DNA of 64,000 nt from assembly GCA_017616895.1 (NCBI GenBank), contig JAFZXE010000012.1, positions 93,582 to 157,581 on the forward strand. Reading direction: 5' to 3'. Made by a program: the position numbers and the translations under genes. This document shows, in pieces, positions 1 to 64,000 of this stretch. The first letter of the stretch is position 1. Every line of letters begins with the position of its first letter. The notes under the pieces are model-generated. The model saw only the letters and a list, made by a program, of their open reading frames with translations. It ran no database searches and was not told the DNA's origin. Source of the stretch: Bacteroidales bacterium (lineage in GTDB: Bacteria > Bacteroidota > Bacteroidia > Bacteroidales > P3).

Positions 1-312
1 GTGTTTGGCTGCTATGCGCCGCATCGGGCAGCCGATGTTCCAGTTGACTTCAGTATAACCCAAATCGCCCATGCAGTCGGCCATACGCACAAACTCTTCG
101 AGCTCGTGTCCGAGTATCTGTGGGATGACTGGTATGCTGCCCTCGTTGCGTTCGGGTAGTATGTCCTCCAGCTGCTCGCGCCCGCCGCAGTTGCCGTGGG
201 TGAGCGACACAAACGGCGCCACGCTGCTGTCGAGCGCTCCGGGAAAACACTGGTTGTATGCCCTACGGAACATCAGTTCTGTCAAACCCTGCATCGGGGC
301 GAGTATCAGCAT
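1..312 (-). CDS. tRNA-dihydrouridine synthase family protein (N-terminal part, cut by window edge)
   Basis: Reduces uridine to dihydrouridine in tRNA using FMN. Only the first 104 residues are in the window; the reading frame is open at base 1. Visible family features are LAPMQGLTE at the N-terminus (FMN-binding start of the TIM barrel) and EVNWNIGCPMRR near residues 89-100, containing the N-x-G-C-P motif with the catalytic cysteine. The very short stretch before LAPM is like DusC-type proteins rather than DusB. The start ATG (310-312) overlaps the last 7 bases of the CvpA gene, so the two are probably translated as a coupled pair. Subfamily (A, B or C) cannot be decided from this fragment. 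Confidence 0.85.
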   Translation of the reverse strand, partial: MLILAPMQGLTELMFRRAYNQCFPGALDSSVAPFVSLTHGNCGGREQLEDILPERNEGSIPVIPQILGHELEEFVRMADCMGDLGYTEVNWNIGCPMRRIAAKH

Positions 313-812
313 GACTCGCTCCTCTCTGCCCGCTTCTGTATTACGTAGGTCTTCAGCTGTGAGGTGAGTGTGGTGCCGACTTTATTGATTGGGTTGAAAA
401 GCACCGAGCCTTCGCGGGTGTTCTGCGTTATCACATGCCCATGAGGGTCGGCCATAAGTATGAAACTCGTCAGCACACTCAGTATGCAGACGCATTTCAG
501 CATGCCCAGTACGGCTCCAAGCAACTTGTTGAGCAGTCCCACTTTCACGAGCTTCACAAGGTTTTCGGCGCATTTGCCCAAGAAGAAAGCTCCGACCACC
601 ACCGCCACGAAGATGATAAGGAATGCCGCCAGCACCGAGACTTCTCCTTTGATACCGATCATGCCGGAAACACTCTTGGCGAGGTGTATGGCGAGATAGC
701 AGCCGGCCACAATGCCGATGAGCATGGCGAGCTCGAAGATGATGCCACGCTTGAATCCCTTGTAGATGCACCAGCAGAGGGGTATGGCCAGCAGTATGTC
801 GAGAAAGTTCAC
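306..812 (-). CDS. CvpA family inner-membrane protein
   Basis: 168 residues with four hydrophobic segments (about residues 1-25, 28-48, 60-80 and 100-125), the usual CvpA topology. CvpA in Escherichia coli is linked to colicin V production and to envelope and bile-salt tolerance; the molecular role is unsettled. The N-terminal MNFLDILLAIPL and the GFKRGIIFELAMLIG segment are typical of the family. The gene overlaps the FKBP gene upstream by 4 bases and the dihydrouridine synthase gene downstream by 7, so it is the middle of a tight minus-strand operon. The C-terminal 45 residues are polar and probably cytoplasmic. Confidence 0.85.
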   Translation of the reverse strand: MNFLDILLAIPLCWCIYKGFKRGIIFELAMLIGIVAGCYLAIHLAKSVSGMIGIKGEVSVLAAFLIIFVAVVVGAFFLGKCAENLVKLVKVGLLNKLLGAVLGMLKCVCILSVLTSFILMADPHGHVITQNTREGSVLFNPINKVGTTLTSQLKTYVIQKRAERSESC

Positions 813-1714
813 TTGACCTCGATGAGCATTATGTCAATCACTATCGGTGTGTAAGGTGGCAGTATGCCGGCTCCTTCCTGGGAGCCGTAAGCCATGTTGG
901 ATGGTATTACGAGTGTCAGCTCACTACCGGCTTTCTGACCTTCCACGCCTTTGCCCCAGCCTTCTATCAAAGCCAGTTCGCCGACCTTGTATGACAGGGG
1001 TTCGAACACTCGGCCCTCAGTTGACAATCCACCGTCAGAAGCCATAGTGTCGATGCTGGTGTCGAAAAGTGTGCCGTCGAGGGTTCGGCAAACGAAGTCG
1101 GCCTTCACCTTGCGCCCTTTCTTCACGGCTTTGCCGTTGCCGGCTTTGCGCACCACGATATAGATGCCGTCGTCGGTGCGACGCCATTTGGCGGGATGTT
1201 CGTTGATGTAACGCTCAATCAGAGCCGGTTCTTCGGCTTTGCGTTGGTTCATCTCGGCGATATAGAGCTCTTGTTGGGAAGCTAGGTCTGAGGGGGTCAT
1301 CACGTCGTCAATCTTCACGGTATAGAAGAACCTCATGCCTGCACCTTTCTTGTATTTTTCGGGCATCTGTTTTTCGTCGAGGAATTTTGCCAGTTCGTCG
1401 GCCATGATACCGAACGTTGCCACGTCGCCTTTGTGCATCATCACCAATGCATCGGAGAGGTCGCCGAGAAAAGCTCGTTCGCCGACTTGGATCAACCTCT
1501 GCGGGTCGCCGGCATTGCTCATGATGGTGTCGCCCTCGAAGGTGAGAGTCATCTCGCCCACCAGCACGTCGCCGCGATGCACGCTCTGTGCGGCGGGATT
1601 CGACTTGTCAAAACGGTACATCAAGCCGCCGTCGGTTATGCTGAACGGCCGATCCTGTGCATATAGGCTCCCACCAATGGCAAATGCAAAAATAGCTGCG
1701 ATTATCTTCTTCAT
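809..1714 (-). CDS. FKBP-type peptidyl-prolyl cis-trans isomerase, exported
   Basis: 301 residues. A signal peptide covers residues 1-20 (MKKIIAAIFAFAIGG then SLYAQ). The C-terminal 110 residues form an FKBP domain: GRKVKADFVCRTLDGTLFD, the GWGKGVEGQKAGS loop, and AYGSQEGAGILPPYTPIVID near the end. The N-terminal half looks like a second, degenerate FKBP-like domain (GDVLVGEMTLTFEGD and a GERAFLGDLSDALVMMHKGD segment). It should catalyse proline isomerisation of exported proteins in the periplasm or on the outer-membrane side. The start is the ATG at 1712-1714, directly before the signal peptide; an in-frame TTG three codons upstream is less likely. A 7-bp TTCAAAA-type repeat separates it from valS. 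Confidence 0.88.
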   Translation of the reverse strand: MKKIIAAIFAFAIGGSLYAQDRPFSITDGGLMYRFDKSNPAAQSVHRGDVLVGEMTLTFEGDTIMSNAGDPQRLIQVGERAFLGDLSDALVMMHKGDVATFGIMADELAKFLDEKQMPEKYKKGAGMRFFYTVKIDDVMTPSDLASQQELYIAEMNQRKAEEPALIERYINEHPAKWRRTDDGIYIVVRKAGNGKAVKKGRKVKADFVCRTLDGTLFDTSIDTMASDGGLSTEGRVFEPLSYKVGELALIEGWGKGVEGQKAGSELTLVIPSNMAYGSQEGAGILPPYTPIVIDIMLIEVK

Positions 1715-1716
1715 TT

Positions 1717-1752
1717 GTTTCAAAATTCAAAATTCAACTTTCAAAATTCAAA
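1717..1752. repeat. Degenerate 7-bp tandem repeat (TTCAAAA type)
   Basis: About five units of TTCAAAA fill the space between the FKBP start and the valS stop. The same unit recurs at 35603, 36801, 47412 and 54512, three of these inside genes. Confidence 0.7.
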
Positions 1753-1753
1753 G

Positions 1754-4378
1754 TTATTTTCCCAGCGCTGCCAGCTGTGCTTTCAGCGCCTCTATCTTCT
1801 GCTCGGCGTCGGCTTTCTTCTGACGTTCTACGTTCACCACTTTCTCGGGAGCACCGTTGACGAATTTCTCGTTCGAGAGCTTCTTCATCACGCTGTTGAG
1901 GAATCCTTCCATATATTTCAGATCGGCCTCCAGCTTCTCGCGTTCTGCGGCTACGTCGATGTTCTGGCTCATCGGGATATAGTATTCCGTAGTGCCTACC
2001 ATGAACGAAGTGGCGCCTTCCAACTTATCCTGGGTTTTCTCGATTCTGCCAACGTTGGCCAGTTTCTTGATCAAGCCGTTAAACTGGTCGGCGTGTTCGC
2101 CGCGCACGTAGAGGTCGAGTTCCTCTTTTGGCGACAATCCTTTCGAGTTGCGGGTTCCGCGCACTCCGGCTATCACTTCCTGGGTGTTGGCGAAGTCGTC
2201 GAGCATCCGCTGGTCGTAGAACACGCTTTGCGGCATGTGCTGCAGCATGATGGTAGCGCTCTCGCAACGCTCTTTCAGTGTGTGCCATATCTCTTCTGTC
2301 ACAAATGGCATGAATGGGTGCAGTATGCACATCAGGCGCTCGAAGATGCCGAGTGTCGCCATATAGGTCTCGCGGTCGATGGGGCTGCCGTATGCGGGCT
2401 TCACCATCTCCAGATACCACGAGCAGAAGTCGTCCCACACCAGCTTGTAGCTCTTCATCAGAGCCTCGCTCAGGCGGTAGTGCTCAAAGTCGTATTCTAT
2501 TCCCTCGAGCACACAAGCCATACGCTGCTCCATCCACTGCACGCTGGTCTCGTTGTCGGCACTTTGTTTCAGCTCGTCGCTCACCTCCCATCCTTTCACC
2601 AGGCGCAGCGCGTTCCATATCTTGTTGGAGAAGTTGCGTCCCTGCTCGCAGATGCTTTCGTCGAAAGGTAGGTCGTTGCCGGCGGGAGCGGTGAGCAGCA
2701 TGCCCATCCTCACGCCGTCGGCGCCGTATTTCTCTATCAGCTCTATCGGGTCGGGCGAGTTTCCGAGACTCTTGCTCATCTTCCTGCCAAGCTTGTCTCT
2801 CACGATACCGGTGAAATAGACGTGCTTGAACGGCACCTCTTTGCGGTATTCCTCACCGGCCATAATCATCCTCGCCACCCAGAAGAAGATGATGTCGGGA
2901 GCGGTGATGAGGTCGTCGGTGGGGTAGTAGTACTTGATTTCGTCGTTGTCGGGGTTCCTTATGCCGTCGAAGAGCGAGATGGGCCACAGCCAGCTGCTGA
3001 ACCAGGTGTCGAGTACATCCTCGTCCTGACGCAGTTTCGACTTGTCGCTGATGCCGTATTTCTCCTGTGCTTTCTTCAACGCCTCTTCCTCGTTCACCGC
3101 CACTATCGTCTCCGTCTTTCCGTTCACCTCCACATAGTAGGCCGGTATCCGCTGGCCCCACCACAGCTGGCGGCTGATGCACCAGTCCTTGATGTTCTCC
3201 AGCCAGTGGCGGTAGATGTTCTTGAACTTCTCGGGGTGGAACTGTATCGTGTCGTCTTCCACCACTTCGAGGGCTTTCTTCGCGATGTCGCTCATCTTCA
3301 TGAACCACTGCGCCGACAGCTTGGGTTCTATCACGGCGTCGGTTCTCTCCGAGTGGCCCACCTTGTTGGTGTAGTCCTCGATCTTTTCAATCAATCCGGC
3401 TTCCTCGAGGTCTTTCACAATCTGCTTGCGGCAGGCGAAACGGTCCATTCCCGCATATTTTCCGCCGTGCTCGTTCAGCGTACCGTTGTCGTTGAAGATA
3501 TCTATCGACTCGAGGCTGTATTTCATGCCCAGGTTGTAGTCGTTGATATCGTGGGCGGGGGTGATTTTCAAGGCTCCCGTACCGAATTCCCTATCGACAT
3601 ATTCGTCCATGATTATCGGCACCACTCTGCCCACGCCGGGCACGATGACCTTCTTGCCTTTCAGCCACTGGTAGCGCTCGTCGTCGGGGTGTACACACAC
3701 AGCCGTATCGCCCATGATGGTCTCTGGACGGGTGGTCGCCACCACGATGTAGCGATCTTCGCCCTCAACAAAATATTTCAAGTAGAAGAGCTTGCCGTGA
3801 CTCTCCTTGTATATCACCTCTTCGTCACTCACAGCCGTGAGGGCTTTGGGGTCCCAGTTCACCATGCGCACTCCGCGGTAGATAAGCCCTTTGTCATACA
3901 GGTCGCAGAACACCCTTATCACGCTCTCGTAGCGAATGGGGTCCATCGTGAACGCCGTGCGGTCCCAGTCGCAGCTGGCACCCAGCTTTCTCAGCTGTTT
4001 CAGTATCGTGCCGCCGTGTTCCTCTTTCCACTCCCATGCATATTTCATGAATTCGTCGCGGCCAATGTCGCGCTTGTCGATACCCCGTTCTTTCAGCATA
4101 TTCACCACCTTGGCCTCGGTCGCAATCGAAGCGTGGTCGGTGCCCGGCACCCAGCAGGCGTTCCTGCCCATCATACGTGCGCGGCGCACCAGCACGTCCT
4201 GAATCGTGTTGTTCAGCATGTGGCCCATGTGCAGCACGCCGGTCACGTTGGGTGGCGGAATCACCACCACGTATGGGCGGCGGTTGTCAGGTTCCGAATG
4301 AAAGATTTTCTTCTCCAGCCAGAAAGAATACCATTTCTCCTCAACGGCAGCTGGATTGTATCTCGAAGCTATCTCCAT
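1754..4378 (-). CDS. valS: Valyl-tRNA synthetase
   Basis: Class I aminoacyl-tRNA synthetase that charges tRNA-Val in the cytoplasm. 874 residues, normal for ValS. The HIGH signature appears as HMGH at residues 50-53 within [16 protein letters not shown]. The editing (CP1) domain with [15 protein letters not shown] follows, then the KMSKS loop as [14 protein letters not shown] near residue 530. An alpha-helical anticodon-binding domain follows, and a C-terminal coiled-coil arm occupies roughly residues 800-874 (ending AALGK). The start ATG is followed by [17 protein letters not shown], as in homologues. The gene heads the minus-strand cluster valS-FKBP-cvpA-dus and faces recN across a 612-bp intergenic region. 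Confidence 0.98.
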
Positions 4379-4658
4379 GAATTACAATGATTAAAAATTA
4401 ATAATACATAAAAAGCGACTGCAAAGTTACGAAAAAAAATCGTTACCAACGAAAGAATGCAATCACGCGATGACACAATTGCAATAATATATGTCTTTTC
4501 CATATTTTGGTTGTCTGTTTATCCATCCTTAGTGATAAATGACACTTAATGACACAATGAAAACCGAATTTGGCTATATTCCCATATACCCAAGTTGAAC
4601 TGTGACGGAGCAACGCCAACCGACAGCAAACCAGGAAAAGAGGTCGAGAAAACGTTAA

Positions 4659-4666
4659 TATTTTTG
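4659..4666 (+). promoter_or_regulatory. Bacteroidota -7 box, TATTTTTG
   Basis: Matches TAnnTTTG. No clear TTTG lies 19-21 bases upstream. It points towards recN. Confidence 0.35.
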
Positions 4667-4697
4667 CCTTGATTCGTAAACCGCAATCCCAATAACG

Positions 4698-4705
4698 TAC
4701 TTTTG
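4698..4705 (+). promoter_or_regulatory. Bacteroidota -7 box, TACTTTTG
   Basis: Matches TAnnTTTG exactly and is followed by CA, a plausible approach to a start site. No clear -33 TTTG is seen. It points towards recN, with a leader of about 280 bases. Confidence 0.4.
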
Positions 4706-4809
4706 CATCAGAAATAATCAGACTTGGATTGTATAATTGTTTGAAAGTCAATGTTGAAATATTGATTGGTGATTCTAACTTGTTAATCCTGAATTATTAA
4801 CAAACACGC

Positions 4810-4853
4810 CGCTCACCTAACGCCCTACCAACGCCCACCTGACACCCTGTGTT
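4810..4853 (+). repeat. 11-bp-period array, copy A (upstream of recN)
   Basis: Four consecutive 11-mers: CGCTCACCTAA, CGCCCTACCAA, CGCCCACCTGA, CACCCTGTGTT. The array ends 138 bases before the recN start. The unit CGCCCTACCAA is the same as in the array upstream of the methylmalonyl-CoA epimerase gene (60953-60996, read on the minus strand), in the same orientation relative to the gene. Confidence 0.75.
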
Positions 4854-4990
4854 ATTTTCAACTTTTTTTCTTTGCTGAAGGCTGTAATATTTCTGTGTTC
4901 TTGGCGTTAATTATTAATGTTTTGATAGGGAAATCGGTAAAAACTTATATCAGTAATCCAATAAATTGACAATAATAAAACTGACTTCAA

Positions 4991-6694
4991 TTGATAGAAT
5001 CTTTACATATTGAAAACTACGCCCTTATCCGTGAGTCGGATATTGCTTTCGGCGACGGCTTTACGGCAATAACCGGCGAGACGGGTGCGGGAAAGTCGAT
5101 ATTGCTGGGCGCTCTCGGATTGGTGCTTGGCCAGCGCGCCGACACCGCTGCGCTCTATGACAGCACGAAGAAGTGCATCGTCGAAGCTCGCTTCAACATC
5201 GAAGGGCTGGGAATGGAGGCTCTCTTCGCCGAGCACGACCTCGACTACGACTCCACACTCATACTGCGCCGCGAGATACTCCCCAGCGCCAAGTCGCGCG
5301 CTTTCGTCAACGACACGCCTGTGACACTTCCGGTGATGAAAGAGGTGGCTACTCGATTGATAGACATACATTCGCAGCACGAGACGCTGACTCTCAGCGA
5401 GTCGGGTTTCCAGACGGAACTGCTCGACAGCTTCAACGGCGGTGCGGCCGCTCGTAAACAATACTCCGAGGCATACGGTGAATACACGACTTTGAAGCGT
5501 GAGCTCGAGGTACTTATGGCCGCAGACGCTCAAGGCAAGCGTGACCTCGACTACAACCGTTTCCTTTTCGACGAGTTGCAGAAGGCCGCCTTAAGCGATG
5601 GCGAACAGGAAGATTTAGAAAAAGAGTCGGAACTGCTCGAACACACGGAGGTGATAAAGCAGACGCTCTCGTCGATAACACAGAGTTGCGCTTCGGACGA
5701 CAACTCGGCGGTAACAGCCCTTCTGACCGCTAAGTCGCAGCTCTCCAAGGTGGTGTCGTTCCATCCCGACCTGGAGGAGCTTTTCAACCGCCTTGACTCG
5801 AGTATCATAGAGCTGCGCGACATAATGGGCAGCATCGAGACGATCGACAACGACTTGATTTATTCGACCGAACGTCAGGATTATGTCAACGAACGGCTCG
5901 ACACTATATATCGTTTGCAGAAGAAACATAACGTGAACTCGATAGCGGAACTGCTGCAGATAGAACAGCGCCTCGACGAAGCCATACAAGCCGCCGACAA
6001 CATGGACGAGCGCATTAAAACCGCGATGGAGGATGTCGATAAGGCCTACTCGAAGTTGCAGCAGGTAGCGGAGAAACTGACCGCCATACGCCGCAAGTCG
6101 GCCACGTTTGTAGAAAAGCAGATACTGCCCACACTTGCCTCGCTCGGCATGAAGGACGCACGTCTGGAGGTGCGCATAACGCCCGCAAAGGAGTTCGGCC
6201 CTACGGGTGGCGACGAGGTGACATTCTTTTTCAGCGCCAACAAAGGGTCGGAACCTCGCGAAATAGGAAAGGTGGCATCGGGAGGCGAACTGTCGCGTCT
6301 GATGCTTGCCATCAAGTCTCTCATCTCGCAGGCGACGCTGCTGCCAACCATCATCTTCGACGAGATAGACACGGGTGTGTCGGGCGATATCGCCGTACAG
6401 GTGGGTTCTATTCTGCGCTCGATGGCGTCGCACATGCAGGTGATAGCCATAACCCATCTGCCACAGATAGCCGCCACAGCCTCAGCTCAGCTGAAAGTAT
6501 ATAAGCAGGTCGAGTCGCTCGCCGGTCAAACGTCAGACACCACTCAGCGTACCGCATCGCACATAAGGCCGCTCTCCACCGACGAACGCGTCCACGAGGT
6601 GGCTGTGATGCTTTCGTCGGAACCTCCGACAGAAGCTGCCCTCCAAACCGCCCGAGAGCTGATGAGTGCGTGCCCGCACAGATCAGTTAAGTAG
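4991..6694 (+). CDS. recN: DNA repair protein RecN
   Basis: SMC-like ATPase that holds or organises DNA ends during double-strand break repair; acts in the cytoplasm with RecA. 567 residues, the normal size. Walker A is GETGAGKS at residues 29-36. Two long coiled-coil arms fill about residues 150-390. The ABC signature is ASGGELSRLML and Walker B is IIFDEIDTGVSGDIA in the C-terminal third. The start is a TTG: MIESLHIENYALI aligns with the usual RecN N-terminus and no ATG lies between the preceding stop and this point. The last residues (SACPHRSVK) are encoded by a copy of the GTGCGTGCCCGCAC hairpin element. Confidence 0.95.
   Translation: MIESLHIENYALIRESDIAFGDGFTAITGETGAGKSILLGALGLVLGQRADTAALYDSTKKCIVEARFNIEGLGMEALFAEHDLDYDSTLILRREILPSAKSRAFVNDTPVTLPVMKEVATRLIDIHSQHETLTLSESGFQTELLDSFNGGAAARKQYSEAYGEYTTLKRELEVLMAADAQGKRDLDYNRFLFDELQKAALSDGEQEDLEKESELLEHTEVIKQTLSSITQSCASDDNSAVTALLTAKSQLSKVVSFHPDLEELFNRLDSSIIELRDIMGSIETIDNDLIYSTERQDYVNERLDTIYRLQKKHNVNSIAELLQIEQRLDEAIQAADNMDERIKTAMEDVDKAYSKLQQVAEKLTAIRRKSATFVEKQILPTLASLGMKDARLEVRITPAKEFGPTGGDEVTFFFSANKGSEPREIGKVASGGELSRLMLAIKSLISQATLLPTIIFDEIDTGVSGDIAVQVGSILRSMASHMQVIAITHLPQIAATASAQLKVYKQVESLAGQTSDTTQRTASHIRPLSTDERVHEVAVMLSSEPPTEAALQTARELMSACPHRSVK
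6666..6690 (+). repeat. 3'-end hairpin element, copy 1 (inside recN C-terminus)
   Basis: GTGCG-TGCC-CGCAC: 5-bp stem with a TGCC loop. It overlaps the last codons of recN in the sense orientation. Confidence 0.7.
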
Positions 6695-6771
6695 TTGGCG
6701 TTCACGTAATCGTTATTCACAATTTCATAACTACACCTATCAACGTATCAACATATCAACATAACCTCCCC

Positions 6772-8607
6772 TTGAATCTCAAAATACTCATAATTCTTTC
6801 CTTCATTCCTTTTTCTGGCTGTCATTCGGTTGATGCCGAAACGCCGGTTGCAGACACTGTGCGTAAAGTGGAGATGCCAGCGCAGGAGCCGCTGGTACAG
6901 CAGCATCCAGTCGATGCTGCCTCGTTGCCAAAGGACTATTTCATCGCTCCGATGAAGATTCCTATGTCGCTTTCGGCCACTTTCGGTGAGATACGCACCA
7001 ACCACTTCCATGGTGGACTCGACCTGCGTGTGGGCGGAGATGTGGGCGAGCCGATATATGCCGCCGCCGAAGGCTATGTGTCGCGTATCAAGGTGTCGCC
7101 CTGGGGCGGTGGAAAACATATCTACATCACCCATCCCAACGGCTTTCGCACCGTCTATATGCATCTCGACGGTTACGCTGGCGAGCTGGCTAAGTTCGTC
7201 CACGACTATCAGTATTCCCATCGGTTGTTTGCCTTCGATGTGGATTTGCCGCAGGATTCTATTATGGTCGAAAAAGGACAGCTGATCGGCTATGCTGGCA
7301 ATTCGGGTTCGTCGGGTGGACCGCATCTGCACTACGAGATACGTTTTGCCGACAACGATCAACCCATCAACCCTCTGTATTTCGGTATCGAATATTCCGA
7401 CCCTCTGCCGCCTACCATCGCCAACGTGAAGCTCTATCCAGCTGACAAATCGACGATCATCGACGGTGTCTCAAAAGAGTGGATTCTTACTTCAGCCCGC
7501 AAGGTTGGCAAGCGCTATATGTCAGTAACCGCCGATTCGGTCACCGTTTCGGGGCGTTTCTATGCGGGCATCTATGCCTACGACAAGTCGGATAAAGACT
7601 CTCGCAGAAACGGTGTGGAACGTATAGAAATATACGTTGACGGCGCTCTTTTTGCCATCTACAGCGTCCCGTCGTACATCTACGAGGAGACTCGCGCCAT
7701 CAACGCCCAGATCGACTATCAGCAATACCAGAAAAACAAGGAGTATTACGTCATAACGCGTCAGCTGCCGGGCATCCGATACCCCAAGGTGACTGTCGCA
7801 CGTGACAGCGGCTATATCTGCTTCCACGACAACGCCTTGCATAAGATGGAGTTCCGCGTCTATGACTATAAGGGTAACGTCGCCAAGCAGTCGCTGAAGG
7901 TACGCTCTGTATTTGATGAATCGGTCGGCAGTCAGCAACCTGTTTCTGGTCACAGTTCACAGGTCACAGATCATGGTTCTCAGTTCAGAATCCGCTATTC
8001 AAAATCAAAGGTTATCGACACCGCAGGCTTCCGTCTTACCATTAAGCCTTACACTCTTTTTTCAGATGACGAGCTGGTGTTCCGCATCTTGCAGCGCAAG
8101 GCTGGCTTCTACGGCAACGTCTATACCATATATCCGCGCAACTACAACTACCCGCCAAACAACGCCTACACCATCGAGCTGCCGATGCCGCATGGCGTTA
8201 AAGTTAACCGATCTAAGTTGCTTATCTGCAGCGTGGCGGGAAAGAAATTCTCTGCCGTCGAGACGCGTATCGAGGACGGTGTGCTTAAAGCCGATGTCAA
8301 ATATTTCGGCTCGTTCACAGTGGCTGCAGACACCGTGCCGCCTGTGGTAATCCCCTCGAACTTCAAAGACGGCGCCACAATCACAAAGAAGGAGTTGCGG
8401 CTGAAGATTACCGACGACTTCTCTGGTATCGCCACCTACAACTGTTTTATCAGCGGACGTTGGGTTCTTGCCGAATACGACCCCAAGGTTGCCGCGCTCA
8501 TCATCGACTCCAAGTTACTCAGAAAAGGACAGAACACCTTGGCTGTCAAAGTCGCCGATGCTGTCGGCAACCTCACCGAAACCAAATACACTCTATTTAA
8601 GCAGTGA
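6772..8607 (+). CDS. M23 family metallopeptidase lipoprotein
   Basis: 611 residues. The N-terminus has a lipoprotein-type signal ending FIPFSGC. The LytM/M23 domain spans about residues 55-200 and keeps the zinc and catalytic residues: HGGLD (HxxxD) near residue 80 and HLH near residue 186 in SGGPHLHYEIRF. It should cleave peptidoglycan cross-bridges in the periplasm. The remaining 400 residues look like beta-sandwich domains of unknown role. The start is a TTG after a TATCAACA repeat; no ATG is available before the signal peptide. At 7947-7988 the gene contains six heptamers of the GGTCACA/GTTCACA repeat, 42 bp, hence in frame (reads SGHSSQVTDHGSQF). The downstream gene overlaps the stop codon. 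Confidence 0.9.
   Translation: MNLKILIILSFIPFSGCHSVDAETPVADTVRKVEMPAQEPLVQQHPVDAASLPKDYFIAPMKIPMSLSATFGEIRTNHFHGGLDLRVGGDVGEPIYAAAEGYVSRIKVSPWGGGKHIYITHPNGFRTVYMHLDGYAGELAKFVHDYQYSHRLFAFDVDLPQDSIMVEKGQLIGYAGNSGSSGGPHLHYEIRFADNDQPINPLYFGIEYSDPLPPTIANVKLYPADKSTIIDGVSKEWILTSARKVGKRYMSVTADSVTVSGRFYAGIYAYDKSDKDSRRNGVERIEIYVDGALFAIYSVPSYIYEETRAINAQIDYQQYQKNKEYYVITRQLPGIRYPKVTVARDSGYICFHDNALHKMEFRVYDYKGNVAKQSLKVRSVFDESVGSQQPVSGHSSQVTDHGSQFRIRYSKSKVIDTAGFRLTIKPYTLFSDDELVFRILQRKAGFYGNVYTIYPRNYNYPPNNAYTIELPMPHGVKVNRSKLLICSVAGKKFSAVETRIEDGVLKADVKYFGSFTVAADTVPPVVIPSNFKDGATITKKELRLKITDDFSGIATYNCFISGRWVLAEYDPKVAALIIDSKLLRKGQNTLAVKVADAVGNLTETKYTLFKQ
7947..7988 (+). repeat. Six 7-bp units inside the M23 peptidase gene
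   Basis: Units such as GGTCACA, GTTCACA, GGTCACA, GATCATG, GTTCTCA, GTTCAGA. This is the reverse complement of the family forming the 14-unit array at 28917. The total length is a multiple of 21, so the frame is kept. Confidence 0.65.
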
Positions 8608-9233
8608 AAAACAACGATTCACAGGTCTCAAGTCTCATGGTGTTCCTTGTCGGTTACATGTACAGCGGCAAATCGACCACAGCTCGCTTGCTTGCTGACT
8701 ATCTGAAGGAGCACTACGATGGTCCTGTTGAATGGATTGATACCGACGAGGCCGTCGAGGAACGCTACCACCTTACCATTGCCGATTGTTTCCGTCGCTA
8801 CGGAGAACCTCTGTTCCGCTCCCTCGAATCCACCGTGCTCCATTCACTGACTGTTAGCGGTCAGCAATCACCAGTCACTAACACATTAACACAATCACAC
8901 AATAACGCAATCACAATCATTTCCACCGGTGGCGGTACACCCTGTTTCAACGACAATATGCAGTGGATGCTCGACCACGGTTTGACCATATATCTGCGTC
9001 TCGACGAAGCGGGAATCCTGAAACGTATGGCCGTCTCACGAAAACCACGTCCCATCCTTGCTGAGATGTCGCCTGATCAGCGTGCCGAGCACATCCACGC
9101 CCAGCTGCAACAGCGTCAGCCTTTCTACAGTAAGGCTCACCTGACTTTCGATGCCGCCAACCCCGACCTCGCCGTCATCTCACAGAAAATTATGGAATGG
9201 TTATCATCGAGGCAAATGGATTCTATGGAATAA
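8604..9233 (+). CDS. aroK: Shikimate kinase
   Basis: Phosphorylates shikimate to shikimate 3-phosphate with ATP in the chorismate pathway. Walker A is GYMYSGKST, followed by the shikimate-binding DTDEAVEE region, the FRSLES helix, the STGGGTP motif and the LID arginines in VSRKPRPIL. 209 residues from the GTG at 8604, which overlaps the M23 stop codon by four bases; the ATG at 8637 (MVFLVGYMYSGK) is an equally plausible start and fits homologues better. Between the FRSLES helix and the GGG strand an extra loop of about 20 residues is encoded by period-8 repeat DNA (8846-8920). Confidence 0.92.
   Translation: MKNNDSQVSSLMVFLVGYMYSGKSTTARLLADYLKEHYDGPVEWIDTDEAVEERYHLTIADCFRRYGEPLFRSLESTVLHSLTVSGQQSPVTNTLTQSHNNAITIISTGGGTPCFNDNMQWMLDHGLTIYLRLDEAGILKRMAVSRKPRPILAEMSPDQRAEHIHAQLQQRQPFYSKAHLTFDAANPDLAVISQKIMEWLSSRQMDSME
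8846..8920 (+). repeat. Short-period repeat DNA inside aroK
   Basis: Contains GTTAGCGGTCAGCAATCACC then 8-bp units such as CATTAACA, CAATCACA, CAATAACG, CAATCACA. The same unit on the other strand occurs between genes at 30410-30455. It is read in frame as a Ser/Thr/Asn/Gln-rich loop. Confidence 0.6.
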
Positions 9234-9276
9234 TAAAACGTGACTGCGGGCGTTATTCCAATAAATTTCTCGTGTT

Positions 9277-10401
9277 ATGAAAAAACTGCTTCTTATAGCG
9301 CTTGTTGTCGCTGGATGCGGCGCGGGCGCACACGACAACACTCAGCCGCAAGCGGTTGAATCTGTGACTGAAACCAAGGCTGCGCCTGTCGAGTATGTCG
9401 ATTTCTCCGATGTGGCTGCCTCCACTATCGACGCGGTGGTGCACATCCGCACCGAGATGACCAAGGTGACGCCTCTCTACCAGACTTTCTTCGGCATGAT
9501 TATCGATCGAGGTGTGCAGCGTCAGAAGTACGAGGCCTACGGATCGGGAGTGATTGTCAGCGCCGACGGATATATCGTCACCAACAACCACGTGGTGCAG
9601 GATGCCGAGCGTATCACCGTCAACCTCAACAACAAGCGTGTGGTTGAAGCTCGCCTTGTCGGTACCGACCCCGCCACCGACCTGGCTGTCATAAAGATAG
9701 AAGAGAAGAACTTGACTTATATCCCATACGGCAACAGCGACCTGGCTCGCATCGGTGAGCCGGTTCTGGCTATTGGCAACCCGTTCAACCTCACTTCTAC
9801 CGTAACCGCTGGCATCATCAGTGCCAAAGCTCGCAATATGAATATTATTGCCAACCCGGGAGGTCAGGAAAGTCCCATTGAGTCGTTCATACAGACCGAC
9901 GCTGCGGTCAATCCGGGCAACTCGGGCGGCGCACTCGTCAACGCCTCAGGCCAGCTTATAGGCATCGTGACGGCCATCGCTTCTGGCGACGGATACTATA
10001 CGGGCTACAGCTTCGCCATCCCATCCAATTTGGTTCAGAAGGTGGCGAAAGACCTGATGGAGTATGGCTATGTGCAGCGTGCCTATCTCGGTGTCAACGT
10101 GGTGGAGGTCACCAACGAGGTCGCTCGTCAGACGGGCGTCAACGAGTTGAAAGGTCTCTATGTAGCTAATGTCATCCCTGGCTGCGCTGCCGCCAACGCT
10201 GGCATCAAACCGGGCGACGTGATTCGCACAATCAAAGGGGTTGAAGTCAACACCTTCGCCGAGATGACCGAAGAACTGGGACGTTGCGCCCCTGGCGACA
10301 AAGTGGAGATAGATTTCACCCGCGAAGATCGCTCGCTCAAAACAACCGCTACACTCCTCAACTCACAGGGAACCACCGCGATAATTAAGAAAAGGAAGTG
10401 A
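9277..10401 (+). CDS. HtrA/DegP-type serine protease with one PDZ domain
   Basis: 374 residues. The signal region MKKLLLIALVVAGCGAG ends in a lipobox-like AGC, so it may be a lipoprotein. The trypsin-like domain keeps the triad: His in TNNHVVQ (about residue 104), Asp in ATDLAVIKI (about 135) and Ser in NPGNSGGAL (about 216). One PDZ domain (about 265-365) contains GLYVANVIPGCAAANAGIKP. DegP and DegQ usually have two PDZ domains, so this resembles the single-PDZ DegS layout but without an obvious transmembrane anchor. It should act in periplasmic protein quality control. Its stop overlaps the MATE gene start (GTGA). Confidence 0.93.
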   Translation: MKKLLLIALVVAGCGAGAHDNTQPQAVESVTETKAAPVEYVDFSDVAASTIDAVVHIRTEMTKVTPLYQTFFGMIIDRGVQRQKYEAYGSGVIVSADGYIVTNNHVVQDAERITVNLNNKRVVEARLVGTDPATDLAVIKIEEKNLTYIPYGNSDLARIGEPVLAIGNPFNLTSTVTAGIISAKARNMNIIANPGGQESPIESFIQTDAAVNPGNSGGALVNASGQLIGIVTAIASGDGYYTGYSFAIPSNLVQKVAKDLMEYGYVQRAYLGVNVVEVTNEVARQTGVNELKGLYVANVIPGCAAANAGIKPGDVIRTIKGVEVNTFAEMTEELGRCAPGDKVEIDFTREDRSLKTTATLLNSQGTTAIIKKRK

Positions 10402-11780
10402 GTCTCGACGACAAATACCTCTACATGACCGAAACGCCGGTTCGCCGGCTGGTGCTCCGTTTGGCCGTTCCCACCATCGTGAGCATGATGGTGACGGCGC
10501 TCTATAATGTCGTCGATGCGGCATTTGTAGGACACCTCTCCACCGAAGCAACCGCTGGCATCGGCATCTCGTTTGCCTATATGACTTTCATCCAGGCGAT
10601 GGGCTTTTTCTTCGGTCATGGGTCGGGTAATTTCATCTCTCGCGCACTCGGCGCCAAACAGTACGACACAGCTGGGCAGATGGCTGCTGTGGGCTTCGGC
10701 ACGTCGTTTCTCATAGGGTTGGTGGCTGCAATTCCCTGCCTGATATTTCTTGAGCCGATAGCAGTGTTGCTCGGCTCGCCCGACGCTGTGGTGGGTGAAA
10801 CCTGCAACTACCTGCGTTTCATCGTCATCGCCACGCCGTTCATGATGTCGGCGTTGACGCTCAACAACCAACTGCGACTGCAGGGCAATGCCCGCTTCGC
10901 TATGATTGGCATCGCCAGCGGTGCAGTGCTTAACATGTTGCTCGACCCGCTCTTCATCTTCGGCTTCCGATGGGGAGTGAGCGGTGCGTCGGCTGCGACG
11001 GCGGTGAGCCAGTTTGTGAGTTGGTGCATCCTGCTTTGGGGCACCACCCGAGCCGACAGCGTACACATCCTTCCGCGCAACTTCCGTCCCACCTTGCGTT
11101 GCTACAACGAAATCCTTCACGGAGGACTCCCGTCGCTCGGACGTCAGTTCTTCAACTTCATTGCCGCCCTGAGCCTCAACTATGCAGCCGCCATCTATGC
11201 CGACCCGGGTTGTGAGGCATCGAGCGTAGGCGCCTTCGCCATCGTGACACGCACCATGATGTTCGCCTTCTCCATAGTGCTCGGCTTCGACCAGGGGTTC
11301 CAGCCTGTGGCGGGGTTCAACTATGGAGCTGGCCTCTACACCCGTGTTCGTGACGCTTACATTTTCGCCATACAGGTCACCACTGTGCTGCTCTGCGTCG
11401 TGTCGGCGATTGGACTTCTCTTTGCTCCCGACATTATACGCCTTTTCCGCGATGAAGACCCCGTCTTGGTTGAGATAGGAGCTCGCGCACTCCGTTGGCA
11501 GTGTGTCGCCTTCCCGTTGATGGCGCTCGCCACCGCCACCAACATGCTCTTCCAGAACATCCGTATGACTTTCAAATCCACGCTACTCAGCATCGGTCGG
11601 CAGGGCATCTTCTTCCTCCCAGCCATCTTCATCCTGCCACGCTTTTGGGGCATCCACGGAGTCGAGATGGCACAAGCCGTCGCCGACATCTGCACATTCC
11701 TCCTCTCGCTCCCCTACGCCATCTGGATATACCGCAAACTAAGCGTTAGCAGTCATGTGCAAGCCCACACAGGGCAATAA
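10398..11780 (+). CDS. MATE family multidrug/cation antiporter
   Basis: 460 residues with about 12 transmembrane helices and the MATE repeat pattern: PTIVSMMVTALYNVVDAAFVG in helix 1-2 and GLPSLGRQFFNFIAA at the start of the second half. Exports drugs or metabolites across the inner membrane using a Na+ or H+ gradient; the substrate cannot be predicted. The start is a GTG overlapping the protease stop by four bases, so the pair is probably cotranslated. The last residues (VQAHTGQ) come from a copy of the 3'-end hairpin element read in frame, so the original stop may have been further upstream. Confidence 0.92.
   Translation: MSLDDKYLYMTETPVRRLVLRLAVPTIVSMMVTALYNVVDAAFVGHLSTEATAGIGISFAYMTFIQAMGFFFGHGSGNFISRALGAKQYDTAGQMAAVGFGTSFLIGLVAAIPCLIFLEPIAVLLGSPDAVVGETCNYLRFIVIATPFMMSALTLNNQLRLQGNARFAMIGIASGAVLNMLLDPLFIFGFRWGVSGASAATAVSQFVSWCILLWGTTRADSVHILPRNFRPTLRCYNEILHGGLPSLGRQFFNFIAALSLNYAAAIYADPGCEASSVGAFAIVTRTMMFAFSIVLGFDQGFQPVAGFNYGAGLYTRVRDAYIFAIQVTTVLLCVVSAIGLLFAPDIIRLFRDEDPVLVEIGARALRWQCVAFPLMALATATNMLFQNIRMTFKSTLLSIGRQGIFFLPAIFILPRFWGIHGVEMAQAVADICTFLLSLPYAIWIYRKLSVSSHVQAHTGQ
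11757..11780 (+). repeat. 3'-end hairpin element, copy 2 (inside MATE C-terminus)
   Basis: GTGCAAGCCCACAC then AGGGCAATAA, whose TAA is the stop codon. Sense orientation; the stem is weaker than in other copies. Confidence 0.6.
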
Positions 11781-11789
11781 AAGTATTCA

Positions 11790-11935
11790 GTTACCTTTAA
11801 ACCTTTTAAACCTTATAACCTTTTCAACCTTTTAAACCTATCAACATATCAACAGCAGCCAGCAACTTCATTTGTCAATTCACTATTAACAATTCACTGG
11901 TCACATATCAACCTATCAACCTATCAACACAAAAA
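11790..11935. repeat. Period-9 (AAACCTTTT) and period-8 (TATCAACA) degenerate repeats
   Basis: The 166-bp gap after the MATE gene is nearly all repeat DNA: five to six 9-bp units AAACCTTTT, then several TATCAACA/TATCAACC units up to the ybjQ-like start. Confidence 0.7.
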
Positions 11936-11946
11936 CAGCAATCCCC

Positions 11947-12258
11947 ATGACACTCTATTCCATCGAAACCATCCCTGGCGTTAACTATGAAGCTTTGGGA
12001 GTTGTGTGCGGAAGCACCATCCAGTCGAAAAACTTTGTGGCCGACTTCGGTCAGTCGTTGAAAACCATCGTAGGTGGCGAACTCAGAAGCTACACCGCCA
12101 TGATGGAGAAAGCCCGCAAGCAGGCAACGCAGCGCATGATAGATCAAGCTCAGCAGATGGGTGCCGACGCCGTGGTAGGGGTCCGTTTTGCCACCTCTGC
12201 AATCATGGCTCAGGCAGCCGAAGTGCTGGTTTACGGTACCGCTGTGAAAATTCGATAG
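11947..12258 (+). CDS. YbjQ/UPF0145 family protein
   Basis: 103 residues, the family's usual length. The N-terminus TLYSIETIPGVNYEALGVVCGST and the C-terminal GADAVVGVRFATS followed by EVLVYGTAVKI match the YbjQ fold, a pentameric heavy-metal-binding-like domain of unknown function. No signal peptide, so cytoplasmic. It is followed after 2 bases by a small lipoprotein gene, and both end at a strong terminator. Confidence 0.9.
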   Translation: MTLYSIETIPGVNYEALGVVCGSTIQSKNFVADFGQSLKTIVGGELRSYTAMMEKARKQATQRMIDQAQQMGADAVVGVRFATSAIMAQAAEVLVYGTAVKIR

Positions 12259-12260
12259 TA

Positions 12261-12677
12261 ATGAGACGAACGGTATTTCTTCTTTGCCTACTCACGCTGA
12301 TGTCTTGTGCAGGCAGGGATGGCAAGAATATCAAGGACTCCGAAATCGTATTCTACAGGTGTGAACTGGGAAAATTCTGGTTTCAGGATCATGTCGGCAC
12401 CGATCTGGAGTCGGCTTTGGATTCGCTGATGAAGTTGAAGACCAATCTGCCCGACACACCGTATGTGGTTGCCACTGAGCAAGTGAACGTTGGTACGGTG
12501 CTTGCGACCGGACATTGCGACATCGACAAGCCAGGGAAAGCCTGTGTCCACCGTTACGGCAACACCGACAAACAGTTCTATGCCGTCACTTTCAAACGTG
12601 GCAACCTATATCTCCAACCACCAGAAGATATTATTGACAACCAGGGCAATTGGTATAAACTTGATGTCAATAAGTAA
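12261..12677 (+). CDS. Small hypothetical lipoprotein
   Basis: 138 residues; not recognised. The N-terminus MRRTVFLLCLLTLMSC is a lipoprotein signal with the cysteine at residue 16. The mature part is mixed alpha/beta with conserved-looking FYRCELGKFWFQDHVG and two further cysteines (about residues 77 and 85), which could form a disulfide. The start is the ATG at 12261, two bases after the ybjQ-like stop, so the two genes form an operon ending at the terminator at 12697. Confidence 0.75.
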   Translation: MRRTVFLLCLLTLMSCAGRDGKNIKDSEIVFYRCELGKFWFQDHVGTDLESALDSLMKLKTNLPDTPYVVATEQVNVGTVLATGHCDIDKPGKACVHRYGNTDKQFYAVTFKRGNLYLQPPEDIIDNQGNWYKLDVNK

Positions 12678-12696
12678 TAGTATTCAGTTGATGTAA

Positions 12697-12735
12697 AAAT
12701 TCCCGCAAGATGCCATCCTGCGGGAATTTGTTTTG
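12697..12735. terminator. Intrinsic terminator, 11-bp perfect stem
   Basis: AAATTCCCGCA (12697-12707) pairs with TGCGGGAATTT (12719-12729), loop 11 nt, followed by a T-rich tract on the plus strand and preceded by an A-run that serves the minus strand. It lies between convergent genes and probably works both ways. Confidence 0.9.
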
Positions 12736-12808
12736 TTTCAGCTTTCGTTTTTTTTTGTGAGGTAGTTGCTCTGCACCTAAATATGGCGGACAGGGCCGTG
12801 AAAGTTGC

Positions 12809-15800
12809 TTACCGCACCATCAGTTTCTTGACGCAGTTGACTCTGTCGCCATTCACCCTGACGAAATAGGCTCCTTGAGCTAATCCTTGCAGGTTGACCT
12901 GATGATTGCATTCTCCATAACATACTTTGTCAATTGTGCGGATTGTTCTGCCGCTCATGTCCATAATGGTGATACGCACTTTACCGTCAACGCCTTCCAG
13001 GCTTATTGTGGTGCTTCCGTTGGCGGGATTGGGGTACATCTTGAACTTCCATGTGGATTCAGCTTCCTCTATGCTTAATGGCTCGGGTTCGTCGTCCACT
13101 CGTGTGTCGTGTCCTGCGGTGTAAATCCTCACATCGTCAAGAGCCACTCCGTTACCACCTTTGAAGTAGCCCAAAAACGACACCTGGAATGTGCTGCTGG
13201 TTGTGGGCAGTTGTACCGAGTCTTTTACCCAGCCAGTAGTTGCGGCAGTATAGCTCTTCAGCTGTGTCCACTGTCCAGATGCACTTGTCCTGTAGAAAAC
13301 ACTCAATTCGTCGAAGTACTGTTGATTGTTTTCTCGGTCGGTGTATTTGGTAAGACCGTATGCGTATCTCAGCATTGGTTCTGCCAGACTTTCTGTGTTT
13401 AACATGGGACTGATGATTCTCGTCTTGGGACCTGCCGTATAGACCAGTAGATTGTAAAGAAGTGCGTTGAAGTCGTCGAGGTATGCTTGTTCAATACCAT
13501 GTGCACCAATATTCGACTCTCCGTCTCCAGCTTTGGTAACCCATTCCAACTCGTCCGCCACAAATTCCTGTTGCCAACAATAGAGACCGTATTCAAATCC
13601 TTCTATGAATGGATAACCTTCTGTGACACGGGTGCTGCCATCGGCGCAGTTGGTGCGGAATATGAAGGATTCGCTGTTGTCACTCATATCTCCGCTGCAG
13701 TTTGATTTGATTACCACTTCATAAGGCATATTGGGAATAAGCCCCGTAAGTGTGACGCTGTTCCCTTCGGTGGTGACAGATTGCCAACGTCCGCCACTGC
13801 GACGATATTTCACAGTAGCCCCGGTGGCATTCTGACCAGCATCCCACGACAGCGTGGCTGAGGTTGCATCGGCATTGTCTAGACGGATATTGTTGGGACG
13901 ACGGCAGTTGGGTGCTATCGATACCACCACATCGTCAACTAGGGTATATCCTGACTCGAATTTTATTGCAATGTTTGTACCGTTTCCAGTATAGTTGTCA
14001 AAATAAACTTCACCGTTTGTGATTTCGTCCGTATATGAGATTGTGGAGATTTCCTCGAATGAATTAATGTCCTGACCTGTGGTGACTCCAACTTTCACTG
14101 TGCCTGATTCAGAACTGCTGTTTACATCAAAATTTATCATCAGGTTGCTCACTTCTTCAACAAATTCAGGCAGTATGACCCACGAGCCAGCTGAAGGTCC
14201 GGTGTAAAGTTTTCCGGAGAATATGGTTGGGTAGTTTGGGGTGGCTGTCGATACTGCCCAGCATGGGTTGATTCGTCCCGAAGCAAAGTTTTCAGTGTAT
14301 GTTACGTCGAATAAATCGCATTTCGTGAATATCGAGACAGTCGCACTGTTGTTTTCTCCTGTGCAGTTGGCGGTCACTCTAAACTGATATGTTACGCCCG
14401 CTACTAGGTTGTTGAGTGTGTACTCATGTTCTGTTGTACTTGCGACAGCAAGGTTCCAGTCGCTTACAGTGCTCTGCTTGTATTCTACTTTCCACGATGT
14501 GGCTGAGCCCATAGGTTCCCAATGAAGTGTCACGGAGTGTGATTCAATATCACTTGGCGCCAGCAGCGGGGCTTGGCAAGACTCTTGGGCACATGTTATA
14601 GTAAATCTGATGTTTGGTACGGTAGAGATAGTACTTGATGAACCAGCTGGACTTGATGGTGTAATATCGGTATTGTCTCTATACCAGTAACAGCTGCTAC
14701 TGCCAGTGGAGGAGTGATGGAGAAATGTGTTGCCGCTTGAGTAATCACCAGTATTGTTGTCCACTGCAATTAAAATATTGCTTGATCCATCATATACAAA
14801 CGGTGTGTCAAATGGGATTACAGTCCATCCTTGGTTGAATGTTATCTGTCTGTTCTGTACAACTCTAGTTAACTGAGATGATGGCATATACGAGCTGGTG
14901 GATACTGATGTGCGGGTTGTGTTTGCAATATAAATATCCCATGTATAGACCGTTGTATTTGCAGCACTGAGGTTTAGTTCTATGCCGAAAATAGTATCCA
15001 TACGCTCTAAGTCTGCTGCAGGGTACAGCATTTGAGAGTAGCTGTAGTCATAAATGTAGTTCATGGGAACATAATTGCTGGTTGTGGTGCCGCCACCAAC
15101 CTCAACGTTGCAAGCTGGCGTTGTGAACGAGGTGTGGACGTCACGTGAAGTGTCTGATCCGCAAATCGACCTCACACGGACATCGTACTGTGTTCCCATT
15201 GATAGTCCAGTCAAAAATTTATATGTGTCTCGAACATCTTCACTAATCCAAGTGTTGGAGCCGGATGTTTTATACTCAAATAGATATGAAGAGGGACTCC
15301 CGGATGCGGGGGCTTCCCAAGCTATAGCAGCTCCAGTGCGGGCTACTGAATATACATTCATATTCTCTGGCTTGCGGCAGTCTGACATTACTCCAATATA
15401 TATGTCGTCAATGTAGTAATAATATGAATACGATGATGTTGTGTTCTGTTTAAAAACAACATATCCTGTCGCGCTGGTGCCCGTATTGGGGAAAGAGACT
15501 TCGTATGTGTTATGGCTTGTTGAACCTTGGAATTCTTCAGACCATTGGACATTGTTCAGGTTTGTTGCGCTGGTGGTGAAACCTACCTGTATGGTGCCGG
15601 AATAACTGGTGTTGCTCGCCATGGCACTAAAGATAACTTCTATTGGGCGTCCGTTTGTGGCTAAAACAGGTGATATGATGATGCCTGGGGTTCCAATACG
15701 CATAGATTTGGACCCTGATGCGGGATAGCTGCTTGATACATTGTTATATGATCCAGAATAGTTCGTCCAACAATCGGGGAAACTGCTGGTACCAGCAGTA

Positions 15801-16681
15801 AAACCTTCAAATCCCTCGCTATATGGAAGTGATTCTGTCATACAAGGTGTTGTGAAGCTTCTGCTGGCGGCGAAACTGGTGTCTCCGACAGCGCAGATGG
15901 CTTTAACTTTTACGGTATAGTCTGTTATCGGGTTAAGGTTGTTGAACGTGTATGTTGTCACGTTGTTAACCACCTCAACAAGACTGTTGTTCAAGTATAT
16001 TGCATACGAACTCGCTGTTCCGTTCTCCGTCCAGTTGATTGTTGCGGACGTTCCATCAACGATAGGTTCGGCCAAAGTCGGCTTGGGACAGGTCTGAGGC
16101 CCTACCTCTGCCGTGAACTCCGTTTTCGGGATAAAGTCTCGTATTGTTCCGCTGACCGAACTCCACGAACTGCTCGTATTTCCTTGGCTGCTTCCGCCTG
16201 TTTGGCTTATACCGTAAAACGAGCATGACGAATAGTTGCTCGGGGTTATATCGTTCACCTCGATTAGGAGGTTGCCGCCACTGTACGAATAGGGCTCGTT
16301 GAATGTTATTGTCAATGTTGACTGTGTGGTGTTGAAAGTGCCTGTATAGACTGTTTGGAAGTTGGTGGTGTTCTGGAATGTGGAACTTGAGAATGACGAT
16401 GGGGTCACTTCTCCTATCTTTACCTGAAAAATGGAGTTAATCGCGCTGCTGGATGTTGAACTCAAGAAATACTTGATGCTCAGTATCTGGCCGCCGTTCA
16501 TCTCTTCCAGCATACTCGATGGGTATATGGTTTGGCATCGTTGGTATTGCTCCGTGTAGAATCCGTATATCGGCACATACGAGTTCGTCGTCGTTCCGTT
16601 CGCAACCAGATAGGTCTCCTGTGCGTTCAGCGTCGCCGAAAGTACCAGGATTGACAGTAAGGATAATAATGTCCGCTTCAT
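12809..16681 (-). CDS. Large fibronectin type III protein with T9SS type A sorting domain
   Basis: 1290 residues, exported and probably attached to the cell surface. The signal peptide is residues 1-20 (ending TLNAQ). Four fibronectin type III domains each begin with a Cys-Pro/Arg-Pro element (CPKPTLAEP, CRKPENMNV, CQAPLLAPS, CRRPNNIRL) and end in T-x-C, so the cysteines may pair across domain borders. Between them are Ser/Thr/Tyr/Asn-rich beta-sandwich (jelly-roll, MAM-like) segments such as SLPYSEGFEGF. The last 80 residues are the T9SS sorting domain: KMYPNPANGSTTISLEG, then GAYFVRVN and KKLMVR. It is less GC-rich than the flanking housekeeping genes. A consensus promoter lies just upstream. 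Probable adhesin or carbohydrate-binding protein; the ligand is unknown. Confidence 0.88.
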   Translation of the reverse strand: MKRTLLSLLSILVLSATLNAQETYLVANGTTTNSYVPIYGFYTEQYQRCQTIYPSSMLEEMNGGQILSIKYFLSSTSSSAINSIFQVKIGEVTPSSFSSSTFQNTTNFQTVYTGTFNTTQSTLTITFNEPYSYSGGNLLIEVNDITPSNYSSCSFYGISQTGGSSQGNTSSSWSSVSGTIRDFIPKTEFTAEVGPQTCPKPTLAEPIVDGTSATINWTENGTASSYAIYLNNSLVEVVNNVTTYTFNNLNPITDYTVKVKAICAVGDTSFAASRSFTTPCMTESLPYSEGFEGFTAGTSSFPDCWTNYSGSYNNVSSSYPASGSKSMRIGTPGIIISPVLATNGRPIEVIFSAMASNTSYSGTIQVGFTTSATNLNNVQWSEEFQGSTSHNTYEVSFPNTGTSATGYVVFKQNTTSSYSYYYYIDDIYIGVMSDCRKPENMNVYSVARTGAAIAWEAPASGSPSSYLFEYKTSGSNTWISEDVRDTYKFLTGLSMGTQYDVRVRSICGSDTSRDVHTSFTTPACNVEVGGGTTTSNYVPMNYIYDYSYSQMLYPAADLERMDTIFGIELNLSAANTTVYTWDIYIANTTRTSVSTSSYMPSSQLTRVVQNRQITFNQGWTVIPFDTPFVYDGSSNILIAVDNNTGDYSSGNTFLHHSSTGSSSCYWYRDNTDITPSSPAGSSSTISTVPNIRFTITCAQESCQAPLLAPSDIESHSVTLHWEPMGSATSWKVEYKQSTVSDWNLAVASTTEHEYTLNNLVAGVTYQFRVTANCTGENNSATVSIFTKCDLFDVTYTENFASGRINPCWAVSTATPNYPTIFSGKLYTGPSAGSWVILPEFVEEVSNLMINFDVNSSSESGTVKVGVTTGQDINSFEEISTISYTDEITNGEVYFDNYTGNGTNIAIKFESGYTLVDDVVVSIAPNCRRPNNIRLDNADATSATLSWDAGQNATGATVKYRRSGGRWQSVTTEGNSVTLTGLIPNMPYEVVIKSNCSGDMSDNSESFIFRTNCADGSTRVTEGYPFIEGFEYGLYCWQQEFVADELEWVTKAGDGESNIGAHGIEQAYLDDFNALLYNLLVYTAGPKTRIISPMLNTESLAEPMLRYAYGLTKYTDRENNQQYFDELSVFYRTSASGQWTQLKSYTAATTGWVKDSVQLPTTSSTFQVSFLGYFKGGNGVALDDVRIYTAGHDTRVDDEPEPLSIEEAESTWKFKMYPNPANGSTTISLEGVDGKVRITIMDMSGRTIRTIDKVCYGECNHQVNLQGLAQGAYFVRVNGDRVNCVKKLMVR

Positions 16682-16746
16682 AATATATTGATTATAAATC
16701 GTTTTACAAATTATTTCGGCTCAATTGCCTACTATTTATCAAATAG

Positions 16747-16777
16747 CAAATATAGCGATAATTATTTAATTTACAAA
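16747..16777 (-). promoter_or_regulatory. Consensus Bacteroidota promoter for the fibronectin-III protein
   Basis: On the minus strand TTTG (16777-16774), exactly 19 bases, then TATATTTG (16754-16747). This is the canonical -33/-7 arrangement and lies about 66 bases before the start codon. Confidence 0.8.
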
Positions 16778-16837
16778 CATCACACTTATTTTTACAACAT
16801 TTTAACACCTCTACCATTTAGTCCTTGGATTTTTTTG

Positions 16838-16845
16838 TACTTTTG
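16838..16845 (+). promoter_or_regulatory. -7 box TACTTTTG for the beta-helix protein
   Basis: Exact TAnnTTTG match 37 bases before the start at 16883. The best -33 candidate (TTTA, 17 bases upstream) is imperfect. Confidence 0.55.
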
Positions 16846-16882
16846 CAATTATCTCCTCCATAGTGTCATTAAATCTATTCCC

Positions 16883-18352
16883 ATGAATGATAGCATACAC
16901 AAACTTCTGGTCAACCTCTTTTTCCTTTTCCCTTTACTCATCTCTGCCTATGCACAGGTCTCACCCCTCGACTACGGTCTCCGAGAAGCAACCAACGGCA
17001 TCGACCGCTACCACGCTCTTTACCGTGCCCATACCGAAGCTGTCGCCCGCGGACTTAACGTCTCATACGAGGGTATAGACACTCTTCACCTAGAGCTACC
17101 GCCCGATTTCAAGTCCGTCCCGCTTGGCACCTACACCGACTTCGGCGGTCTCGTCCTCTATGTCACCAACCACTCCGCCCATGGAGCCCTCTTTTCTCGT
17201 ATCGCCACATCCCATCCCGTCTCTTTCGACAAATCTCTCATCGACTCACTCGACTTCCGTTCCCTCCCTGAACTCGCCACCGGACACCATCTCCTCGTCC
17301 TCGAAGACCTCACCCCATGGACCGAACGTCGTGGCTACGGCTATCAGCAATACCGTCGGGACATCCTCGTACTAAACAACGGCATCGCCGAAAATGCCCC
17401 AGTGACCTCATGGAACACCGACTCCACCCAACTCAAAGCCACATACTATGACTTCAGCCCCGACCTCAACATTGAAGTCAAAAACCTCACTCTTCACCGC
17501 GTCAAAGGTTCCACCTTCCGCACCTATTGTCTCGCATTGGTTGGTCAGCAGGGCGTCACCGTATCCAACATTCGCGTCACCACTCCTCGCAGCCGTATGA
17601 TTGCCGATGGAGTGTTCTCTATTAGCAACTGTGCCAATCTGCTTTTTGACCGCGACACCGTCGAAGGGACCTACTCTGGCTACGGCACTTCCCGCAACTA
17701 CGGCTATGCTTTCTCCATGAACAACGTCTATAAATCATCTTTCACACACATCAAAGCCTACGGCAACTGGGGCGTATTTGGCACCAATAACCTAAGCAAC
17801 ACCTATCTTGGCGACTGCGATGTTGACCGCTTCGACATCCACTGCTACGGTCGGGATGTCCAGCTTAAGAACTGTACGCTTCGTGGTCGTCAGACACTCT
17901 TTTCCTCTATGTACGGCACCGTTGTCTTCGATTCTTGCCATTTTATCGACTACACGCCCGTCCGTGTCCGCTCCAGCTATAACGCCTACACGCCATTTGA
18001 CATAATAATAAAAGACTGCACTTTTGAATTAACTCGCCGATACCATTCCATTGTCCAAATCGACATGCTTGACACAGCCGACAACCCTCGTCCCGAGCTC
18101 AATCCCAAATGCTGGCCAAACCTCAAAGTCGATAACCTCACCGTCGTTGTTCCAGCCACTATAAGAACCATGAATATCTTCAACCCCAAGGGCAACGTCA
18201 AAGAACTCCGTCGCGAGTTCGACTATATCAACAAGGTCGAGATCAACGGCCTAAACTCAGTCCGCCCCAACGGCAAGCCATACAAACTATCACTCCGCCT
18301 CTCAACCAAAGATTTCAAAACCAAGACACCATTAAACTACTCCGTTAAATAA
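16883..18352 (+). CDS. Secreted protein, probable right-handed beta-helix
   Basis: 489 residues from the ATG at 16883; a longer frame opens upstream but includes the promoter and is AT-rich. The signal peptide ends LLISAYAQ (about residue 25). The body has repeated short strands with Asn/Asp/Cys turns (NLTLHRVKGSTFRTYC, NIRVTTPRSRMIADGVFSISNC, GDCDVDRFDIHCYGRDVQLKNC) typical of parallel beta-helix proteins of the pectate-lyase or phage-tailspike type. No catalytic residues can be assigned. It is transcribed divergently from the fibronectin-III adhesin and followed by a terminator. It lacks a T9SS C-terminal domain, so it is periplasmic or surface by another route. Confidence 0.75.
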   Translation: MNDSIHKLLVNLFFLFPLLISAYAQVSPLDYGLREATNGIDRYHALYRAHTEAVARGLNVSYEGIDTLHLELPPDFKSVPLGTYTDFGGLVLYVTNHSAHGALFSRIATSHPVSFDKSLIDSLDFRSLPELATGHHLLVLEDLTPWTERRGYGYQQYRRDILVLNNGIAENAPVTSWNTDSTQLKATYYDFSPDLNIEVKNLTLHRVKGSTFRTYCLALVGQQGVTVSNIRVTTPRSRMIADGVFSISNCANLLFDRDTVEGTYSGYGTSRNYGYAFSMNNVYKSSFTHIKAYGNWGVFGTNNLSNTYLGDCDVDRFDIHCYGRDVQLKNCTLRGRQTLFSSMYGTVVFDSCHFIDYTPVRVRSSYNAYTPFDIIIKDCTFELTRRYHSIVQIDMLDTADNPRPELNPKCWPNLKVDNLTVVVPATIRTMNIFNPKGNVKELRREFDYINKVEINGLNSVRPNGKPYKLSLRLSTKDFKTKTPLNYSVK

Positions 18353-18371
18353 CCCTCTTTCCCACGCCCTC

Positions 18372-18410
18372 AAGGATTCTTCATAAAGGATGTTGGTTGA
18401 ATCCTTTTTA
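18372..18410. terminator. Intrinsic terminator after the beta-helix gene
   Basis: AAGGATTC (18372-18379) pairs with GAATCCTT (18399-18406), then TTTA. The loop of 19 nt is long. It separates the beta-helix gene from the convergent VWA gene. Confidence 0.65.
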
Positions 18411-18512
18411 TTGTGTTCCCCCACTCCTCAGAAGTGATTGTATTAGGTGTTAGTGTATGTATCCCATCGAGTCTGATGATCCGAACCGATGAATTATTGA
18501 TTGCCTGGTAGG

Positions 18513-20534
18513 TTATGCGGAAATGTTTCTTTCGCGTTTTCCTTTTTTTCTGGTTGAAAGTTCTCGTATTTTTCTGTGGAATTCTTGACGAGATAATTCG
18601 TTATAGGGATTGTATATGATATTTTCATCAAAGGATTCTATGGTTGATTTATTGGCGGATTCTCCGATAACAATTGAGTAAAAAGAGGTGCCTTTGGTTT
18701 GTTCTTCTTTTATTGCATCCGATAGGTGCTGAGGAATATTTGCCATTACAAAATCCGAAATCATCAAGACATCTGCATTTTTATAGTTTTCCGTTTTAAG
18801 CTGGTTTAATGATTCTGAGAGAGCAGGCGCAGCATCTGTTCCCCCATTGAAGGATTTGTTTAGGAATTTCACAAGGGTGTCTAGTGTATTACTTTTGTTC
18901 AGTTTTGATAAGTCCAATGTTTCGATATCCGTTGAAAATGAAATCAAATAGCATTTCCTATGACTTTTTAATGCGCTTTTGGCTATGGCTAAAGTTGCTA
19001 CTTTTGCGGTTTGCTCAGGAGTTCCGTGCATGCTTCCGCTTGTATCTACGCATATTATTATTGGCCCTGTGATATCCTTTTCTTTTGATTCTTCAATTTC
19101 TTTTCGTCGAGTTTCACTATAAGTGTAATGCTCGTTGTCGGAATAGCTATATGACAATAATCTTTTCTCGGCAAATTTCAAATAGAACAGGTCTTCCAGT
19201 TCTGGATCATTCATAAGACCTGTTTCAGATGGCACTACACGGTTAATGTCATTTGAATATTCAAAACCGACAATATTTCCGTGCTGTGCGTTTTTTGGAT
19301 GATAGGTGCTGGATATGACGGTTTCTTCTATTAGTTTTTTTTCGACTTCTTTGGATGTTACAGATTGTCTTCCCAGTAATTCGGCGAATTCCTGCAAGGC
19401 ATGATCCTTGTTTAAAAGCATTGAATACTTCGCGAGCACGTCAAAGCCTAAGTTCCGGAATGGAGAAGACGATAAATCCCAAAGGTAACCGTGCCCCAAA
19501 TCGCAAACAAATGGACGTAAGAGTTGTTCAAGTTTTTGGAAGTTTTCAATTTTTTTGTACAACTCCTCAAGAAATTTTTTCCGAAGATTATCTATCGATT
19601 TCTGCTCAAATTCAGATCTCCTTGTGTGATACGATTCCTTAAGTGATTTAATTAGTGCATAAAAGTATGAGTTCTGATATGTTTTTTTCTTTTTTTCCTT
19701 TTCTTCGGCAGATTCAATTTTATCTAAGTCGCCATTAAGCGACTTTAGATATTTTGTCATGGAGAAGAATCTTTCAACAGTATTTAAATCGTTATATTCT
19801 TTTTCAAATAGACTGACATTTTTAAAGAACTCTGAGGGAGATAGGGATTCTAATTTGTCAAGAAATATTTTTTCGGAAGCAAATTGTTTAGAACACTCAA
19901 ATTCAACTCCTTCTTTAGTCTCTTCTGACCATTTCAGTATTTCGGATTGGACATCTTCAGATAGTTCTTCGTGAGAAAACAGGTATTGGTTGTAGCGCTT
20001 GTCAAATTGTTCTGCTGTGTCTTTAACTATATCGCTTCCGGTGGGGTATTTCGATTTATTTGCATCTGGGATATTGTCATCGAATGAATCTTCTAATGCA
20101 TCAACTATTCTTTTTTTTGTTTCTTCACTTCCAAAAGTTTGCGTTAAACTTTTTTCAAAACGTCTTTTGCTCGTGTTTTTTGAATAGGTGCTGGTCAGCT
20201 GATTTAGTCTTTTTTCAAGTGTGGGTAGTACTTTTGTGAACTTTTGTTTCCAAATGGAATAGTCCGTCGTTATGTCGAAATTTTCAGTGCCTTTACGATG
20301 TGCGAATCTGTTGCGGAGTTCATGTATGGTATCGTATGCTTTGTGTGGGATCCCGCGTGAATCATTTTTGTTGATTTCTTTTAGGGAGTTACCAAGTTCA
20401 ATTGTTTTATTCTTAATACTGTCGAAAGTGGTTTCCGATTTTTCCCCACCATCAAAATTTTCAATAAGTTTTTTCAGCCTATCGACAATCTCTAACGACT
20501 GTGTTGCCAATTTTCGACTAGATGTGTGTTTCAT
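18513..20534 (-). CDS. VWA-domain protein with N-terminal HEPN-like domain (ViaA-like partner of MoxR ATPase)
   Basis: 673 residues from the ATG at 20532-20534; a start 10 codons earlier is possible. The C-terminal part (about 485-655) is a von Willebrand A domain with a complete MIDAS: DTSGSMHG, the Thr in FNGGTDAAPAL and the Asp in MISDFV. This matches ViaA/CoxE-type VWA proteins, which bind a MoxR ATPase. The first 115 residues are helical and contain LRNRFAH (R74-x4-H79) followed by DYSIWKQKFTKVLPTLEKRL, the layout of HepT-type HEPN RNases. The middle 350 residues are charged helical, probably coiled coil. It overlaps the MoxR gene end by 17 bases. AT-rich, with TTT/AAA codons unlike its neighbours. 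Known for the family: ATPase-VWA pairs remodel target complexes. Inferred: the HEPN part is an effector. Confidence 0.8.
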   Translation of the reverse strand: MKHTSSRKLATQSLEIVDRLKKLIENFDGGEKSETTFDSIKNKTIELGNSLKEINKNDSRGIPHKAYDTIHELRNRFAHRKGTENFDITTDYSIWKQKFTKVLPTLEKRLNQLTSTYSKNTSKRRFEKSLTQTFGSEETKKRIVDALEDSFDDNIPDANKSKYPTGSDIVKDTAEQFDKRYNQYLFSHEELSEDVQSEILKWSEETKEGVEFECSKQFASEKIFLDKLESLSPSEFFKNVSLFEKEYNDLNTVERFFSMTKYLKSLNGDLDKIESAEEKEKKKKTYQNSYFYALIKSLKESYHTRRSEFEQKSIDNLRKKFLEELYKKIENFQKLEQLLRPFVCDLGHGYLWDLSSSPFRNLGFDVLAKYSMLLNKDHALQEFAELLGRQSVTSKEVEKKLIEETVISSTYHPKNAQHGNIVGFEYSNDINRVVPSETGLMNDPELEDLFYLKFAEKRLLSYSYSDNEHYTYSETRRKEIEESKEKDITGPIIICVDTSGSMHGTPEQTAKVATLAIAKSALKSHRKCYLISFSTDIETLDLSKLNKSNTLDTLVKFLNKSFNGGTDAAPALSESLNQLKTENYKNADVLMISDFVMANIPQHLSDAIKEEQTKGTSFYSIVIGESANKSTIESFDENIIYNPYNELSRQEFHRKIRELSTRKKGKRERNISA

Positions 20535-22503
20535 AGCGAGCTTTTTCTTTGTCAAGTTTTTCAATGAGGTCCTCTATGTTGGCTTTGGCAGTTCTTAGTT
20601 CGTTCTCTATTATGGGTAGATATTGTTCTGTGTTTGCAAAGATATTGTTCCCAAACTTCCGCTCGGAGTCTTTTAGGTGTTTTGATATTGTGTCTTTTCC
20701 GTTGTTCAGTTTTTTCTGTAAAGGCGTGTATTTCTTTTTGTTGAAATGGTCAATAAACACTTGTAACTGTTCGGGAGTAAAGCCATCTTTGAATTCATAT
20801 TCTATTGATGCTGATTTTTTCTTCGTTTTATATGTGGTGTGTTTTTCATTAAAATTATTTTCATCGTCCCATTGTCCATACAAATTGCTTCTCAATATTC
20901 TGCCATCATCCGATTGGTAATACTCGCGTGAATTCCAAGTTGTCGGATCTTTTGAGATGTATAATTTTTCGTTGTTGTCAGTCTCGATTTGATAAAATAT
21001 TTTATTTTCTATCGTCTTTGTAATTGGAGTTCCTCCTTTGGATATTTTATTGAAGAAATTCTGATCAACATCTTTTTTGAATGTGTCCACCCCACTTTCA
21101 TAAGTTGAATAATCATCACTGTATTTTAGTCCGTGTTTTTCGATAGCTTCGCAGACAATTTGTTTCGCATCCTTTTCTTGCTGTTCGGTTCTCCATATAC
21201 AATCTGCAATTAAAGTCGCATCCATTATGTTAGTTTCGATGCGATTGTTGCAATATGCTGAAACTCGCATCAAGTTGACTATTTTTTTCCATCTACGGTC
21301 TGAGACCAAGAACTTCTCATTATCGTCTTGTATCTCGGAATTTCTTAATGTGATTTGCTTCCTAACGAAGTCTATTATATCGTAGCACTCGTCGCTTATC
21401 TCCACCGATTCGGAGTCTTTCTGAATCTCGTCTATGAGCTCTTTGGTTAGTTTTTGTGTAATATTTGTCGTGACCTTTTTTTCGGCAGCAATCATTTTTC
21501 TGAAATTCTCTTGATCGGAGATAGGCTTTTCTAAAAGCCGTATCAAGAATCTGTCATAGATTGCATCAAGACCTAATCCTTTTTCAGGCAATTCGTTAGA
21601 TGCAGACATGAATCCAATGAGCGGTACGGATTCTATTTTGGTGCCGTTCCTGTATATTCTCTCGTTCAGGATGGTGAGTAATGCGTTTTGTATGGCGGGA
21701 TTGGCCTTCCATATCTCGTCTAAAAAGGCAAATTGAGCTTTGGGAAGAAATCCGTCTGTTTTTCTCACATATTTGTCGTTTTTTAGTTCGTTTATTGATA
21801 TCGGACCAAAAATCTCGTCTGGTTGGGAAAATTGATTCATCAGATAATCAAAGAACTTGACAACACCGCTCTCTTCGGTAGGCTCCTCAAATGCTTCTGA
21901 TACTCTGCGGGCAACAAGGCTTTTTGCGGTTCCAGGCTCCCCAAGCATGAAAGTACTTTCGCCAGCAAGTGTCGCAAGTAGAGTGAGTCTTATTGCTCGT
22001 TCCTTTTCATATAATCCATTGTTCAGTTCTTCAAGAAGATTCTTTAAGAGTATGTTGAGTTTTGATTGGGTAGATTGTGTGACTGTTTGTGTTGAAACCG
22101 TGGTGTCGGACTCTTGGAAGGTTGAGTTCTCATTTGTATTTAGTTCGTCTGATACTGAAAGGCCGTTGTTGCTGTGGCCAGTTTCCGTTTGTGTGGGCCC
22201 GTTTTCTGTTTCGTTGGTTGGATTATCTACAGATGATTGGATTTCTGAAATGACATCTCCATATTCATCGTCTTTTTTTACGGAAAGTGTTTGTATCTTT
22301 TCGTTGATGAGGTTTAGCCAGTTGTAGTTGCCTTTTTCGTCTTTGTATTCTGGATATGTTTCTTTTATAGAGTTCTTGAGTTTGGGTTTTAGGTTGTGTA
22401 GTATTATACCCAATCTGTTCTCCCCTTTATCTCTCAACGATTTAATGAGGATGACCTGAAATTCGTTTAATGCATCGGCATTTTCGGATTGATCGTTTTT
22501 CAT
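20518..22503 (-). CDS. MoxR family AAA+ ATPase (RavA-like)
   Basis: 661 residues from the ATG at 22501-22503; an upstream TTG would add 15 residues. The AAA+ core has Walker A GEPGTAKS (about residue 188), Walker B AFLDEIWKANPAIQNALLT (about 260), sensor 1 SASNELPEKG and the Arg-containing DRFLIRL, all close to RavA of E. coli. The RavA beta-barrel LARA insertion is not evident; the C-terminus is charged and helical. The first 75 residues (ILIKSLRDKGENRLGIIL to NYNWLNLINEKI) look like a small winged-helix or LOTUS-like domain, joined by an 80-residue Ser/Thr/Asn-rich linker. Cotranscribed with the VWA gene. AT-rich, suggesting transfer. Confidence 0.85.
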   Translation of the reverse strand: MKNDQSENADALNEFQVILIKSLRDKGENRLGIILHNLKPKLKNSIKETYPEYKDEKGNYNWLNLINEKIQTLSVKKDDEYGDVISEIQSSVDNPTNETENGPTQTETGHSNNGLSVSDELNTNENSTFQESDTTVSTQTVTQSTQSKLNILLKNLLEELNNGLYEKERAIRLTLLATLAGESTFMLGEPGTAKSLVARRVSEAFEEPTEESGVVKFFDYLMNQFSQPDEIFGPISINELKNDKYVRKTDGFLPKAQFAFLDEIWKANPAIQNALLTILNERIYRNGTKIESVPLIGFMSASNELPEKGLGLDAIYDRFLIRLLEKPISDQENFRKMIAAEKKVTTNITQKLTKELIDEIQKDSESVEISDECYDIIDFVRKQITLRNSEIQDDNEKFLVSDRRWKKIVNLMRVSAYCNNRIETNIMDATLIADCIWRTEQQEKDAKQIVCEAIEKHGLKYSDDYSTYESGVDTFKKDVDQNFFNKISKGGTPITKTIENKIFYQIETDNNEKLYISKDPTTWNSREYYQSDDGRILRSNLYGQWDDENNFNEKHTTYKTKKKSASIEYEFKDGFTPEQLQVFIDHFNKKKYTPLQKKLNNGKDTISKHLKDSERKFGNNIFANTEQYLPIIENELRTAKANIEDLIEKLDKEKARYETHI

Positions 22504-22549
22504 TTTTTTTGTTTTTTTATGGTTGTTTTTTATTTCTATTGGGTACAAT

Positions 22550-22586
22550 AATGGGGGTACACTCTGATATGGAATATACCCCCATT
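22550..22586. terminator. Strong inverted repeat between dnaK and the MoxR gene
   Basis: AATGGGGGTA (22550-22559) pairs perfectly with TACCCCCATT (22577-22586), loop 17 nt. It lies just after dnaK (minus strand) and 47 bases before the MoxR start. The T-tract (GTTTTTTTTG) follows the stem on the plus strand, the wrong side for dnaK, so its role is uncertain. Confidence 0.5.
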
Positions 22587-22621
22587 TGCTGTTTTTTTTG
22601 TGTTAGGCTTTTAGAAAATCG

Positions 22622-24580
22622 CTATTTCACCTCTTCGTAGTCAACGTCGGTCACGTTGTCACCTCCGTTGCCGTTTTGGTGGTTGTTGCAGTCGCCTCCG
22701 CAGTTGCCGTTGTTGCAGCCTGCTCCGCCCATGTTGTTGGGGTCGAAGCCTGCTCCGGGATTGGCTCCGCCGGCTTGCTGCTGTGCCTGGTACATCTCCT
22801 GGCTTGCAGCTTGCCATGCGGCGTTGATTTTCTCCATTGCGGCGTCAATCTGCTGTACGTTGCGTGCGCTGTGGGCGGCCTTCAACTCGTTGAGTGCGTT
22901 CTCAATGGCATTCTTCTTGTCGCTCGGCAGCTTGTCGCCGTAGTCTTTCAGATTCTTCTCGCTCTGGAATATCATGCTGTCGGCAGCGTTGATTTTCTCC
23001 ACCTCTTCCTTAGCACGCTTGTCGTCTGCGGCGTGGGCTTCGGCTTCTGCTTTCATTCTCTTTATCTCGTCATCCGAAAGTCCCGAAGAAGCTTCGATGC
23101 GGATGTTCTGGCTCTTGCCGGTCGCTTTGTCGAGAGCGCTGACGTTCAGTATGCCGTTGGCATCGATGTCGAAGGTGACTTCAATCTGAGGCACTCCGCG
23201 TGGTGCTGGCGGTATGCCTGCCAAGTGGAAGCGGCCTATCGTCTTGTTGTCGTTGGCCATGGGGCGCTCGCCCTGCAGCACATGTATTTCTACTTCGGGC
23301 TGGTTGTCAGCTGCGGTTGAGAATACCTGCGATTTCTTGGTCGGGATGGTGGTGTTGGCGTCGATGAGTTTGGTCATCACACCGCCGAGAGTCTCGATAC
23401 CCAGCGACAATGGCGTCACATCAAGCAGCAGCACGTCCTTCACCTCGCCGGTAAGCACACCGCCCTGAATTGCGGCTCCGATAGCGACCACCTCGTCGGG
23501 GTTCACGCCCTTGCTCGGGGTCTTGCCGAAGAATTTCTCCACAATCTGCTGTATGGCGGGGATACGTGTTGAGCCGCCCACGAGGATGACCTCGCTGATG
23601 TCGTTGTTCGAAAGACCTGCGTCCTTCATGGCCTGACGGCAGGGTTCAAGCGTCGCCTGGATAAGATCGTCGCACAGCTGTTCAAATTTAGAGCGGGTCA
23701 GTTTCTTCACTAGGTGCTGTGGCACGCCGTCGGCAACGGTGATGTAAGGCAGGTTAATTTCAGTTTCCTGGCTCGATGACAGCTCGCATTTGGCCTTCTC
23801 GGCAGCCTCTTTCAGGCGTTGCATTGCCATCGGGTCTTTGCGCAGGTCGATGCCCTTCTCGCTCTTGAATTCGTCGGCAAGCCAGTTGATGACCTTCAGG
23901 TCGAAGTCGTCACCGCCGAGGTGAGTGTTACCGTTGGTGCTCTTCACCTCAAACACTCCGTCGCCCAAGCTGAGGATGGAGATATCGAATGTGCCGCCAC
24001 CGAGGTCGAACACGGCGACGTTCATGTCGTTATTCTTCTTGTCCAAGCCGTAGGCGAGGGCGGCAGCGGTAGGCTCGTTCACAATACGGCGCACCTTCAA
24101 GCCTGCGATTTCGCCGGCCTCCTTGGTGGCCTGACGTTGGCTGTCGTTGAAGTAGGCTGGCACCGTGATGACCGCCTCGGTCACCTCTGTTCCCAAAAAG
24201 TCTTCTGCCGTCTTCTTCATCTTCTGAAGCACTATGGCCGAGATTTCCTGCGGGGTGTAAAGCCTGCCGTTAATATCTACACGCGGAGTGTTATTGTCGC
24301 CGCGTACCACTTTGTAAGGCACCGACTCAACCTCTTTCTGCACCCTGTCAAACGTCTCGCCCATGAAACGCTTGATTGAATAGACGGTGTTGTGAGGGTT
24401 GGTGATAGCCTGACGTTTTGCGGGGTCGCCCACTTTACGGTCGCCCCCTTCTACAAAACCAACCACCGAGGGTGTCGTGCGGTTGCCTTCGCTGTTGGCG
24501 ATGACCACGGGCTCGTTGCCCTCCATGACTGCTACGCATGAGTTGGTTGTTCCTAAGTCGATTCCAATGATTTTACCCAT
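22622..24580 (-). CDS. dnaK: Molecular chaperone DnaK (Hsp70)
   Basis: 652 residues. The ATPase domain starts [21 protein letters not shown] and contains [15 protein letters not shown] and [14 protein letters not shown]. The linker region [19 protein letters not shown] precedes the substrate-binding domain, and the C-terminus ends VDYEEVK. Folds and refolds proteins with DnaJ and GrpE, neither of which is next to it here. The start is the ATG at 24578-24580; the frame is open further upstream but the family N-terminus begins here. The disordered C-terminal tail holds three cysteines and a histidine ([19 protein letters not shown]), unusual for DnaK. A sigma-54-type promoter lies 60-80 bases upstream, and no TAnnTTTG box was found. 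Confidence 0.98.
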
Positions 24581-24640
24581 AACTTTTATTTTTTTTGATT
24601 TATAATTCTTGTTTGTGGTGCATACTAAGCACATCCCTTT

Positions 24641-24660
24641 GGAAGCAATTTCAGTGCCAA
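24641..24660 (-). promoter_or_regulatory. Sigma-54 (-24/-12) promoter of dnaK
   Basis: Minus strand TTGGCAC-TGAAA-TTGCT. GG and GC are separated by exactly 10 bases, as RpoN promoters require. The predicted start site is near 24633, giving a leader of about 53 bases. Confidence 0.6.
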
Positions 24661-24672
24661 ATAGATGACTAC

Positions 24673-24696
24673 TGTCAGATTGGTGACATTTTGTCA
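24673..24696 (-). promoter_or_regulatory. TGACA/TGTCA palindromes upstream of the sigma-54 promoter
   Basis: TGACA-TTT-TGTCA (24684-24696) plus another TGTCA at 24673-24677, which pairs with TGACA at 6-base spacing. They sit about 40-63 bases before the predicted dnaK start site and could bind an enhancer-binding protein. Confidence 0.4.
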
Positions 24697-24705
24697 TATA
24701 TGGTG

Positions 24706-24771
24706 GTGCCTATAAACTTTACACAGACTTAATTCAGAGTTTATACAGACTTTACTCAGAGGTTGAACAAA
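24706..24771 (+). repeat. 11-bp-period array, copy B
   Basis: Six 11-mers in a row: GTGCCTATAAA, CTTTACACAGA, CTTAATTCAGA, GTTTATACAGA, CTTTACTCAGA, GGTTGAACAAA. The array ends 81 bases before the start of the small plus-strand gene at 24853. Confidence 0.8.
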
Positions 24772-24852
24772 TAAGTGGTATCGCCATGTTGAAGCCATAC
24801 TAAAGTAGAGTGACATGAAATATTTCACCGTCGGCTACGTTATTAATAAATT

Positions 24853-25056
24853 ATGAGTGACATGGACAAAAACGAAGAACTTCGTCGGCTTAAACAACTG
24901 CTGGCTAACTATGAGGAACTGCTGACTGACTGTATGGACGACAGCAGCTATGTGGCTCGTGGTAACGGCTTCTGCGACAATAAATACAGCGACGACTTCA
25001 TCGAAGGGCGTATTGCTGATATAAAACAGCGCATCGCTGAACTTGAGAAAAAATAG
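24853..25056 (+). CDS. Small acidic coiled-coil protein
   Basis: 67 residues, cytoplasmic, no recognised family. Heptad-like leucines run through ELRRLKQLLANYEELLTDC and end with RIADIKQRIAELEKK; between them is GNGFCDNKYSDDFIEGR. The start ATG at 24853 gives MSDMDKNEELR. The gene is 42 bases before recR on the same strand and may share its transcript. An antisense frame of similar size has no support. Confidence 0.6.
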   Translation: MSDMDKNEELRRLKQLLANYEELLTDCMDDSSYVARGNGFCDNKYSDDFIEGRIADIKQRIAELEKK

Positions 25057-25098
25057 TGGTCGGAAAACAGGCATAACACATCAAATATCTCGCACCTA

Positions 25099-25716
25099 TT
25101 GGACCTTCCTTCAAATAAACTGCAACAGGCTGTCGATCAGCTGGCCTCGCTTCCAGGCGTTGGCAAGCGCAGTGCGCTGCGGTATGCTCTGCATCTAATG
25201 CGTCAGGACGAGGCTAGGTTTGCCGACTTCGTGTCTGCAGTATCGGCTTTGAAGACCGACGTGCACCTCTGCCGCCGTTGCCACTGTGTGAGCGACGAGG
25301 AATTGTGTCCCATTTGCAGGAGCCCCAAGCGTCAGCATGGTGTCATCTGTGTTGTGGAGAATATTCAGGATGTGCTCGCCATAGAGAACACTCAACAGTA
25401 TCGCGGTGTCTATCATGTGCTTGGCGGAGTTATATCGCCTATTGATGGCATCGGAATTCGCGACATCAACATCGCATCTTTGCTGAGTCGCATTCAGCAG
25501 GCCGACCCCGAGCCTGTGCAGGAGGTCATTCTTGCGCTGCCTACCACTATGGAGGGTGACACTACGGCGTTCTACATCAACAAACAGCTCGAGCCTTTAG
25601 GTGTGAAGGTGAGTGCCATAGCTCGTGGCATCTCGGTAGGCGACAGTCTTGAATATGCCGACGAGATAACCCTCGCCCGCTCCATTATGCATCGTGTACC
25701 CTTCAGCAGCCAGTAA
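25099..25716 (+). CDS. recR: Recombination protein RecR
   Basis: 205 residues, the family's size. It loads RecA at gaps with RecO and RecF. The N-terminal helix-hairpin-helix is LASLPGVGKRSALRYALHL. A four-cysteine zinc finger (CRRCHCVSDEELCPIC, residues about 57-72) follows, then the Toprim domain with CVVENIQDVLAIE and YRGVYHVLGG, and the Walker-like ALPTTMEGDTTAFYI. The start is a TTG giving MDLPSNKLQQAV, which fits the homologous N-terminus; no ATG is available upstream in frame. Confidence 0.97.
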   Translation: MDLPSNKLQQAVDQLASLPGVGKRSALRYALHLMRQDEARFADFVSAVSALKTDVHLCRRCHCVSDEELCPICRSPKRQHGVICVVENIQDVLAIENTQQYRGVYHVLGGVISPIDGIGIRDINIASLLSRIQQADPEPVQEVILALPTTMEGDTTAFYINKQLEPLGVKVSAIARGISVGDSLEYADEITLARSIMHRVPFSSQ

Positions 25717-25801
25717 ATCTACGCCTTGAACAATTATTCGTTATCCATCCATTACAATTCAATCTTCCTCCACCACTCTTAACTATTCACAATTAAAAAA
25801 T

Positions 25802-26959
25802 ATGCGTCGGTATTTTCTTTTTATTCTATGTTTCTGCCTTATGACGGTGGCTTGTGCGCAGAGGGCTGATGAGAACAAAAAAATTGAAGGCAAGAAAAAA
25901 AATGTTGAACAGAAATCGGACTTGCGTCGCGACATCGGAGAGATGCTGATTGTCGGTTTCCGTGGCTATAGTGTTGCGGATACCAGCCATATACGCCGTG
26001 ACATCGTTGACTATCACATTGGTGGTGTTATACTTTTTGAATACGATGCACCCAGCAGAAAACATGTCCGCAATATCTCGACCCCTAGACAGTTGGAATC
26101 GCTTTGCTATCAGTTGCAGTCGCTTATGGATGAAACTCTGCTCATTGGCATCGATCAGGAGGGTGGACGGGTGAACCGCCTGCGGGAGGATAGAGGATTC
26201 CCGAAGTTTATGTCAGCCAAGAAGTCTGCGGAATACGGCAACGACACTATACGGCACTATGCAGCCCTTACCGCCGCACAGTTGAAGAGGGTAGGGGTGA
26301 ACCTGAACTTTGCACCCTGCGTGGATGTCGATATCAACCCTGCCTGCCCGGTGATAGGCAAGTTGGATCGCAGTTTTTCCAAGTCGCCCAAGACAGTTGC
26401 CAATGCTGCCCGTATCTGGATCGACGAGCAGCGCAAGAAAGGGGTGGTCTCATGCCTGAAACACTTCCCGGGACACGGCAGCGCTAAAGGCGACACTCAC
26501 CTCGGTCTCGTAGATGTCACCGACACATGGAAGGCCTCCGAGCTGGAACCATACAAGACTCTGATTTCAGAAGGCGTGGTGGATATGGTGATGACGGCGC
26601 ACGTTATAAATCGCAAACTCGACAAGGAGTATCCTTCGTCGCTCTCATATAGCATCACCACAAAACTGCTGCGTGATTCGCTGGGTTACAATGGTGTGAT
26701 TATTACCGACGATATGGCTATGGGCGCTATAGTGAACGAATATGGCTTTGAAGAAGCCTTACGCCTCGCTATCGCCGCTGGTGCCGATTTGCTCTGCCTC
26801 TCTAACAACGGTAACGAGTACAACCCTGAGGTGGTGCCGCAAACTATCGCCATCGTCGAGAAGCTGGTGGCTGAAGGCAAGCTATCTGCCAAAGATATCC
26901 ACACTTCCGCCGAACGAATCAGGAAGCTAAAAGCGTCCGTCCTCGGACATGGAAATTAA
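25802..26959 (+). CDS. Glycoside hydrolase family 3 (NagZ-like beta-N-acetylhexosaminidase), exported
   Basis: 385 residues. The N-terminus MRRYFLFILCFCLMTVACAQ is a signal peptide, possibly lipoprotein type with Cys18. The TIM barrel carries LIGIDQEGGRVNRL, the KHFPGHGSAKGDTHLG motif with the His-Asp general acid pair, and the nucleophile Asp in IITDDMAMGAI (about residue 303). NagZ-type enzymes remove N-acetylglucosamine from muropeptides; here the export signal points to periplasmic or surface peptidoglycan or glycan turnover. The C-terminal GH3 sandwich domain is absent, as in NagZ. Confidence 0.93.
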   Translation: MRRYFLFILCFCLMTVACAQRADENKKIEGKKKNVEQKSDLRRDIGEMLIVGFRGYSVADTSHIRRDIVDYHIGGVILFEYDAPSRKHVRNISTPRQLESLCYQLQSLMDETLLIGIDQEGGRVNRLREDRGFPKFMSAKKSAEYGNDTIRHYAALTAAQLKRVGVNLNFAPCVDVDINPACPVIGKLDRSFSKSPKTVANAARIWIDEQRKKGVVSCLKHFPGHGSAKGDTHLGLVDVTDTWKASELEPYKTLISEGVVDMVMTAHVINRKLDKEYPSSLSYSITTKLLRDSLGYNGVIITDDMAMGAIVNEYGFEEALRLAIAAGADLLCLSNNGNEYNPEVVPQTIAIVEKLVAEGKLSAKDIHTSAERIRKLKASVLGHGN

Positions 26960-27018
26960 TAGTCATCAACCAGTATCCTTTTTAACTTTAAAACCTTTTA
27001 ATCGTTTCAACCGTTGCT

Positions 27019-27192
27019 ATGAAAAAACGCTGTGCCATATATGTAATGCTAGCCCTTGTATGCTTGTTGGCATCGGGTTGCAGCAAGAAAGGCAACGCCA
27101 TGCCAAAGCACCGTAAGCGTAAACACTGCGACTGCCCCTATTTCAGTCAAAATACCGACTACGAGGTTCAAGATGCCGTGATATGGCAGTAA
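27019..27192 (+). CDS. 57-residue basic Cys/His lipoprotein
   Basis: Small gene translated directly from the bases. The N-terminus MKKRCAIYVMLALVCLLASGC is a clear lipoprotein signal (Cys21 after LLASG). The mature part is very basic (KHRKRKH) then CDCPYFSQ and an acidic end, with NTDYEVQDAVIWQ at the C-terminus. No known family. Its last 10 bases overlap the start of the SprT-like gene, which suggests coupled translation. Short basic lipoproteins of this form are common in Bacteroidales near envelope genes. Confidence 0.7.
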   Translation: MKKRCAIYVMLALVCLLASGCSKKGNAMPKHRKRKHCDCPYFSQNTDYEVQDAVIWQ

Positions 27193-27830
27193 TCGACGAA
27201 AAACGCCCGGATCGCTTCCATGACATTATGTCGCATTACGTGCCGTCGCCAGCCGTCGATGACATCGTACGCTTTATTTCCAATTATTCCATACATCTTA
27301 AAATTACACGAGAGCGGCATAGCAAGTTTGGCGACTACCGCTTGCCGTCACCCAGGCATCCTGACCATTGTATCAGCGTGAATGGATGTCTGGAGCCCTG
27401 CGCGTTCTTGCTTGTCATGATTCATGAACTGGCTCACATGCTCACCTTTATCGACCACGGACGCAGTGTAAAACCCCACGGAGTGGAATGGCAGGAACAT
27501 TACAGGCGGCTGATAATGTGTTTTGTAGAGAAAGATTGTTTCCCATCCGATGTGTCTTCGATGCTGCGCACTTACGCCTCCACGCTTCCGCTCAGTAAAA
27601 AACTAGAGCGCGAAATTGACAGCAAACTTAAGATACAGCCGTCGATAATAGTTGATAGCGATAATTACCTCACCCTCGACACCCTTCCATCTGGCACCCG
27701 TTTCCGATTAAAAGGGCAGGATAGGGTCTTTGAGAGTATAGAAAAACTGCGTACCCGATGGAAGTGCATCGATATCTCAACAGGTCGCTTATATACCGTG
27801 TCGGCGGTGGCTCCAGTCGAACCATGTTGA
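27183..27830 (+). CDS. SprT-like zinc metallopeptidase-fold protein
   Basis: 215 residues, no signal peptide. The zincin motif HELAHM (residues about 81-86) is followed by a second histidine region GRSVKPHGVEWQEHYRRL, the SprT pattern (HExxH then H-G-x-x-W). The C-terminal 65 residues (TLPSGTRFRLKGQDRVFE to TGRLYTVSAVAPVE) are a small beta domain seen in Bacteroidota members. SprT proteins of eukaryotes (Spartan) cut DNA-protein cross-links; the bacterial function is not established. It overlaps the small lipoprotein gene by 10 bases and ends before a terminator. Confidence 0.85.
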   Translation: MAVIDEKRPDRFHDIMSHYVPSPAVDDIVRFISNYSIHLKITRERHSKFGDYRLPSPRHPDHCISVNGCLEPCAFLLVMIHELAHMLTFIDHGRSVKPHGVEWQEHYRRLIMCFVEKDCFPSDVSSMLRTYASTLPLSKKLEREIDSKLKIQPSIIVDSDNYLTLDTLPSGTRFRLKGQDRVFESIEKLRTRWKCIDISTGRLYTVSAVAPVEPC

Positions 27831-27845
27831 TGCAAACAAAAGAAA

Positions 27846-27882
27846 AAGAGGCGTCTGCATAAGCGGGCACCTCCTTTTTTTT
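27846..27882. terminator. Intrinsic terminator between convergent SprT-like and floA genes
   Basis: Imperfect stem GAGGCGTCTGC / GCGGGCACCTC with a short loop, then a run of eight T on the plus strand. Preceded by A5, so it may also serve floA. Confidence 0.65.
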
Positions 27883-27902
27883 GAGTGTTGTATTCAAATG
27901 GC

Positions 27903-28883
27903 TTATTTCTCGCCGGGTTTCTTGACCTGCTGCTGAGCGGGTTTCGAGATGCTTTCGCGCATGTCGGTGTCGGCCTGGATGTTTTTCATACGATAATAGT
28001 CCATGATGCCGAGGTTGCCGCTTCGGAAAGCTTCGGCCATTGCCTTTGGCACTTCGGCTTCGGCTTCGATAACGTGGGCGCGGGCTTCCTGAGCGCGAGC
28101 TTTCATCTCCTGCTCCTGAGCCACAGCCATAGCTCTGCGTTCCTCAGCCTTCGCCTGTGCGATGTTCTTGTCGGCGTTGGCCTGATCCATCTGCAGCTGA
28201 GCACCGATGTTCTTTCCGACGTCGATGTCGGCGATGTCGATGGAGAGTATTTCGAAAGCGGTGCCGCTGTCAAGACCTTTGGTGAGCACCAGTTTGGATA
28301 TAGAGTCGGGGTTTTCAAGCACCTGCTTGTGGCTTACTGCTGAACCGATGGAGGTCACGATGCCCTCGCCGACGCGAGCCAGGATGGTCTCCTCACCGGC
28401 GCCTCCGACAAGCTGTTTGATGTTGGTGCGCACGGTCACACGTGCTTTGGCAATCAACTGGATACCGTCCTTGGCAACTGCAGCCACAGGAGGAGTGTCG
28501 ATCACTTTGGGGTTGACCGAAGTCTGCACGGCTTTCAGCACATCGCGGCCTGCGAGGTCGATGGCGGTAGCGGTTTTGAAGTCGAGGTTCATGTTGGCTT
28601 TGTCGGCCGAGATAAGGGCGTTGACCACCGAGTTGACGCGTCCGCCAGCCAGGTAGTGGGCTTCCAGCTCGTTCTGGTTGAGTTTCAATCCAGCTTTCGA
28701 AGCCGAGATGAGGTTGTTCACGATAACCGACGGCGGGACCTTACGGAAACGCATGAACACCAACTGGACGAGCGAGGTGTGCACTCCCGAAATCAATGCC
28801 TGGAACCATATCCCGATGGGGAAGAAAATCAGGAAGATGATGAGGGCGACAATGCAAATGCCGATAATGATAAATGTCTCCAT
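27903..28883 (-). CDS. floA: Flotillin-like protein FloA
   Basis: 326 residues. An N-terminal membrane segment (residues 3-30, [20 protein letters not shown]) is followed by a PHB/flotillin domain ([26 protein letters not shown]) and an Ala/Glu-rich coiled coil ([20 protein letters not shown]). Scaffolds functional membrane microdomains in the inner membrane. It is followed upstream in the transcript by nfeD, the usual partner pair. A Lys/Gln-rich end ([13 protein letters not shown]) closes the protein. Confidence 0.95.
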
Positions 28884-28916
28884 AATATTGATGTTTTTTT
28901 GTTAGTAATCTGTTAT

Positions 28917-29014
28917 GTGACCTGTGATCTGTGATCTGTGACCTGTGATCTGTGATCTGTGACCTGTGAACTGTGAACTGTGACCTGTGAACTGTGACTT
29001 GTGAGCTGTGATCT
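28917..29014. repeat. 14 perfect-length units of a 7-bp repeat (GTGANCT)
   Basis: 98 bp = 14 x 7. The units are GTGACCT, GTGATCT or GTGAACT, with GTGACTT and GTGAGCT near the end. It lies between nfeD and floA, upstream of the floA start. Too short-period for a CRISPR; it behaves like a minisatellite. Confidence 0.9.
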
Positions 29015-29050
29015 GAGTGGGGTTGATTGGTTGGGTGACTGTTCTCTCGA

Positions 29051-29527
29051 TTAGAATCTTTCGTCGTCACACTCTTTCACGTCGATGCGATAGCCGTCAA
29101 CGGCAACCACCTCGATGGGTTTGTCCTGGTCGATGAACTTGTTGATGGCGTGTACTTCGACCATCTCGCCGTCGATGATGGCTTTCCCGGTGGGGGCTAG
29201 ACGTGCTACGGTCTTGCCGTGTGCGCCCACCTGTATTGCTTTGGCGTCAATCTGGTTTACCTTGCTGTCCGACTCTTCGTTCAAGCTGAACCGTTTCCAG
29301 GTCTTGGATTTCAGCAGGAAGGCGAGGAATACGATGGTCAGCACGACACAACCCACCAGCACGCAGGTGCCTGCGGTGTTGCCGTATTTGCTGTAGGTCC
29401 ACCAGATGCCGAAAGCGAGCATAAGGATTCCGATGCCGCCGGCGATTCCGCCAGGAAGGGCGACTATCTCAAGAGTCAGCAGCGCAAGTCCGACTGCCAG
29501 TACGATGATTATAAGTGCGATATCCAT
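29051..29527 (-). CDS. NfeD family membrane protein
   Basis: 158 residues. Two or three membrane segments (MDIALIIIVLAVGLALLTLEI, GGIAGGIGILMLAFGIWW and CVLVGCVVLTIVFLAFLL), then the soluble NfeD C-terminal OB-fold (GAHGKTVARLAPTGKAIIDGE, VVAVDGYRIDV). NfeD proteins work with flotillin/stomatin proteins, and floA is the next gene in the transcript. The protease-like domain of long NfeD proteins is absent. Separated from floA by the 14-unit heptamer array. Confidence 0.92.
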   Translation of the reverse strand: MDIALIIIVLAVGLALLTLEIVALPGGIAGGIGILMLAFGIWWTYSKYGNTAGTCVLVGCVVLTIVFLAFLLKSKTWKRFSLNEESDSKVNQIDAKAIQVGAHGKTVARLAPTGKAIIDGEMVEVHAINKFIDQDKPIEVVAVDGYRIDVKECDDERF

Positions 29528-29529
29528 GA

Positions 29530-29626
29530 TGGGTTAGTTGTTGATATGTTGATATGTTTGAAGGGTTCGAAAGGTTTAAGAGTTTAAAAGGTAACTAACT
29601 GCTGACTGCTGACTGCTAACCGCCAA
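29530..29626. repeat. Mixed short-period repeats between clpS and nfeD
   Basis: GTTGATAT (8 bp), a GGTTTAAGA/GTTTAAAAG stretch (9 bp) and five ACTGCTG-type heptamers follow one another and fill the gap. Confidence 0.65.
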
Positions 29627-29908
29627 CTACTGAACTATCTCTGTCGTGAGTTGTTTGTTGAGCAGCGAGGTGTGCATCGGGAGGAGCGTCTCGTAGCTGC
29701 CGTTTTTCACGACACATTTGCCCTTGCAGTGAACTATGATTGCACATTGTTCTGCTTGCTCTGCGGTGTGGCGGCAGATATCGACGAGCGCCTTTATCAC
29801 ATAGTCGAACGTGTGTACATCGTCGTTGTAGAGCAGTAGCTTGCATCCTTCGTCGTTCAGGGTCGCGAGGTCTTCTTCTGACTGTGTATGTGTCTTGGAT
29901 TTTTCCAT
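29627..29908 (-). CDS. clpS: ClpS adaptor for Clp protease
   Basis: 93 residues. The ClpS core is visible: LLLYNDDVHTFDYVIKALVDIC, the AEQAEQCAIIVHCKGKCVV segment and NGSYETL. It delivers N-degron substrates to ClpAP-type ATPases by binding the ClpA N-domain. The N-terminal 20 residues are a polar tail as expected. The gene starts 5 bases downstream of the ispF stop, so both share a transcript. A cysteine pair in HCKGKC is slightly unusual. Confidence 0.9.
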   Translation of the reverse strand: MEKSKTHTQSEEDLATLNDEGCKLLLYNDDVHTFDYVIKALVDICRHTAEQAEQCAIIVHCKGKCVVKNGSYETLLPMHTSLLNKQLTTEIVQ

Positions 29909-29913
29909 AGTGT

Positions 29914-30393
29914 TTAATGGTCGGTGGTCAGTATCGTTATGGCCTGTGCAGAGATGCCTTCTTCTCGGCCTTCGAATCCGAGATGTTCGGTGGTGGTGGC
30001 TTTCACCGATACACGGTCGATGTCTATCCCCATCGTCTCGGCCAAGTTCTGTCGCATCTGCTCTATGTAGGGCGCAACCTTGGGTTTCTGCATACAGAGT
30101 ATGCTGTCCACATTGCCCACGGAATAGCCTTTTTCGGATATCAGTCGTACCGTTTCTTTCAGCAGCAGGAGACTGTCGATGCCTTTGTATTTAGGGTCGG
30201 TGTCAGGGAAGTGTTTTCCGATGTCGCCCAACGCAGCAGCGCCGAGCAGGGCGTCGCAGATGGCGTGTATCAGCACGTCGGCGTCGGAGTGTCCCACCAG
30301 ACCTTTCGAGTGTTCAATCCTCACACCGCCCAAAGTCAGCGGAAGCCCCTCGCGGAGCTGATGTACATCATAACCTATGCCGACTCGGAACAT
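29914..30393 (-). CDS. ispF: 2-C-methyl-D-erythritol 2,4-cyclodiphosphate synthase
   Basis: 159 residues. Makes the cyclic diphosphate intermediate in the MEP isoprenoid pathway. Zinc ligands and signature: GIGYDVHQL at the N-terminus (Asp9, His11), GHSDADVLIHAICDALLGA with the third ligand, DIGKHFPDTDP, and the C-terminal TTTEHLGFEGREEGI. The length and start are normal. It forms a tight pair with clpS. Confidence 0.97.
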   Translation of the reverse strand: MFRVGIGYDVHQLREGLPLTLGGVRIEHSKGLVGHSDADVLIHAICDALLGAAALGDIGKHFPDTDPKYKGIDSLLLLKETVRLISEKGYSVGNVDSILCMQKPKVAPYIEQMRQNLAETMGIDIDRVSVKATTTEHLGFEGREEGISAQAITILTTDH

Positions 30394-30404
30394 GAGAATT
30401 GTTT

Positions 30405-30455
30405 TTGATTGCGTTAATGCGTTAGTGTGTTATAGTGTGTTAGTGTGGTTGCTTG
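30405..30455. repeat. 8-bp repeat GCGTTAAT/GTGTTAGT
   Basis: Five to six degenerate octamers between porV and ispF. It is the reverse complement of the repeat read in frame inside aroK. Confidence 0.55.
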
Positions 30456-30462
30456 AAACTAA

Positions 30463-30489
30463 ATTATCGCCCTGTGCGGGCACGCACCT
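30463..30489 (-). repeat. 3'-end hairpin element, copy 3 (at the porV stop)
   Basis: On the minus strand GTGCG-TGCC-CGCAC then AGGGCGATAA, starting right at the porV stop codon. Sense orientation. Confidence 0.75.
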
Positions 30490-31684
30490 AGTCTTTCTTG
30501 GCTCCGCGTTTCACACCGAAATCTACCGAGAGGGAGATGCGGACGGTGTGTGTCAGCGGGTTGTTGCTGATGGTGGTGGTGGGGATGAGGTAGGAGAAGT
30601 CGAATCCGAACACGTTGTATCTTATGCCGGCGCCGACCGAGAGGTACTGGCGGCCGCCTTTGTATTTGTTTTCGTAGAAGTAACCCAGTCGAGCGGCGAA
30701 CATATCCGAATACCAGTACTCGGCACCCAGCGAGAGCTGAATCTCTTGCATTTCCTCCTTGAATCCGCCGGGAGCATCGTAGAACGACTGAATAAAGCCT
30801 TTCATCACGTTGGTCTGGTTGTATTCCGTACGGTTGGCGTAGTATTTGTTCTTCGATGTATCGCTAATCGGAGGTGTCGGCACCAGCAGTTTGTTGATGT
30901 CGAACAGCACGTTGAGTTTGTTGTAGTTATCTACATGGTAGGTGTAGCGAGCACCGAGTCTCAGGTTGGTCGGCAGGAACTCTTTCTGAGTGTCGTCGTC
31001 CGAGTAGGAGAGCTTTGCACCCAGGTTGCTGATAAATCCGCCGACGGCGAACTCGTTCTGCTGGTCTATCTCGCGGTTGTAGTAGATACCGAGGTCGGCA
31101 GCAAAGCTGTTAGCCGCTTTGGTGGTGGTGTTCCCGATGTCCATGCCGTTCGAGATGTCCGAGCGAATATAGCGGAACGAAGCGCCTATCGAGAGTCCGT
31201 CGGTCACAAGCAGCGAGTAGGTGGCGTCGAGGGCGAACTCGTTGGGTTTGAATGTTCCGCGGTCGTTACCCTCGTCGTCGGTGCTTTGCAGCTCGCCCAG
31301 CGAGAAGTAGGTCACAGAGGCGCCTACGGCGTGACGGTTGTTAATCCTGTAGTAACCGCCCAAATAGAGCAGGTTCATGTCGCTCACTCCCAGGTGTCTC
31401 AGCCACGGTGTGTAGGTGGTGGTGATGCCGCCTTTAGGTTCGGCTTGAACGAACTTAGCGTTATTCCAGTGCGACGAGTTGGCGTCGGGTGTAGAAGCCA
31501 CGCCTGCGTCGCCCAAGGCGCTGCTTATGGCGTCGGGGGCAATGAGCAGGATTGGCATGCCGGTCGAGATGTAGTTGTTCTTCACTTTGCTCTGTCCCGT
31601 CAACGCTGTTCCTGTGCCGTTGGTTTGTCCATGCACCATGCCTGCCACCAAGGCGAGCAGTATGAATAAATTCAGTTTTTTCAT
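30488..31684 (-). CDS. porV: T9SS outer-membrane beta-barrel protein PorV (LptO)
   Basis: 398 residues. The signal peptide ends GMVHGQ. The mature N-terminus has the PorV signature GMPILLIAPDAISSALGDAGVAST followed by the Asn-rich SSHWNNAKF, then a FadL-like 14-strand barrel. In Porphyromonas gingivalis, PorV shuttles cargo from the translocon SprA to the PorU sortase on the cell surface. porU is the next gene upstream in the same direction (129-bp gap), as in other T9SS genomes. A copy of the 3'-end hairpin begins at the stop codon. Confidence 0.93.
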   Translation of the reverse strand: MKKLNLFILLALVAGMVHGQTNGTGTALTGQSKVKNNYISTGMPILLIAPDAISSALGDAGVASTPDANSSHWNNAKFVQAEPKGGITTTYTPWLRHLGVSDMNLLYLGGYYRINNRHAVGASVTYFSLGELQSTDDEGNDRGTFKPNEFALDATYSLLVTDGLSIGASFRYIRSDISNGMDIGNTTTKAANSFAADLGIYYNREIDQQNEFAVGGFISNLGAKLSYSDDDTQKEFLPTNLRLGARYTYHVDNYNKLNVLFDINKLLVPTPPISDTSKNKYYANRTEYNQTNVMKGFIQSFYDAPGGFKEEMQEIQLSLGAEYWYSDMFAARLGYFYENKYKGGRQYLSVGAGIRYNVFGFDFSYLIPTTTISNNPLTHTVRISLSVDFGVKRGAKKD

Positions 31685-31812
31685 TTAAGTTGGAACTTTG
31701 TGATTTGTAATTACTGAGTTAATTAATGGTAGTTCTGTTCCGATAAATGTATTTTTTGTGAATAATTAGTCTTGTAATAAACTATGTTTCTTCAATTTTA
31801 TTGTGTACCCGT

Positions 31813-34800
31813 TTATTTTACTTTTATAATCTTTGCGTGGGTCAGCTCTTTGTGTCCGTCTTTGGTGCGAATAACTATGCGGGCGATGTACATGCCGTTC
31901 GCCACTTCCGCGCCGTCGCTGCTGCGCATGTCCCAGGGGGCGGTTATCACATAGCTTCCTTCGAGGGCTTGGGGCGTCAGGGTTCTGACTACCTGTCCTA
32001 CCGCCGACATTATGTCAATGCTCACCTCGTCTATCTCGCTTATGTTGTTGTGCTCTATGTGCAGCATGGTACTGCTCTGAGTTGGGTTGGGGTAGGCGTA
32101 GCAGCGTCCTATGGTGAGACTGTCGTCGCTGCGAACAACAAAGGTGATGGTCGCCTCGTTCGAGTAGTTGTATATGTTCCACGCTTTCAGCGTGAGGGTG
32201 TGTATTCCTGGAGTGAGGTTGCTCAAACCATACACTACCTGTCCGCATCGGCTGTCTTTGAGGTCGGTCTCATAGAAGTCGTTGAGGGTTATCTCGCTGT
32301 TGGCGTTGCCGTCGAGTACGGCTGTAATATTGTGACCTATGCCGCTGCCGACTGCATTGATGCCCACTTTGTCCGACAGACGGGCATAGATTGTCGGGTT
32401 CTCGTCGGTGATGCCTCCGTTATGGAAGGTGCTGTCGTTGATGTAGAGGTCAATCTGCGGACGGCATTCGGTGAGGTCGGCATCCTGGTTGAAGCCGCCA
32501 ATCATCAGGTCGTTATGGCTGCCGCTGGCGCAACGCTCGTCGTCGCTCTTTGCAAAATGGCTCAGCTTCACCCTGTCATATCTCGGCGACACGTCTCGCG
32601 GCACTATGAAGCTGTATTCGAATTCTCCTGCCGTTACGGCGGTGTGTCCGCGGTATATCACGCTGTTCTGCTGGGTGAAGCGCACCTCGGTGCCTTCGTT
32701 GTCGTTGGCCTGGGTTTGTGTGGTGGTCGGGCGGTCGAACACGGTGGCGTAAATCGTACCGTTGAAGTTCGTAAGCTTAACTCCGTCGCTGTCAAGCACC
32801 TCGCCTTTGATGATGACTTTCGACAATACCTCGGCACTGTCGCAAACTCCCTCTGTCACAGCCGCTCCGTTTATTTCCGTCACCGTCACGCGGTTCTCTG
32901 GAATCGAGAGTTTAAGCGCTGGGTCGCCCAACAAGACGAAGCTGTGTGACACGCTTGTGGCGTTCTTTGCCAGACGCAGAGCGTCTCCCATACTGTTGCC
33001 TGGCGTAAGGGCGTTCAGGCAGATGTCGCCATCGAATTTCTCAATATGTCCGATGGGGCGCGTGGCGGTTATCACACCTATGGCGCCGCCGTCGGCGTGC
33101 AGCAACAGTTCGCTTCCGCTGGTGGGGCTCAGCTTGTCGAAACGGCCATAGCTGCAGGTGCTCGTCACAAAGAGTGCCAGCTGGTCGCGGTTGGCGTAGT
33201 TGTTGATGTCCGAAAGCTCTATGTAGCGCTCGGTGCCGATATACTCTACCGAGCCGTGCCCTATGTAGTTGAACAGCAGGCATCCGTAGTCGAGCCGCTG
33301 ACGCAGGGCGTTGTTCACGTCGGGATAGTATGAGCCGATGGCGCTGGATTGCTGGGTGTAGGCGTCGGCGTAAATCTTGTCGATGTTCATTTGCGGGAAG
33401 GTGGCGTTGATTTTCCTCGCAATGTTCTCCGACGAACTTGCAAAGACGCTGTCGCCTGGCGACGAGGGGTCGGCGTCGTCGGCCAGCAGGGTGACGTAGT
33501 TGCGCCAGTCGCCGCGAATCTCCGCTCGCTTCAGGTCGCTCTTCTCCAGATATCTCCGTACCTTCGCCACCAGGTGGTCGGCTTCAGCTGTGTTGCGAGC
33601 CGGCAGGCGGCCTATACCCACTTCCAGGCTTTCGTTCTGCGAGCCGCTCTCTCCGTCGTCCAGATAGCCGAACAGGTCGTCGGTGCAGTACGAGCCGCCT
33701 TCGTCGGTAAACGAGGTTTCCGACTGGCAGGTCAGCACCTGCGGCAATCCGTTGGCGAGGATGTCTTTGTTGTCGTATGAGCCGCAGCCGAACAGCAGCA
33801 GGTATCGCGGGCTTGTGGTGCCGTCGCCGCCCTGGGCGCGCTTGTAGAACATGCGAAGCATCTCCCTCACCGCCATCGGGTCTTGCTTGCCCGACGAGAA
33901 CTCGTTCCATACTTTCTCAGGAGTCACTATCAGCGTGCTAAGCCCGTCGTATATTAGGTGCAGGTTGGCCAGTTCCTGGGCTTGTGACACGAACGTGGGG
34001 TGGGTTAATATCACCAGGTCGGCACCGCTCTCGCCGTGCAGGTCTTGGTTGGCAAGCTGCGTGACGTGATTCGGCGAGATATATCCGCCGTCGAACATCA
34101 CGTAGTGCCCTACACTCTCTGCTGGGTTGCAGAAAGTGGCGGTGTTGCCGTTGCGGGTCAGCGCCATCTCCACCACGCTGTCGTTTTTGGTTACGTCCCA
34201 TACCCTCATGGCGCTTGTGGCGCTGCCTATGCTGAACTTCGCCACGTTGCCCGCGCCCAAGTGCTCCAGGTTGTATATCTCCGACTGCCCGCCGCGGAAG
34301 GTTAGGGGAGAGGTGGCGTTCAGCTCTATGAAGTCGAGGTATCCCGTCGATTGGTTCTCCGAGTAAGAATAGCTTATGTTGAAGTTGGCTGTGGCCGACG
34401 AGGCGTTGTAGGTGTTGCGCATCACCACATACGGGCGGTCGGGGTTGAAGTCGGCTCGCTGGCTGCTTCCGCCGTAGGTCACGTTGAACTGTGTCGAGCC
34501 GGTCGATATGCTGGCTAAGGCAATCCGCGCTCTCAGCTGCGACCCGGCCGTCACCGCCGGCAGAGTGAGCGAGAAGTTTCTGGAGGTGGTTGTGGTGGTG
34601 AATTTCTCTCCCACCCAAATTTGACCCGTTGAATTGGTGTTGATTAGGTCGTTGTCAATCAGCGCCGTCGAGGTGTAGTTGGTTATTGTGTTGGTGTTGG
34701 CCTCGGTGGCGGTGACCGTAGCTATGCGTTTCGGTGCCGCAGTGCTGTTGGTGGTTATATAGTAGTAGTTGTATTTCGCGTAGGGATGCCGCTGGTGCTC

Positions 34801-35229
34801 AATCATGCCCGACTGCGAGTTGTATTTCCACACGTCTGCTCCTTCAGCATAGAACAGCAGATAGTCGCCGCCGTCCATCCGTCCGTTGCCGTTCTGGTCG
34901 TAGATGCTTATTGCAATTTGCTTTAGGTCGTTGGGGCGCTCGGCGTTGTTCGTCATATCCATCAATCCTCCCCCGTTGCCATACACACCGATCTTGTCAC
35001 ACTCAGCGCCACTCAAGCCCGGCACATCCGCTGCGCTCACCTTGCACACGCCGCATTTGTCAAACGACATCCGATACCACGACCCCTCCGCCAGCACGGA
35101 ATGGGCGGGATAGGTTTGTGCTGAAACACTAAGACACAATGCCGTGAGGCTGATAAAAACCAAACTTTTGACGGAGCGGGAAACAAAGCGTTTCAGGTCG
35201 ATGCGGTATGTGGTAGTCGGTATGCCCAA
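31813..35229 (-). CDS. porU: T9SS C-terminal signal peptidase/sortase PorU
   Basis: 1138 residues. Cell-surface cysteine protease of the gingipain type that removes the T9SS sorting domain and attaches cargo to lipopolysaccharide. The catalytic pair is visible: His in NYIGHGSVEYIG (about residue 658) and Cys in VTSTCSYGRFD (about 692). The N-terminal signal ends LCLSVSAQ. C-terminal Ig-like domains include YAYPNPTQSSTMLHIEHN and KIIKVK, itself similar to the sorting domain. No ATG is available; the start is the TTG at 35227-35229, 35 codons before the signal cleavage site, giving a long n-region. Confidence 0.95.
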   Translation of the reverse strand: MGIPTTTYRIDLKRFVSRSVKSLVFISLTALCLSVSAQTYPAHSVLAEGSWYRMSFDKCGVCKVSAADVPGLSGAECDKIGVYGNGGGLMDMTNNAERPNDLKQIAISIYDQNGNGRMDGGDYLLFYAEGADVWKYNSQSGMIEHQRHPYAKYNYYYITTNSTAAPKRIATVTATEANTNTITNYTSTALIDNDLINTNSTGQIWVGEKFTTTTTSRNFSLTLPAVTAGSQLRARIALASISTGSTQFNVTYGGSSQRADFNPDRPYVVMRNTYNASSATANFNISYSYSENQSTGYLDFIELNATSPLTFRGGQSEIYNLEHLGAGNVAKFSIGSATSAMRVWDVTKNDSVVEMALTRNGNTATFCNPAESVGHYVMFDGGYISPNHVTQLANQDLHGESGADLVILTHPTFVSQAQELANLHLIYDGLSTLIVTPEKVWNEFSSGKQDPMAVREMLRMFYKRAQGGDGTTSPRYLLLFGCGSYDNKDILANGLPQVLTCQSETSFTDEGGSYCTDDLFGYLDDGESGSQNESLEVGIGRLPARNTAEADHLVAKVRRYLEKSDLKRAEIRGDWRNYVTLLADDADPSSPGDSVFASSSENIARKINATFPQMNIDKIYADAYTQQSSAIGSYYPDVNNALRQRLDYGCLLFNYIGHGSVEYIGTERYIELSDINNYANRDQLALFVTSTCSYGRFDKLSPTSGSELLLHADGGAIGVITATRPIGHIEKFDGDICLNALTPGNSMGDALRLAKNATSVSHSFVLLGDPALKLSIPENRVTVTEINGAAVTEGVCDSAEVLSKVIIKGEVLDSDGVKLTNFNGTIYATVFDRPTTTQTQANDNEGTEVRFTQQNSVIYRGHTAVTAGEFEYSFIVPRDVSPRYDRVKLSHFAKSDDERCASGSHNDLMIGGFNQDADLTECRPQIDLYINDSTFHNGGITDENPTIYARLSDKVGINAVGSGIGHNITAVLDGNANSEITLNDFYETDLKDSRCGQVVYGLSNLTPGIHTLTLKAWNIYNYSNEATITFVVRSDDSLTIGRCYAYPNPTQSSTMLHIEHNNISEIDEVSIDIMSAVGQVVRTLTPQALEGSYVITAPWDMRSSDGAEVANGMYIARIVIRTKDGHKELTHAKIIKVK

Positions 35230-35310
35230 TTGAAATGCACTATAAAACTATATATATAACCGAATTTCATTAATAATATTGCCCTAATGATTATAAGGGG
35301 AATGGGAAAA

Positions 35311-35345
35311 AACATAAAACCCCAGATTTGGTGGGGTTTTGTGTT
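35311..35345 (-). terminator. Intrinsic terminator after the first T9SS cargo gene
   Basis: AAAACCCC (35316-35323) pairs with GGGGTTTT (35333-35340), loop 9 nt. On the minus strand it is followed by ATGTTTTTTCCC. It separates the cargo gene at 35384 from porU. Confidence 0.75.
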
Positions 35346-35383
35346 AAGGGCTGGACGAGTGAATGTCGGATAATGGAGCGGGA

Positions 35384-36517
35384 TTATTTGATTGCCAGTT
35401 TGCGGGTGGTGGTGCCTGTGGGGGTGGTGATTTTGAGGGTGTAGAGGCCTGGGGTGAGGGTTGAGGTGTCGAGGGTTGTGGTGGTGCCGCAGTTGCGGAG
35501 GGTGCGTATTAGGCGGCCGTTGATGTCGCGGAGGGTGAGTTCAAGTATCGGCGCATCGCAAGTCACGACGGAATAACCGCTAGCCGGGTTGGGATAGATG
35601 TTAATTTCGAATTCTGAATTTTGAATTTCGAAGTTGTCGATGCCTTCGTCACCGCCTGGGTTGTCGGGGTCGGGGTCTTCGGGGGCGGGTGGTTCAGGTG
35701 CCTCTGCTGGGAATGGTATTACCTGCGTCATGCTCGGCTCCTCCCATTCGGGCAGAGGAGTTATGATCGGGAAGAAATAATCCCACGAATTATACGCATT
35801 TCCGCTGACACAATGCTCATCGTAATATGCAACATACGTACCTGGACCCTTGCACAATGTGGGTTTAAAATCGCTGCCGTTGGACGTTCCCAGCCGCATT
35901 ATCCACCAAAGCTGTGCTCCGTCGACCTCTTTAAACCCGTTGAAATAGAATTCAAGCACCTGTCGATACAGAACCGTGTCGATGCAGTTGTCGTAGGGTT
36001 CAAATCCCTCCCAATGGGTAAAATCCAGGTCGCTTCTGAGAATGGGGATTTCTATCCAGCGCCGTTTGCCAATTTCGCCGCCTTTAATGGTTATTGAGTC
36101 GAGTGGGACGAAATGGTCGCCGGCGGCGTCGCACAGGGTTACTGTCAGCGAGTCACCCTCTGTAAAATTCACAATAGTGTCGAGAGCAATGGCTATACCA
36201 TAGACTCTGGTCTTAGGTTCGCTTAACTTGTAATACATATAGGGGCAAAATCTTCCAGACGAAATTGTTCCAATGTACCCGTTTTGATCATGAAAAATAT
36301 AATCTCTAAAGGAGTCCCTTCCCATTTCAGTAAAGCCAACTCCATTGGGGCAGCCATCTATATATTCGCCTGTTTCAAAGTTTGACACACCTAGGTTCCC
36401 CGACCTAAGGAAATGGTTGTCATATCGGTAATAATTTGTGTCGATGGTGTCCTGCGCTTTTAAACCCGACACCGAGACTAGAAGTATGATAATGCAGAAT
36501 AAAATATTTCTTTTCAT
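35384..36517 (-). CDS. T9SS-secreted protein, paralogue 1
   Basis: 377 residues. The signal peptide ends VSGLKAQ and the mature N-terminus is DTIDTNYYRYD. The central 200 residues (SEPKTRVYGIAIALDTIVNF, SITIKGGEIGKRRWIEIPI) look like a beta-sandwich; no enzyme motif. A Pro/Asp-rich linker (PEPPAPEDPDPDNPGG) leads to the T9SS type A sorting domain starting NIYPNPASGYS and ending RKLAIK. The bases just before the sorting domain (35603-35633) are 7-bp TTCAAAA-type repeats, read as FEIQNSEFEI. Its last 100 bases are almost identical to those of the neighbour at 36582. Function unknown; surface exposure is likely. Confidence 0.8.
   Translation of the reverse strand: MKRNILFCIIILLVSVSGLKAQDTIDTNYYRYDNHFLRSGNLGVSNFETGEYIDGCPNGVGFTEMGRDSFRDYIFHDQNGYIGTISSGRFCPYMYYKLSEPKTRVYGIAIALDTIVNFTEGDSLTVTLCDAAGDHFVPLDSITIKGGEIGKRRWIEIPILRSDLDFTHWEGFEPYDNCIDTVLYRQVLEFYFNGFKEVDGAQLWWIMRLGTSNGSDFKPTLCKGPGTYVAYYDEHCVSGNAYNSWDYFFPIITPLPEWEEPSMTQVIPFPAEAPEPPAPEDPDPDNPGGDEGIDNFEIQNSEFEINIYPNPASGYSVVTCDAPILELTLRDINGRLIRTLRNCGTTTTLDTSTLTPGLYTLKITTPTGTTTRKLAIK
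35603..35633 (-). repeat. 7-bp repeat units inside the cargo linker, paralogue 1
   Basis: Minus strand TTCGAAA, TTCAAAA, TTCAGAA, TTCGAAA. Same unit as the intergenic TTCAAAA repeat at 1717; read in frame as FEIQNSEFEI. Confidence 0.65.
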
Positions 36518-36581
36518 AGTGATGTATGTTTTACTATAGTTAGTTGTAATTTTTTGGAAAAACCGTCATGGGAAGGCTGAA

Positions 36582-37709
36582 TTATTTCACTGCCAGTTTG
36601 CGTGTGGTGGTGCCTGTGGGGGTGGTGACTTTGAGGGTGTAGAGGCCTGGGGTGAGGGTTGAGGTGTCGAGGGTTGTGGAGGTGCCGCAGTTTCGGAGGG
36701 TGAGTATCAGGCGGCCGTTTATGTCTCGGAGGGTGAGTTCCGTTATGGGAAGGTCGCAGGTGATTGTGGTGCGGGAGTCGGCGGGGTTGGGAACTATGTT
36801 AATTTTGAAAGCTGAATTTTGAATTTCGAGGTTGTCGATGCCTTCGTCACCGCCTGGGTCGTCCGGGTCGGGGTCGTCCGGGTCTGGGTTGTCTGGGTCA
36901 GGAATGACAGCTCCGTCTGGACATGGTATAACCTGTGACATACTCGATCTTTCCCATTCTGGCAGAGCAGTTATCAGTGGAAAAAAACAATGCCATCTGT
37001 AGATCCTTCCTGCATACCTTCCTTGTTCGGAGTAAAAGTCCACAGAACAATAATAACCAGGGCCTGCCTCGCTCGTAAGTTTAAAATCACTGCCATTCTC
37101 GACCGATAGCCTTGCCTTCCACCAAAGACTCGACCCACCCACACGTACAGGTCTATCAAAATAAAACTCAAGCACTTGATTATATAGGATCGTATCTATA
37201 CAATTATCTAGGGGTTCACGATAAGTGCTCGAGATATTACTATACGCAATAGGAATTTCCATCCAACGACGTTTGCCGATTTCACAACCTTTTATCGTTA
37301 TGGAGTCAAGATGAACAAAATGGGTGCTGTCGTCGGCCATATCGCACAGAATAACCATGAGGGAGTCTCCATACGTAAAATTTGCAATGCTGTCTATCGC
37401 TATGGCAATGCCGTAAACCGTCTGATCTTTGCTTAGTTTGTAAAGCATATATGGGTTACAACTGACTTGCCCATAACTAAGATATCCGTCAAAGTTACCA
37501 TTAACCCAAAATATGCCATGATTTAAGAACCCAACACCGTTGGGGCATAGATTAACTGTTTCCTGCGTATAAGGATCCACATAACCGTATATTCCTGGTC
37601 CGAAGTTGATGTCATATCTATAATAGTTCGTGTCAATGGTGTCCTGAGCTCGTAATCCTGCCGCCGCGCCAAGAAGCATTACAATGCCTATTATAACTGT
37701 CTTTTTCAT
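36582..37709 (-). CDS. T9SS-secreted protein, paralogue 2
   Basis: 375 residues, closely related along its whole length to the next gene: signal ending AAGLRAQ, mature start DTIDTNYYRYD, central TVYGIAIAIDSIANFTYGDSL and SITIKGCEIGKRRWMEIPI. The linker has repeated DPDNPDPDDPDPDDPGG, then LEIQNSAFKI from a 7-bp repeat and the sorting domain NIVPNPADSRTT to RKLAVK. The leader before the start also matches its paralogue (TTTTTCCAAAAAATT about 40-50 bases upstream), so the whole transcription unit was duplicated. Function unknown; secreted by the T9SS. Confidence 0.8.
   Translation of the reverse strand: MKKTVIIGIVMLLGAAAGLRAQDTIDTNYYRYDINFGPGIYGYVDPYTQETVNLCPNGVGFLNHGIFWVNGNFDGYLSYGQVSCNPYMLYKLSKDQTVYGIAIAIDSIANFTYGDSLMVILCDMADDSTHFVHLDSITIKGCEIGKRRWMEIPIAYSNISSTYREPLDNCIDTILYNQVLEFYFDRPVRVGGSSLWWKARLSVENGSDFKLTSEAGPGYYCSVDFYSEQGRYAGRIYRWHCFFPLITALPEWERSSMSQVIPCPDGAVIPDPDNPDPDDPDPDDPGGDEGIDNLEIQNSAFKINIVPNPADSRTTITCDLPITELTLRDINGRLILTLRNCGTSTTLDTSTLTPGLYTLKVTTPTGTTTRKLAVK
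36801..36832 (-). repeat. 7-bp repeat units inside the cargo linker, paralogue 2
   Basis: Minus strand CTCGAAA, TTCAAAA, TTCAGCT, TTCAAAA; read in frame as LEIQNSAFKI. Confidence 0.65.
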
Positions 37710-38345
37710 AATGTGGTTTGGTTTATTATTGTTAGTTGCAATTTTTTGGAAAAAACGTCATCGTTATATAATATATAGACGAAAAGGGGGTGAAAAATAG
37801 ACAATGGGGGTGAAAATTTAACATTTACGGATGCAAAGGTACGAATTGTTTTTGAAGGATGCAAGTTTTTCGGCTGTTTTTTGTTTGAGAATGACGGAGA
37901 TAGCGGCGAGGGTAGGGGTGGGGAATGAAAAATGTTCAGGGGATTGATATTTTTTCTGTTTTTGCTTGTATTTATCGGAAAAGATTCTTATCTTTGTAAA
38001 ATTGAATGGATGAATATGACTTCGTGTAAGAAGATATATTTCAGCGGGTTGGATGGTATGATGCAAATATGTCCGACCGCAGATGTGCGAAAACCGAGTC
38101 TGCAACGGTTTGACGCACAGCTCTAAAGATTGTTTCCCTCCGTATCAACGCCGTATCAAAAACGTATCAACGCCGTATTAAAGCCGTGTCATCTCTAAGA
38201 CCCATACTATACCCCTCTAAGATACATTCGTGTTATCTCTATGATGTGCTCGGCGGAGGTGTTGTATGGGTGTGATTGAGAACGGAGGGACGATGGTTTG
38301 GTTGTATATTAGGACATATCAATAATTTAAACTAAAAACGACATT
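37710..38345. other. 636-bp intergenic region between divergent genes
   Basis: No gene is called. It contains two copies of GGGGGTGAAAA about 23 bases apart (37785-37818), then AT-rich DNA, then the longest-unit-number clear 11-bp array (38140-38249). A 95-codon frame on the minus strand (37818-38105) lacks a plausible product. Confidence 0.6.
38140..38249 (+). repeat. 11-bp-period array, copy C
   Basis: Ten 11-mers without gaps: CCGTATCAACG, CCGTATCAAAA, ACGTATCAACG, CCGTATTAAAG, CCGTGTCATCT, CTAAGACCCAT, ACTATACCCCT, CTAAGATACAT, TCGTGTTATCT, CTATGATGTGC. It ends 96 bases before the start at 38346. Confidence 0.85.
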
Positions 38346-38969
38346 ATGGCACGAACAGATTTAAGGGGGCACAAGATTGGTGCGGTGGGAGACTTGATTT
38401 ACTATGTGAGGGACGGGAAGCAGTGTGTGCGCAGGAAACCGAAGAAACAAAAGAACCCGAACACGAAGGAACAGCGTGAGAGCCGGAGCCATTTTGCGAC
38501 GATGGCGAGGCTGTCGTCGCTGCTGCTGCCTGCGACGAAGGAGGGGCTGCACAAGGTTGCACGGCGGAAGAAGAAGCCTGTGTATAACGTGTTTATGACG
38601 CTCAATGGGAAGGCGGTGACGGCAAAGGGGATTGACTACGGCAGCCTGGTGGTGAGCCGAGGCTGGGAGGTGCAGAATGTGAAGTTCGGAGAGCCGAAAC
38701 TGACGACGAGGGGACGGCTGGATGTGACGTTTGAGCCGCGAGTGGCGAAGGCGGGAGAGCCTGACTATGAGGTGGTGTATGTGGCGGCGGTGTGCCCGGA
38801 GAAGAATGGGTGCCGGCTGTCGGAGCCGCAGCCGTGCGAGTCGGGTTTGGTGAGGATGCAGCTGCCTGCCAGCTGGGTGAAGAAAAAGATTCATCTGTAC
38901 GGATTTGTACGGAGAAAGGGGTTGTGGACGTCGAATTCGATTTATATCCCGCTTGAGCAGAATCTTTGA
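38346..38969 (+). CDS. DUF6266-like hypothetical protein
   Basis: 207 residues, very basic, no signal peptide. The N-terminus GHKIGAVGDLIYYVRDGKQCVRR, followed by PKKQKNPNTKEQRESRSHFA, resembles the DUF6266 family of Bacteroidota (glycine/valine-rich start, then a conserved S-x-x-Q/E...R..F element), whose role is unknown. The second half (LDVTFEPRVAKAGEPDYEVV, VRMQLPASWVKKKIHLYGFV) is beta-rich. It stands alone between an 11-bp array and a 370-bp gap. GC-rich, G-biased on the coding strand. Confidence 0.6.
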   Translation: MARTDLRGHKIGAVGDLIYYVRDGKQCVRRKPKKQKNPNTKEQRESRSHFATMARLSSLLLPATKEGLHKVARRKKKPVYNVFMTLNGKAVTAKGIDYGSLVVSRGWEVQNVKFGEPKLTTRGRLDVTFEPRVAKAGEPDYEVVYVAAVCPEKNGCRLSEPQPCESGLVRMQLPASWVKKKIHLYGFVRRKGLWTSNSIYIPLEQNL

Positions 38970-39339
38970 GTTTATGGTTTGGCTTCGCTGAGGTCGCTTC
39001 GGTTTCGGGTGGACGATGGGGGTTGTTGAGGCGGTGAAAAGTTTCAATTTTAAGAACTATTTAGAATTGCCCCCGATTATTTAACGTTTATTAATTTTCG
39101 CCACGAAACAAATGAGACAATGAGCCGTTAAAACAAATGAAAAACGCACAAAACGGCTCGCACCGAAGCGGAAAGAAATGAAAAGAGAGGCAAAAAGAGA
39201 AGAAAAGCGGAAAGATAAGCGATTGAAAATTACGCCGTAGCAAAATAAATTGCAGAGCAAAGCCGTTATTTAAAAAATTATTAGTATTATTGCGTTTCAA
39301 ATTGAGCAAATATTATCATTGAAACTAACCCACAAAAAT
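38970..39339. other. 370-bp intergenic region upstream of porP
   Basis: No gene. It contains an inverted repeat GAGCCGTT (39122-39129) / AACGGCTC (39152-39159), a purine-rich stretch with A-runs roughly every 11 bases (39160-39240), and a weak -7-like TATTATTG at 39285-39292. Confidence 0.55.
39122..39159. other. 8-bp inverted repeat upstream of porP
   Basis: GAGCCGTT and AACGGCTC, 22-nt loop rich in A. No T-tract follows, so it is more likely an operator or leader structure than a terminator. Confidence 0.4.
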
Positions 39340-40347
39340 ATGATGAAAAGCATACGCAGAGCAGCAGTGTTGGCAGCAATTGCCTTTCTTTCGTTACAGA
39401 GTGTCAATGCACAGGACATCGGATTCTCCCAGTTCTACGCCAACCCGCTCTATCTCAACCCTGCTATGGCTGGTTCGAAGATTGCTCCCAGCCTGTCGCT
39501 TACTTACAGATGCCAGTGGCCGGCCCTCACAAGTGCCTACCAGACGGCTTCGATTTCGTATGACCAGTATATCCACAAACTGCACGGCAGCATCGGTGCT
39601 ATAGCCCTCTACGACCGTCAGGGTGACCACGGCGCACTGAACACCACTTACGTCGGTTTCATGTATGCTTTCCGTTTCAACCTTACGCGCGACGTCTATA
39701 TGAACCTCGCTTTGCAGGCTTCGGTGTTCAATATCCACCTGAAATGGGATCTCAACTACCTGCATTTCCCTGATCAGATTGACCCCTCTCAGGGTTTCGT
39801 CAACCAGACCTCGGCTCAGGAGCCTGAGAACAACAACAAGTGGAACGCAGACTTCAGCGCTGGTTTGATGGTTTATGGTGAAAGCTGGTATGCCGGTGTG
39901 GCGGGTGCCCACCTCAGCCGTCCCGACCAGGGCTTCTACAGCGTTGACCGCATCCCCATCAAGGTTACCGTCCACGGTGGTGGTATGATTAACCTCTCGA
40001 AGGAAAAACGCCGTACCTCGACCCTCGGGCTCGGCACTCCTATCATTTCGCCTAACTTCATCTATCAATATCAGGGCACTTTCCACTACTTCAACTACGG
40101 TCTCTACCTCGACTGGGAGCCCTTCCTGGTGGGTATGTGGTTCCGTAACGGTGTGGAGAACGCCGACGCTTTCATCTTCCTCGCCGGTATCCAGTGGGAT
40201 CACTACAAGGTGGGTTACAGCTACGACGTGACCGTGTCGAAGCTCGCCAACAACACCCACGGTTCGCACGAGGTGACACTCGGCATCCTCCTGCCAGTGC
40301 CGCAGCAGAAACAGAAAGTCCGCGCAATCCGCTGCCCGTCCTTCTAA
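39340..40347 (+). CDS. porP: T9SS outer-membrane protein PorP/SprF
   Basis: 335 residues from the ATG at 39340 (MMKSIRRAAV); an in-frame TTG seven codons earlier is less likely. The signal peptide ends LQSVNAQ. The mature start DIGFSQFYANPLYLNPAMAGS is the PorP/SprF family signature, followed by an outer-membrane barrel (GAIALYDRQGDHG, QIDPSQGFVNQTSAQ). In Flavobacterium and Porphyromonas, PorP anchors or partners the PorK/PorN ring of the T9SS. It is followed by gldK in the same direction, with 63 bases of TATCAACA repeat between them. Confidence 0.93.
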   Translation: MMKSIRRAAVLAAIAFLSLQSVNAQDIGFSQFYANPLYLNPAMAGSKIAPSLSLTYRCQWPALTSAYQTASISYDQYIHKLHGSIGAIALYDRQGDHGALNTTYVGFMYAFRFNLTRDVYMNLALQASVFNIHLKWDLNYLHFPDQIDPSQGFVNQTSAQEPENNNKWNADFSAGLMVYGESWYAGVAGAHLSRPDQGFYSVDRIPIKVTVHGGGMINLSKEKRRTSTLGLGTPIISPNFIYQYQGTFHYFNYGLYLDWEPFLVGMWFRNGVENADAFIFLAGIQWDHYKVGYSYDVTVSKLANNTHGSHEVTLGILLPVPQQKQKVRAIRCPSF

Positions 40348-40349
40348 TC

Positions 40350-40385
40350 AGAATCCTATCAACGTATCAACATATCAACATTTAA
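40350..40385. repeat. TATCAACA 8-bp repeat between porP and gldK
   Basis: Three consecutive octamers (TATCAACG, TATCAACA, TATCAACA) in the leader of gldK. The same unit lies before the M23, ybjQ-like and M16 genes. Confidence 0.6.
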
Positions 40386-40410
40386 CACGTAAACACAAAT
40401 ACATCGAAAT

Positions 40411-41985
40411 ATGAAAATTCTGAAATTCTCAAGTTTTTTACTAGTAGCACTGTTGGTGTTCACCTCGTGCGGTAGCAAGAAGAAGTCTGCTACCACAGGT
40501 TGGGACTACAACAGCTCGGAATGGGGCGGCTTTGAAGTTTCCTCCCACGACGAGCAACCCACCAACCCGGGCCTTGTCTTCATCGAAGGTGGCTCTTTCA
40601 ACATGGGTTATGTTTCGGACGATTCGCGTTTCCAGTGGAACAACACTGCCCACACCGTCACCGTCTCCTCTTTCTATATGGATGAGACCGAGGTGTCGAA
40701 CGTGAGCTACCGCGAGTTCACCTACTGGATGCAGCGTGCCTACGGAGAGGAATACCCCGAGCGCGTAAAGGCTATCTATCCCGACACTAACTGCTGGCGC
40801 GACAAACTCGCCTGGCGTGAGTCGTTCGTGGATTACTACTTCCAGAGCCCCATCTACGACGAATATCCCGTCGTCGGCGTCTCCTGGGAGCAGGCCAGCA
40901 AATATTGCACATGGCGTACCGACCGCGTCAACGAGAAGATTCTTGTCGATATGGGCATCATAGTTCTCGACCAGACCGACCTGCGCGGTGAGACGGCCTT
41001 CCAGACCGATGTCTATCTCGCTGGTCAGTTCCGCGGTGAGAGCGGCAAGAACGAACTCACCAACCTCGACCCCGCAGCCGGCGGCGAACCCCGTCAGGCA
41101 CGTCGCGAGGATGGTATCCTCCAGCCCTCCTACCGTCTGCCGACCGAAGCTGAGTGGGAATTCGCAGCCCTCGGCATGATCGGTAGCACCGTTGACGAGC
41201 GTATCATTGAGCACAAAATCTATCCTTGGGCAGGTCACAGCCTGCGTTCGGCCAACAAGGCTTACTATGGTCAGTTCCTTGCTAACTTCAAACGTTCGCG
41301 CGGCGACGCTATGGGTGTTGCTGGCAACCTCAACGACGCATGGGATTACACAGCTCCCGTGAAGTGGTACTTCCCCAACGACTACGGTCTCTACCACATG
41401 GCTGGCAACGTCAGCGAATGGTGCATGGACGTGTTCAGAAAGGATGTTGACCCCGTCGGAGGCGAAGATGTTGACCCGTTCCGTGGTAACGTCTATAAGG
41501 CTCCCATCTATATCGACGATGAAATCGCTATCAACGACACAACCGGTAGCATCGAATATCAGAACGAGGATGTTGATTTGAACCGTCGCAACTATCGTCA
41601 GGCAAACAACATAAACTACCTCGATGGTGACTACGCTTCGAACATCTACGACTATGACGGCCAGTCGGCCATAACCGAGTGGATTGCCACCGGCGGCGAC
41701 GACGAGGAGGAAGAGGCAAGCGATGAGGAAGAAGGTGGCAGCACCCTCGACAACCCCGACAGCGTGACCAACATGATGTACCATCGTAGCGCTGCCCGTC
41801 AGAGCGATGTAACCTCGCTCACCAACAACAAGGTGCGCGTCGTGAAGGGTGGTTCATGGAAAGATCGCTCCTACTGGATGCAGGCTGGCACGCGCCGCTT
41901 CTACGACCAGGACAAGAGCACCTCGTGGATTGGATTCCGCTGCGCAATGGACCGTCTGGGTGCCCGCGCAGGTATGCAGAAATAA
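40411..41985 (+). CDS. gldK: T9SS lipoprotein GldK/PorK
   Basis: 524 residues. Lipoprotein signal ending LLVFTSC (Cys20). The body is a formylglycine-generating-enzyme-like (SUMF1/FGE) fold: GLVFIEGGSFNMGYVSDDSRF, MDETEVSNVSYREFTYWM, VGVSWEQASKYCTWRTDRVN, LPTEAEWEFAALG and GNVSEWCMDVF, ending WIGFRCAM. GldK and GldN form the periplasmic ring of the T9SS. In this window gldL, gldM and gldN do not follow: a strong terminator comes 30 bases after the stop and the next gene is on the other strand. The acidic insert DDEEEEASDEEEGGS (about residue 430-445) is notable. Confidence 0.95.
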   Translation: MKILKFSSFLLVALLVFTSCGSKKKSATTGWDYNSSEWGGFEVSSHDEQPTNPGLVFIEGGSFNMGYVSDDSRFQWNNTAHTVTVSSFYMDETEVSNVSYREFTYWMQRAYGEEYPERVKAIYPDTNCWRDKLAWRESFVDYYFQSPIYDEYPVVGVSWEQASKYCTWRTDRVNEKILVDMGIIVLDQTDLRGETAFQTDVYLAGQFRGESGKNELTNLDPAAGGEPRQARREDGILQPSYRLPTEAEWEFAALGMIGSTVDERIIEHKIYPWAGHSLRSANKAYYGQFLANFKRSRGDAMGVAGNLNDAWDYTAPVKWYFPNDYGLYHMAGNVSEWCMDVFRKDVDPVGGEDVDPFRGNVYKAPIYIDDEIAINDTTGSIEYQNEDVDLNRRNYRQANNINYLDGDYASNIYDYDGQSAITEWIATGGDDEEEEASDEEEGGSTLDNPDSVTNMMYHRSAARQSDVTSLTNNKVRVVKGGSWKDRSYWMQAGTRRFYDQDKSTSWIGFRCAMDRLGARAGMQK

Positions 41986-42014
41986 GATTTGACGGTTAAT
42001 AATATGGTTTTCTG

Positions 42015-42048
42015 AAACGGAAGGGAGGCGACTCTCTTCCGTTTTTTT
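42015..42048. terminator. Intrinsic terminator after gldK
   Basis: AAACGGAAG (42015-42023) pairs with CTTCCGTTT (42036-42044), 12-nt loop, followed by a run of T. Perfect 9-bp stem. Confidence 0.92.
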
Positions 42049-42114
42049 CTTGTTGTGTCGGCTGATTTTTCTTATTGTGTCTGTCGATTCTGGCTTTCGT
42101 TGCTGAATCAGCAA

Positions 42115-42882
42115 TCAAATCACATTGAGCTCTTGTAGCGCTGTTGCTAGGCCTTCGCTATCGACATCGGCGGTTACGTGGTCGGCGTGATTCTTCACGA
42201 GGTCGGAGGCGTTGCCCATCGCCACACCTATGCCGGCATACTCGAGCATCTCGATGTCGTTGGCACCGTCGCCAAAGGCGACACACTCGTCGCGTTGGAT
42301 GCCGTAGTGTGACAATATCTTCTCCATCCCGATGGCTTTGCTGCTGTCGGAGGGTATGAGGTCGCTGAAGGCGGGATGCCAGCGGGGCAGGCGGCTGTGG
42401 GGCAGCATCGCCAGCACTTCGGCATCCATGCTTGCGGGTATCATCGCGATGAACTGGTAGATATCCTCGCCCACCAACTCGCTGTTGGGACGCAGCTTGG
42501 GCATCTCGAACTCCAGCTGGTCGCGCAGCTGACGCGCCAGCTCGTCGATATGGTTGGTGAACATCTCGTGTTCGGTGAACGCCATAGAGACGTAGTTGTG
42601 GCGGTCGGCATACTCCATCCAGGTGTGGGCGTCGTCGTGGTTGAGCGGGTTCTTGTATATCACCTCACCGCCCACCTGACAGTAGCCGCCGTTGACGGTT
42701 ATCATGCCGTCGAAGTGTAGCGGCATCGAGGGCACCAGCACTTTGGCGCGTCCGGAACAGATGAAGGTCAGGATGCCATTCTCCTTCAAGGCTTTGAAGG
42801 CTTCGATGGTTCCTTGCGACACACGGTGTGTCTTGAAACTTAGAAGAGTTCCGTCGATATCGAAAAAGGCCGCGCGAATCAT
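42115..42882 (-). CDS. HAD superfamily (Cof type) phosphatase
   Basis: 255 residues, cytoplasmic. Motif I is FDIDGTLLSF (nucleophile Asp at residue 8), motif II is FICSGRAKV, and motifs III/IV are the lysine in SSKAIGMEKIL and FGDGANDIEMLEYAG. The large C2-type cap between motifs II and III is typical of Cof/YbjI-like sugar-phosphate or FMN phosphatases. Closing sequence GVAMGNASDLVKNHADHVT is diagnostic of the Cof subgroup. Substrate unknown. It stands before a TATCAAC-type repeat and is convergent with gldK. Confidence 0.92.
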   Translation of the reverse strand: MIRAAFFDIDGTLLSFKTHRVSQGTIEAFKALKENGILTFICSGRAKVLVPSMPLHFDGMITVNGGYCQVGGEVIYKNPLNHDDAHTWMEYADRHNYVSMAFTEHEMFTNHIDELARQLRDQLEFEMPKLRPNSELVGEDIYQFIAMIPASMDAEVLAMLPHSRLPRWHPAFSDLIPSDSSKAIGMEKILSHYGIQRDECVAFGDGANDIEMLEYAGIGVAMGNASDLVKNHADHVTADVDSEGLATALQELNVI

Positions 42883-42884
42883 AT

Positions 42885-42960
42885 CTGCTGTTGATATGTT
42901 GATATGTTTACTGTTGATATGTTGATTTGTGACCAGTGACCAGTGACCAGTGACCGGAAA
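42885..42960. repeat. GTTGATAT octamers and GTGACCA heptamers
   Basis: Two short blocks of the 8-bp repeat followed by four GTGACCA units between the transporter and the HAD gene. Confidence 0.6.
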
Positions 42961-42981
42961 TTAACTACTGGCTGCTTTGTT

Positions 42982-43002
42982 GCCTTGTGCGGGCACGCAC
43001 CT
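42982..43002 (-). repeat. 3'-end hairpin element, copy 4
   Basis: Minus strand GTGCG-TGCC-CGCAC then AAGGCAACAA, 60 bases after the transporter stop. Sense orientation. Confidence 0.65.
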
Positions 43003-43061
43003 GACCGATTGTCACTAATATGATATAAAGCTAACAACATGACCATCATACATCTTACTTC

Positions 43062-43991
43062 TTACCTCTTACTTTCTTTCCTTCCGTAATACCACAGCTG
43101 CCATGAGTTGAATACGTTTTGGAACACCGAGTAGAAGGCGGAGAATACCGACGAGAGCGGGTTGAGGAAGGTGGTGGCCATCCAGATGCCCATCGAGCTG
43201 TTCTTCTGTCCCAGCAGCTGTCCGCCGGCGATGGTGTCGCCGTAGCGGTGTCCCAGCCATTTGCCGAAACCGAACTGTATGACGCAGAAAAGCAGCGCCG
43301 AGAAACCCAGCCATCCGATGATGTACCAGTGGCCTTCGCCGTTGAGGAATATGAAGTCGATGGTCTGTCCGAGGTTGATGAAGAGCGCACAGGCCCAGAG
43401 GTAGAAGCTGGCACCTTTGTAGCGCGCCATCGCATTGTTGGCTTTCGGAAGGAACCGCTGCAGCAGAAGGATGATGAAGAACGGAAATCCGATGGTGGGG
43501 CCAATCTTCTTGAGTATCATCCAGAACGAGGCGAGGAAGGTGACTTCGTGGGTGCCGTTGTTGCCGGTATGGGTGACTATGGTGAAGTAGAGTGGAGCTA
43601 CTACAGCCACCATGAGGTTGCCCACGATGGTATAGGTGGTCACGGTGCGGCGGTCGGCTCCCATCATGCAGCTTATCACCGCCACCGATGCCGCCACCGG
43701 ACACAGCACTCCGATAAGCAGCCCTTGGGCAATGATGTAGTTCGCCCCCAGGGCGACCAGCAGGTAGTAGCCGCCGATGCTGACGGTCATCTGGAAGAGT
43801 GCGAGCCAGAGGTCGAGCCACGAGAGGCGCAGCTTGGTTATCTCCACCGCCGAGAAGGTGAGTAGCAGGATGGTGAAGACTATATAAGGTGTGATGAAGG
43901 CGATGTGACCGCAGAAGTTGTGGAACAGAGCGCCCAGCACGAGGGCGATGGGCAGTACGTAGGGTTTTATCTTTTGAGTGAAGGCACCCAT
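43062..43991 (-). CDS. BASS-type (bile acid:sodium symporter-like) transporter
   Basis: 309 residues with about 9-10 membrane helices. Segments match the BASS/SBF superfamily: GLLIGVLCPVAASVAVISCM, GNLMVAVVAPLYFTIV in the first repeat and GQKNSSMGIWMATTFLNP in the second, the latter resembling the discontinuous helix that binds Na+ and substrate. The substrate is not predictable; BASS members carry bile acids, keto acids, pantothenate and others. The gene directly follows the purine nucleoside phosphorylase gene (4-bp gap), so a link with nucleoside or ribose metabolism is possible but unproven. Confidence 0.8.
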   Translation of the reverse strand: MGAFTQKIKPYVLPIALVLGALFHNFCGHIAFITPYIVFTILLLTFSAVEITKLRLSWLDLWLALFQMTVSIGGYYLLVALGANYIIAQGLLIGVLCPVAASVAVISCMMGADRRTVTTYTIVGNLMVAVVAPLYFTIVTHTGNNGTHEVTFLASFWMILKKIGPTIGFPFFIILLLQRFLPKANNAMARYKGASFYLWACALFINLGQTIDFIFLNGEGHWYIIGWLGFSALLFCVIQFGFGKWLGHRYGDTIAGGQLLGQKNSSMGIWMATTFLNPLSSVFSAFYSVFQNVFNSWQLWYYGRKESKR

Positions 43992-43995
43992 CTCG

Positions 43996-44826
43996 TTACA
44001 GTTTGCCGATAATCCGTGTGAAGAGCTCCGTCATGCGGTCGGCAGCGCGGTCGGCAGCCACAACCACGTCGTTGCCGTCGTTGAGGCAGGTGTCGCTCAG
44101 GGCGGCTGCTTCGTTGGTGATGACGCTCATGCCGAAAATCTCAAGTCCGCTGTGACGAGCCACGATGACTTCGGGTACGGTGGACATACCCACCGCGTCG
44201 GCGCCGATGATGTGGAAGTAGCGGTATTCGGCCGGAGTTTCGTAGGTGGGGCCTGTGCTGGCGAGATAGACGCCCTCTTTCATCTCGATGCCCATGTTGC
44301 GGGCTTCGGCGTGGGCGACGGTGCGGATGGCTTTGCTATATACGGTGGTCATGTCGGGAAAGCGAGTGCCGAACTCTTCCATATTGGGTCCTACGAGCGG
44401 GTTGGGCATACGGTTGATGTGGTCGGTGATGATCATCAGGTCGCCCACATGCAGGTCGGGGTTTACGCCGCCGGCGGCGTTGCTCACGAAGAGTCGTTTG
44501 ATTCCCAGTTTGGCGAACACCCTTATCGGCAGCGTGACCTCCTGCATGGTGTAGCCCTCGTAGAAGTGGAAGCGTCCTTGCATCGCCACCACATCCTTGT
44601 TGCCCAGCTTGCCGAAGATCAGGTTGCCTTTATGTCCGGTTGCCGTCGAAGTCTTGAAGTGGGGAATGTCCTTGTATGGGATGACGGTGGGGTTCTCGAT
44701 GCGGTCGCCGAGTTTGCCGAGTCCGCTACCCAACACGATGGCGGCATCGGGAATGCAGCTGATGCGGCTTTTCAGATAGGCGACGGTCTCGTCGATGTTC
44801 TGTAAATATGATTTTGTATCGTACAT
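43996..44826 (-). CDS. Purine nucleoside phosphorylase (trimeric type)
   Basis: 276 residues. Splits purine nucleosides with phosphate into base and ribose 1-phosphate. Family motifs: VLGSGLGKLGD (phosphate-binding loop), GRFHFYEGYTMQEVTLPIRV, SNAAGGVNPDLHVGDLMIITDHIN, STGPTYETPAEYR and GMSTVPEVIVARH, ending FGMSVITNEAA. This is the PNP-II (PunA/human-like) trimeric class, normally preferring guanosine/inosine. First gene of a pair with the BASS transporter; upstream is a stretch of TTTTAAG heptamers. Confidence 0.95.
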   Translation of the reverse strand: MYDTKSYLQNIDETVAYLKSRISCIPDAAIVLGSGLGKLGDRIENPTVIPYKDIPHFKTSTATGHKGNLIFGKLGNKDVVAMQGRFHFYEGYTMQEVTLPIRVFAKLGIKRLFVSNAAGGVNPDLHVGDLMIITDHINRMPNPLVGPNMEEFGTRFPDMTTVYSKAIRTVAHAEARNMGIEMKEGVYLASTGPTYETPAEYRYFHIIGADAVGMSTVPEVIVARHSGLEIFGMSVITNEAAALSDTCLNDGNDVVVAADRAADRMTELFTRIIGKL

Positions 44827-44849
44827 GAGGGGTGTTTTCTGTTGATATG

Positions 44850-44900
44850 TTGATAGTTTTTTAAGTTTTAAGTTTTAAGCTTTAAGTTTTAAGTGCTGAC
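44850..44900. repeat. TTTTAAG 7-bp repeat
   Basis: Five heptamers (TTTTAAG, CTTTAAG) followed by TGCTGAC TGCTAAC, between the bifunctional-nuclease-like gene and the phosphorylase gene. Confidence 0.65.
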
Positions 44901-44906
44901 TGCTAA

Positions 44907-45452
44907 CTACTTCTTCATTTTGTCGATTTGCGCTTGTATTTCGGCTGCTTGCTCGTAGTCTTCATTCTCGAGGCATTCCTGCAACTTCTCTTCCAGTTCT
45001 TCGAGTGTCTGGTGGGTGAATCTCTCCTCGCCCGGATTGTCGAGCAGGAGCGGTTCTACCGATGTTTCGTCGATGATGTTCTGTGTGGCGTAGATGGGTG
45101 CGTGTGCGGTCAGGGCGAGGGTTATGGCGTCGCTGGTTCGAGAGTCGATGCGCTTGTCGTTGAAACCGTCGCTCAGGGTGAGAGAGCTGTAGTAGATGCC
45201 TTCGGAGAAGCGCTCAATGGTCACATCTTTGAGGCTCAACCCGTATTCGTGCATGATGTTGCACATAAGCTTGTGGGTCATCGGACGCTCGGTCTTGACG
45301 GCTTGTAGCGCCAGTATTATCGCTTCGGCTTCGGGTTCACGAATCACGACCGGAATGCATCGTCCGTTGGAGGGTATGGTGAGCATCAGCAGGCAGGAAC
45401 CGCTTTCGCTTACGCGTCTTATCTCTTCGGGAAATACTTCAATGAGAGGCAT
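44907..45452 (-). CDS. Bifunctional nuclease (DUF151) domain protein with UVR motif
   Basis: 181 residues. Residues 15-130 form the DUF151/BFN domain (GRCIPVVIREPEAEAIILAL, RPMTHKLMCNIMHEYGLSLKDV, IDSRTSDAITLALTAHAPIY). The C-terminal 35 residues are a UvrB/UvrC-type UVR helical hairpin (LEELEEKLQECLENEDYEQA). This architecture is standard in Bacteroidota; nuclease activity was reported for plant BFN homologues but is not established for bacterial ones. It lies 21 bases after rdgB in the same transcript, so both may serve nucleotide or DNA maintenance. Confidence 0.92.
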   Translation of the reverse strand: MPLIEVFPEEIRRVSESGSCLLMLTIPSNGRCIPVVIREPEAEAIILALQAVKTERPMTHKLMCNIMHEYGLSLKDVTIERFSEGIYYSSLTLSDGFNDKRIDSRTSDAITLALTAHAPIYATQNIIDETSVEPLLLDNPGEERFTHQTLEELEEKLQECLENEDYEQAAEIQAQIDKMKK

Positions 45453-45473
45453 CTTGAAAGTGTTACGAGTTAA

Positions 45474-46052
45474 TCACTGTTTGTTCAGATATTCGGTCAG
45501 TTGCTTCACCGCCAGTCCTCTGTGGCTTATCATGTTCTTCACTTCCAGAGGCATCTCGGCAAAGGAGACGGCGAAGCGGTCGGGCATGAAGATGGGATCG
45601 TAGCCGAATCCCTCTTTGCCGTAACGCTCGGTGAGTATCTGTCCTTCGACTTTGCCTTCGAAATAGCGAGGTTTGCCATTCTCGATGAGGCAAATCACCG
45701 TGCGGAACTGCGCACGGCGGTTGGTTTCGCCGTCAAGGGCTTTCAGCAGCTTGTTGACGTTGTCGTCAAACGAGCAGTGTTCGCCGGCATAGCGGGCGCT
45801 ATAGACGCCTGGGGCGCCGTCGAGAGCCTCGACCTCAAGACCTGTGTCGTCGGCAAAGCAGTCCTGATGGGTGCGTTCCCACACCCACTGGGCTTTCTGC
45901 AGCGCGTTGCCCTGAAGGGTGTCGGCGGTCTCGGGAATCTCGCCCGATAATCCGGCCTCCTCGAGGCTGACAATCTGGATGGTGCCGTCGAGTATCTCAC
46001 GCACCTCGCCCAGCTTGTGTTTATTGTTGGTGGCAAATATCAGTTTTCGCAT
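45474..46052 (-). CDS. rdgB: XTP/dITP diphosphatase (RdgB/HAM1)
   Basis: 192 residues. Removes non-canonical purine triphosphates from the nucleotide pool. The signature TNNKHKLGEVREIL at residues 8-21 is the substrate-binding SHR/THN loop, with FADDTGLEVEALDGAPGVYSARYAG, GKEGFGYDPIF and the C-terminal ISHRGLAVKQL all present. The length is normal. The upstream leader is made of GTTGATAT/GAGGATAT octamers. Confidence 0.96.
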   Translation of the reverse strand: MRKLIFATNNKHKLGEVREILDGTIQIVSLEEAGLSGEIPETADTLQGNALQKAQWVWERTHQDCFADDTGLEVEALDGAPGVYSARYAGEHCSFDDNVNKLLKALDGETNRRAQFRTVICLIENGKPRYFEGKVEGQILTERYGKEGFGYDPIFMPDRFAVSFAEMPLEVKNMISHRGLAVKQLTEYLNKQ

Positions 46053-46060
46053 TATTTTCT

Positions 46061-46132
46061 GTTGATAAGTGGATATGTTGATATGAGGATATGAGGATAT
46101 GTTGATGGGTTGATATGAGGATATGTTGATAT
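46061..46132. repeat. Nine units of an 8-bp repeat (GTTGATAT/GAGGATAT)
   Basis: 72 bp = 9 x 8 with two unit variants, upstream of rdgB. It is the reverse complement of the ATATCAAC family seen in many gaps of this window. Confidence 0.85.
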
Positions 46133-46190
46133 GTTAACCGTTGATAGGATGTTGGGGCTTATGAGTCTTATAGGTCTTATGGGACTTGTT

Positions 46191-47411
46191 TTACTCATAC
46201 CTTATCGCTACGATGGGATCGAGGTTGGCGGCTTTCTTGGCGGGATACCAGCCGAAGAAGATTCCAACCGCTACGCACACTACGAAACTCAGCACTATGG
46301 CGCCGTAGCTTATGATATAGGGCCACGCAAGGATGGAGGTGATGGCGTAGGCTATCAGCACCCCGAAGATGATGCCGATGATTCCGCCTATCACACTCAA
46401 CACCACGCTCTCGAACAAGAACTGACGCATGATGTCGCGGTTCTGTGCTCCGATGGCCATACGAAGGCCTATCTCTTTGGTGCGCTCGGTGACGGTGACA
46501 TACATGATGTTCATGATGCCGATGCCGCCTACGGCCAACGATATGCCGGCTACGATGGAAAGCAATATGGTGAGGAACCCTAACACCTGGCTCATGGTGG
46601 AGAGCATCTCTTCCTGGGTGAACACGTTGAAGTCGTCGTCCATACCCTCGCGGATGTTGTGGGTGGAGCGCAGTGTGTGGGTTATCTCGACAGCAGCCAT
46701 CTCACTCTCTTCCTCGCTGGTGGCGGACGCCATAATCATGTTGAAGTGGTTGATGCCCATGAAGCGCTTCTGGACGGTGGTGTAGGGTGCGAAGGCTATG
46801 TCGTCCTGATCCTGACCCATCTGGCTCTGGCCTTTGCTTTTCAGCACTCCGATGACCTTCATCGGGATGGAGCCGAAACGGATGGTTTGTCCGATGGGGT
46901 TCTCGCCGTTGGTGAAGAGGGCTTCGGAGATGGTCTTGCCGATGACGCACACTTTTGCATAGCGAGTGACATCTTCGTCGGTGAACATGAGTCCGCGCTC
47001 AAGCGAGTAGTTTTCTATGGAGAGGTATTCGGGAGCCACGCCTTCGACGCTGCCCGAGTGGTTGTTGTTGCCATATACCATCTGGGCGGCGCTATTCACC
47101 ACAGGCGATATGGCGGCCACATAGTGGCAGCTTTTCTGGATGGTCTCGATGTCTTTTAGGTCGAGCGACTTGGTGTTGGAGTTGCCCATATCGACGCCGC
47201 CGCGGTTCTGACGTTCGGGCCACACCATAATCATGTTGGTGCCCATCGAGCTGAACTCGGCACGGGTGTTCTGAGTGGCGCTCTGTCCGATGGAGACCAT
47301 CGTGATGACGGCGGCGATGCCGATGACGACGCCCAGCATGGTGAGAAGGGCGCGTGTCTTGTTGCGCATTATCGCCCGGAGGGCTATCTTTATGAGGTTG
47401 GCGAAGTTCAC
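46191..47411 (-). CDS. MacB-type ABC transporter permease
   Basis: 406 residues. Topology: one N-terminal membrane helix (KTRALLTMLGVVIGIAAVITMVS), a periplasmic domain of about 230 residues (MacB_PCD), then three C-terminal helices with the FtsX signature AVGGIGIMNIMYVTVTERTKEIGLRMAIGA split over the boundary. The MacB class drives periplasmic export through a TolC channel by a mechanotransmission cycle and does not move substrate through the inner membrane itself. The ATPase, MacA-like adaptor and TolC-like channel genes precede it in the same direction. Substrate unknown (macrolides, siderophores or lipoproteins in known cases). Confidence 0.93.
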   Translation of the reverse strand: MNFANLIKIALRAIMRNKTRALLTMLGVVIGIAAVITMVSIGQSATQNTRAEFSSMGTNMIMVWPERQNRGGVDMGNSNTKSLDLKDIETIQKSCHYVAAISPVVNSAAQMVYGNNNHSGSVEGVAPEYLSIENYSLERGLMFTDEDVTRYAKVCVIGKTISEALFTNGENPIGQTIRFGSIPMKVIGVLKSKGQSQMGQDQDDIAFAPYTTVQKRFMGINHFNMIMASATSEEESEMAAVEITHTLRSTHNIREGMDDDFNVFTQEEMLSTMSQVLGFLTILLSIVAGISLAVGGIGIMNIMYVTVTERTKEIGLRMAIGAQNRDIMRQFLFESVVLSVIGGIIGIIFGVLIAYAITSILAWPYIISYGAIVLSFVVCVAVGIFFGWYPAKKAANLDPIVAIRYE

Positions 47412-47455
47412 TTCTAAAATTGAAAATTGAAAGGTGAAAATTGAAAATTGGTAGT
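47412..47455. repeat. ATTGAAA 7-bp repeat
   Basis: Four to five heptamers (ATTGAAA, GGTGAAA) between the ATPase stop and the permease start. Confidence 0.65.
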
Positions 47456-47461
47456 CAGGGG

Positions 47462-48205
47462 TTATTGTGCGTAGTCCTCTGCTTTGGGTAGTGCAGCGAG
47501 GGCGTCGGTAGCAGATTTCGGGGTTACAGGGTGGTCGTCAACCACCAAGCCGTCGCGCAACTTCACCACGCGGGTGGTGAACTCGGAAATGTCGGGTTCG
47601 TGGGTCACGAAGGCGATAGTCTTGCCTTTGTCGTGCAGGCTTTGGAACAGGCTCATGATCTCGTAAGAGGTGCGAGTGTCGAGGTTGCCGGTGGCTTCGT
47701 CGGCGAGGATTATGACCGGGTCGTTGACGATGGCGCGTGCGATGGCCACACGTTGCTGTTGTCCGCCCGAAAGCTGAGCCGAGGTGTGCTCCATACGGTC
47801 TTGCAGACCTACGGCTATTAGTGCTTCGGCGGCACGTTCGCGGCGTTCTTTGGCGCTGAACTTCTTGTTGTACATTAGCGGCAGCTCGACGTTTTCCAGC
47901 GCCGAGGTGCGGGGCAGCAGGTTGTAGTTCTGGAACACGAAACCAATCTTGCGGTTGCGCAGCGTGGCCAGCTCTTTCTTGGTGCGTTCTTTCACGTTCA
48001 CGCCGTCGATGATATAGTCGCCGGAGGTGGGTGTGTCGAGGCATCCGAGTATGTTGAGCAGAGTGGATTTGCCGCTGCCGCTGGTGCCCATGATGCTGAC
48101 AAACTCGCCTTCGTCGATGTCGAAACTTACCCCGCGTAGCGCATGTACGTATTCGCCGCCGACGAGGAAGTCGCGCTTAAGGGTGTTCAACGAAATTATG
48201 CTCAT
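47462..48205 (-). CDS. ABC transporter ATPase (MacB/LolD type)
   Basis: 247 residues. Walker A is GTSGSGKST (residues 40-48), the Q-loop is [21 protein letters not shown], the signature is [19 protein letters not shown], Walker B is [13 protein letters not shown] and the H-loop is [11 protein letters not shown]. The conserved NYNLLPRT segment puts it in the MacB/LolD/FtsE group that works with FtsX-fold permeases. It overlaps the adaptor gene by 4 bases. Energises the tripartite export system together with the permease at 46191. Confidence 0.96.
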
Positions 48206-49494
48206 CTTTTCCTTCTTTCTGGTCCTTCGAAGAGGCTCTTCGCTTTCTTGGTGTTGACCTTTTCGCGGTTGACCGACAGCAGCACTTTCTCGCCTTCGGC
48301 CAACCCTTCGGTTATCACGATGTTGGCGCCGTCGTTAAGACCTGTCGCTACTTCGCGGAAGCTGACGGTTTTGTCTTTCAATACCACAATCGTCTTCTTG
48401 CCGTCGGCTGTCGCTGTGGCGGGGGCTTTGGTTGCGCCGCTCACATCGTCGGGCATCCCCTTTGACATATCTTTGGGGGCTTTCATTCCTTTGGGCATTC
48501 CCTTGGGAGCACCAAATCCTTCGGGCATCTCGGGCAGCGTGTAGCCTTCTTTCTTGAGTATCTTGATGATGTCGGGGGTGAGTTCGAAATAGGTGGCCTC
48601 GAGCGGTGCCAGCACGCCTTCCTGCTCGTTCACCACGATGCTCACGTTGGCGGTCATGCCGGGATAGAGCTTGTTTTCCTCGTTGGGTGCTGCGATGATG
48701 ACTTTATAGGTCACGACGTTGCTTGTGACGGTGGGGTTGAGGCGTAGCTGCTGAACGGTTCCGGTGAACTTGTCTTCGGGGAAGGCGTCAACAGTGAAAA
48801 CCACGCGCTGGCCCTCTTTGACCTGTCCGATGTCGGCTTCGTCGATGTTGGCTTCAACCTGCATCTCGGTCAGGTTGTTGGCAATGGTGAAAAGGGTAGG
48901 GGTGCTGAACGATGCGGCTACCGTCTGTCCCTCTTCCACCTCTTTGTTGAGTATCACGCCGTCGATGGGTGAGTAGATTTCGGCGTATTTGAGGTTGGTT
49001 ACGGCGTTCTCGTAGTTTGACTGTGCCGATATCAGCTGGTTTTTGGCTTGAAGCAGGGTCGATTCAGATTGGTCGTATTCCTCCTGGGTGGCGGCTTTGT
49101 TTTCGTAGAGCCGCTTGATGCGGTCGAAGTTCTTTTGAGCCAAGTCTTTGCTGCTCTGTGCCGTCGAGAGGTTGGCTTTGCTCTGCTTCACCTGCTCGCG
49201 CAGGTTGCTCTTGTCGAGTTCGGCGAGCAGGTCGCCTTTCTTCACGGTGGAGTTGTAATCGACATACAGCTTCTCAACTATGCCGCTCACCTGTGTGCCG
49301 ACGGTCACCTTATAGACGGGTTGTATCTCGCCGGTGGCGGTGATGGTGGTTTCGATTTTGCCGGTTGTGGCATCGGAAGTGTTCACGTTGACTACATACT
49401 TGCCACCTTTCGAGACAATGCTTATCACGATGAAAATCAGCACTACGGCTGCCACCGCAATCCATATCCATTTCTTTTTCTTGCTCTTTGCCAT
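48202..49494 (-). CDS. Periplasmic adaptor of the tripartite exporter (MacA/HlyD type)
   Basis: 430 residues from the ATG at 49492-49494 (MAKSKKKKWIWIAVAAVVLI); a longer frame reaches into repeat DNA. One membrane anchor at residues 8-29, then the lipoyl half TATGEIQPVYKVTVGTQVSG, a coiled-coil hairpin of about 110 residues (LREQVKQSKANLSTAQSSKD to ENAVTNLKYAEIY), the second lipoyl half, a beta-barrel and a membrane-proximal domain. An unusual Gly/Met/Pro/Lys-rich insert (APKGMPKGMKAPKDMSKGMP, about residue 345-365) interrupts the C-terminal part. It links the permease to the TolC-like channel. Confidence 0.93.
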   Translation of the reverse strand: MAKSKKKKWIWIAVAAVVLIFIVISIVSKGGKYVVNVNTSDATTGKIETTITATGEIQPVYKVTVGTQVSGIVEKLYVDYNSTVKKGDLLAELDKSNLREQVKQSKANLSTAQSSKDLAQKNFDRIKRLYENKAATQEEYDQSESTLLQAKNQLISAQSNYENAVTNLKYAEIYSPIDGVILNKEVEEGQTVAASFSTPTLFTIANNLTEMQVEANIDEADIGQVKEGQRVVFTVDAFPEDKFTGTVQQLRLNPTVTSNVVTYKVIIAAPNEENKLYPGMTANVSIVVNEQEGVLAPLEATYFELTPDIIKILKKEGYTLPEMPEGFGAPKGMPKGMKAPKDMSKGMPDDVSGATKAPATATADGKKTIVVLKDKTVSFREVATGLNDGANIVITEGLAEGEKVLLSVNREKVNTKKAKSLFEGPERRKR

Positions 49495-49586
49495 TTTATG
49501 TTTGCTTGAATGTTTGATTACTTGATTGTTTGAGCTCATCAATTTTACATTTGTCAATTCACAATTCACTCTTCACTTTTCACAAT

Positions 49587-50882
49587 TCACTCTCTTCCCA
49601 TGTAGATGTCCAGAACTTTAAGGTCCATCAGGTAGGTGTATTTGTTTTGCAGATAGTCGTTCAGCGCCGAGAGGAATCGGTCTTGCTGAGTCAGCAAATC
49701 GACTGTCGTGACCGCACCGTTCTCGTATTTCAGGCGATAGACGTTGTAGTTCGACTGGTAGGCCTCTTTCAGCAGCTGCGACGAGCGGTACTGGTTCTTC
49801 GCCTGAGCTGTGGCAATATACTGTGCTTCGATGGTTTTGCGCAGTTCCTGTGCTGTCTGGTCGTGCTGCAGTTCTGCCTGCCGCAGGTTTATCTTGCTCT
49901 GCTTCACCTGGGTGATGCTGTTGCCACGCAGGAGCGGTATGTTCAGGTTCAATCCCACGGTGCCGCTGAAGTTGCCTCCGCTCACCATCGTGCCGCTTGT
50001 TTGGTCGAGCTGTGTTCCGCCCAGATAGTAGTTGGCGCCGCCGTTGAGCCCAAGGGTGGGGGAGTAGGCCGATTTGGCTATCTTGACGTTGTATTTTGCC
50101 AAATCGACGTTCATCTGGCTTATCTCCAAGTCGGGCATGTTGCTCTCGGCGGCCCGTATCACCTCTTCCATTGAGAGCAGCTGCATGTTTTCATTGTCGC
50201 CGACCTCCGTTACGCCCACCGTCTGCCCGTTCTCAAGGCACAGCAGGTTGCGCAGCTCCAGTCGGTTGTTTTCTATCGTCAGACGCGTGTTTTCGATGTT
50301 TCCAAGCGCACTCTGGTAGTTTGCCTGCAGCAGCATGTAGTCGCTTTCGAGGAGTTTTCCTACGTTGTACTTCACCTCACCCTCGTTCATCTGTTCCTCG
50401 CTCGTTTTCAGTACGTCACGCTGATAGGTCAGTCTTTCCTGGTTCATCAGTATGGTCATATAGGCCTGTATGATCTGCCCGGCTATGTTGTTCTGGCTCT
50501 GCTTCACCTTCAGCTCGCTCTGTTTGAGCGAGAGCTTGCTCTGCTGCAAGGTGCGCAGATTTGCCAATCCGCTGAAAAGAGTCATGTTGGCGTTCACGCC
50601 AGCCGAGGTGTTGAACGAAGTGCCGCCACCCTGAATGTTCATGTTTTCGCCAGCCGACGCACTCATGCTCGGTGCGAAGTTCCACTTGGCGTTGCTCACG
50701 CTGGCCTCAGCCGACTCGCGGTTCAGCTGTGCCGTCTGCACCGTCAGGTTGTGGTCGTAGGCATACCGTAGGCAGTCGTCCAGCGACATACGCACCGTAT
50801 CCTGCGCCCGACATACACCGCCCACAGCCAGCAAGACCGCCAATATCACAGTTCCCCGCATAGTAATTCTTTCGTGTTTCAT
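49587..50882 (-). CDS. TolC-type outer-membrane channel
   Basis: 431 residues. The signal peptide ends GGVCRAQ. Two outer-membrane efflux protein repeats, each with long helices: DCLRYAYDHNLTVQTAQLNR and SQNNIAGQIIQAYMTILMNQ in the first, EVIRAAESNMPDLEISQMNV and NQYRSSQLLKEAYQSNYNVY in the second. Forms the trimeric exit duct for the MacAB-like system. It is the first gene of the four-gene transcript TolC, adaptor, ATPase, permease. The start region MKHERITMRGTVILAV also offers an internal ATG, eight codons in, as an alternative start. Confidence 0.94.
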   Translation of the reverse strand: MKHERITMRGTVILAVLLAVGGVCRAQDTVRMSLDDCLRYAYDHNLTVQTAQLNRESAEASVSNAKWNFAPSMSASAGENMNIQGGGTSFNTSAGVNANMTLFSGLANLRTLQQSKLSLKQSELKVKQSQNNIAGQIIQAYMTILMNQERLTYQRDVLKTSEEQMNEGEVKYNVGKLLESDYMLLQANYQSALGNIENTRLTIENNRLELRNLLCLENGQTVGVTEVGDNENMQLLSMEEVIRAAESNMPDLEISQMNVDLAKYNVKIAKSAYSPTLGLNGGANYYLGGTQLDQTSGTMVSGGNFSGTVGLNLNIPLLRGNSITQVKQSKINLRQAELQHDQTAQELRKTIEAQYIATAQAKNQYRSSQLLKEAYQSNYNVYRLKYENGAVTTVDLLTQQDRFLSALNDYLQNKYTYLMDLKVLDIYMGRE

Positions 50883-50967
50883 CTATAAATCCGTATTTTA
50901 GAACGAATGTAATCAAAAAATCAAACTGCAAATTTAATCTTTTTTTCGGTATTAGAGCGATTGCGTA

Positions 50968-51110
50968 TAAAATACCATACGTATAAATGCCCTAGGTAAT
51001 CTGTGACTCAATTATAGCTTATACACAGCCTTATCATGGTATAGGCTTTGCATAGACTATATTCAGATTTGACTCAGACTTTAAATAAAGGTCACTTCAG
51101 CCCATAGCAC
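50968..51110 (+). repeat. 11-bp-period array, copy D
   Basis: About thirteen 11-mers, best between 51001 and 51099: CTGTGACTCAA, TTATAGCTTAT, ACACAGCCTTA, TCATGGTATAG, GCTTTGCATAG, ACTATATTCAG, ATTTGACTCAG, ACTTTAAATAA, AGGTCACTTCA. It ends about 47 bases before the TonB receptor start. The last units (GACTCAGACTTTA) match array B. Confidence 0.75.
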
Positions 51111-51156
51111 ACTATTTTCGCTGTTCTGCCGTTTTTATAGGAGTTATATAAAAGTG

Positions 51157-53634
51157 ATGTCTGTAAAGCGGCTCTTCTTATTCGCACTGTTTGTTGTTCC
51201 GCTGTCTGTGGCCATGGGGCAGGCCTGTCTGGAAGGACGTGTATCGGCCGGAGGCAGCGGGCTGGAGTTTGCGACTGTCAGCGCCCGTTGGCAGGGCGGG
51301 TCGGCTGCGGTGCGCACGGACCGCAAAGGGGCATGGACGTTGACGGTGAGCGAGACGGACACGGTGTATGTGAAGTTCTCGCTGCTGGGCTACCGCGACA
51401 CGACGGTGGTGCTGGGGCCGTTGGGCTCAACGCGTAGGGTGATGGATATGGTGCTGCACGAACAGTCGAGCCAGCTGAACCAGGTGGATGTGGTGGGCGA
51501 ACGCTCGACTACAGGAAACTACACCCATATCAACCTTGCCGACATCGAGAACATCGCGGGTCCGAACGAGGGGGTGGAGAGTGTGCTGAAGACGCTGCCG
51601 GACGTGGCCTCGAACAACGAGCTCTCGTCGCAGTACTCCGTCCGCGGCGGTTCGTTTGACGAAAACCTTGTGTATATCAACGACGTGGAGGTATTCCGTC
51701 CGCAGCTGGTCCACAGCGGTCAGCAGGAGGGTATGAGCATCATAAACGCGGATATGGTGGACCACCTGACCTTCTCGCCCGGTGGCTTCGAGGCTATCTA
51801 TGGCGACAAGATGTCGTCGGTGCTGGACATCAAATACAAACGACCGACGGAGTTCCACGCCAAACTCTCGGCGTCGCTGTTGGGTGGCGCTGCGTCGGCT
51901 CGGGGGACGATAAAAAACTTCTGGTATAACGTCGGCTTCCGCTACCACACGAACCGCTACCTCTTCGCCTCGCTCGACACCAAAGGACATTACACGACGA
52001 CCTATACCGACCTGCAGGCGCTGATGGGCTACAGGGTGAACGACAAGGTGGACCTCTCGCTGCTCGCCATCTGGACAAGGAACCGCTACGGCCTGGTGCC
52101 GGAAAGCCAGACGACGACCTTCGGCAACTTCATGCACTCGATGGAGCTGGACATTTACTTCGACGGGCAGGAGACGGACAAATACTCGACGCTACTCGGC
52201 AGCTTCTCGGTGGACTATCATCCCAACGAGAACTTCAGCCTGAAATGGATAACCTCGGTGCAGAGCAACGACGAGGCGGAACTCTACGACATCCAGGACC
52301 AATACTGGCTCTACGAGCTGTCTCTCGGCTCGCAGATGGGGCAGGTGGATAAGTTCGACCGCGGCGTGGGCACTTTCCTCGAACATGCGCGCAACTATCT
52401 CCGCACGGGCATTTACAGCACCGAGGTGCGTGGAACCCACTACGCCAAGCTGGGCAACTGGCGTTGGGGAGCGAAGGTGCAGCTGGAGACCACCGACGAC
52501 CGCGTGAGCGAGTGGAAATGGGTGGACTCGGCTGGCTATTCGATGCCGACCAGCTACGAGACACCCGGCGACAGCCTCAACCAACCCTACAACCCGATAC
52601 TGCAGTTCTACAGCAAGGCGCACAACAACGTGTATACCGTAAGAACGTCGGCTTTCCTCCAGCGCGACTTCAACTGGATAACCGACAAAGGGACAGACCT
52701 GCAGCTGGTCGTGGGCTCCCGCTTCCAGCTCTACAGCATGTGGACCTACTCGACAGAGAATCAGGGTTTAAAAGGTTTGGAAGGTTCAAAAGGTTTGAGA
52801 GGGTTTGTTTCGCCGAGGGTGAGCTTTGCCTTCAAGCCGAATATCAAGACCGACCTGCGATTCCGCACCTCGGCCGGCGTATATCAGCAGGCACCTTTCT
52901 ATCGCGAGATGCGCCGCTATGACGGCACGCTCAACCCTTCGCTGCATCTTCAGCGCTCCTACCAAATCGTGCAATCCATCGACTGGAACTTCAAACTGCT
53001 GAAGAAACCGTTCCGCCTCACCACCGACGTCTATGCCAAATATATCGACAACCTCGTTCCCTATACCATCGACAACCTGCGTATGCGCTATGCGGCCGAC
53101 AACGACGCTGAGGGCTATGCGGTGGGTATGAGTATGCGCCTCAACGGCGAGTTTGTGGAAGGGCTCGAGTCGTGGGCGAGCATCTCGATTATGCAGACAC
53201 GAGAGAACGTAAAAGGCGACGGCTACGGATGGCAACCGCGACCGACCGACCAGCTCTTCTCGTTCAAGACTTTCCTGCAGGACTACATACCCAAAATACC
53301 GTGGTGGCGTATGAGTTTGAGCCTCATCGTCGGCACGGGTCTGCCCGTCTCCTTTCCCTATCAGACCGACCGCAGCGCCGACTTCCGCCTGCCGACTTAC
53401 TTCCGTGTGGACTGGGGCAACTCCATCCAGCTCTCGCGATTCAAGAAGCTGGCGAACACGAAGTTCTTCAGGGTGGTGGACGACGTGATGATAGGGGTGG
53501 ATGTCTTCAACCTCTTCAACTACCACAACGTGGTCTCCTACCTCTGGGTGGCCGACTACGAAAACACCTACTATCCGGTGCCGAACTACCTCACCGCCCG
53601 CCAGTTCAATGTGAAAGTTACCATTACGTTTTAG
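51157..53634 (+). CDS. TonB-dependent outer-membrane receptor
   Basis: 825 residues from the ATG at 51157 (a GTG lies one codon earlier). The signal peptide ends SVAMGQ. Residues about 20-100 are a carboxypeptidase-regulatory-like domain (CLEGRVSAGGSGLEFATVSA), then the plug with ENIAGPNEGVESVLKTLPDV and YSVRGGSFDENLVYINDVEV, and a 22-strand barrel to the C-terminal RQFNVKVTITF. Imports an unknown ligand with TonB energy; no SusD partner follows, so not a SusCD pair. At 52763-52803 the barrel contains a loop GLKGLEGSKGLRG encoded by 9-bp repeats. A 3'-end hairpin begins at the stop codon. Confidence 0.93.
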   Translation: MSVKRLFLFALFVVPLSVAMGQACLEGRVSAGGSGLEFATVSARWQGGSAAVRTDRKGAWTLTVSETDTVYVKFSLLGYRDTTVVLGPLGSTRRVMDMVLHEQSSQLNQVDVVGERSTTGNYTHINLADIENIAGPNEGVESVLKTLPDVASNNELSSQYSVRGGSFDENLVYINDVEVFRPQLVHSGQQEGMSIINADMVDHLTFSPGGFEAIYGDKMSSVLDIKYKRPTEFHAKLSASLLGGAASARGTIKNFWYNVGFRYHTNRYLFASLDTKGHYTTTYTDLQALMGYRVNDKVDLSLLAIWTRNRYGLVPESQTTTFGNFMHSMELDIYFDGQETDKYSTLLGSFSVDYHPNENFSLKWITSVQSNDEAELYDIQDQYWLYELSLGSQMGQVDKFDRGVGTFLEHARNYLRTGIYSTEVRGTHYAKLGNWRWGAKVQLETTDDRVSEWKWVDSAGYSMPTSYETPGDSLNQPYNPILQFYSKAHNNVYTVRTSAFLQRDFNWITDKGTDLQLVVGSRFQLYSMWTYSTENQGLKGLEGSKGLRGFVSPRVSFAFKPNIKTDLRFRTSAGVYQQAPFYREMRRYDGTLNPSLHLQRSYQIVQSIDWNFKLLKKPFRLTTDVYAKYIDNLVPYTIDNLRMRYAADNDAEGYAVGMSMRLNGEFVEGLESWASISIMQTRENVKGDGYGWQPRPTDQLFSFKTFLQDYIPKIPWWRMSLSLIVGTGLPVSFPYQTDRSADFRLPTYFRVDWGNSIQLSRFKKLANTKFFRVVDDVMIGVDVFNLFNYHNVVSYLWVADYENTYYPVPNYLTARQFNVKVTITF
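52763..52806 (+). repeat. 9-bp repeat inside the TonB receptor gene
   Basis: GGTTTAAAA, GGTTTGGAA, GGTTCAAAA, GGTTTGAGA, GGGTTT. Identical in type to the intergenic repeat at 53706. Read in frame it gives a collagen-like Gly-x-y pattern. Confidence 0.75.
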
Positions 53635-53658
53635 GTGCGTGCCCGCACAGGGCGATAA
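53634..53658 (+). repeat. 3'-end hairpin element, copy 5 (at the TonB receptor stop)
   Basis: GTGCG-TGCC-CGCAC then AGGGCGATAA, starting right after the stop codon. Sense orientation. Confidence 0.75.
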
Positions 53659-53820
53659 ATTAGTTTTAAGCTGTAAGCGGTAAGTTTTAAGTATTAAGTT
53701 TCAAGGTTTAAAAGGTTTAAAAGGTTCAAGGTGTGTGCCAGCACAGGACGATAAATTAGTTTTAAGCTGTAAGCGGTAAGTTTTAAGTAAACATATCAAC
53801 ATATCAACGTATCCACATAA
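53659..53820. repeat. Nested short repeats between the TonB receptor and M16 genes
   Basis: A block AATTAGTTTTAAGCTGTAAG plus GCGGTAAGTTTTAAG occurs twice (53656 and 53754), separated by TTTAAGTATT and 9-bp GGTTTAAAA units, and is followed by TATCAACA octamers. Each of the two blocks follows a hairpin element, so a unit of about 100 bp was duplicated. Confidence 0.75.
53731..53756 (+). repeat. 3'-end hairpin element, copy 6
   Basis: GTGTGTGCCAGCAC then AGGACGATAA, a diverged copy 97 bases after copy 5, in the same orientation. Confidence 0.65.
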
Positions 53821-53824
53821 AAAA

Positions 53825-55093
53825 ATGATCGACTCTCGGCTTATACCATCGGAAGCGGACTTGAAAACACTCCTACCGCAACGGCGAACCCTTCCGGGCG
53901 GCAACTCGATGTACCTCTTCCCTTCGAAGTCGGTCGACATACTGAAGCTCGACTTCATCTTCAACGCTGGAGGTGCCAGCCAGCCCAAAAGGCTCTGTGC
54001 CGGTGCGGTGAGAGACCTACTGCTCGAGGCGTCTGAGAGATACAACTCGCGCCAGGTGGCCGAACTCTTCGACCGGCTGGGTGTCGCGATGGACCGTCAA
54101 GCCACCTCGTCGACGGTGAAACTAACAGTCTATGTGCTGAAAAAATATGCGGCCGAGGTATTCCCCGTGTTGAGCGACCTGCTGCTACATCCGGTAATCG
54201 GGCAGGATGAGTTTGACGTCCTGATGGCCAAACGCCGGCAGACGCTTCTCAACGCCGAGCTGAAGACTAACATGATGGCTCGCAACCTCTTCTACGAGGC
54301 GGTATATGGGAAAGACCACCCCGAAGGTGTATATGCAAAACCCGACGATGTACAGAAACTCTCGCTCGCCGACGTTCGCGGTTATGCCGACCAACGCTTC
54401 TCGCTCGCCGACGCCACACTGGTCCTCGCCGGCAACTACGACGACGAAATATTGAAGCTGCTTGACGAATGTTTCTCAATCCCTACACCCCGCTCAAACC
54501 TTTCAAACACTCTCAATTCAAAATTAAAAATTCAAAGTTCAAAATTAAAAATCCGCCACTCAATCCCTTCGTCGGTACAGACCACTCTTCGCGTCGGACG
54601 TATCCTACCCATCGAGTGGGACGACCCCGACTACCCGATGTTTATGATACTCAACACCGTGTTGGGCGGCTATTTCGGCTCTCGCCTGATGACCAACATA
54701 CGGGAGGAGAAAGGCTACACTTACGGCATCTACTCGATGTCCAACATGGTGAGGGGCAGCAGCGTGTTCTATGTCACGAGCGATGTGGCGTCGGAGTATA
54801 CCGAACCCGCGTTGAAGGAGATATACCATGAACTCGACATGTTGAGGCGCGAGCCGGTTTCGGAAGACGAGCTGAATCTCGTATGCAACTATATGGCTGG
54901 CGACTTCCTGCGCTCCATCGACGGCATCTTCGAGCGCTCCGAGCGGTTCTACAACATGTTGGACACGCTGATCGACGAGCGCTTCACGACCAACCTCCTC
55001 AATGCGCTGCAGACGGCCACCCCCGCAAAGCTGAAAGAGCTGGCGGAGCGAGTCTTCGACAAACGCGAACTCACCGAGGTGATTGTAGGGTGA
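53825..55093 (+). CDS. M16 (insulinase-like) family protein lacking the zinc motif
   Basis: 422 residues, no signal peptide. Two M16 domains: an N-terminal one with LDFIFNAGGASQPKRLCAGA and a C-terminal one with LGGYFGSRLMTNIREEKGYT. The expected HxxEH zinc site is replaced by RDLLLEASERYN (about residues 64-75), so it should be catalytically inactive, as in the non-catalytic partner (PqqG/YfgC-like or beta-MPP-like subunit) of M16 pairs. No active partner is adjacent. The linker between domains (54512-54560) is encoded by 7-bp repeats (NSKLKIQSSKLKI). Confidence 0.88.
   Translation: MIDSRLIPSEADLKTLLPQRRTLPGGNSMYLFPSKSVDILKLDFIFNAGGASQPKRLCAGAVRDLLLEASERYNSRQVAELFDRLGVAMDRQATSSTVKLTVYVLKKYAAEVFPVLSDLLLHPVIGQDEFDVLMAKRRQTLLNAELKTNMMARNLFYEAVYGKDHPEGVYAKPDDVQKLSLADVRGYADQRFSLADATLVLAGNYDDEILKLLDECFSIPTPRSNLSNTLNSKLKIQSSKLKIRHSIPSSVQTTLRVGRILPIEWDDPDYPMFMILNTVLGGYFGSRLMTNIREEKGYTYGIYSMSNMVRGSSVFYVTSDVASEYTEPALKEIYHELDMLRREPVSEDELNLVCNYMAGDFLRSIDGIFERSERFYNMLDTLIDERFTTNLLNALQTATPAKLKELAERVFDKRELTEVIVG
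54512..54560 (+). repeat. 7-bp repeat inside the M16 gene linker
   Basis: AATTCAA, AATTAAA, AATTCAA, AGTTCAA, AATTAAA, read as NSKLKIQSSKLKI. Same unit as the TTCAAAA family between genes. Confidence 0.7.
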
Positions 55094-55177
55094 TTTGGTT
55101 TCAGGTTTTAGGTTTCAGGTTTGACTCACTTCATTTAATTCAATTCATAGGTGTTCGCAGCCTTCGGCACAACTTTC

Positions 55178-55221
55178 AACATATCAACATAAAACATATC
55201 AACATAAAACATATCAACATA
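55178..55221. repeat. ACATATCAACATAA repeats before the terminator
   Basis: Three units of ACATATCAACATAAA in the gap after the M16 gene. Confidence 0.7.
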
Positions 55222-55262
55222 AAGAGAGAGAGGCGACCCGTCGGGTTGCCTCTCTCTCTTCT
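55222..55262. terminator. Bidirectional terminator between M16 and decarboxylase beta genes
   Basis: 18-bp stem (55222-55239 with 55243-55260, one G-T pair) and a 3-nt GTC loop, flanked by A-rich and T-rich tracts. Convergent genes. Confidence 0.9.
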
Positions 55263-55279
55263 ATCTTACTTAATAAGTA

Positions 55280-56449
55280 TTAGTGCAGGAACGCCAGCAG
55301 GATACCGGCAGCGACTGCCGATCCTACCACGCCGGCCACATTCGGACCCATAGCGTGCTGCAGGAGGTAGTTGGTCTTGTCGTACTCCAATCCCACGTTG
55401 TTCGACACACGGGCGGCATCGGGCACAGCGCTCACACCTGAGTTACCGATAAGCGGGTTGATCTTGTTGCCCTCTTTCAGGAACAGGTTGAAGAACTTCA
55501 CAAACAGAACTCCGGTGAAGGTGGCCACGATGAACGAGCCGGCGCCGAGTCCGAAGATAAGCACCGACTTGCCGGTGAGAAACGTGGTGGCCTGTGTGGA
55601 GGCACCTACGGTGATACCGATAAGCAGGGTGCACATATTCACGATGGCGTTGCTGGCCACGTCGCTCAATCTCTTCGTCACGCCGCTCTCTTTAAGCAGG
55701 TTGCCGAAGAAGAGCATGCCGAGCAGCGGAAGACCCGACGGCACGATGAAGGCGCAGAACAGGAGGCCGAGAATCGGGAAGGTGATCTTCTCCAGTTTCG
55801 ACACCTGACGCGGCGGTTTCATGCGTATCACGCGCTCTTTCTTGGTGGTGCAGAGTCGCATGATGGGGGGCTGGATAACCGGCACCAACGCCATATACGA
55901 ATAAGCCGACACCGCGATGGCACCCATCAGGTCGGGAGCCAGCTGCGAGCTCAGGAAGATGGCGGTAGGACCGTCGGCACCGCCGATGATGCCGATGGCA
56001 CCGGCTTCGTTGGGTAGGAATCCAAGTGCGAGTGCGCCCATATATGCGGCGAAGATGCCAAACTGGGCGGCTGCGCCGATAAGGAACAGCTTCGGGTTGG
56101 AAAGCAGCGCCGAGAAGTCGGTCATTGCGCCGATACCCAGGAATATCAGTGGCGGATACCAGCCGTTCTGCACGCCGTGATACAGGATGTTCAACACCGA
56201 ACTGGTTTCGTAGATACCGATTTTCAATCCGGGATAGAACGGAATATTACCTATCAGCATACCGAATCCGATAGGGACGAGGAGCAGGGGTTCAAACTCC
56301 TTCTTGATGCCGAGGAAGATGAACACCAGTCCTATGACTATCATTGCTATGTGGCCCCATGTGACGTTGGCAAAACCCGTGTACTGCAGGAACTGCATCA
56401 ACTGGGTTGACATGAAATCCATGAAGCCGCCTGTTGCTAAAGTAATCAT
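55280..56449 (-). CDS. Sodium-pumping decarboxylase, beta subunit (OadB/MmdB)
   Basis: 389 residues, 9-10 membrane helices. Carries out the decarboxylation of carboxybiotin coupled to Na+ export. Conserved segments: GAIGIIGGADGPTAIFLSSQ with the Na+-binding Asp, and GNSGVSAVPDAARVSN near the C-terminus. The operon partners (methylmalonyl-CoA carboxyltransferase and epimerase) point to methylmalonyl-CoA decarboxylase, but oxaloacetate or glutaconyl-CoA enzymes share the same beta subunit. Last gene of the operon, before the bidirectional terminator. Confidence 0.96.
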   Translation of the reverse strand: MITLATGGFMDFMSTQLMQFLQYTGFANVTWGHIAMIVIGLVFIFLGIKKEFEPLLLVPIGFGMLIGNIPFYPGLKIGIYETSSVLNILYHGVQNGWYPPLIFLGIGAMTDFSALLSNPKLFLIGAAAQFGIFAAYMGALALGFLPNEAGAIGIIGGADGPTAIFLSSQLAPDLMGAIAVSAYSYMALVPVIQPPIMRLCTTKKERVIRMKPPRQVSKLEKITFPILGLLFCAFIVPSGLPLLGMLFFGNLLKESGVTKRLSDVASNAIVNMCTLLIGITVGASTQATTFLTGKSVLIFGLGAGSFIVATFTGVLFVKFFNLFLKEGNKINPLIGNSGVSAVPDAARVSNNVGLEYDKTNYLLQHAMGPNVAGVVGSAVAAGILLAFLH

Positions 56450-56518
56450 CTTATTCTAATTTTGTATTTCGTTTTTTGAATTTACTGACCACTGGTCACT
56501 AATTCACAATTAATAATT

Positions 56519-56950
56519 TTATCCAATCACTACCAGCACGTCGCCTTCGAGCACGCTGTCGCCTTTGCGGCATTTCACCTCGGTCACCGTTCCGGCTACG
56601 TCGCATTCGATGTTGTTCTCCATCTTCATTGCCTCGAGCAGCACCACGCGCTGACCTGCACTCACCTTGTCGCCCACGTTGACGAAGACGTCGAGTATCG
56701 TTCCGGGCAGGGGAGTGGTGACTTTCGTTCCGGCTCCGCCGGCTGCCGGAGCTGCGGCTGCTGCAGGGGCTGCAGCGGGAGCGGCTGCTTTCGGTGCGGG
56801 ACGCTTCACGGTCGGTTTCTGTTTCACTTCGGCATCAACGGTCACATTATACGGGGTGCCGTTCACATTCAGTTTTATCTCCTGGCCTTCCACCTCGTTG
56901 ATGTCAACGTTGTAGTCGGTTCCATTTATTTTGAATTTGAAATTTTTCAT
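56519..56950 (-). CDS. Biotin carrier subunit of the decarboxylase
   Basis: 143 residues. The N-terminal 45 residues are a small beta domain (KFKINGTDYNVDINEVEGQE). An Ala/Pro-rich flexible linker (about 50-72) leads to the biotinyl domain with EAMKMEN and the biotin lysine at residue 109. It carries CO2 from the carboxyltransferase at 58704 to the membrane beta subunit at 55280. Typical of MmdC/GcdC proteins. Between it and the gamma subunit gene lie two 3'-end hairpin copies. Confidence 0.96.
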   Translation of the reverse strand: MKNFKFKINGTDYNVDINEVEGQEIKLNVNGTPYNVTVDAEVKQKPTVKRPAPKAAAPAAAPAAAAAPAAGGAGTKVTTPLPGTILDVFVNVGDKVSAGQRVVLLEAMKMENNIECDVAGTVTEVKCRKGDSVLEGDVLVVIG

Positions 56951-56981
56951 TGCTGTATATTTGATTGTTTGACTGTGTTAT

Positions 56982-57003
56982 CTGCCCTGTGTGGGCATGC
57001 ACT
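56982..57003 (-). repeat. 3'-end hairpin element, copy 7
   Basis: Minus strand GTGCATGCCCACAC then AGGGCAGATAA; a diverged copy directly after copy 8, before the biotin carrier gene. Confidence 0.6.
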
Positions 57004-57011
57004 TTGAACCA

Positions 57012-57034
57012 TTATCGCCCTGTGCGGGTACGCA
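57012..57034 (-). repeat. 3'-end hairpin element, copy 8 (at the gamma subunit stop)
   Basis: Minus strand GTGCG-TACC-CGCAC then AGGGCGATAA, beginning 1-2 bases after the stop codon. The loop differs (TACC) but the stem is intact. Confidence 0.75.
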
Positions 57035-57035
57035 C

Positions 57036-58139
57036 TTACTTTTTATTGAAATACTGGTTCATGTTGAAGCGTTTGTCGTTCCAAGGCGTCCAGGCGCGTT
57101 GCACATCTTGAATGGTGATCACCATGTCTTCGTCGTCGTGCAGCTCCTCGTTGTAGAGGTATATGGCTGTCGCGATGGCGGCATACACGTCGCCGTCAAC
57201 ACCCGACTCGTTGCCATTGTCGCCCGTACGGCCACCTGCCTGCTGGCCGCTAACCGTAGGCTGCTTCTTGGCTTCTTCTTTCTTCTTGCGCTTCTCGTTC
57301 CAGTTGCGTATCGCCGAGCCGTAGCCCAACATGATCAGGCACACACTTATCAGGGCGATAAACACCACCGACACGGCCACAAACGTCAGTCCCAATCCGT
57401 AGGGGTCCTGGTCGGCTATCACCTCCGACTGCTTCTTCTTGTGGTAGTTGTAGGGTTCGCCTTTGAAACTCAGCTCCTCGGGGAAGTTGGTCAGGTCCAC
57501 CACGGCGATGCTGTAGCCGAGGGCGTTGGTGCCGACCACTGTAATCTCTTTCGCCATCGGGTTGATGTCAAACGCGTAGGCGTTGAAATGCAGACCGAAA
57601 TAGGATTTCTCCTTGCCGAAAGCGTAGCACAGCTTGTCTGCGTGTTCGCCCTCTTTCGCCGGTTCCGGCTCCATCGACAGGATTCCGATATGGGCGCTGT
57701 CTTTCGCCGACGAGGCGAGATAGATAATCTTGTCGCCCATCACCCATACCGACTTCGGTCGGTGGATGTTCTTTAGGTCGTGACGCTTGTAGAGGCTGTC
57801 GGTCACATGGCGGCCTATCAGCTTCATGCTTCCGTCATCCTCGCGCACCACCAGATCGACGGCACAGTCGGTGCTGTCAACCACCACAAAGGCGTGCATC
57901 TCGGGTATGTAGCATATTTGGTTGGCTTGGAATGTCACAGGTTGCATCCCGTGCATAGGCATTCCTTTATGGTGCATCTCGCACTCCGGCGGCATCTTGC
58001 CATCCTCTGGCGGCATCGCCTGTTCGGCTGCCGGCTTCGGAGGTCTGGGCCCTTTGTGCGGCTTCTTGGCCGACAACCCGCCGGCAAACAACGCCACACA
58101 AAGTATGCCGATTGTGAATACTTTATAGATTTTGTTCAT
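57036..58139 (-). CDS. Decarboxylase gamma subunit (OadG-like) with a large periplasmic domain
   Basis: 367 residues, far longer than classical OadG (about 80-120). The signal peptide is residues 1-24 (ending GGLSA). Residues 25-60 are Pro/Met/His-rich (MPPECEMHHKGMPMHGMQP), like a metal-binding stretch. Residues 60-235 are a beta-rich domain (VWVMGDKIIYLASSAKDS, NPMAKEITVVGTNALGYSIAVV). The OadG_1 part follows: DPYGLGLTFVAVSVVFIALI membrane helix at about 245-270 and a cytoplasmic tail (SAIRNWNEKRKKKEEAKKQ). The C-terminus holds a small conserved domain (AAIATAIYLYNEELHDDED). The gamma subunit normally tethers the cytoplasmic alpha subunit to beta. Confidence 0.85.
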   Translation of the reverse strand: MNKIYKVFTIGILCVALFAGGLSAKKPHKGPRPPKPAAEQAMPPEDGKMPPECEMHHKGMPMHGMQPVTFQANQICYIPEMHAFVVVDSTDCAVDLVVREDDGSMKLIGRHVTDSLYKRHDLKNIHRPKSVWVMGDKIIYLASSAKDSAHIGILSMEPEPAKEGEHADKLCYAFGKEKSYFGLHFNAYAFDINPMAKEITVVGTNALGYSIAVVDLTNFPEELSFKGEPYNYHKKKQSEVIADQDPYGLGLTFVAVSVVFIALISVCLIMLGYGSAIRNWNEKRKKKEEAKKQPTVSGQQAGGRTGDNGNESGVDGDVYAAIATAIYLYNEELHDDEDMVITIQDVQRAWTPWNDKRFNMNQYFNKK

Positions 58140-58189
58140 GTCTTAGTTGCTAAAAATCAGAATGAAAAAGTTTTGACCGAAAGAAAGGG

Positions 58190-58237
58190 TAGGGGAGCGG
58201 AAATGAATAAACAACTAAAATAAAAACCGCGCCCCTC
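58190..58237. other. Hairpin between the Cys-rich lipoprotein and gamma subunit genes
   Basis: AGGGGAGCGG (58191-58200) pairs with CCGCGCCCCT (58227-58236), one mismatch, AT-rich loop of 26 nt. It could attenuate or process the operon transcript. Confidence 0.45.
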
Positions 58238-58252
58238 TCCCTCAAAGGCTAC

Positions 58253-58588
58253 TTATTTCTTGCAGCACTCTTTCTTCTCGCCGTCTTTGCAGCATTTGTG
58301 CTCGCCTTCTTTGCAGCACTCGGGTTTCTCACCCTTGCATTGCTGCTTGCAGCATTTGTCGGTGCCGTGGTTCGGGCAGCCTTCGCAGTTCTTCGCAGCG
58401 CAGCTGTCGGGGCAGGTGCATGCTTCGGCACACTGGTGGTCGCACTGATGCTCACACTCGTGGTTGCACACCTCTTCGGTCTGCTCGGTGCTTTCAACAG
58501 TGACATCGACGTTCTTTTTGCAGTTGCAGGCTACCATTGCGAATACGAAAGTGGCAGCGATTGCGGCGGTCAATAAAACTTTTTTCAT
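58253..58588 (-). CDS. Cysteine/histidine-rich lipoprotein (metallothionein-like)
   Basis: 111 residues. Lipoprotein signal ending TFVFAMVAC (Cys21). The mature 90 residues hold over 20 cysteines and several histidines in patterns such as CNHECEHQCDHQCAEACTC, CPDSCAAKNCEGC, KCCKQQCKGEKPECC and KCCKDGEKKECCKK. This looks like a metal-binding or redox-buffer protein outside the inner membrane; it is not a member of a family that can be named from sequence alone. It sits between the carboxyltransferase and gamma subunit genes of the Na+ decarboxylase operon. Cysteine is rare elsewhere in the window. A second frame is open over the same bases but lacks a signal. Confidence 0.75.
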   Translation of the reverse strand: MKKVLLTAAIAATFVFAMVACNCKKNVDVTVESTEQTEEVCNHECEHQCDHQCAEACTCPDSCAAKNCEGCPNHGTDKCCKQQCKGEKPECCKEGEHKCCKDGEKKECCKK

Positions 58589-58703
58589 CTTTTTGTGATT
58601 TTATGGGGTCGCCCCCTGGTTATTAATTAATTTTGAATGTCGAATTTTGAATAGACGAATGATGATTGTTAATGATTCTGGTCACAGGTCACAGGTCACG
58701 GAC

Positions 58704-60263
58704 CTACAGCGGCAAATTGCAGTGCTTCTTCATCGGTATCGAGTCTTTCTTTGTCGAGAGTACCTGCAGCGCGCGTATCACGCGGAACCTTGTGTTTCTC
58801 GGCTCGATCACGTCGTCGATATAGCCGTATTTGGCCGCGTTGTACGGGTTCGCAAACTGGTCGTTGTACTCCTTCTCCTTCTCGGCGATGAATTTGGCTT
58901 TCTCGTCCGGGTCGGTTATCTCTTTCAGTGCGCGTCCCTGCAGCACCTCGGTGGCTCCGCTGGCTCCCATCACCGCTATCTGCGCCGTCGGCCATGCATA
59001 GTTGATGTCGCTCCTCAGCTGCTTGCAGCTCATCACGATGTGCGCACCGCCGTAGCTCTTTCTCAGCGTCACCGTCACCTTAGGCACCGTGGCTTCGCCG
59101 TAGGCGTAAAGCATCTTCGCACCGTGTACGATCACACCGTTATACTCTTGGCCGGTTCCGGGCAGGAAGCCGGGCACGTCAACCAACGTCACAAGCGGTA
59201 TGTTGAACGCGTCGCAGAATCTCACGAATCGCGCGCCCTTTCTCGAAGCGTTGCAGTCCAGCACGCCCGCCATAGCCTTCGGCTGGTTGGCCACCACGCC
59301 TACGCTGCGGCCGCCCATCCTGGCAAATCCGACCACCAGGTTCGGAGCGAACTTCTCGTGCACTTCCAGGAACTTGCCGTCATCGACGATGGCGTTGATA
59401 ACCTCCTTCACGTCGTATGGCGTGTTCGGGTTCTCGGGTATGATGGCGTTCAGCGAGTCCTCCATTCTGTCAATCGGGTCGTCGGTCTCCACCATCGGGG
59501 CATCTTCGAAGTTGTTGCTCGGTATATATCCCACCAGGTCGCGTATCAGCTCGATGGTCGATTCCTCGGTCTCGCCCACGAAATGGGCCACACCGCTCTT
59601 CGTGGCGTGAACCATCGCGCCGCCCAGCTTGTCAACCGTCACATCTTCGCCCGTCACCGTCTTCACCACCTTCGGACCCGTCAGGAACATGTAGCTGTTC
59701 TCCTTGGTCATCATGATGAAGTCGGTCAACGCCGGACTATACACCGCGCCGCCGGCACAGGGTCCGAAGATCGCACTGATCTGCGGCACCACACCCGACG
59801 CCAATATGTTTCTCTCGAATATCTCCGCATATCCGGCCAGCGAGTTGCAGCCTTCCTGTATTCTCGCTCCGCCCGAGTCGTTCAATCCAATCACAGGGGC
59901 TCCCACCTTCATCGCCTGATCCATCACCTTGCAGATCTTCAGCGACATCGTTTCGCTCAGCGATCCGGCAAACACCGTGAAATCCTGGGCGAACACATAA
60001 ACCAAACGTCCGTTGATCGTGCCGTAACCCGTCACCACTCCGTCACCCAGGAACGACTGTTTCTGCATGTCGAAGTTCGTGCAGCGGTGGGTGACAAACA
60101 TGTCAAATTCCTCAAACGAGCCTTCGTCCAGCAGCATCGCGATCCTCTCGCGCGCCGTCAGCTTGCCCTGCTCGTGCTGTTTGTCAATACGCTTCTGGCC
60201 TCCACCCATGCGGGCTTCGGTCCTCTTGTCAAGAAGCTCTTTTATTTTCTGTTCAAAAGCCAT
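58704..60263 (-). CDS. mmdA: Methylmalonyl-CoA decarboxylase alpha subunit (carboxyltransferase)
   Basis: 519 residues. Transfers the carboxyl group from (S)-methylmalonyl-CoA to biotin, giving propionyl-CoA. Crotonase-like two-domain fold with family motifs [55 protein letters not shown], the C-terminal [18 protein letters not shown] and [11 protein letters not shown]. The acyl-CoA carboxylase PccB has the same fold, but the operon (OadB, OadG, biotin carrier, epimerase) indicates the Na+ pump. The tail ([20 protein letters not shown]) is normal for Bacteroidota. Confidence 0.94.
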
Positions 60264-60422
60264 AATGTGTTTTTGATTAAAAGGTTATTGTATTCGGGAC
60301 CTTCCCTCGAGCCTTAACGCCTCTCGTTCCAGCCCCCTGAAAAAATCATTTTTAGTGCAAGAATGTTCGCTTGTGTTGTTCAATTGTCAATTCACAACTT
60401 CACAACTTCACAATTTCACAAT

Positions 60423-60830
60423 TCACTTACAGCACAGCTCCGTCAACACGCCCAGCGTGCTCTTCGGGTGCAGGAAACCGATGTGCAGCCCTTCGGCGCC
60501 CCCGCGGCTCTCCTTGTCTATCAGGCGCACCCCCTTGCCTTCGGCGTCTTTCAGTGCCTGGTCGGTGTTCTCCACCGCGAAGGCGATGTGGTGCATCCCA
60601 CCCTTGCCGCCGTTCTTCTCTATAAACGAGGCGATGGTGCTCTCCGGGCAGGTCGGCTCCAGCAGCTCGATCTTCACCTCCCCGATTTTGAAGAACGCAG
60701 TCTTCACTTTCTGGTCTTTTACCTCTTCGATGGCGTAGCATTTCAGTCCCATTACATCTTCCCAGTAACGGATAGCTTCGTCCAGGTTCGTCACGGCAAT
60801 GCCGATGTGTTCAATGTGTGATGGTGTCAT
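60423..60830 (-). CDS. mce: Methylmalonyl-CoA epimerase
   Basis: 135 residues, normal for the family. A VOC (glyoxalase) fold: HIEHIGIAVTNLDEAIRYWED with the first metal-binding histidine, KVKTAFFKIGEVKIELLEPT, GGMHHIAFAVENTDQALKD with the second histidine and VLTELC with the metal-binding glutamate. Interconverts (R)- and (S)-methylmalonyl-CoA, the step between methylmalonyl-CoA mutase and the decarboxylase in the succinate to propionate route. First gene of the operon; a -7 box and an 11-bp array lie upstream. Confidence 0.95.
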   Translation of the reverse strand: MTPSHIEHIGIAVTNLDEAIRYWEDVMGLKCYAIEEVKDQKVKTAFFKIGEVKIELLEPTCPESTIASFIEKNGGKGGMHHIAFAVENTDQALKDAEGKGVRLIDKESRGGAEGLHIGFLHPKSTLGVLTELCCK

Positions 60831-60885
60831 AATTGTATTTTGTTGTTAATTATTTCTTTATGTGTGGAATCGGTTAGATTGAAAG

Positions 60886-60893
60886 TGCAAATA
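60886..60893 (-). promoter_or_regulatory. -7 box TATATTTG of the decarboxylase operon
   Basis: Exact TAnnTTTG on the minus strand, 56 bases before the epimerase start. No good TTTG at 19 bases upstream. The 11-bp array begins about 60 bases further upstream. Confidence 0.6.
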
Positions 60894-60952
60894 TACTAAT
60901 TTTTCTTAATACATCTATAAATAAAATAGAATCATTGTCGAAAAATTCATAG

Positions 60953-60996
60953 TGGGTGTTAGTAGGGCGTTGGTAGGGCGTTGGTAGGTTGCCTGC
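60953..60996 (-). repeat. 11-bp-period array, copy E
   Basis: Plus-strand units GTGGGTGTTAG, TAGGGCGTTGG, TAGGGCGTTGG, TAGGTTGCCTG; read on the minus strand they contain CGCCCTACCAA twice, as in array A. Located upstream of the decarboxylase operon promoter. Confidence 0.8.
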
Positions 60997-61049
60997 GGTT
61001 AACGGTCGGAGTTGCGGATTGCTGATTCACCCCAACGGTCAATAGTCTC

Positions 61050-61085
61050 AAAAAAGAAAACCCCAAGGGGATTTCCTTGGGGTTG
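61050..61085 (-). terminator. Intrinsic terminator after clpB
   Basis: AACCCCAAGG (61059-61068) pairs with CCTTGGGGTT (61075-61084), loop 6 nt; on the minus strand followed by TTCTTTTTT. Confidence 0.9.
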
Positions 61086-61116
61086 GAATGTTCTAAAGTT
61101 TTTGTTTCAGAATGGC

Positions 61117-63699
61117 TTACTGCCTGAACACGAACTGCCCGTCGTCTTCGTCGATGAGGATATTGTCCTTCGGGTTGATTTTGTCCTCCAGAATCTGTTT
61201 CGACAGCTCGTTGAGCAGCGTTCTTTGGATGACTCGTTTGATGGGGCGCGCTCCCATCGAGGGATCGTAGCCCTCGTTGGCGATATGGTCGATGACCTTG
61301 TCTGTGGCTGAGATGATTATGTCGTTCTTCTCGAGCGTCTTTGCCAGCAGGTTGATCTGCAGCTTCACTATCTCGCGCACCTGCGTCAGGTCGAGCGGCT
61401 TGAACATCACCACTTCGTCAATCCTGTTCAGAAATTCGGGTCTTATCCGCTGCCTCAGCATGTTCATTATCTCCTCCTTTGTCTTCTCCATATCCTGAGT
61501 CGAGACTTCTCCGTCGTCGATGTGACGCTGAATCAGTTCGCTGCCGAGGTTCGAGGTCATAATTATGATGGTGTTGCGGAAGTCTGCCGTGCGGCCTTTG
61601 TTGTCGGTCAGTCGTCCGTCCTCTAGCACTTGCAGCAGGGTGTTGAACACATCGGGGTGCGCTTTCTCTATCTCGTCGAACAGTACTATAGAGTACGGTT
61701 TTCTTCTCACCGCTTCGGTCAGCTGGCCGCTCTCGTCGTATCCGACATATCCCGGAGGTGCTCCTATAAGCCTCGAGATCGAGTGTGGCTCCTGATACTC
61801 CGACATATCGATACGAACCATCATGCTTTCGTCGTCAAACAGCACTTCGGCCAGCGCTCTCGCCAGTTCGGTCTTTCCGACTCCGGTTGTGCCCAGAAAC
61901 AGGAATGATCCTACGGGTCTATGCGAGTCGGCCAATCCCGTGCGGCTCCTTCTCACAGCGTTGGCCACCAGGGCGACAGCCTCGTCCTGTCCCACGATTC
62001 GTTTGTGCAGCTCGTCTTCGAGGTGCAGCAATCGTTCTCTTTCCGACTGCAGCATCCTGGTAACAGGGATGCCTGTCCAGCGCGACACCACTTCGGCCAC
62101 TTGCTCCGAATCGACCTCCTCGTTTATCATGGCGTTGTCGGCCTGCATCGCTTTCAGTTGCGATTTCAGGTCTTCGACGTGTTTCTCGGCTTCCTTGATG
62201 CGGCCGTAGCGCAATTCGGCCACCTTGCCGTAATCGCCGGCTCTCTCGGCCTGTTCGGCTTCGAATTTGTACGACTCTATGTTTTTTACCTCGGTTTGAA
62301 TCTCTTCGACAATGCTTTTCTCGTTCTGCCAGCGGGCCTTCATCTGGTTGCGCTGCTCGCCCAGCTGGTTTATCTCGTTCGACAGCTGAGCCAGCTTCTC
62401 CTGGTCGTTCTCGCGCTTTATCGCTTCTCGCTCAATCTCGAGTTGGCGTATCTTGCGTTCAATCTCGTCGAGTTCTTCAGGCACCGAGTCGATTTCAAGC
62501 CTCAGTTTTGCAGCCGCCTCGTCTATCAGGTCGATAGCCTTGTCGGGCAGGAATCGGTCGCTGATATATCGGTTCGACAGTTCGGCTGCCGCGATGATGG
62601 CTTCGTCTTTGATACGCACCTTGTGGTGCACCTCGTAGCGCTCTTTCAAGCCACGAAGTATCGAAATCGTGTCGGCCACGTTGGGTTCGTCGATCAGTAC
62701 GCTCTGGAACCTGCGCGCCAGCGCCTTGTCTTTCTCGAAATACTTCTGGTATTCGGCAAGTGTTGTGGCACCTATGGCCCTCAGTTCGCCACGTGCCAAC
62801 GCGGGTTTCAGTATGTTTGCGGCATCCATCGCGCCTTCGCCGCCGCCGGCTCCTACGAGGGTGTGAATCTCGTCGATGAAGAGGATTATCTCGCCGTCGG
62901 CTTCGCATACTTCTCTTATCACCGACTTCAACCGCTCCTCGAATTCGCCCTTGTATTTAGCGCCCGCAATCAACGCACCCATATCCAGCGAGAATATGGT
63001 TTTCGACTTCAGGTTTTCGGGCACATCGCCCGACACGATTCTGTGGGCCAACCCTTCGGCTATGGCGGTCTTTCCCACGCCGGGTTCGCCAATCAGTATG
63101 GGGTTGTTCTTCGTTCGGCGCGAGAGGATTTGCAGCACACGGCGTATCTCGTCGTCTCTGCCTATCACCGGGTCGAGCTTGCCCGCCTGCGCCAGTTGGT
63201 TGAGGTTCTTGGCGTATTTGTTCAGCGCGTTGAACGACTCTTCGGCGCTCTGCGACGCCACCTTGCTCCCTTTCCGTAGGTCGGCTATGGCGGCTTTGAG
63301 GCCTTTCTCACTTACTCCCGAGCCTTGAAGCATCTTGGCAACCTGGTCGTTGCCATCCACAAGTCCGAGCAGCATGTGCTCTACCGACACAAAGTCGTCT
63401 CCCATCGCAGTTGCCGTCTGCGAGGCTTTCACAAGGGCTTTGTTGGCGTCGTTTGAAAGATACTGGTCGCCTCCGCTTACCTTGGGCATCGACTGCAGCA
63501 TTGTGTCGGTCTGCTTGCTGATGTAGGTTACGTTGGCGTCGAGTTTTTTGAAAAGATAGGGTGTGACGTTTTCGTCAACGGAAAGAAGCCCTTTCAGCAG
63601 ATGGCTTGTCTCAATCGCTTGGTGCTGGTTCACCGAGGCAATCTCCTGTGCCTTCTGCACGGCTTCCTGTGCTTTGATTGTAAAATTGTTGAGGTTCAT
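61117..63699 (-). CDS. clpB: Disaggregase ClpB (Hsp100)
   Basis: 860 residues. Pulls proteins out of aggregates together with DnaK. Layout: N-domain 1-145 ([16 protein letters not shown]), AAA-1 with Walker [15 protein letters not shown], the coiled-coil middle domain about 400-520 ([20 protein letters not shown]), AAA-2 with [18 protein letters not shown], and the C-terminal domain. YPTYPG-type pore loop is [13 protein letters not shown] in AAA-2. The start is the ATG at 63697-63699. No CIRCE or sigma-32-like site is seen upstream; the leader is made of repeats. Confidence 0.98.
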
Positions 63700-63778
63700 A
63701 TTGCTTTTGTTTTTGTTATCTTTATCGTTATCGTTTTACGGTGAGAAATATTTCAGAGATTTTGGAGAAATCTTTCAG

Positions 63779-63828
63779 GTCACAGGTCACTGGTCACAGA
63801 TCACAGGTCACAGGTCACAGGTCACCAA
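63779..63828. repeat. Seven units of the 7-bp repeat AGGTCAC
   Basis: AGGTCAC, AGGTCAC, TGGTCAC, AGATCAC, then three AGGTCAC. Reverse complement of the GTGACCT unit of the array at 28917. Confidence 0.85.
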
Positions 63829-63849
63829 TCTTGTTCTATTTCTTCTCTA

Positions 63850-63975
63850 ATTCTGTTCTATTTCTTTATCGTTTTCGTTATTGTTATCGTTATTGTTATC
63901 GTTATTGTTATCGTTATTGTTATCGTTATTGTTATTGTTATCGTTATCGTTATCTTTATCGTTATCTTTATCGTT
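63850..63975. repeat. Hexamer tract GTTATT/GTTATC
   Basis: About 20 hexamers; in the middle they alternate strictly as a 12-bp unit GTTATTGTTATC (five times), then become GTTATC and TTTATC. A long simple repeat of this kind is prone to length change. Confidence 0.9.
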
Positions 63976-64000
63976 TACCACAATATCAACACCATTATTA

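Follow-up and report, generated by a model that had tools for sequence, protein, structure and literature searches.

Why would a gene pair that resembles the Escherichia coli RavA-ViaA pair carry, at the N-terminus of its VWA protein, a domain that looks like a HEPN ribonuclease, and could this make the pair a system of biological conflict? The question is raised by two overlapping, AT-rich ORFs on the minus strand at positions 18513-22503 of a 64,000-nucleotide stretch of Bacteroidales DNA (the window), which adjoin dnaK. An earlier note, made from the sequence of the window, had proposed that the pair is a candidate conflict system in which an ATPase-VWA machine controls a fused RNase, and here we follow that proposal through the proteins, their relatives, and their genomic surroundings.

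The gene pair and its insertion site

The first gene (20518..22503, minus strand) encodes a RavA-like MoxR AAA+ ATPase of 661 aa, and the second (18513..20534, minus strand, with its ATG at 20534) encodes a HEPN-ViaA fusion protein of 673 aa, which shares the last 17 nt of the MoxR gene. Both ORFs and the AT bias described in the earlier note were confirmed, with GC values of 0.379 (GC3 0.402) for the MoxR gene and 0.361 (GC3 0.335) for the VWA gene compared with 0.557 (GC3 0.707) for dnaK (22622-24697, Hsp70 by Pfam), directly downstream of which the pair lies, and 0.496 (GC3 0.598) for the other flanking gene, called a beta-helix gene from the look of its sequence and without a Pfam match. 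Promoter- and terminator-like sites around the module showed no excess over shuffled sequence.

Between dnaK and the beta-helix gene is a slot of variable content (18327..22622, unstranded), here filled by the module and recognized from two near relatives, G014 and G822, in which both flanks are kept at ~87% and 82-83% nucleotide identity and the slot holds other genes. Six dnaK surroundings were compared, and both flanks were common to these two only. Candidate defence genes were seen in two of the six (the other four having been scanned for at most one gene each): an AbiEi-like gene and a transposase ~3.6 kb from dnaK in G005, and HNH, PD-Lambda-1, and PDC-M38 genes in G001.

The ATPase and the fusion protein

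The assignment of the first protein as a RavA-like MoxR ATPase is borne out by matches to NCBIfam RavA (PRK13531, E 3.1e-83, model positions 12-306 of 498) and to RavA in the PDB (E 1.8e-67), and by the presence of Walker A (GEPGTAKS, 21919..21942, minus strand, starting at residue 188), Walker B (FLDEIW, 21709..21726, minus strand, starting at residue 260), and sensor-1 (starting at residue 300). Its best Pfam match is bpMoxR (E 1.3e-49), its C-terminal region is divergent, and its score of 280.5 bits does not reach the RavA equivalog cut-off of 681. Approximately residues 1-150 (22054..22503, minus strand) form an N-terminal extension, made up of a short putative domain and a low-complexity linker, that no family matched; searched against Pfam, the first 100 residues returned chance-level matches only (best 0.036), and an RNA-binding OST-HTH domain, considered for this N-terminus, was dropped because Pfam gave it no support. 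The ATPases of L004 and L017 also bear N-terminal extensions, which are absent from those of G203 and G903.

Residues 126-673 of the second protein, together with the stop codon (18513..20159, minus strand), constitute a ViaA-like core. The protein matches NCBIfam ViaA (PRK10997) with an E value of 1.7e-75 over positions 39-473 of 487, scoring 255.1 bits against an equivalog cut-off of 500 that it does not reach. As the earlier note had observed, its C-terminal VWA domain (18750..19061, minus strand; Pfam VWA_2, E 3.2e-10) has a complete MIDAS, with DTSGSM at residue 497, GGTDA at 564, and SDF at 593; among the aligned proteins D497, S499, S501, and D594 are conserved in 18/18 and T566 in 17/18. 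Because this core starts where some plain ViaA-like proteins start, with L007 and L022 beginning 4 residues ahead of the window's core, we regard the HEPN-ViaA protein as an N-terminal fusion.

The ~125 residues ahead of the core (residues 1-125; 20160..20534, minus strand) look like a HEPN domain, on the strength of a predicted structure, structural matches, and weak Pfam matches. An AF2 model of residues 1-147, built from two sequences (pLDDT 80.8, pTM 0.70), has four main helices with R74-N75-x3-H79 at the end of helix 3, and a structural search with this predicted fold returned HepT/HEPN toxins among the best (9 of the 50 matches listed), though designed helical bundles, like helical bundles in general, score similarly. 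Thus the four-helix fold anticipated for residues 1-120 is, in a HEPN-like form, what structure prediction suggests. Profile searches, another route that the earlier note had put forward, agree in part: several independent HEPN families match weakly, mostly in homologues, but none above its cut-off, the best curated HEPN-type match being HepT-like at 20.8 bits, short of its cut-off of 23.5 (homologue L006). A profile of six HEPN domains searched against solved structures gave seven hits at E<=10, all designed or unrelated helical proteins and none of them HEPN, and single-sequence searches of solved structures with the L006 domain and the full VWA protein likewise returned no HEPN entry.

The domain contains the motif RNRFAH (20298..20315, minus strand), the predicted catalytic R74-N75-x3-H79. 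Only three columns, R74, N75, and H79, are invariant (7/7 homologous domains) in a domain that drifts faster than the remainder of the VWA protein, and the earlier numbering of R74 and H79 as an R-x4-H motif was right. An RN...H at the homologous place occurs in 6/6 HEPN-form VWA proteins and 0/12 plain ViaA-like proteins compared, and is therefore beyond chance. At the position of the second conserved acidic residue of HEPN domains, in helix 2 and typically within E-x3-[KR], all six other domains have E and the window protein has N49; in five of those six, K stands three residues further along. The HepT tyrosine that serves as the H-x-Y acceptor lies two residues past the histidine; the corresponding residue is K, D, T, D, L, T, and T across the seven domains, none of which has the tyrosine. 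The closer likeness to HepT drawn in the earlier note, from an Asp, a Trp, and LPTLEKRL following the motif in HepT order, is weaker than it was made out to be there, as these are not common to all homologues and the H-x-Y tyrosine is missing.

Distribution and neighbourhoods

Six intact HEPN-ViaA genes were found, across two phyla. In single-protein searches, 3/61 genomes of relatives matched (the window's own genome, G037, and G048, the last with a VWA-only match), the window's own genome was the only one to match among 37 members of the genus, and 14/393 genomes matched at the level of the order. These 14 comprise three HEPN forms (the window's own, G037, and G203), one degraded fragment without the N-terminus (G362), and ten proteins scored by ORF length and motif as being without the HEPN domain. 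Alignment searches matched 1/190 genomes of the window's own family, 2/104 of G037's family (both HEPN form), 1/7 of G203's family, 4/395 of the phylum (HEPN form in the window's own genome only), and 16/395 of the class. At twelve further class loci, a set that leaves out G1380 and the second matches in G1140 and G1337, the VWA ORF has no RN...H, one of them (L051) being cut at its left edge. Homologues do not, then, sit in core loci of relatives, the outcome that would have spoken against the earlier proposal: the module is present in one of 190 family genomes, and two near relatives keep the flanks without it.

Of 57 plasmid records, a single one, from Treponema, matches over 80% or more of the query, and the window's HEPN part alone found nothing in plasmids at E<=1. 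L004 was the sole locus found in a genome-contig collection, the viral contigs scanned held no relative of the module, and 11 phage records match, each over at most 44% of the query and never over the HEPN part. In a tree of the VWA proteins, five HEPN proteins form one clade (support 100/99) that spans two phyla, with G203 outside it. A single origin of the fusion found no support, given this placement of G203: the tree needs two changes of the HEPN form, and 0% of 200 bootstrap trees need just one. The branches with good support require one change at most, so that the HEPN domain may have been gained twice, lost, or exchanged.

Genes of defence type adjoin the module at some loci but not at others: they are seen at 2/5 intact loci with context, a raw count among scanned neighbours. 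At the G203 locus, where the MoxR and VWA genes overlap as in the window, the MoxR gene is preceded at ~2.3 kb by a type III restriction enzyme, and PDC-S05 is present too; at the Treponema locus a CARF protein lies ~6.4 kb before the VWA gene; and the G362 fragment is separated by 7-8 kb from PDC-S04 and a type I specificity-like subunit. The L004 and L036 modules sit amid ordinary-looking genes, after a pyruvate:ferredoxin oxidoreductase gene (called by Pfam in L004 and by a near-identical C-terminal end in frame 1 in L036). The window module's neighbours include dnaK and recR, and the G037 contig is too short to judge. Plain RavA-ViaA-like pairs can also adjoin such genes, with PDC-M65A/B next to the pair in G565 and a D12 methyltransferase and an HNH protein next to that in G210. 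In PADLOC-DB 2.0.0, no family matched either window protein at E<=1. The conflict role proposed for the pair is likely on indirect grounds, with no PADLOC model matching either protein and with defence-type neighbours at a part of the homologous loci only.

Known relatives and readings of the module

In gene order, MoxR core, nearly full-length ViaA core, and MIDAS-bearing VWA partner, the module is like E. coli RavA-ViaA, from which it differs in the extra N-terminal HEPN domain on ViaA, the N-terminal MoxR extension, the lack of any match to RavA positions past 306 of 498, and its sporadic distribution. It also resembles the MoxR-vWA ternary conflict systems (Kaur et al. 2020; PMC7159879), for one class of which bpMoxR is named, in that its VWA component, the partner of a MoxR ATPase, bears an effector domain, here a predicted HEPN. 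Unlike those systems, it belongs to the RavA-ViaA branch and is without a third component: no further non-overlapping ORF of at least 80 aa lies between the flanks, which also means no MNT antitoxin gene. In the accessible text of that paper, MoxR-VWA control of the effector is proposed from genome comparison, the common scheme is peptide capture with ATP-driven remodelling, the nucleic-acid effectors are PIN, Ntox3, and Csx3 rather than HEPN, and the term HEPN appears once, in the reference list.

With MntA-HepT and other MNT-HEPN pairs, the module shares the predicted HEPN fold and the R-x4-H motif, but it is without an MNT partner gene and the H-x-Y tyrosine, and its HEPN domain is fused to a VWA protein. 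The motif, the polar residue after R, and the position at the end of helix 3 are as described for HEPN RNases at large in the accessible parts of Anantharaman et al. (2013; PMC3710099), whose main text contains no vWA, von Willebrand, MoxR, or RavA. Type III-A CoCoNuTs (PMC11090510) similarly bring TerY-like VWA genes and, according to a figure legend, a HEPN nuclease domain into the same extended operons, but they are McrBC-type restriction systems whose VWA domains are of the TerY type and go with other ATPases, and the portions available describe no HEPN-ViaA fusion; in those of PMC8195603, the proteins on which HEPN serves as effector are inactive STAND proteins rather than VWA proteins. 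The earlier note knew of no RavA/ViaA pair with HEPN on the VWA protein, and in mostly open-access literature, supplements outside, we likewise found no HEPN fusion to ViaA or to another MoxR-partner VWA protein.

The pairing of the genes, sporadic spread, a variable insertion site, conserved ATPase, MIDAS, and HEPN-type residues, a predicted fold like that of HEPN, and the fusion itself are established features of the module. With moderate confidence, we read it as a pair of genes, spread horizontally, whose RavA-like MoxR ring acts on a ViaA-like partner with an N-terminal HEPN ribonuclease, and it is probably a defence or growth-arrest system. By analogy with the families involved, the HEPN domain would be a metal-independent RNase working as a dimer, held in check by the ATPase-VWA pair in the resting cell. 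Upon invasion or stress, ATP-driven remodelling via the MIDAS would let HEPN domains pair and cut RNA, and cell growth would stop. Candidates for a sensing role are the HEPN surface, which drifts fast, and the N-terminal extension of the MoxR protein.

It is unlikely, in our view, that the pair is instead a chaperone of the RavA-ViaA type serving metabolic or respiratory complexes, its HEPN-fold domain having become a part for docking or for binding RNA and not an effector of defence. The ViaA-like core and RavA-like ATPase fit such a role, as does the oxidoreductase gene preceding 2/6 HEPN-form loci (L004 and L036), and cooperation of the E. coli RavA-ViaA pair with fumarate reductase and with complex I has been reported (PMC10585395, PMC3893208, in the parts available). 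However, housekeeping fits poorly with 1/190 family genomes and with differing neighbours elsewhere, the site common to L004 and L036 may reflect just common descent, and strict conservation of R, N, and H despite fast drift points to catalysis. We give still less credence to an addiction pair of the toxin-antitoxin kind, in which HEPN-VWA is toxic alone, MoxR neutralizes it, and the outcome is mainly retention of the element rather than protection from phages. In MNT-HEPN pairs the toxin is the HEPN protein (PMC3710099, accessible text), the two genes of the module are coupled, overlapping in the window and in G203, and there are a plasmid copy and the degraded remnant in G362; yet only one of six copies was found on a plasmid record, and it would be unusual, on general knowledge, for a large AAA+ ring to act as an antitoxin. 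That the domain is some other helical fold with a coincidental RN-x3-H in a helical extension, as sub-threshold Pfam scores, equally matching designed bundles, and the solved-structure profile search without a HEPN entry might suggest, is highly improbable in light of 7/7 invariance exactly at the HEPN positions, weak hits spanning several independent HEPN families, and a motif placed right in the fold.

A broader and rather doubtful possibility is that the RavA-ViaA branch is a general immunity chassis in Bacteroidota, which here would release a fused HEPN RNase by ATP-driven remodelling and in plain pairs such as those of G565 and G210 would serve other effectors; were this so, an arms race would shape the fast-drifting HEPN surface. 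If our preferred reading, a HEPN ribonuclease under the control of a MoxR ring, is true, a chaperone family known from metabolism has been converted into an RNase switch under ATP control, and the module, simple and made of two genes, would allow the control of an effector by MoxR-VWA machines to be tested directly by single point mutants.

HEPN-form loci

On a Treponema plasmid (L017), a separate, stand-alone HEPN-like ORF with RNRLVH (L017:14516-14803) lies between the MoxR gene and the HEPN-VWA gene; this second HEPN-like ORF at the locus, which is shortened by its annotated start, is apparently a tandem duplicate. The module is preceded upstream by a pyruvate:ferredoxin oxidoreductase gene in two genomes (L004:2031-5573 and L036:1-300), identified by Pfam in L004 and by its near-identical C-terminal end in L036. 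A decayed HEPN-ViaA relative in genome G362 (L027:1262-2250) is without both the N-terminus and MoxR.

Peptidase C25 region of the window

Window 31813-37709 encodes a gingipain-type Peptidase C25 protein, 1138 aa long, alongside two adjoining proteins with a Por secretion sorting tail.

Plain RavA-ViaA-like pairs

Two loci hold plain pairs, in which the VWA protein has no N-terminal HEPN-like domain. In L022 (3481-10528), the candidate defence genes PDC-M65A and PDC-M65B are directly followed by such a pair on the same strand. In L026 (44-5551), a D12 adenine methyltransferase and an HNH protein adjoin the pair, with which they perhaps form a restriction-linked unit.
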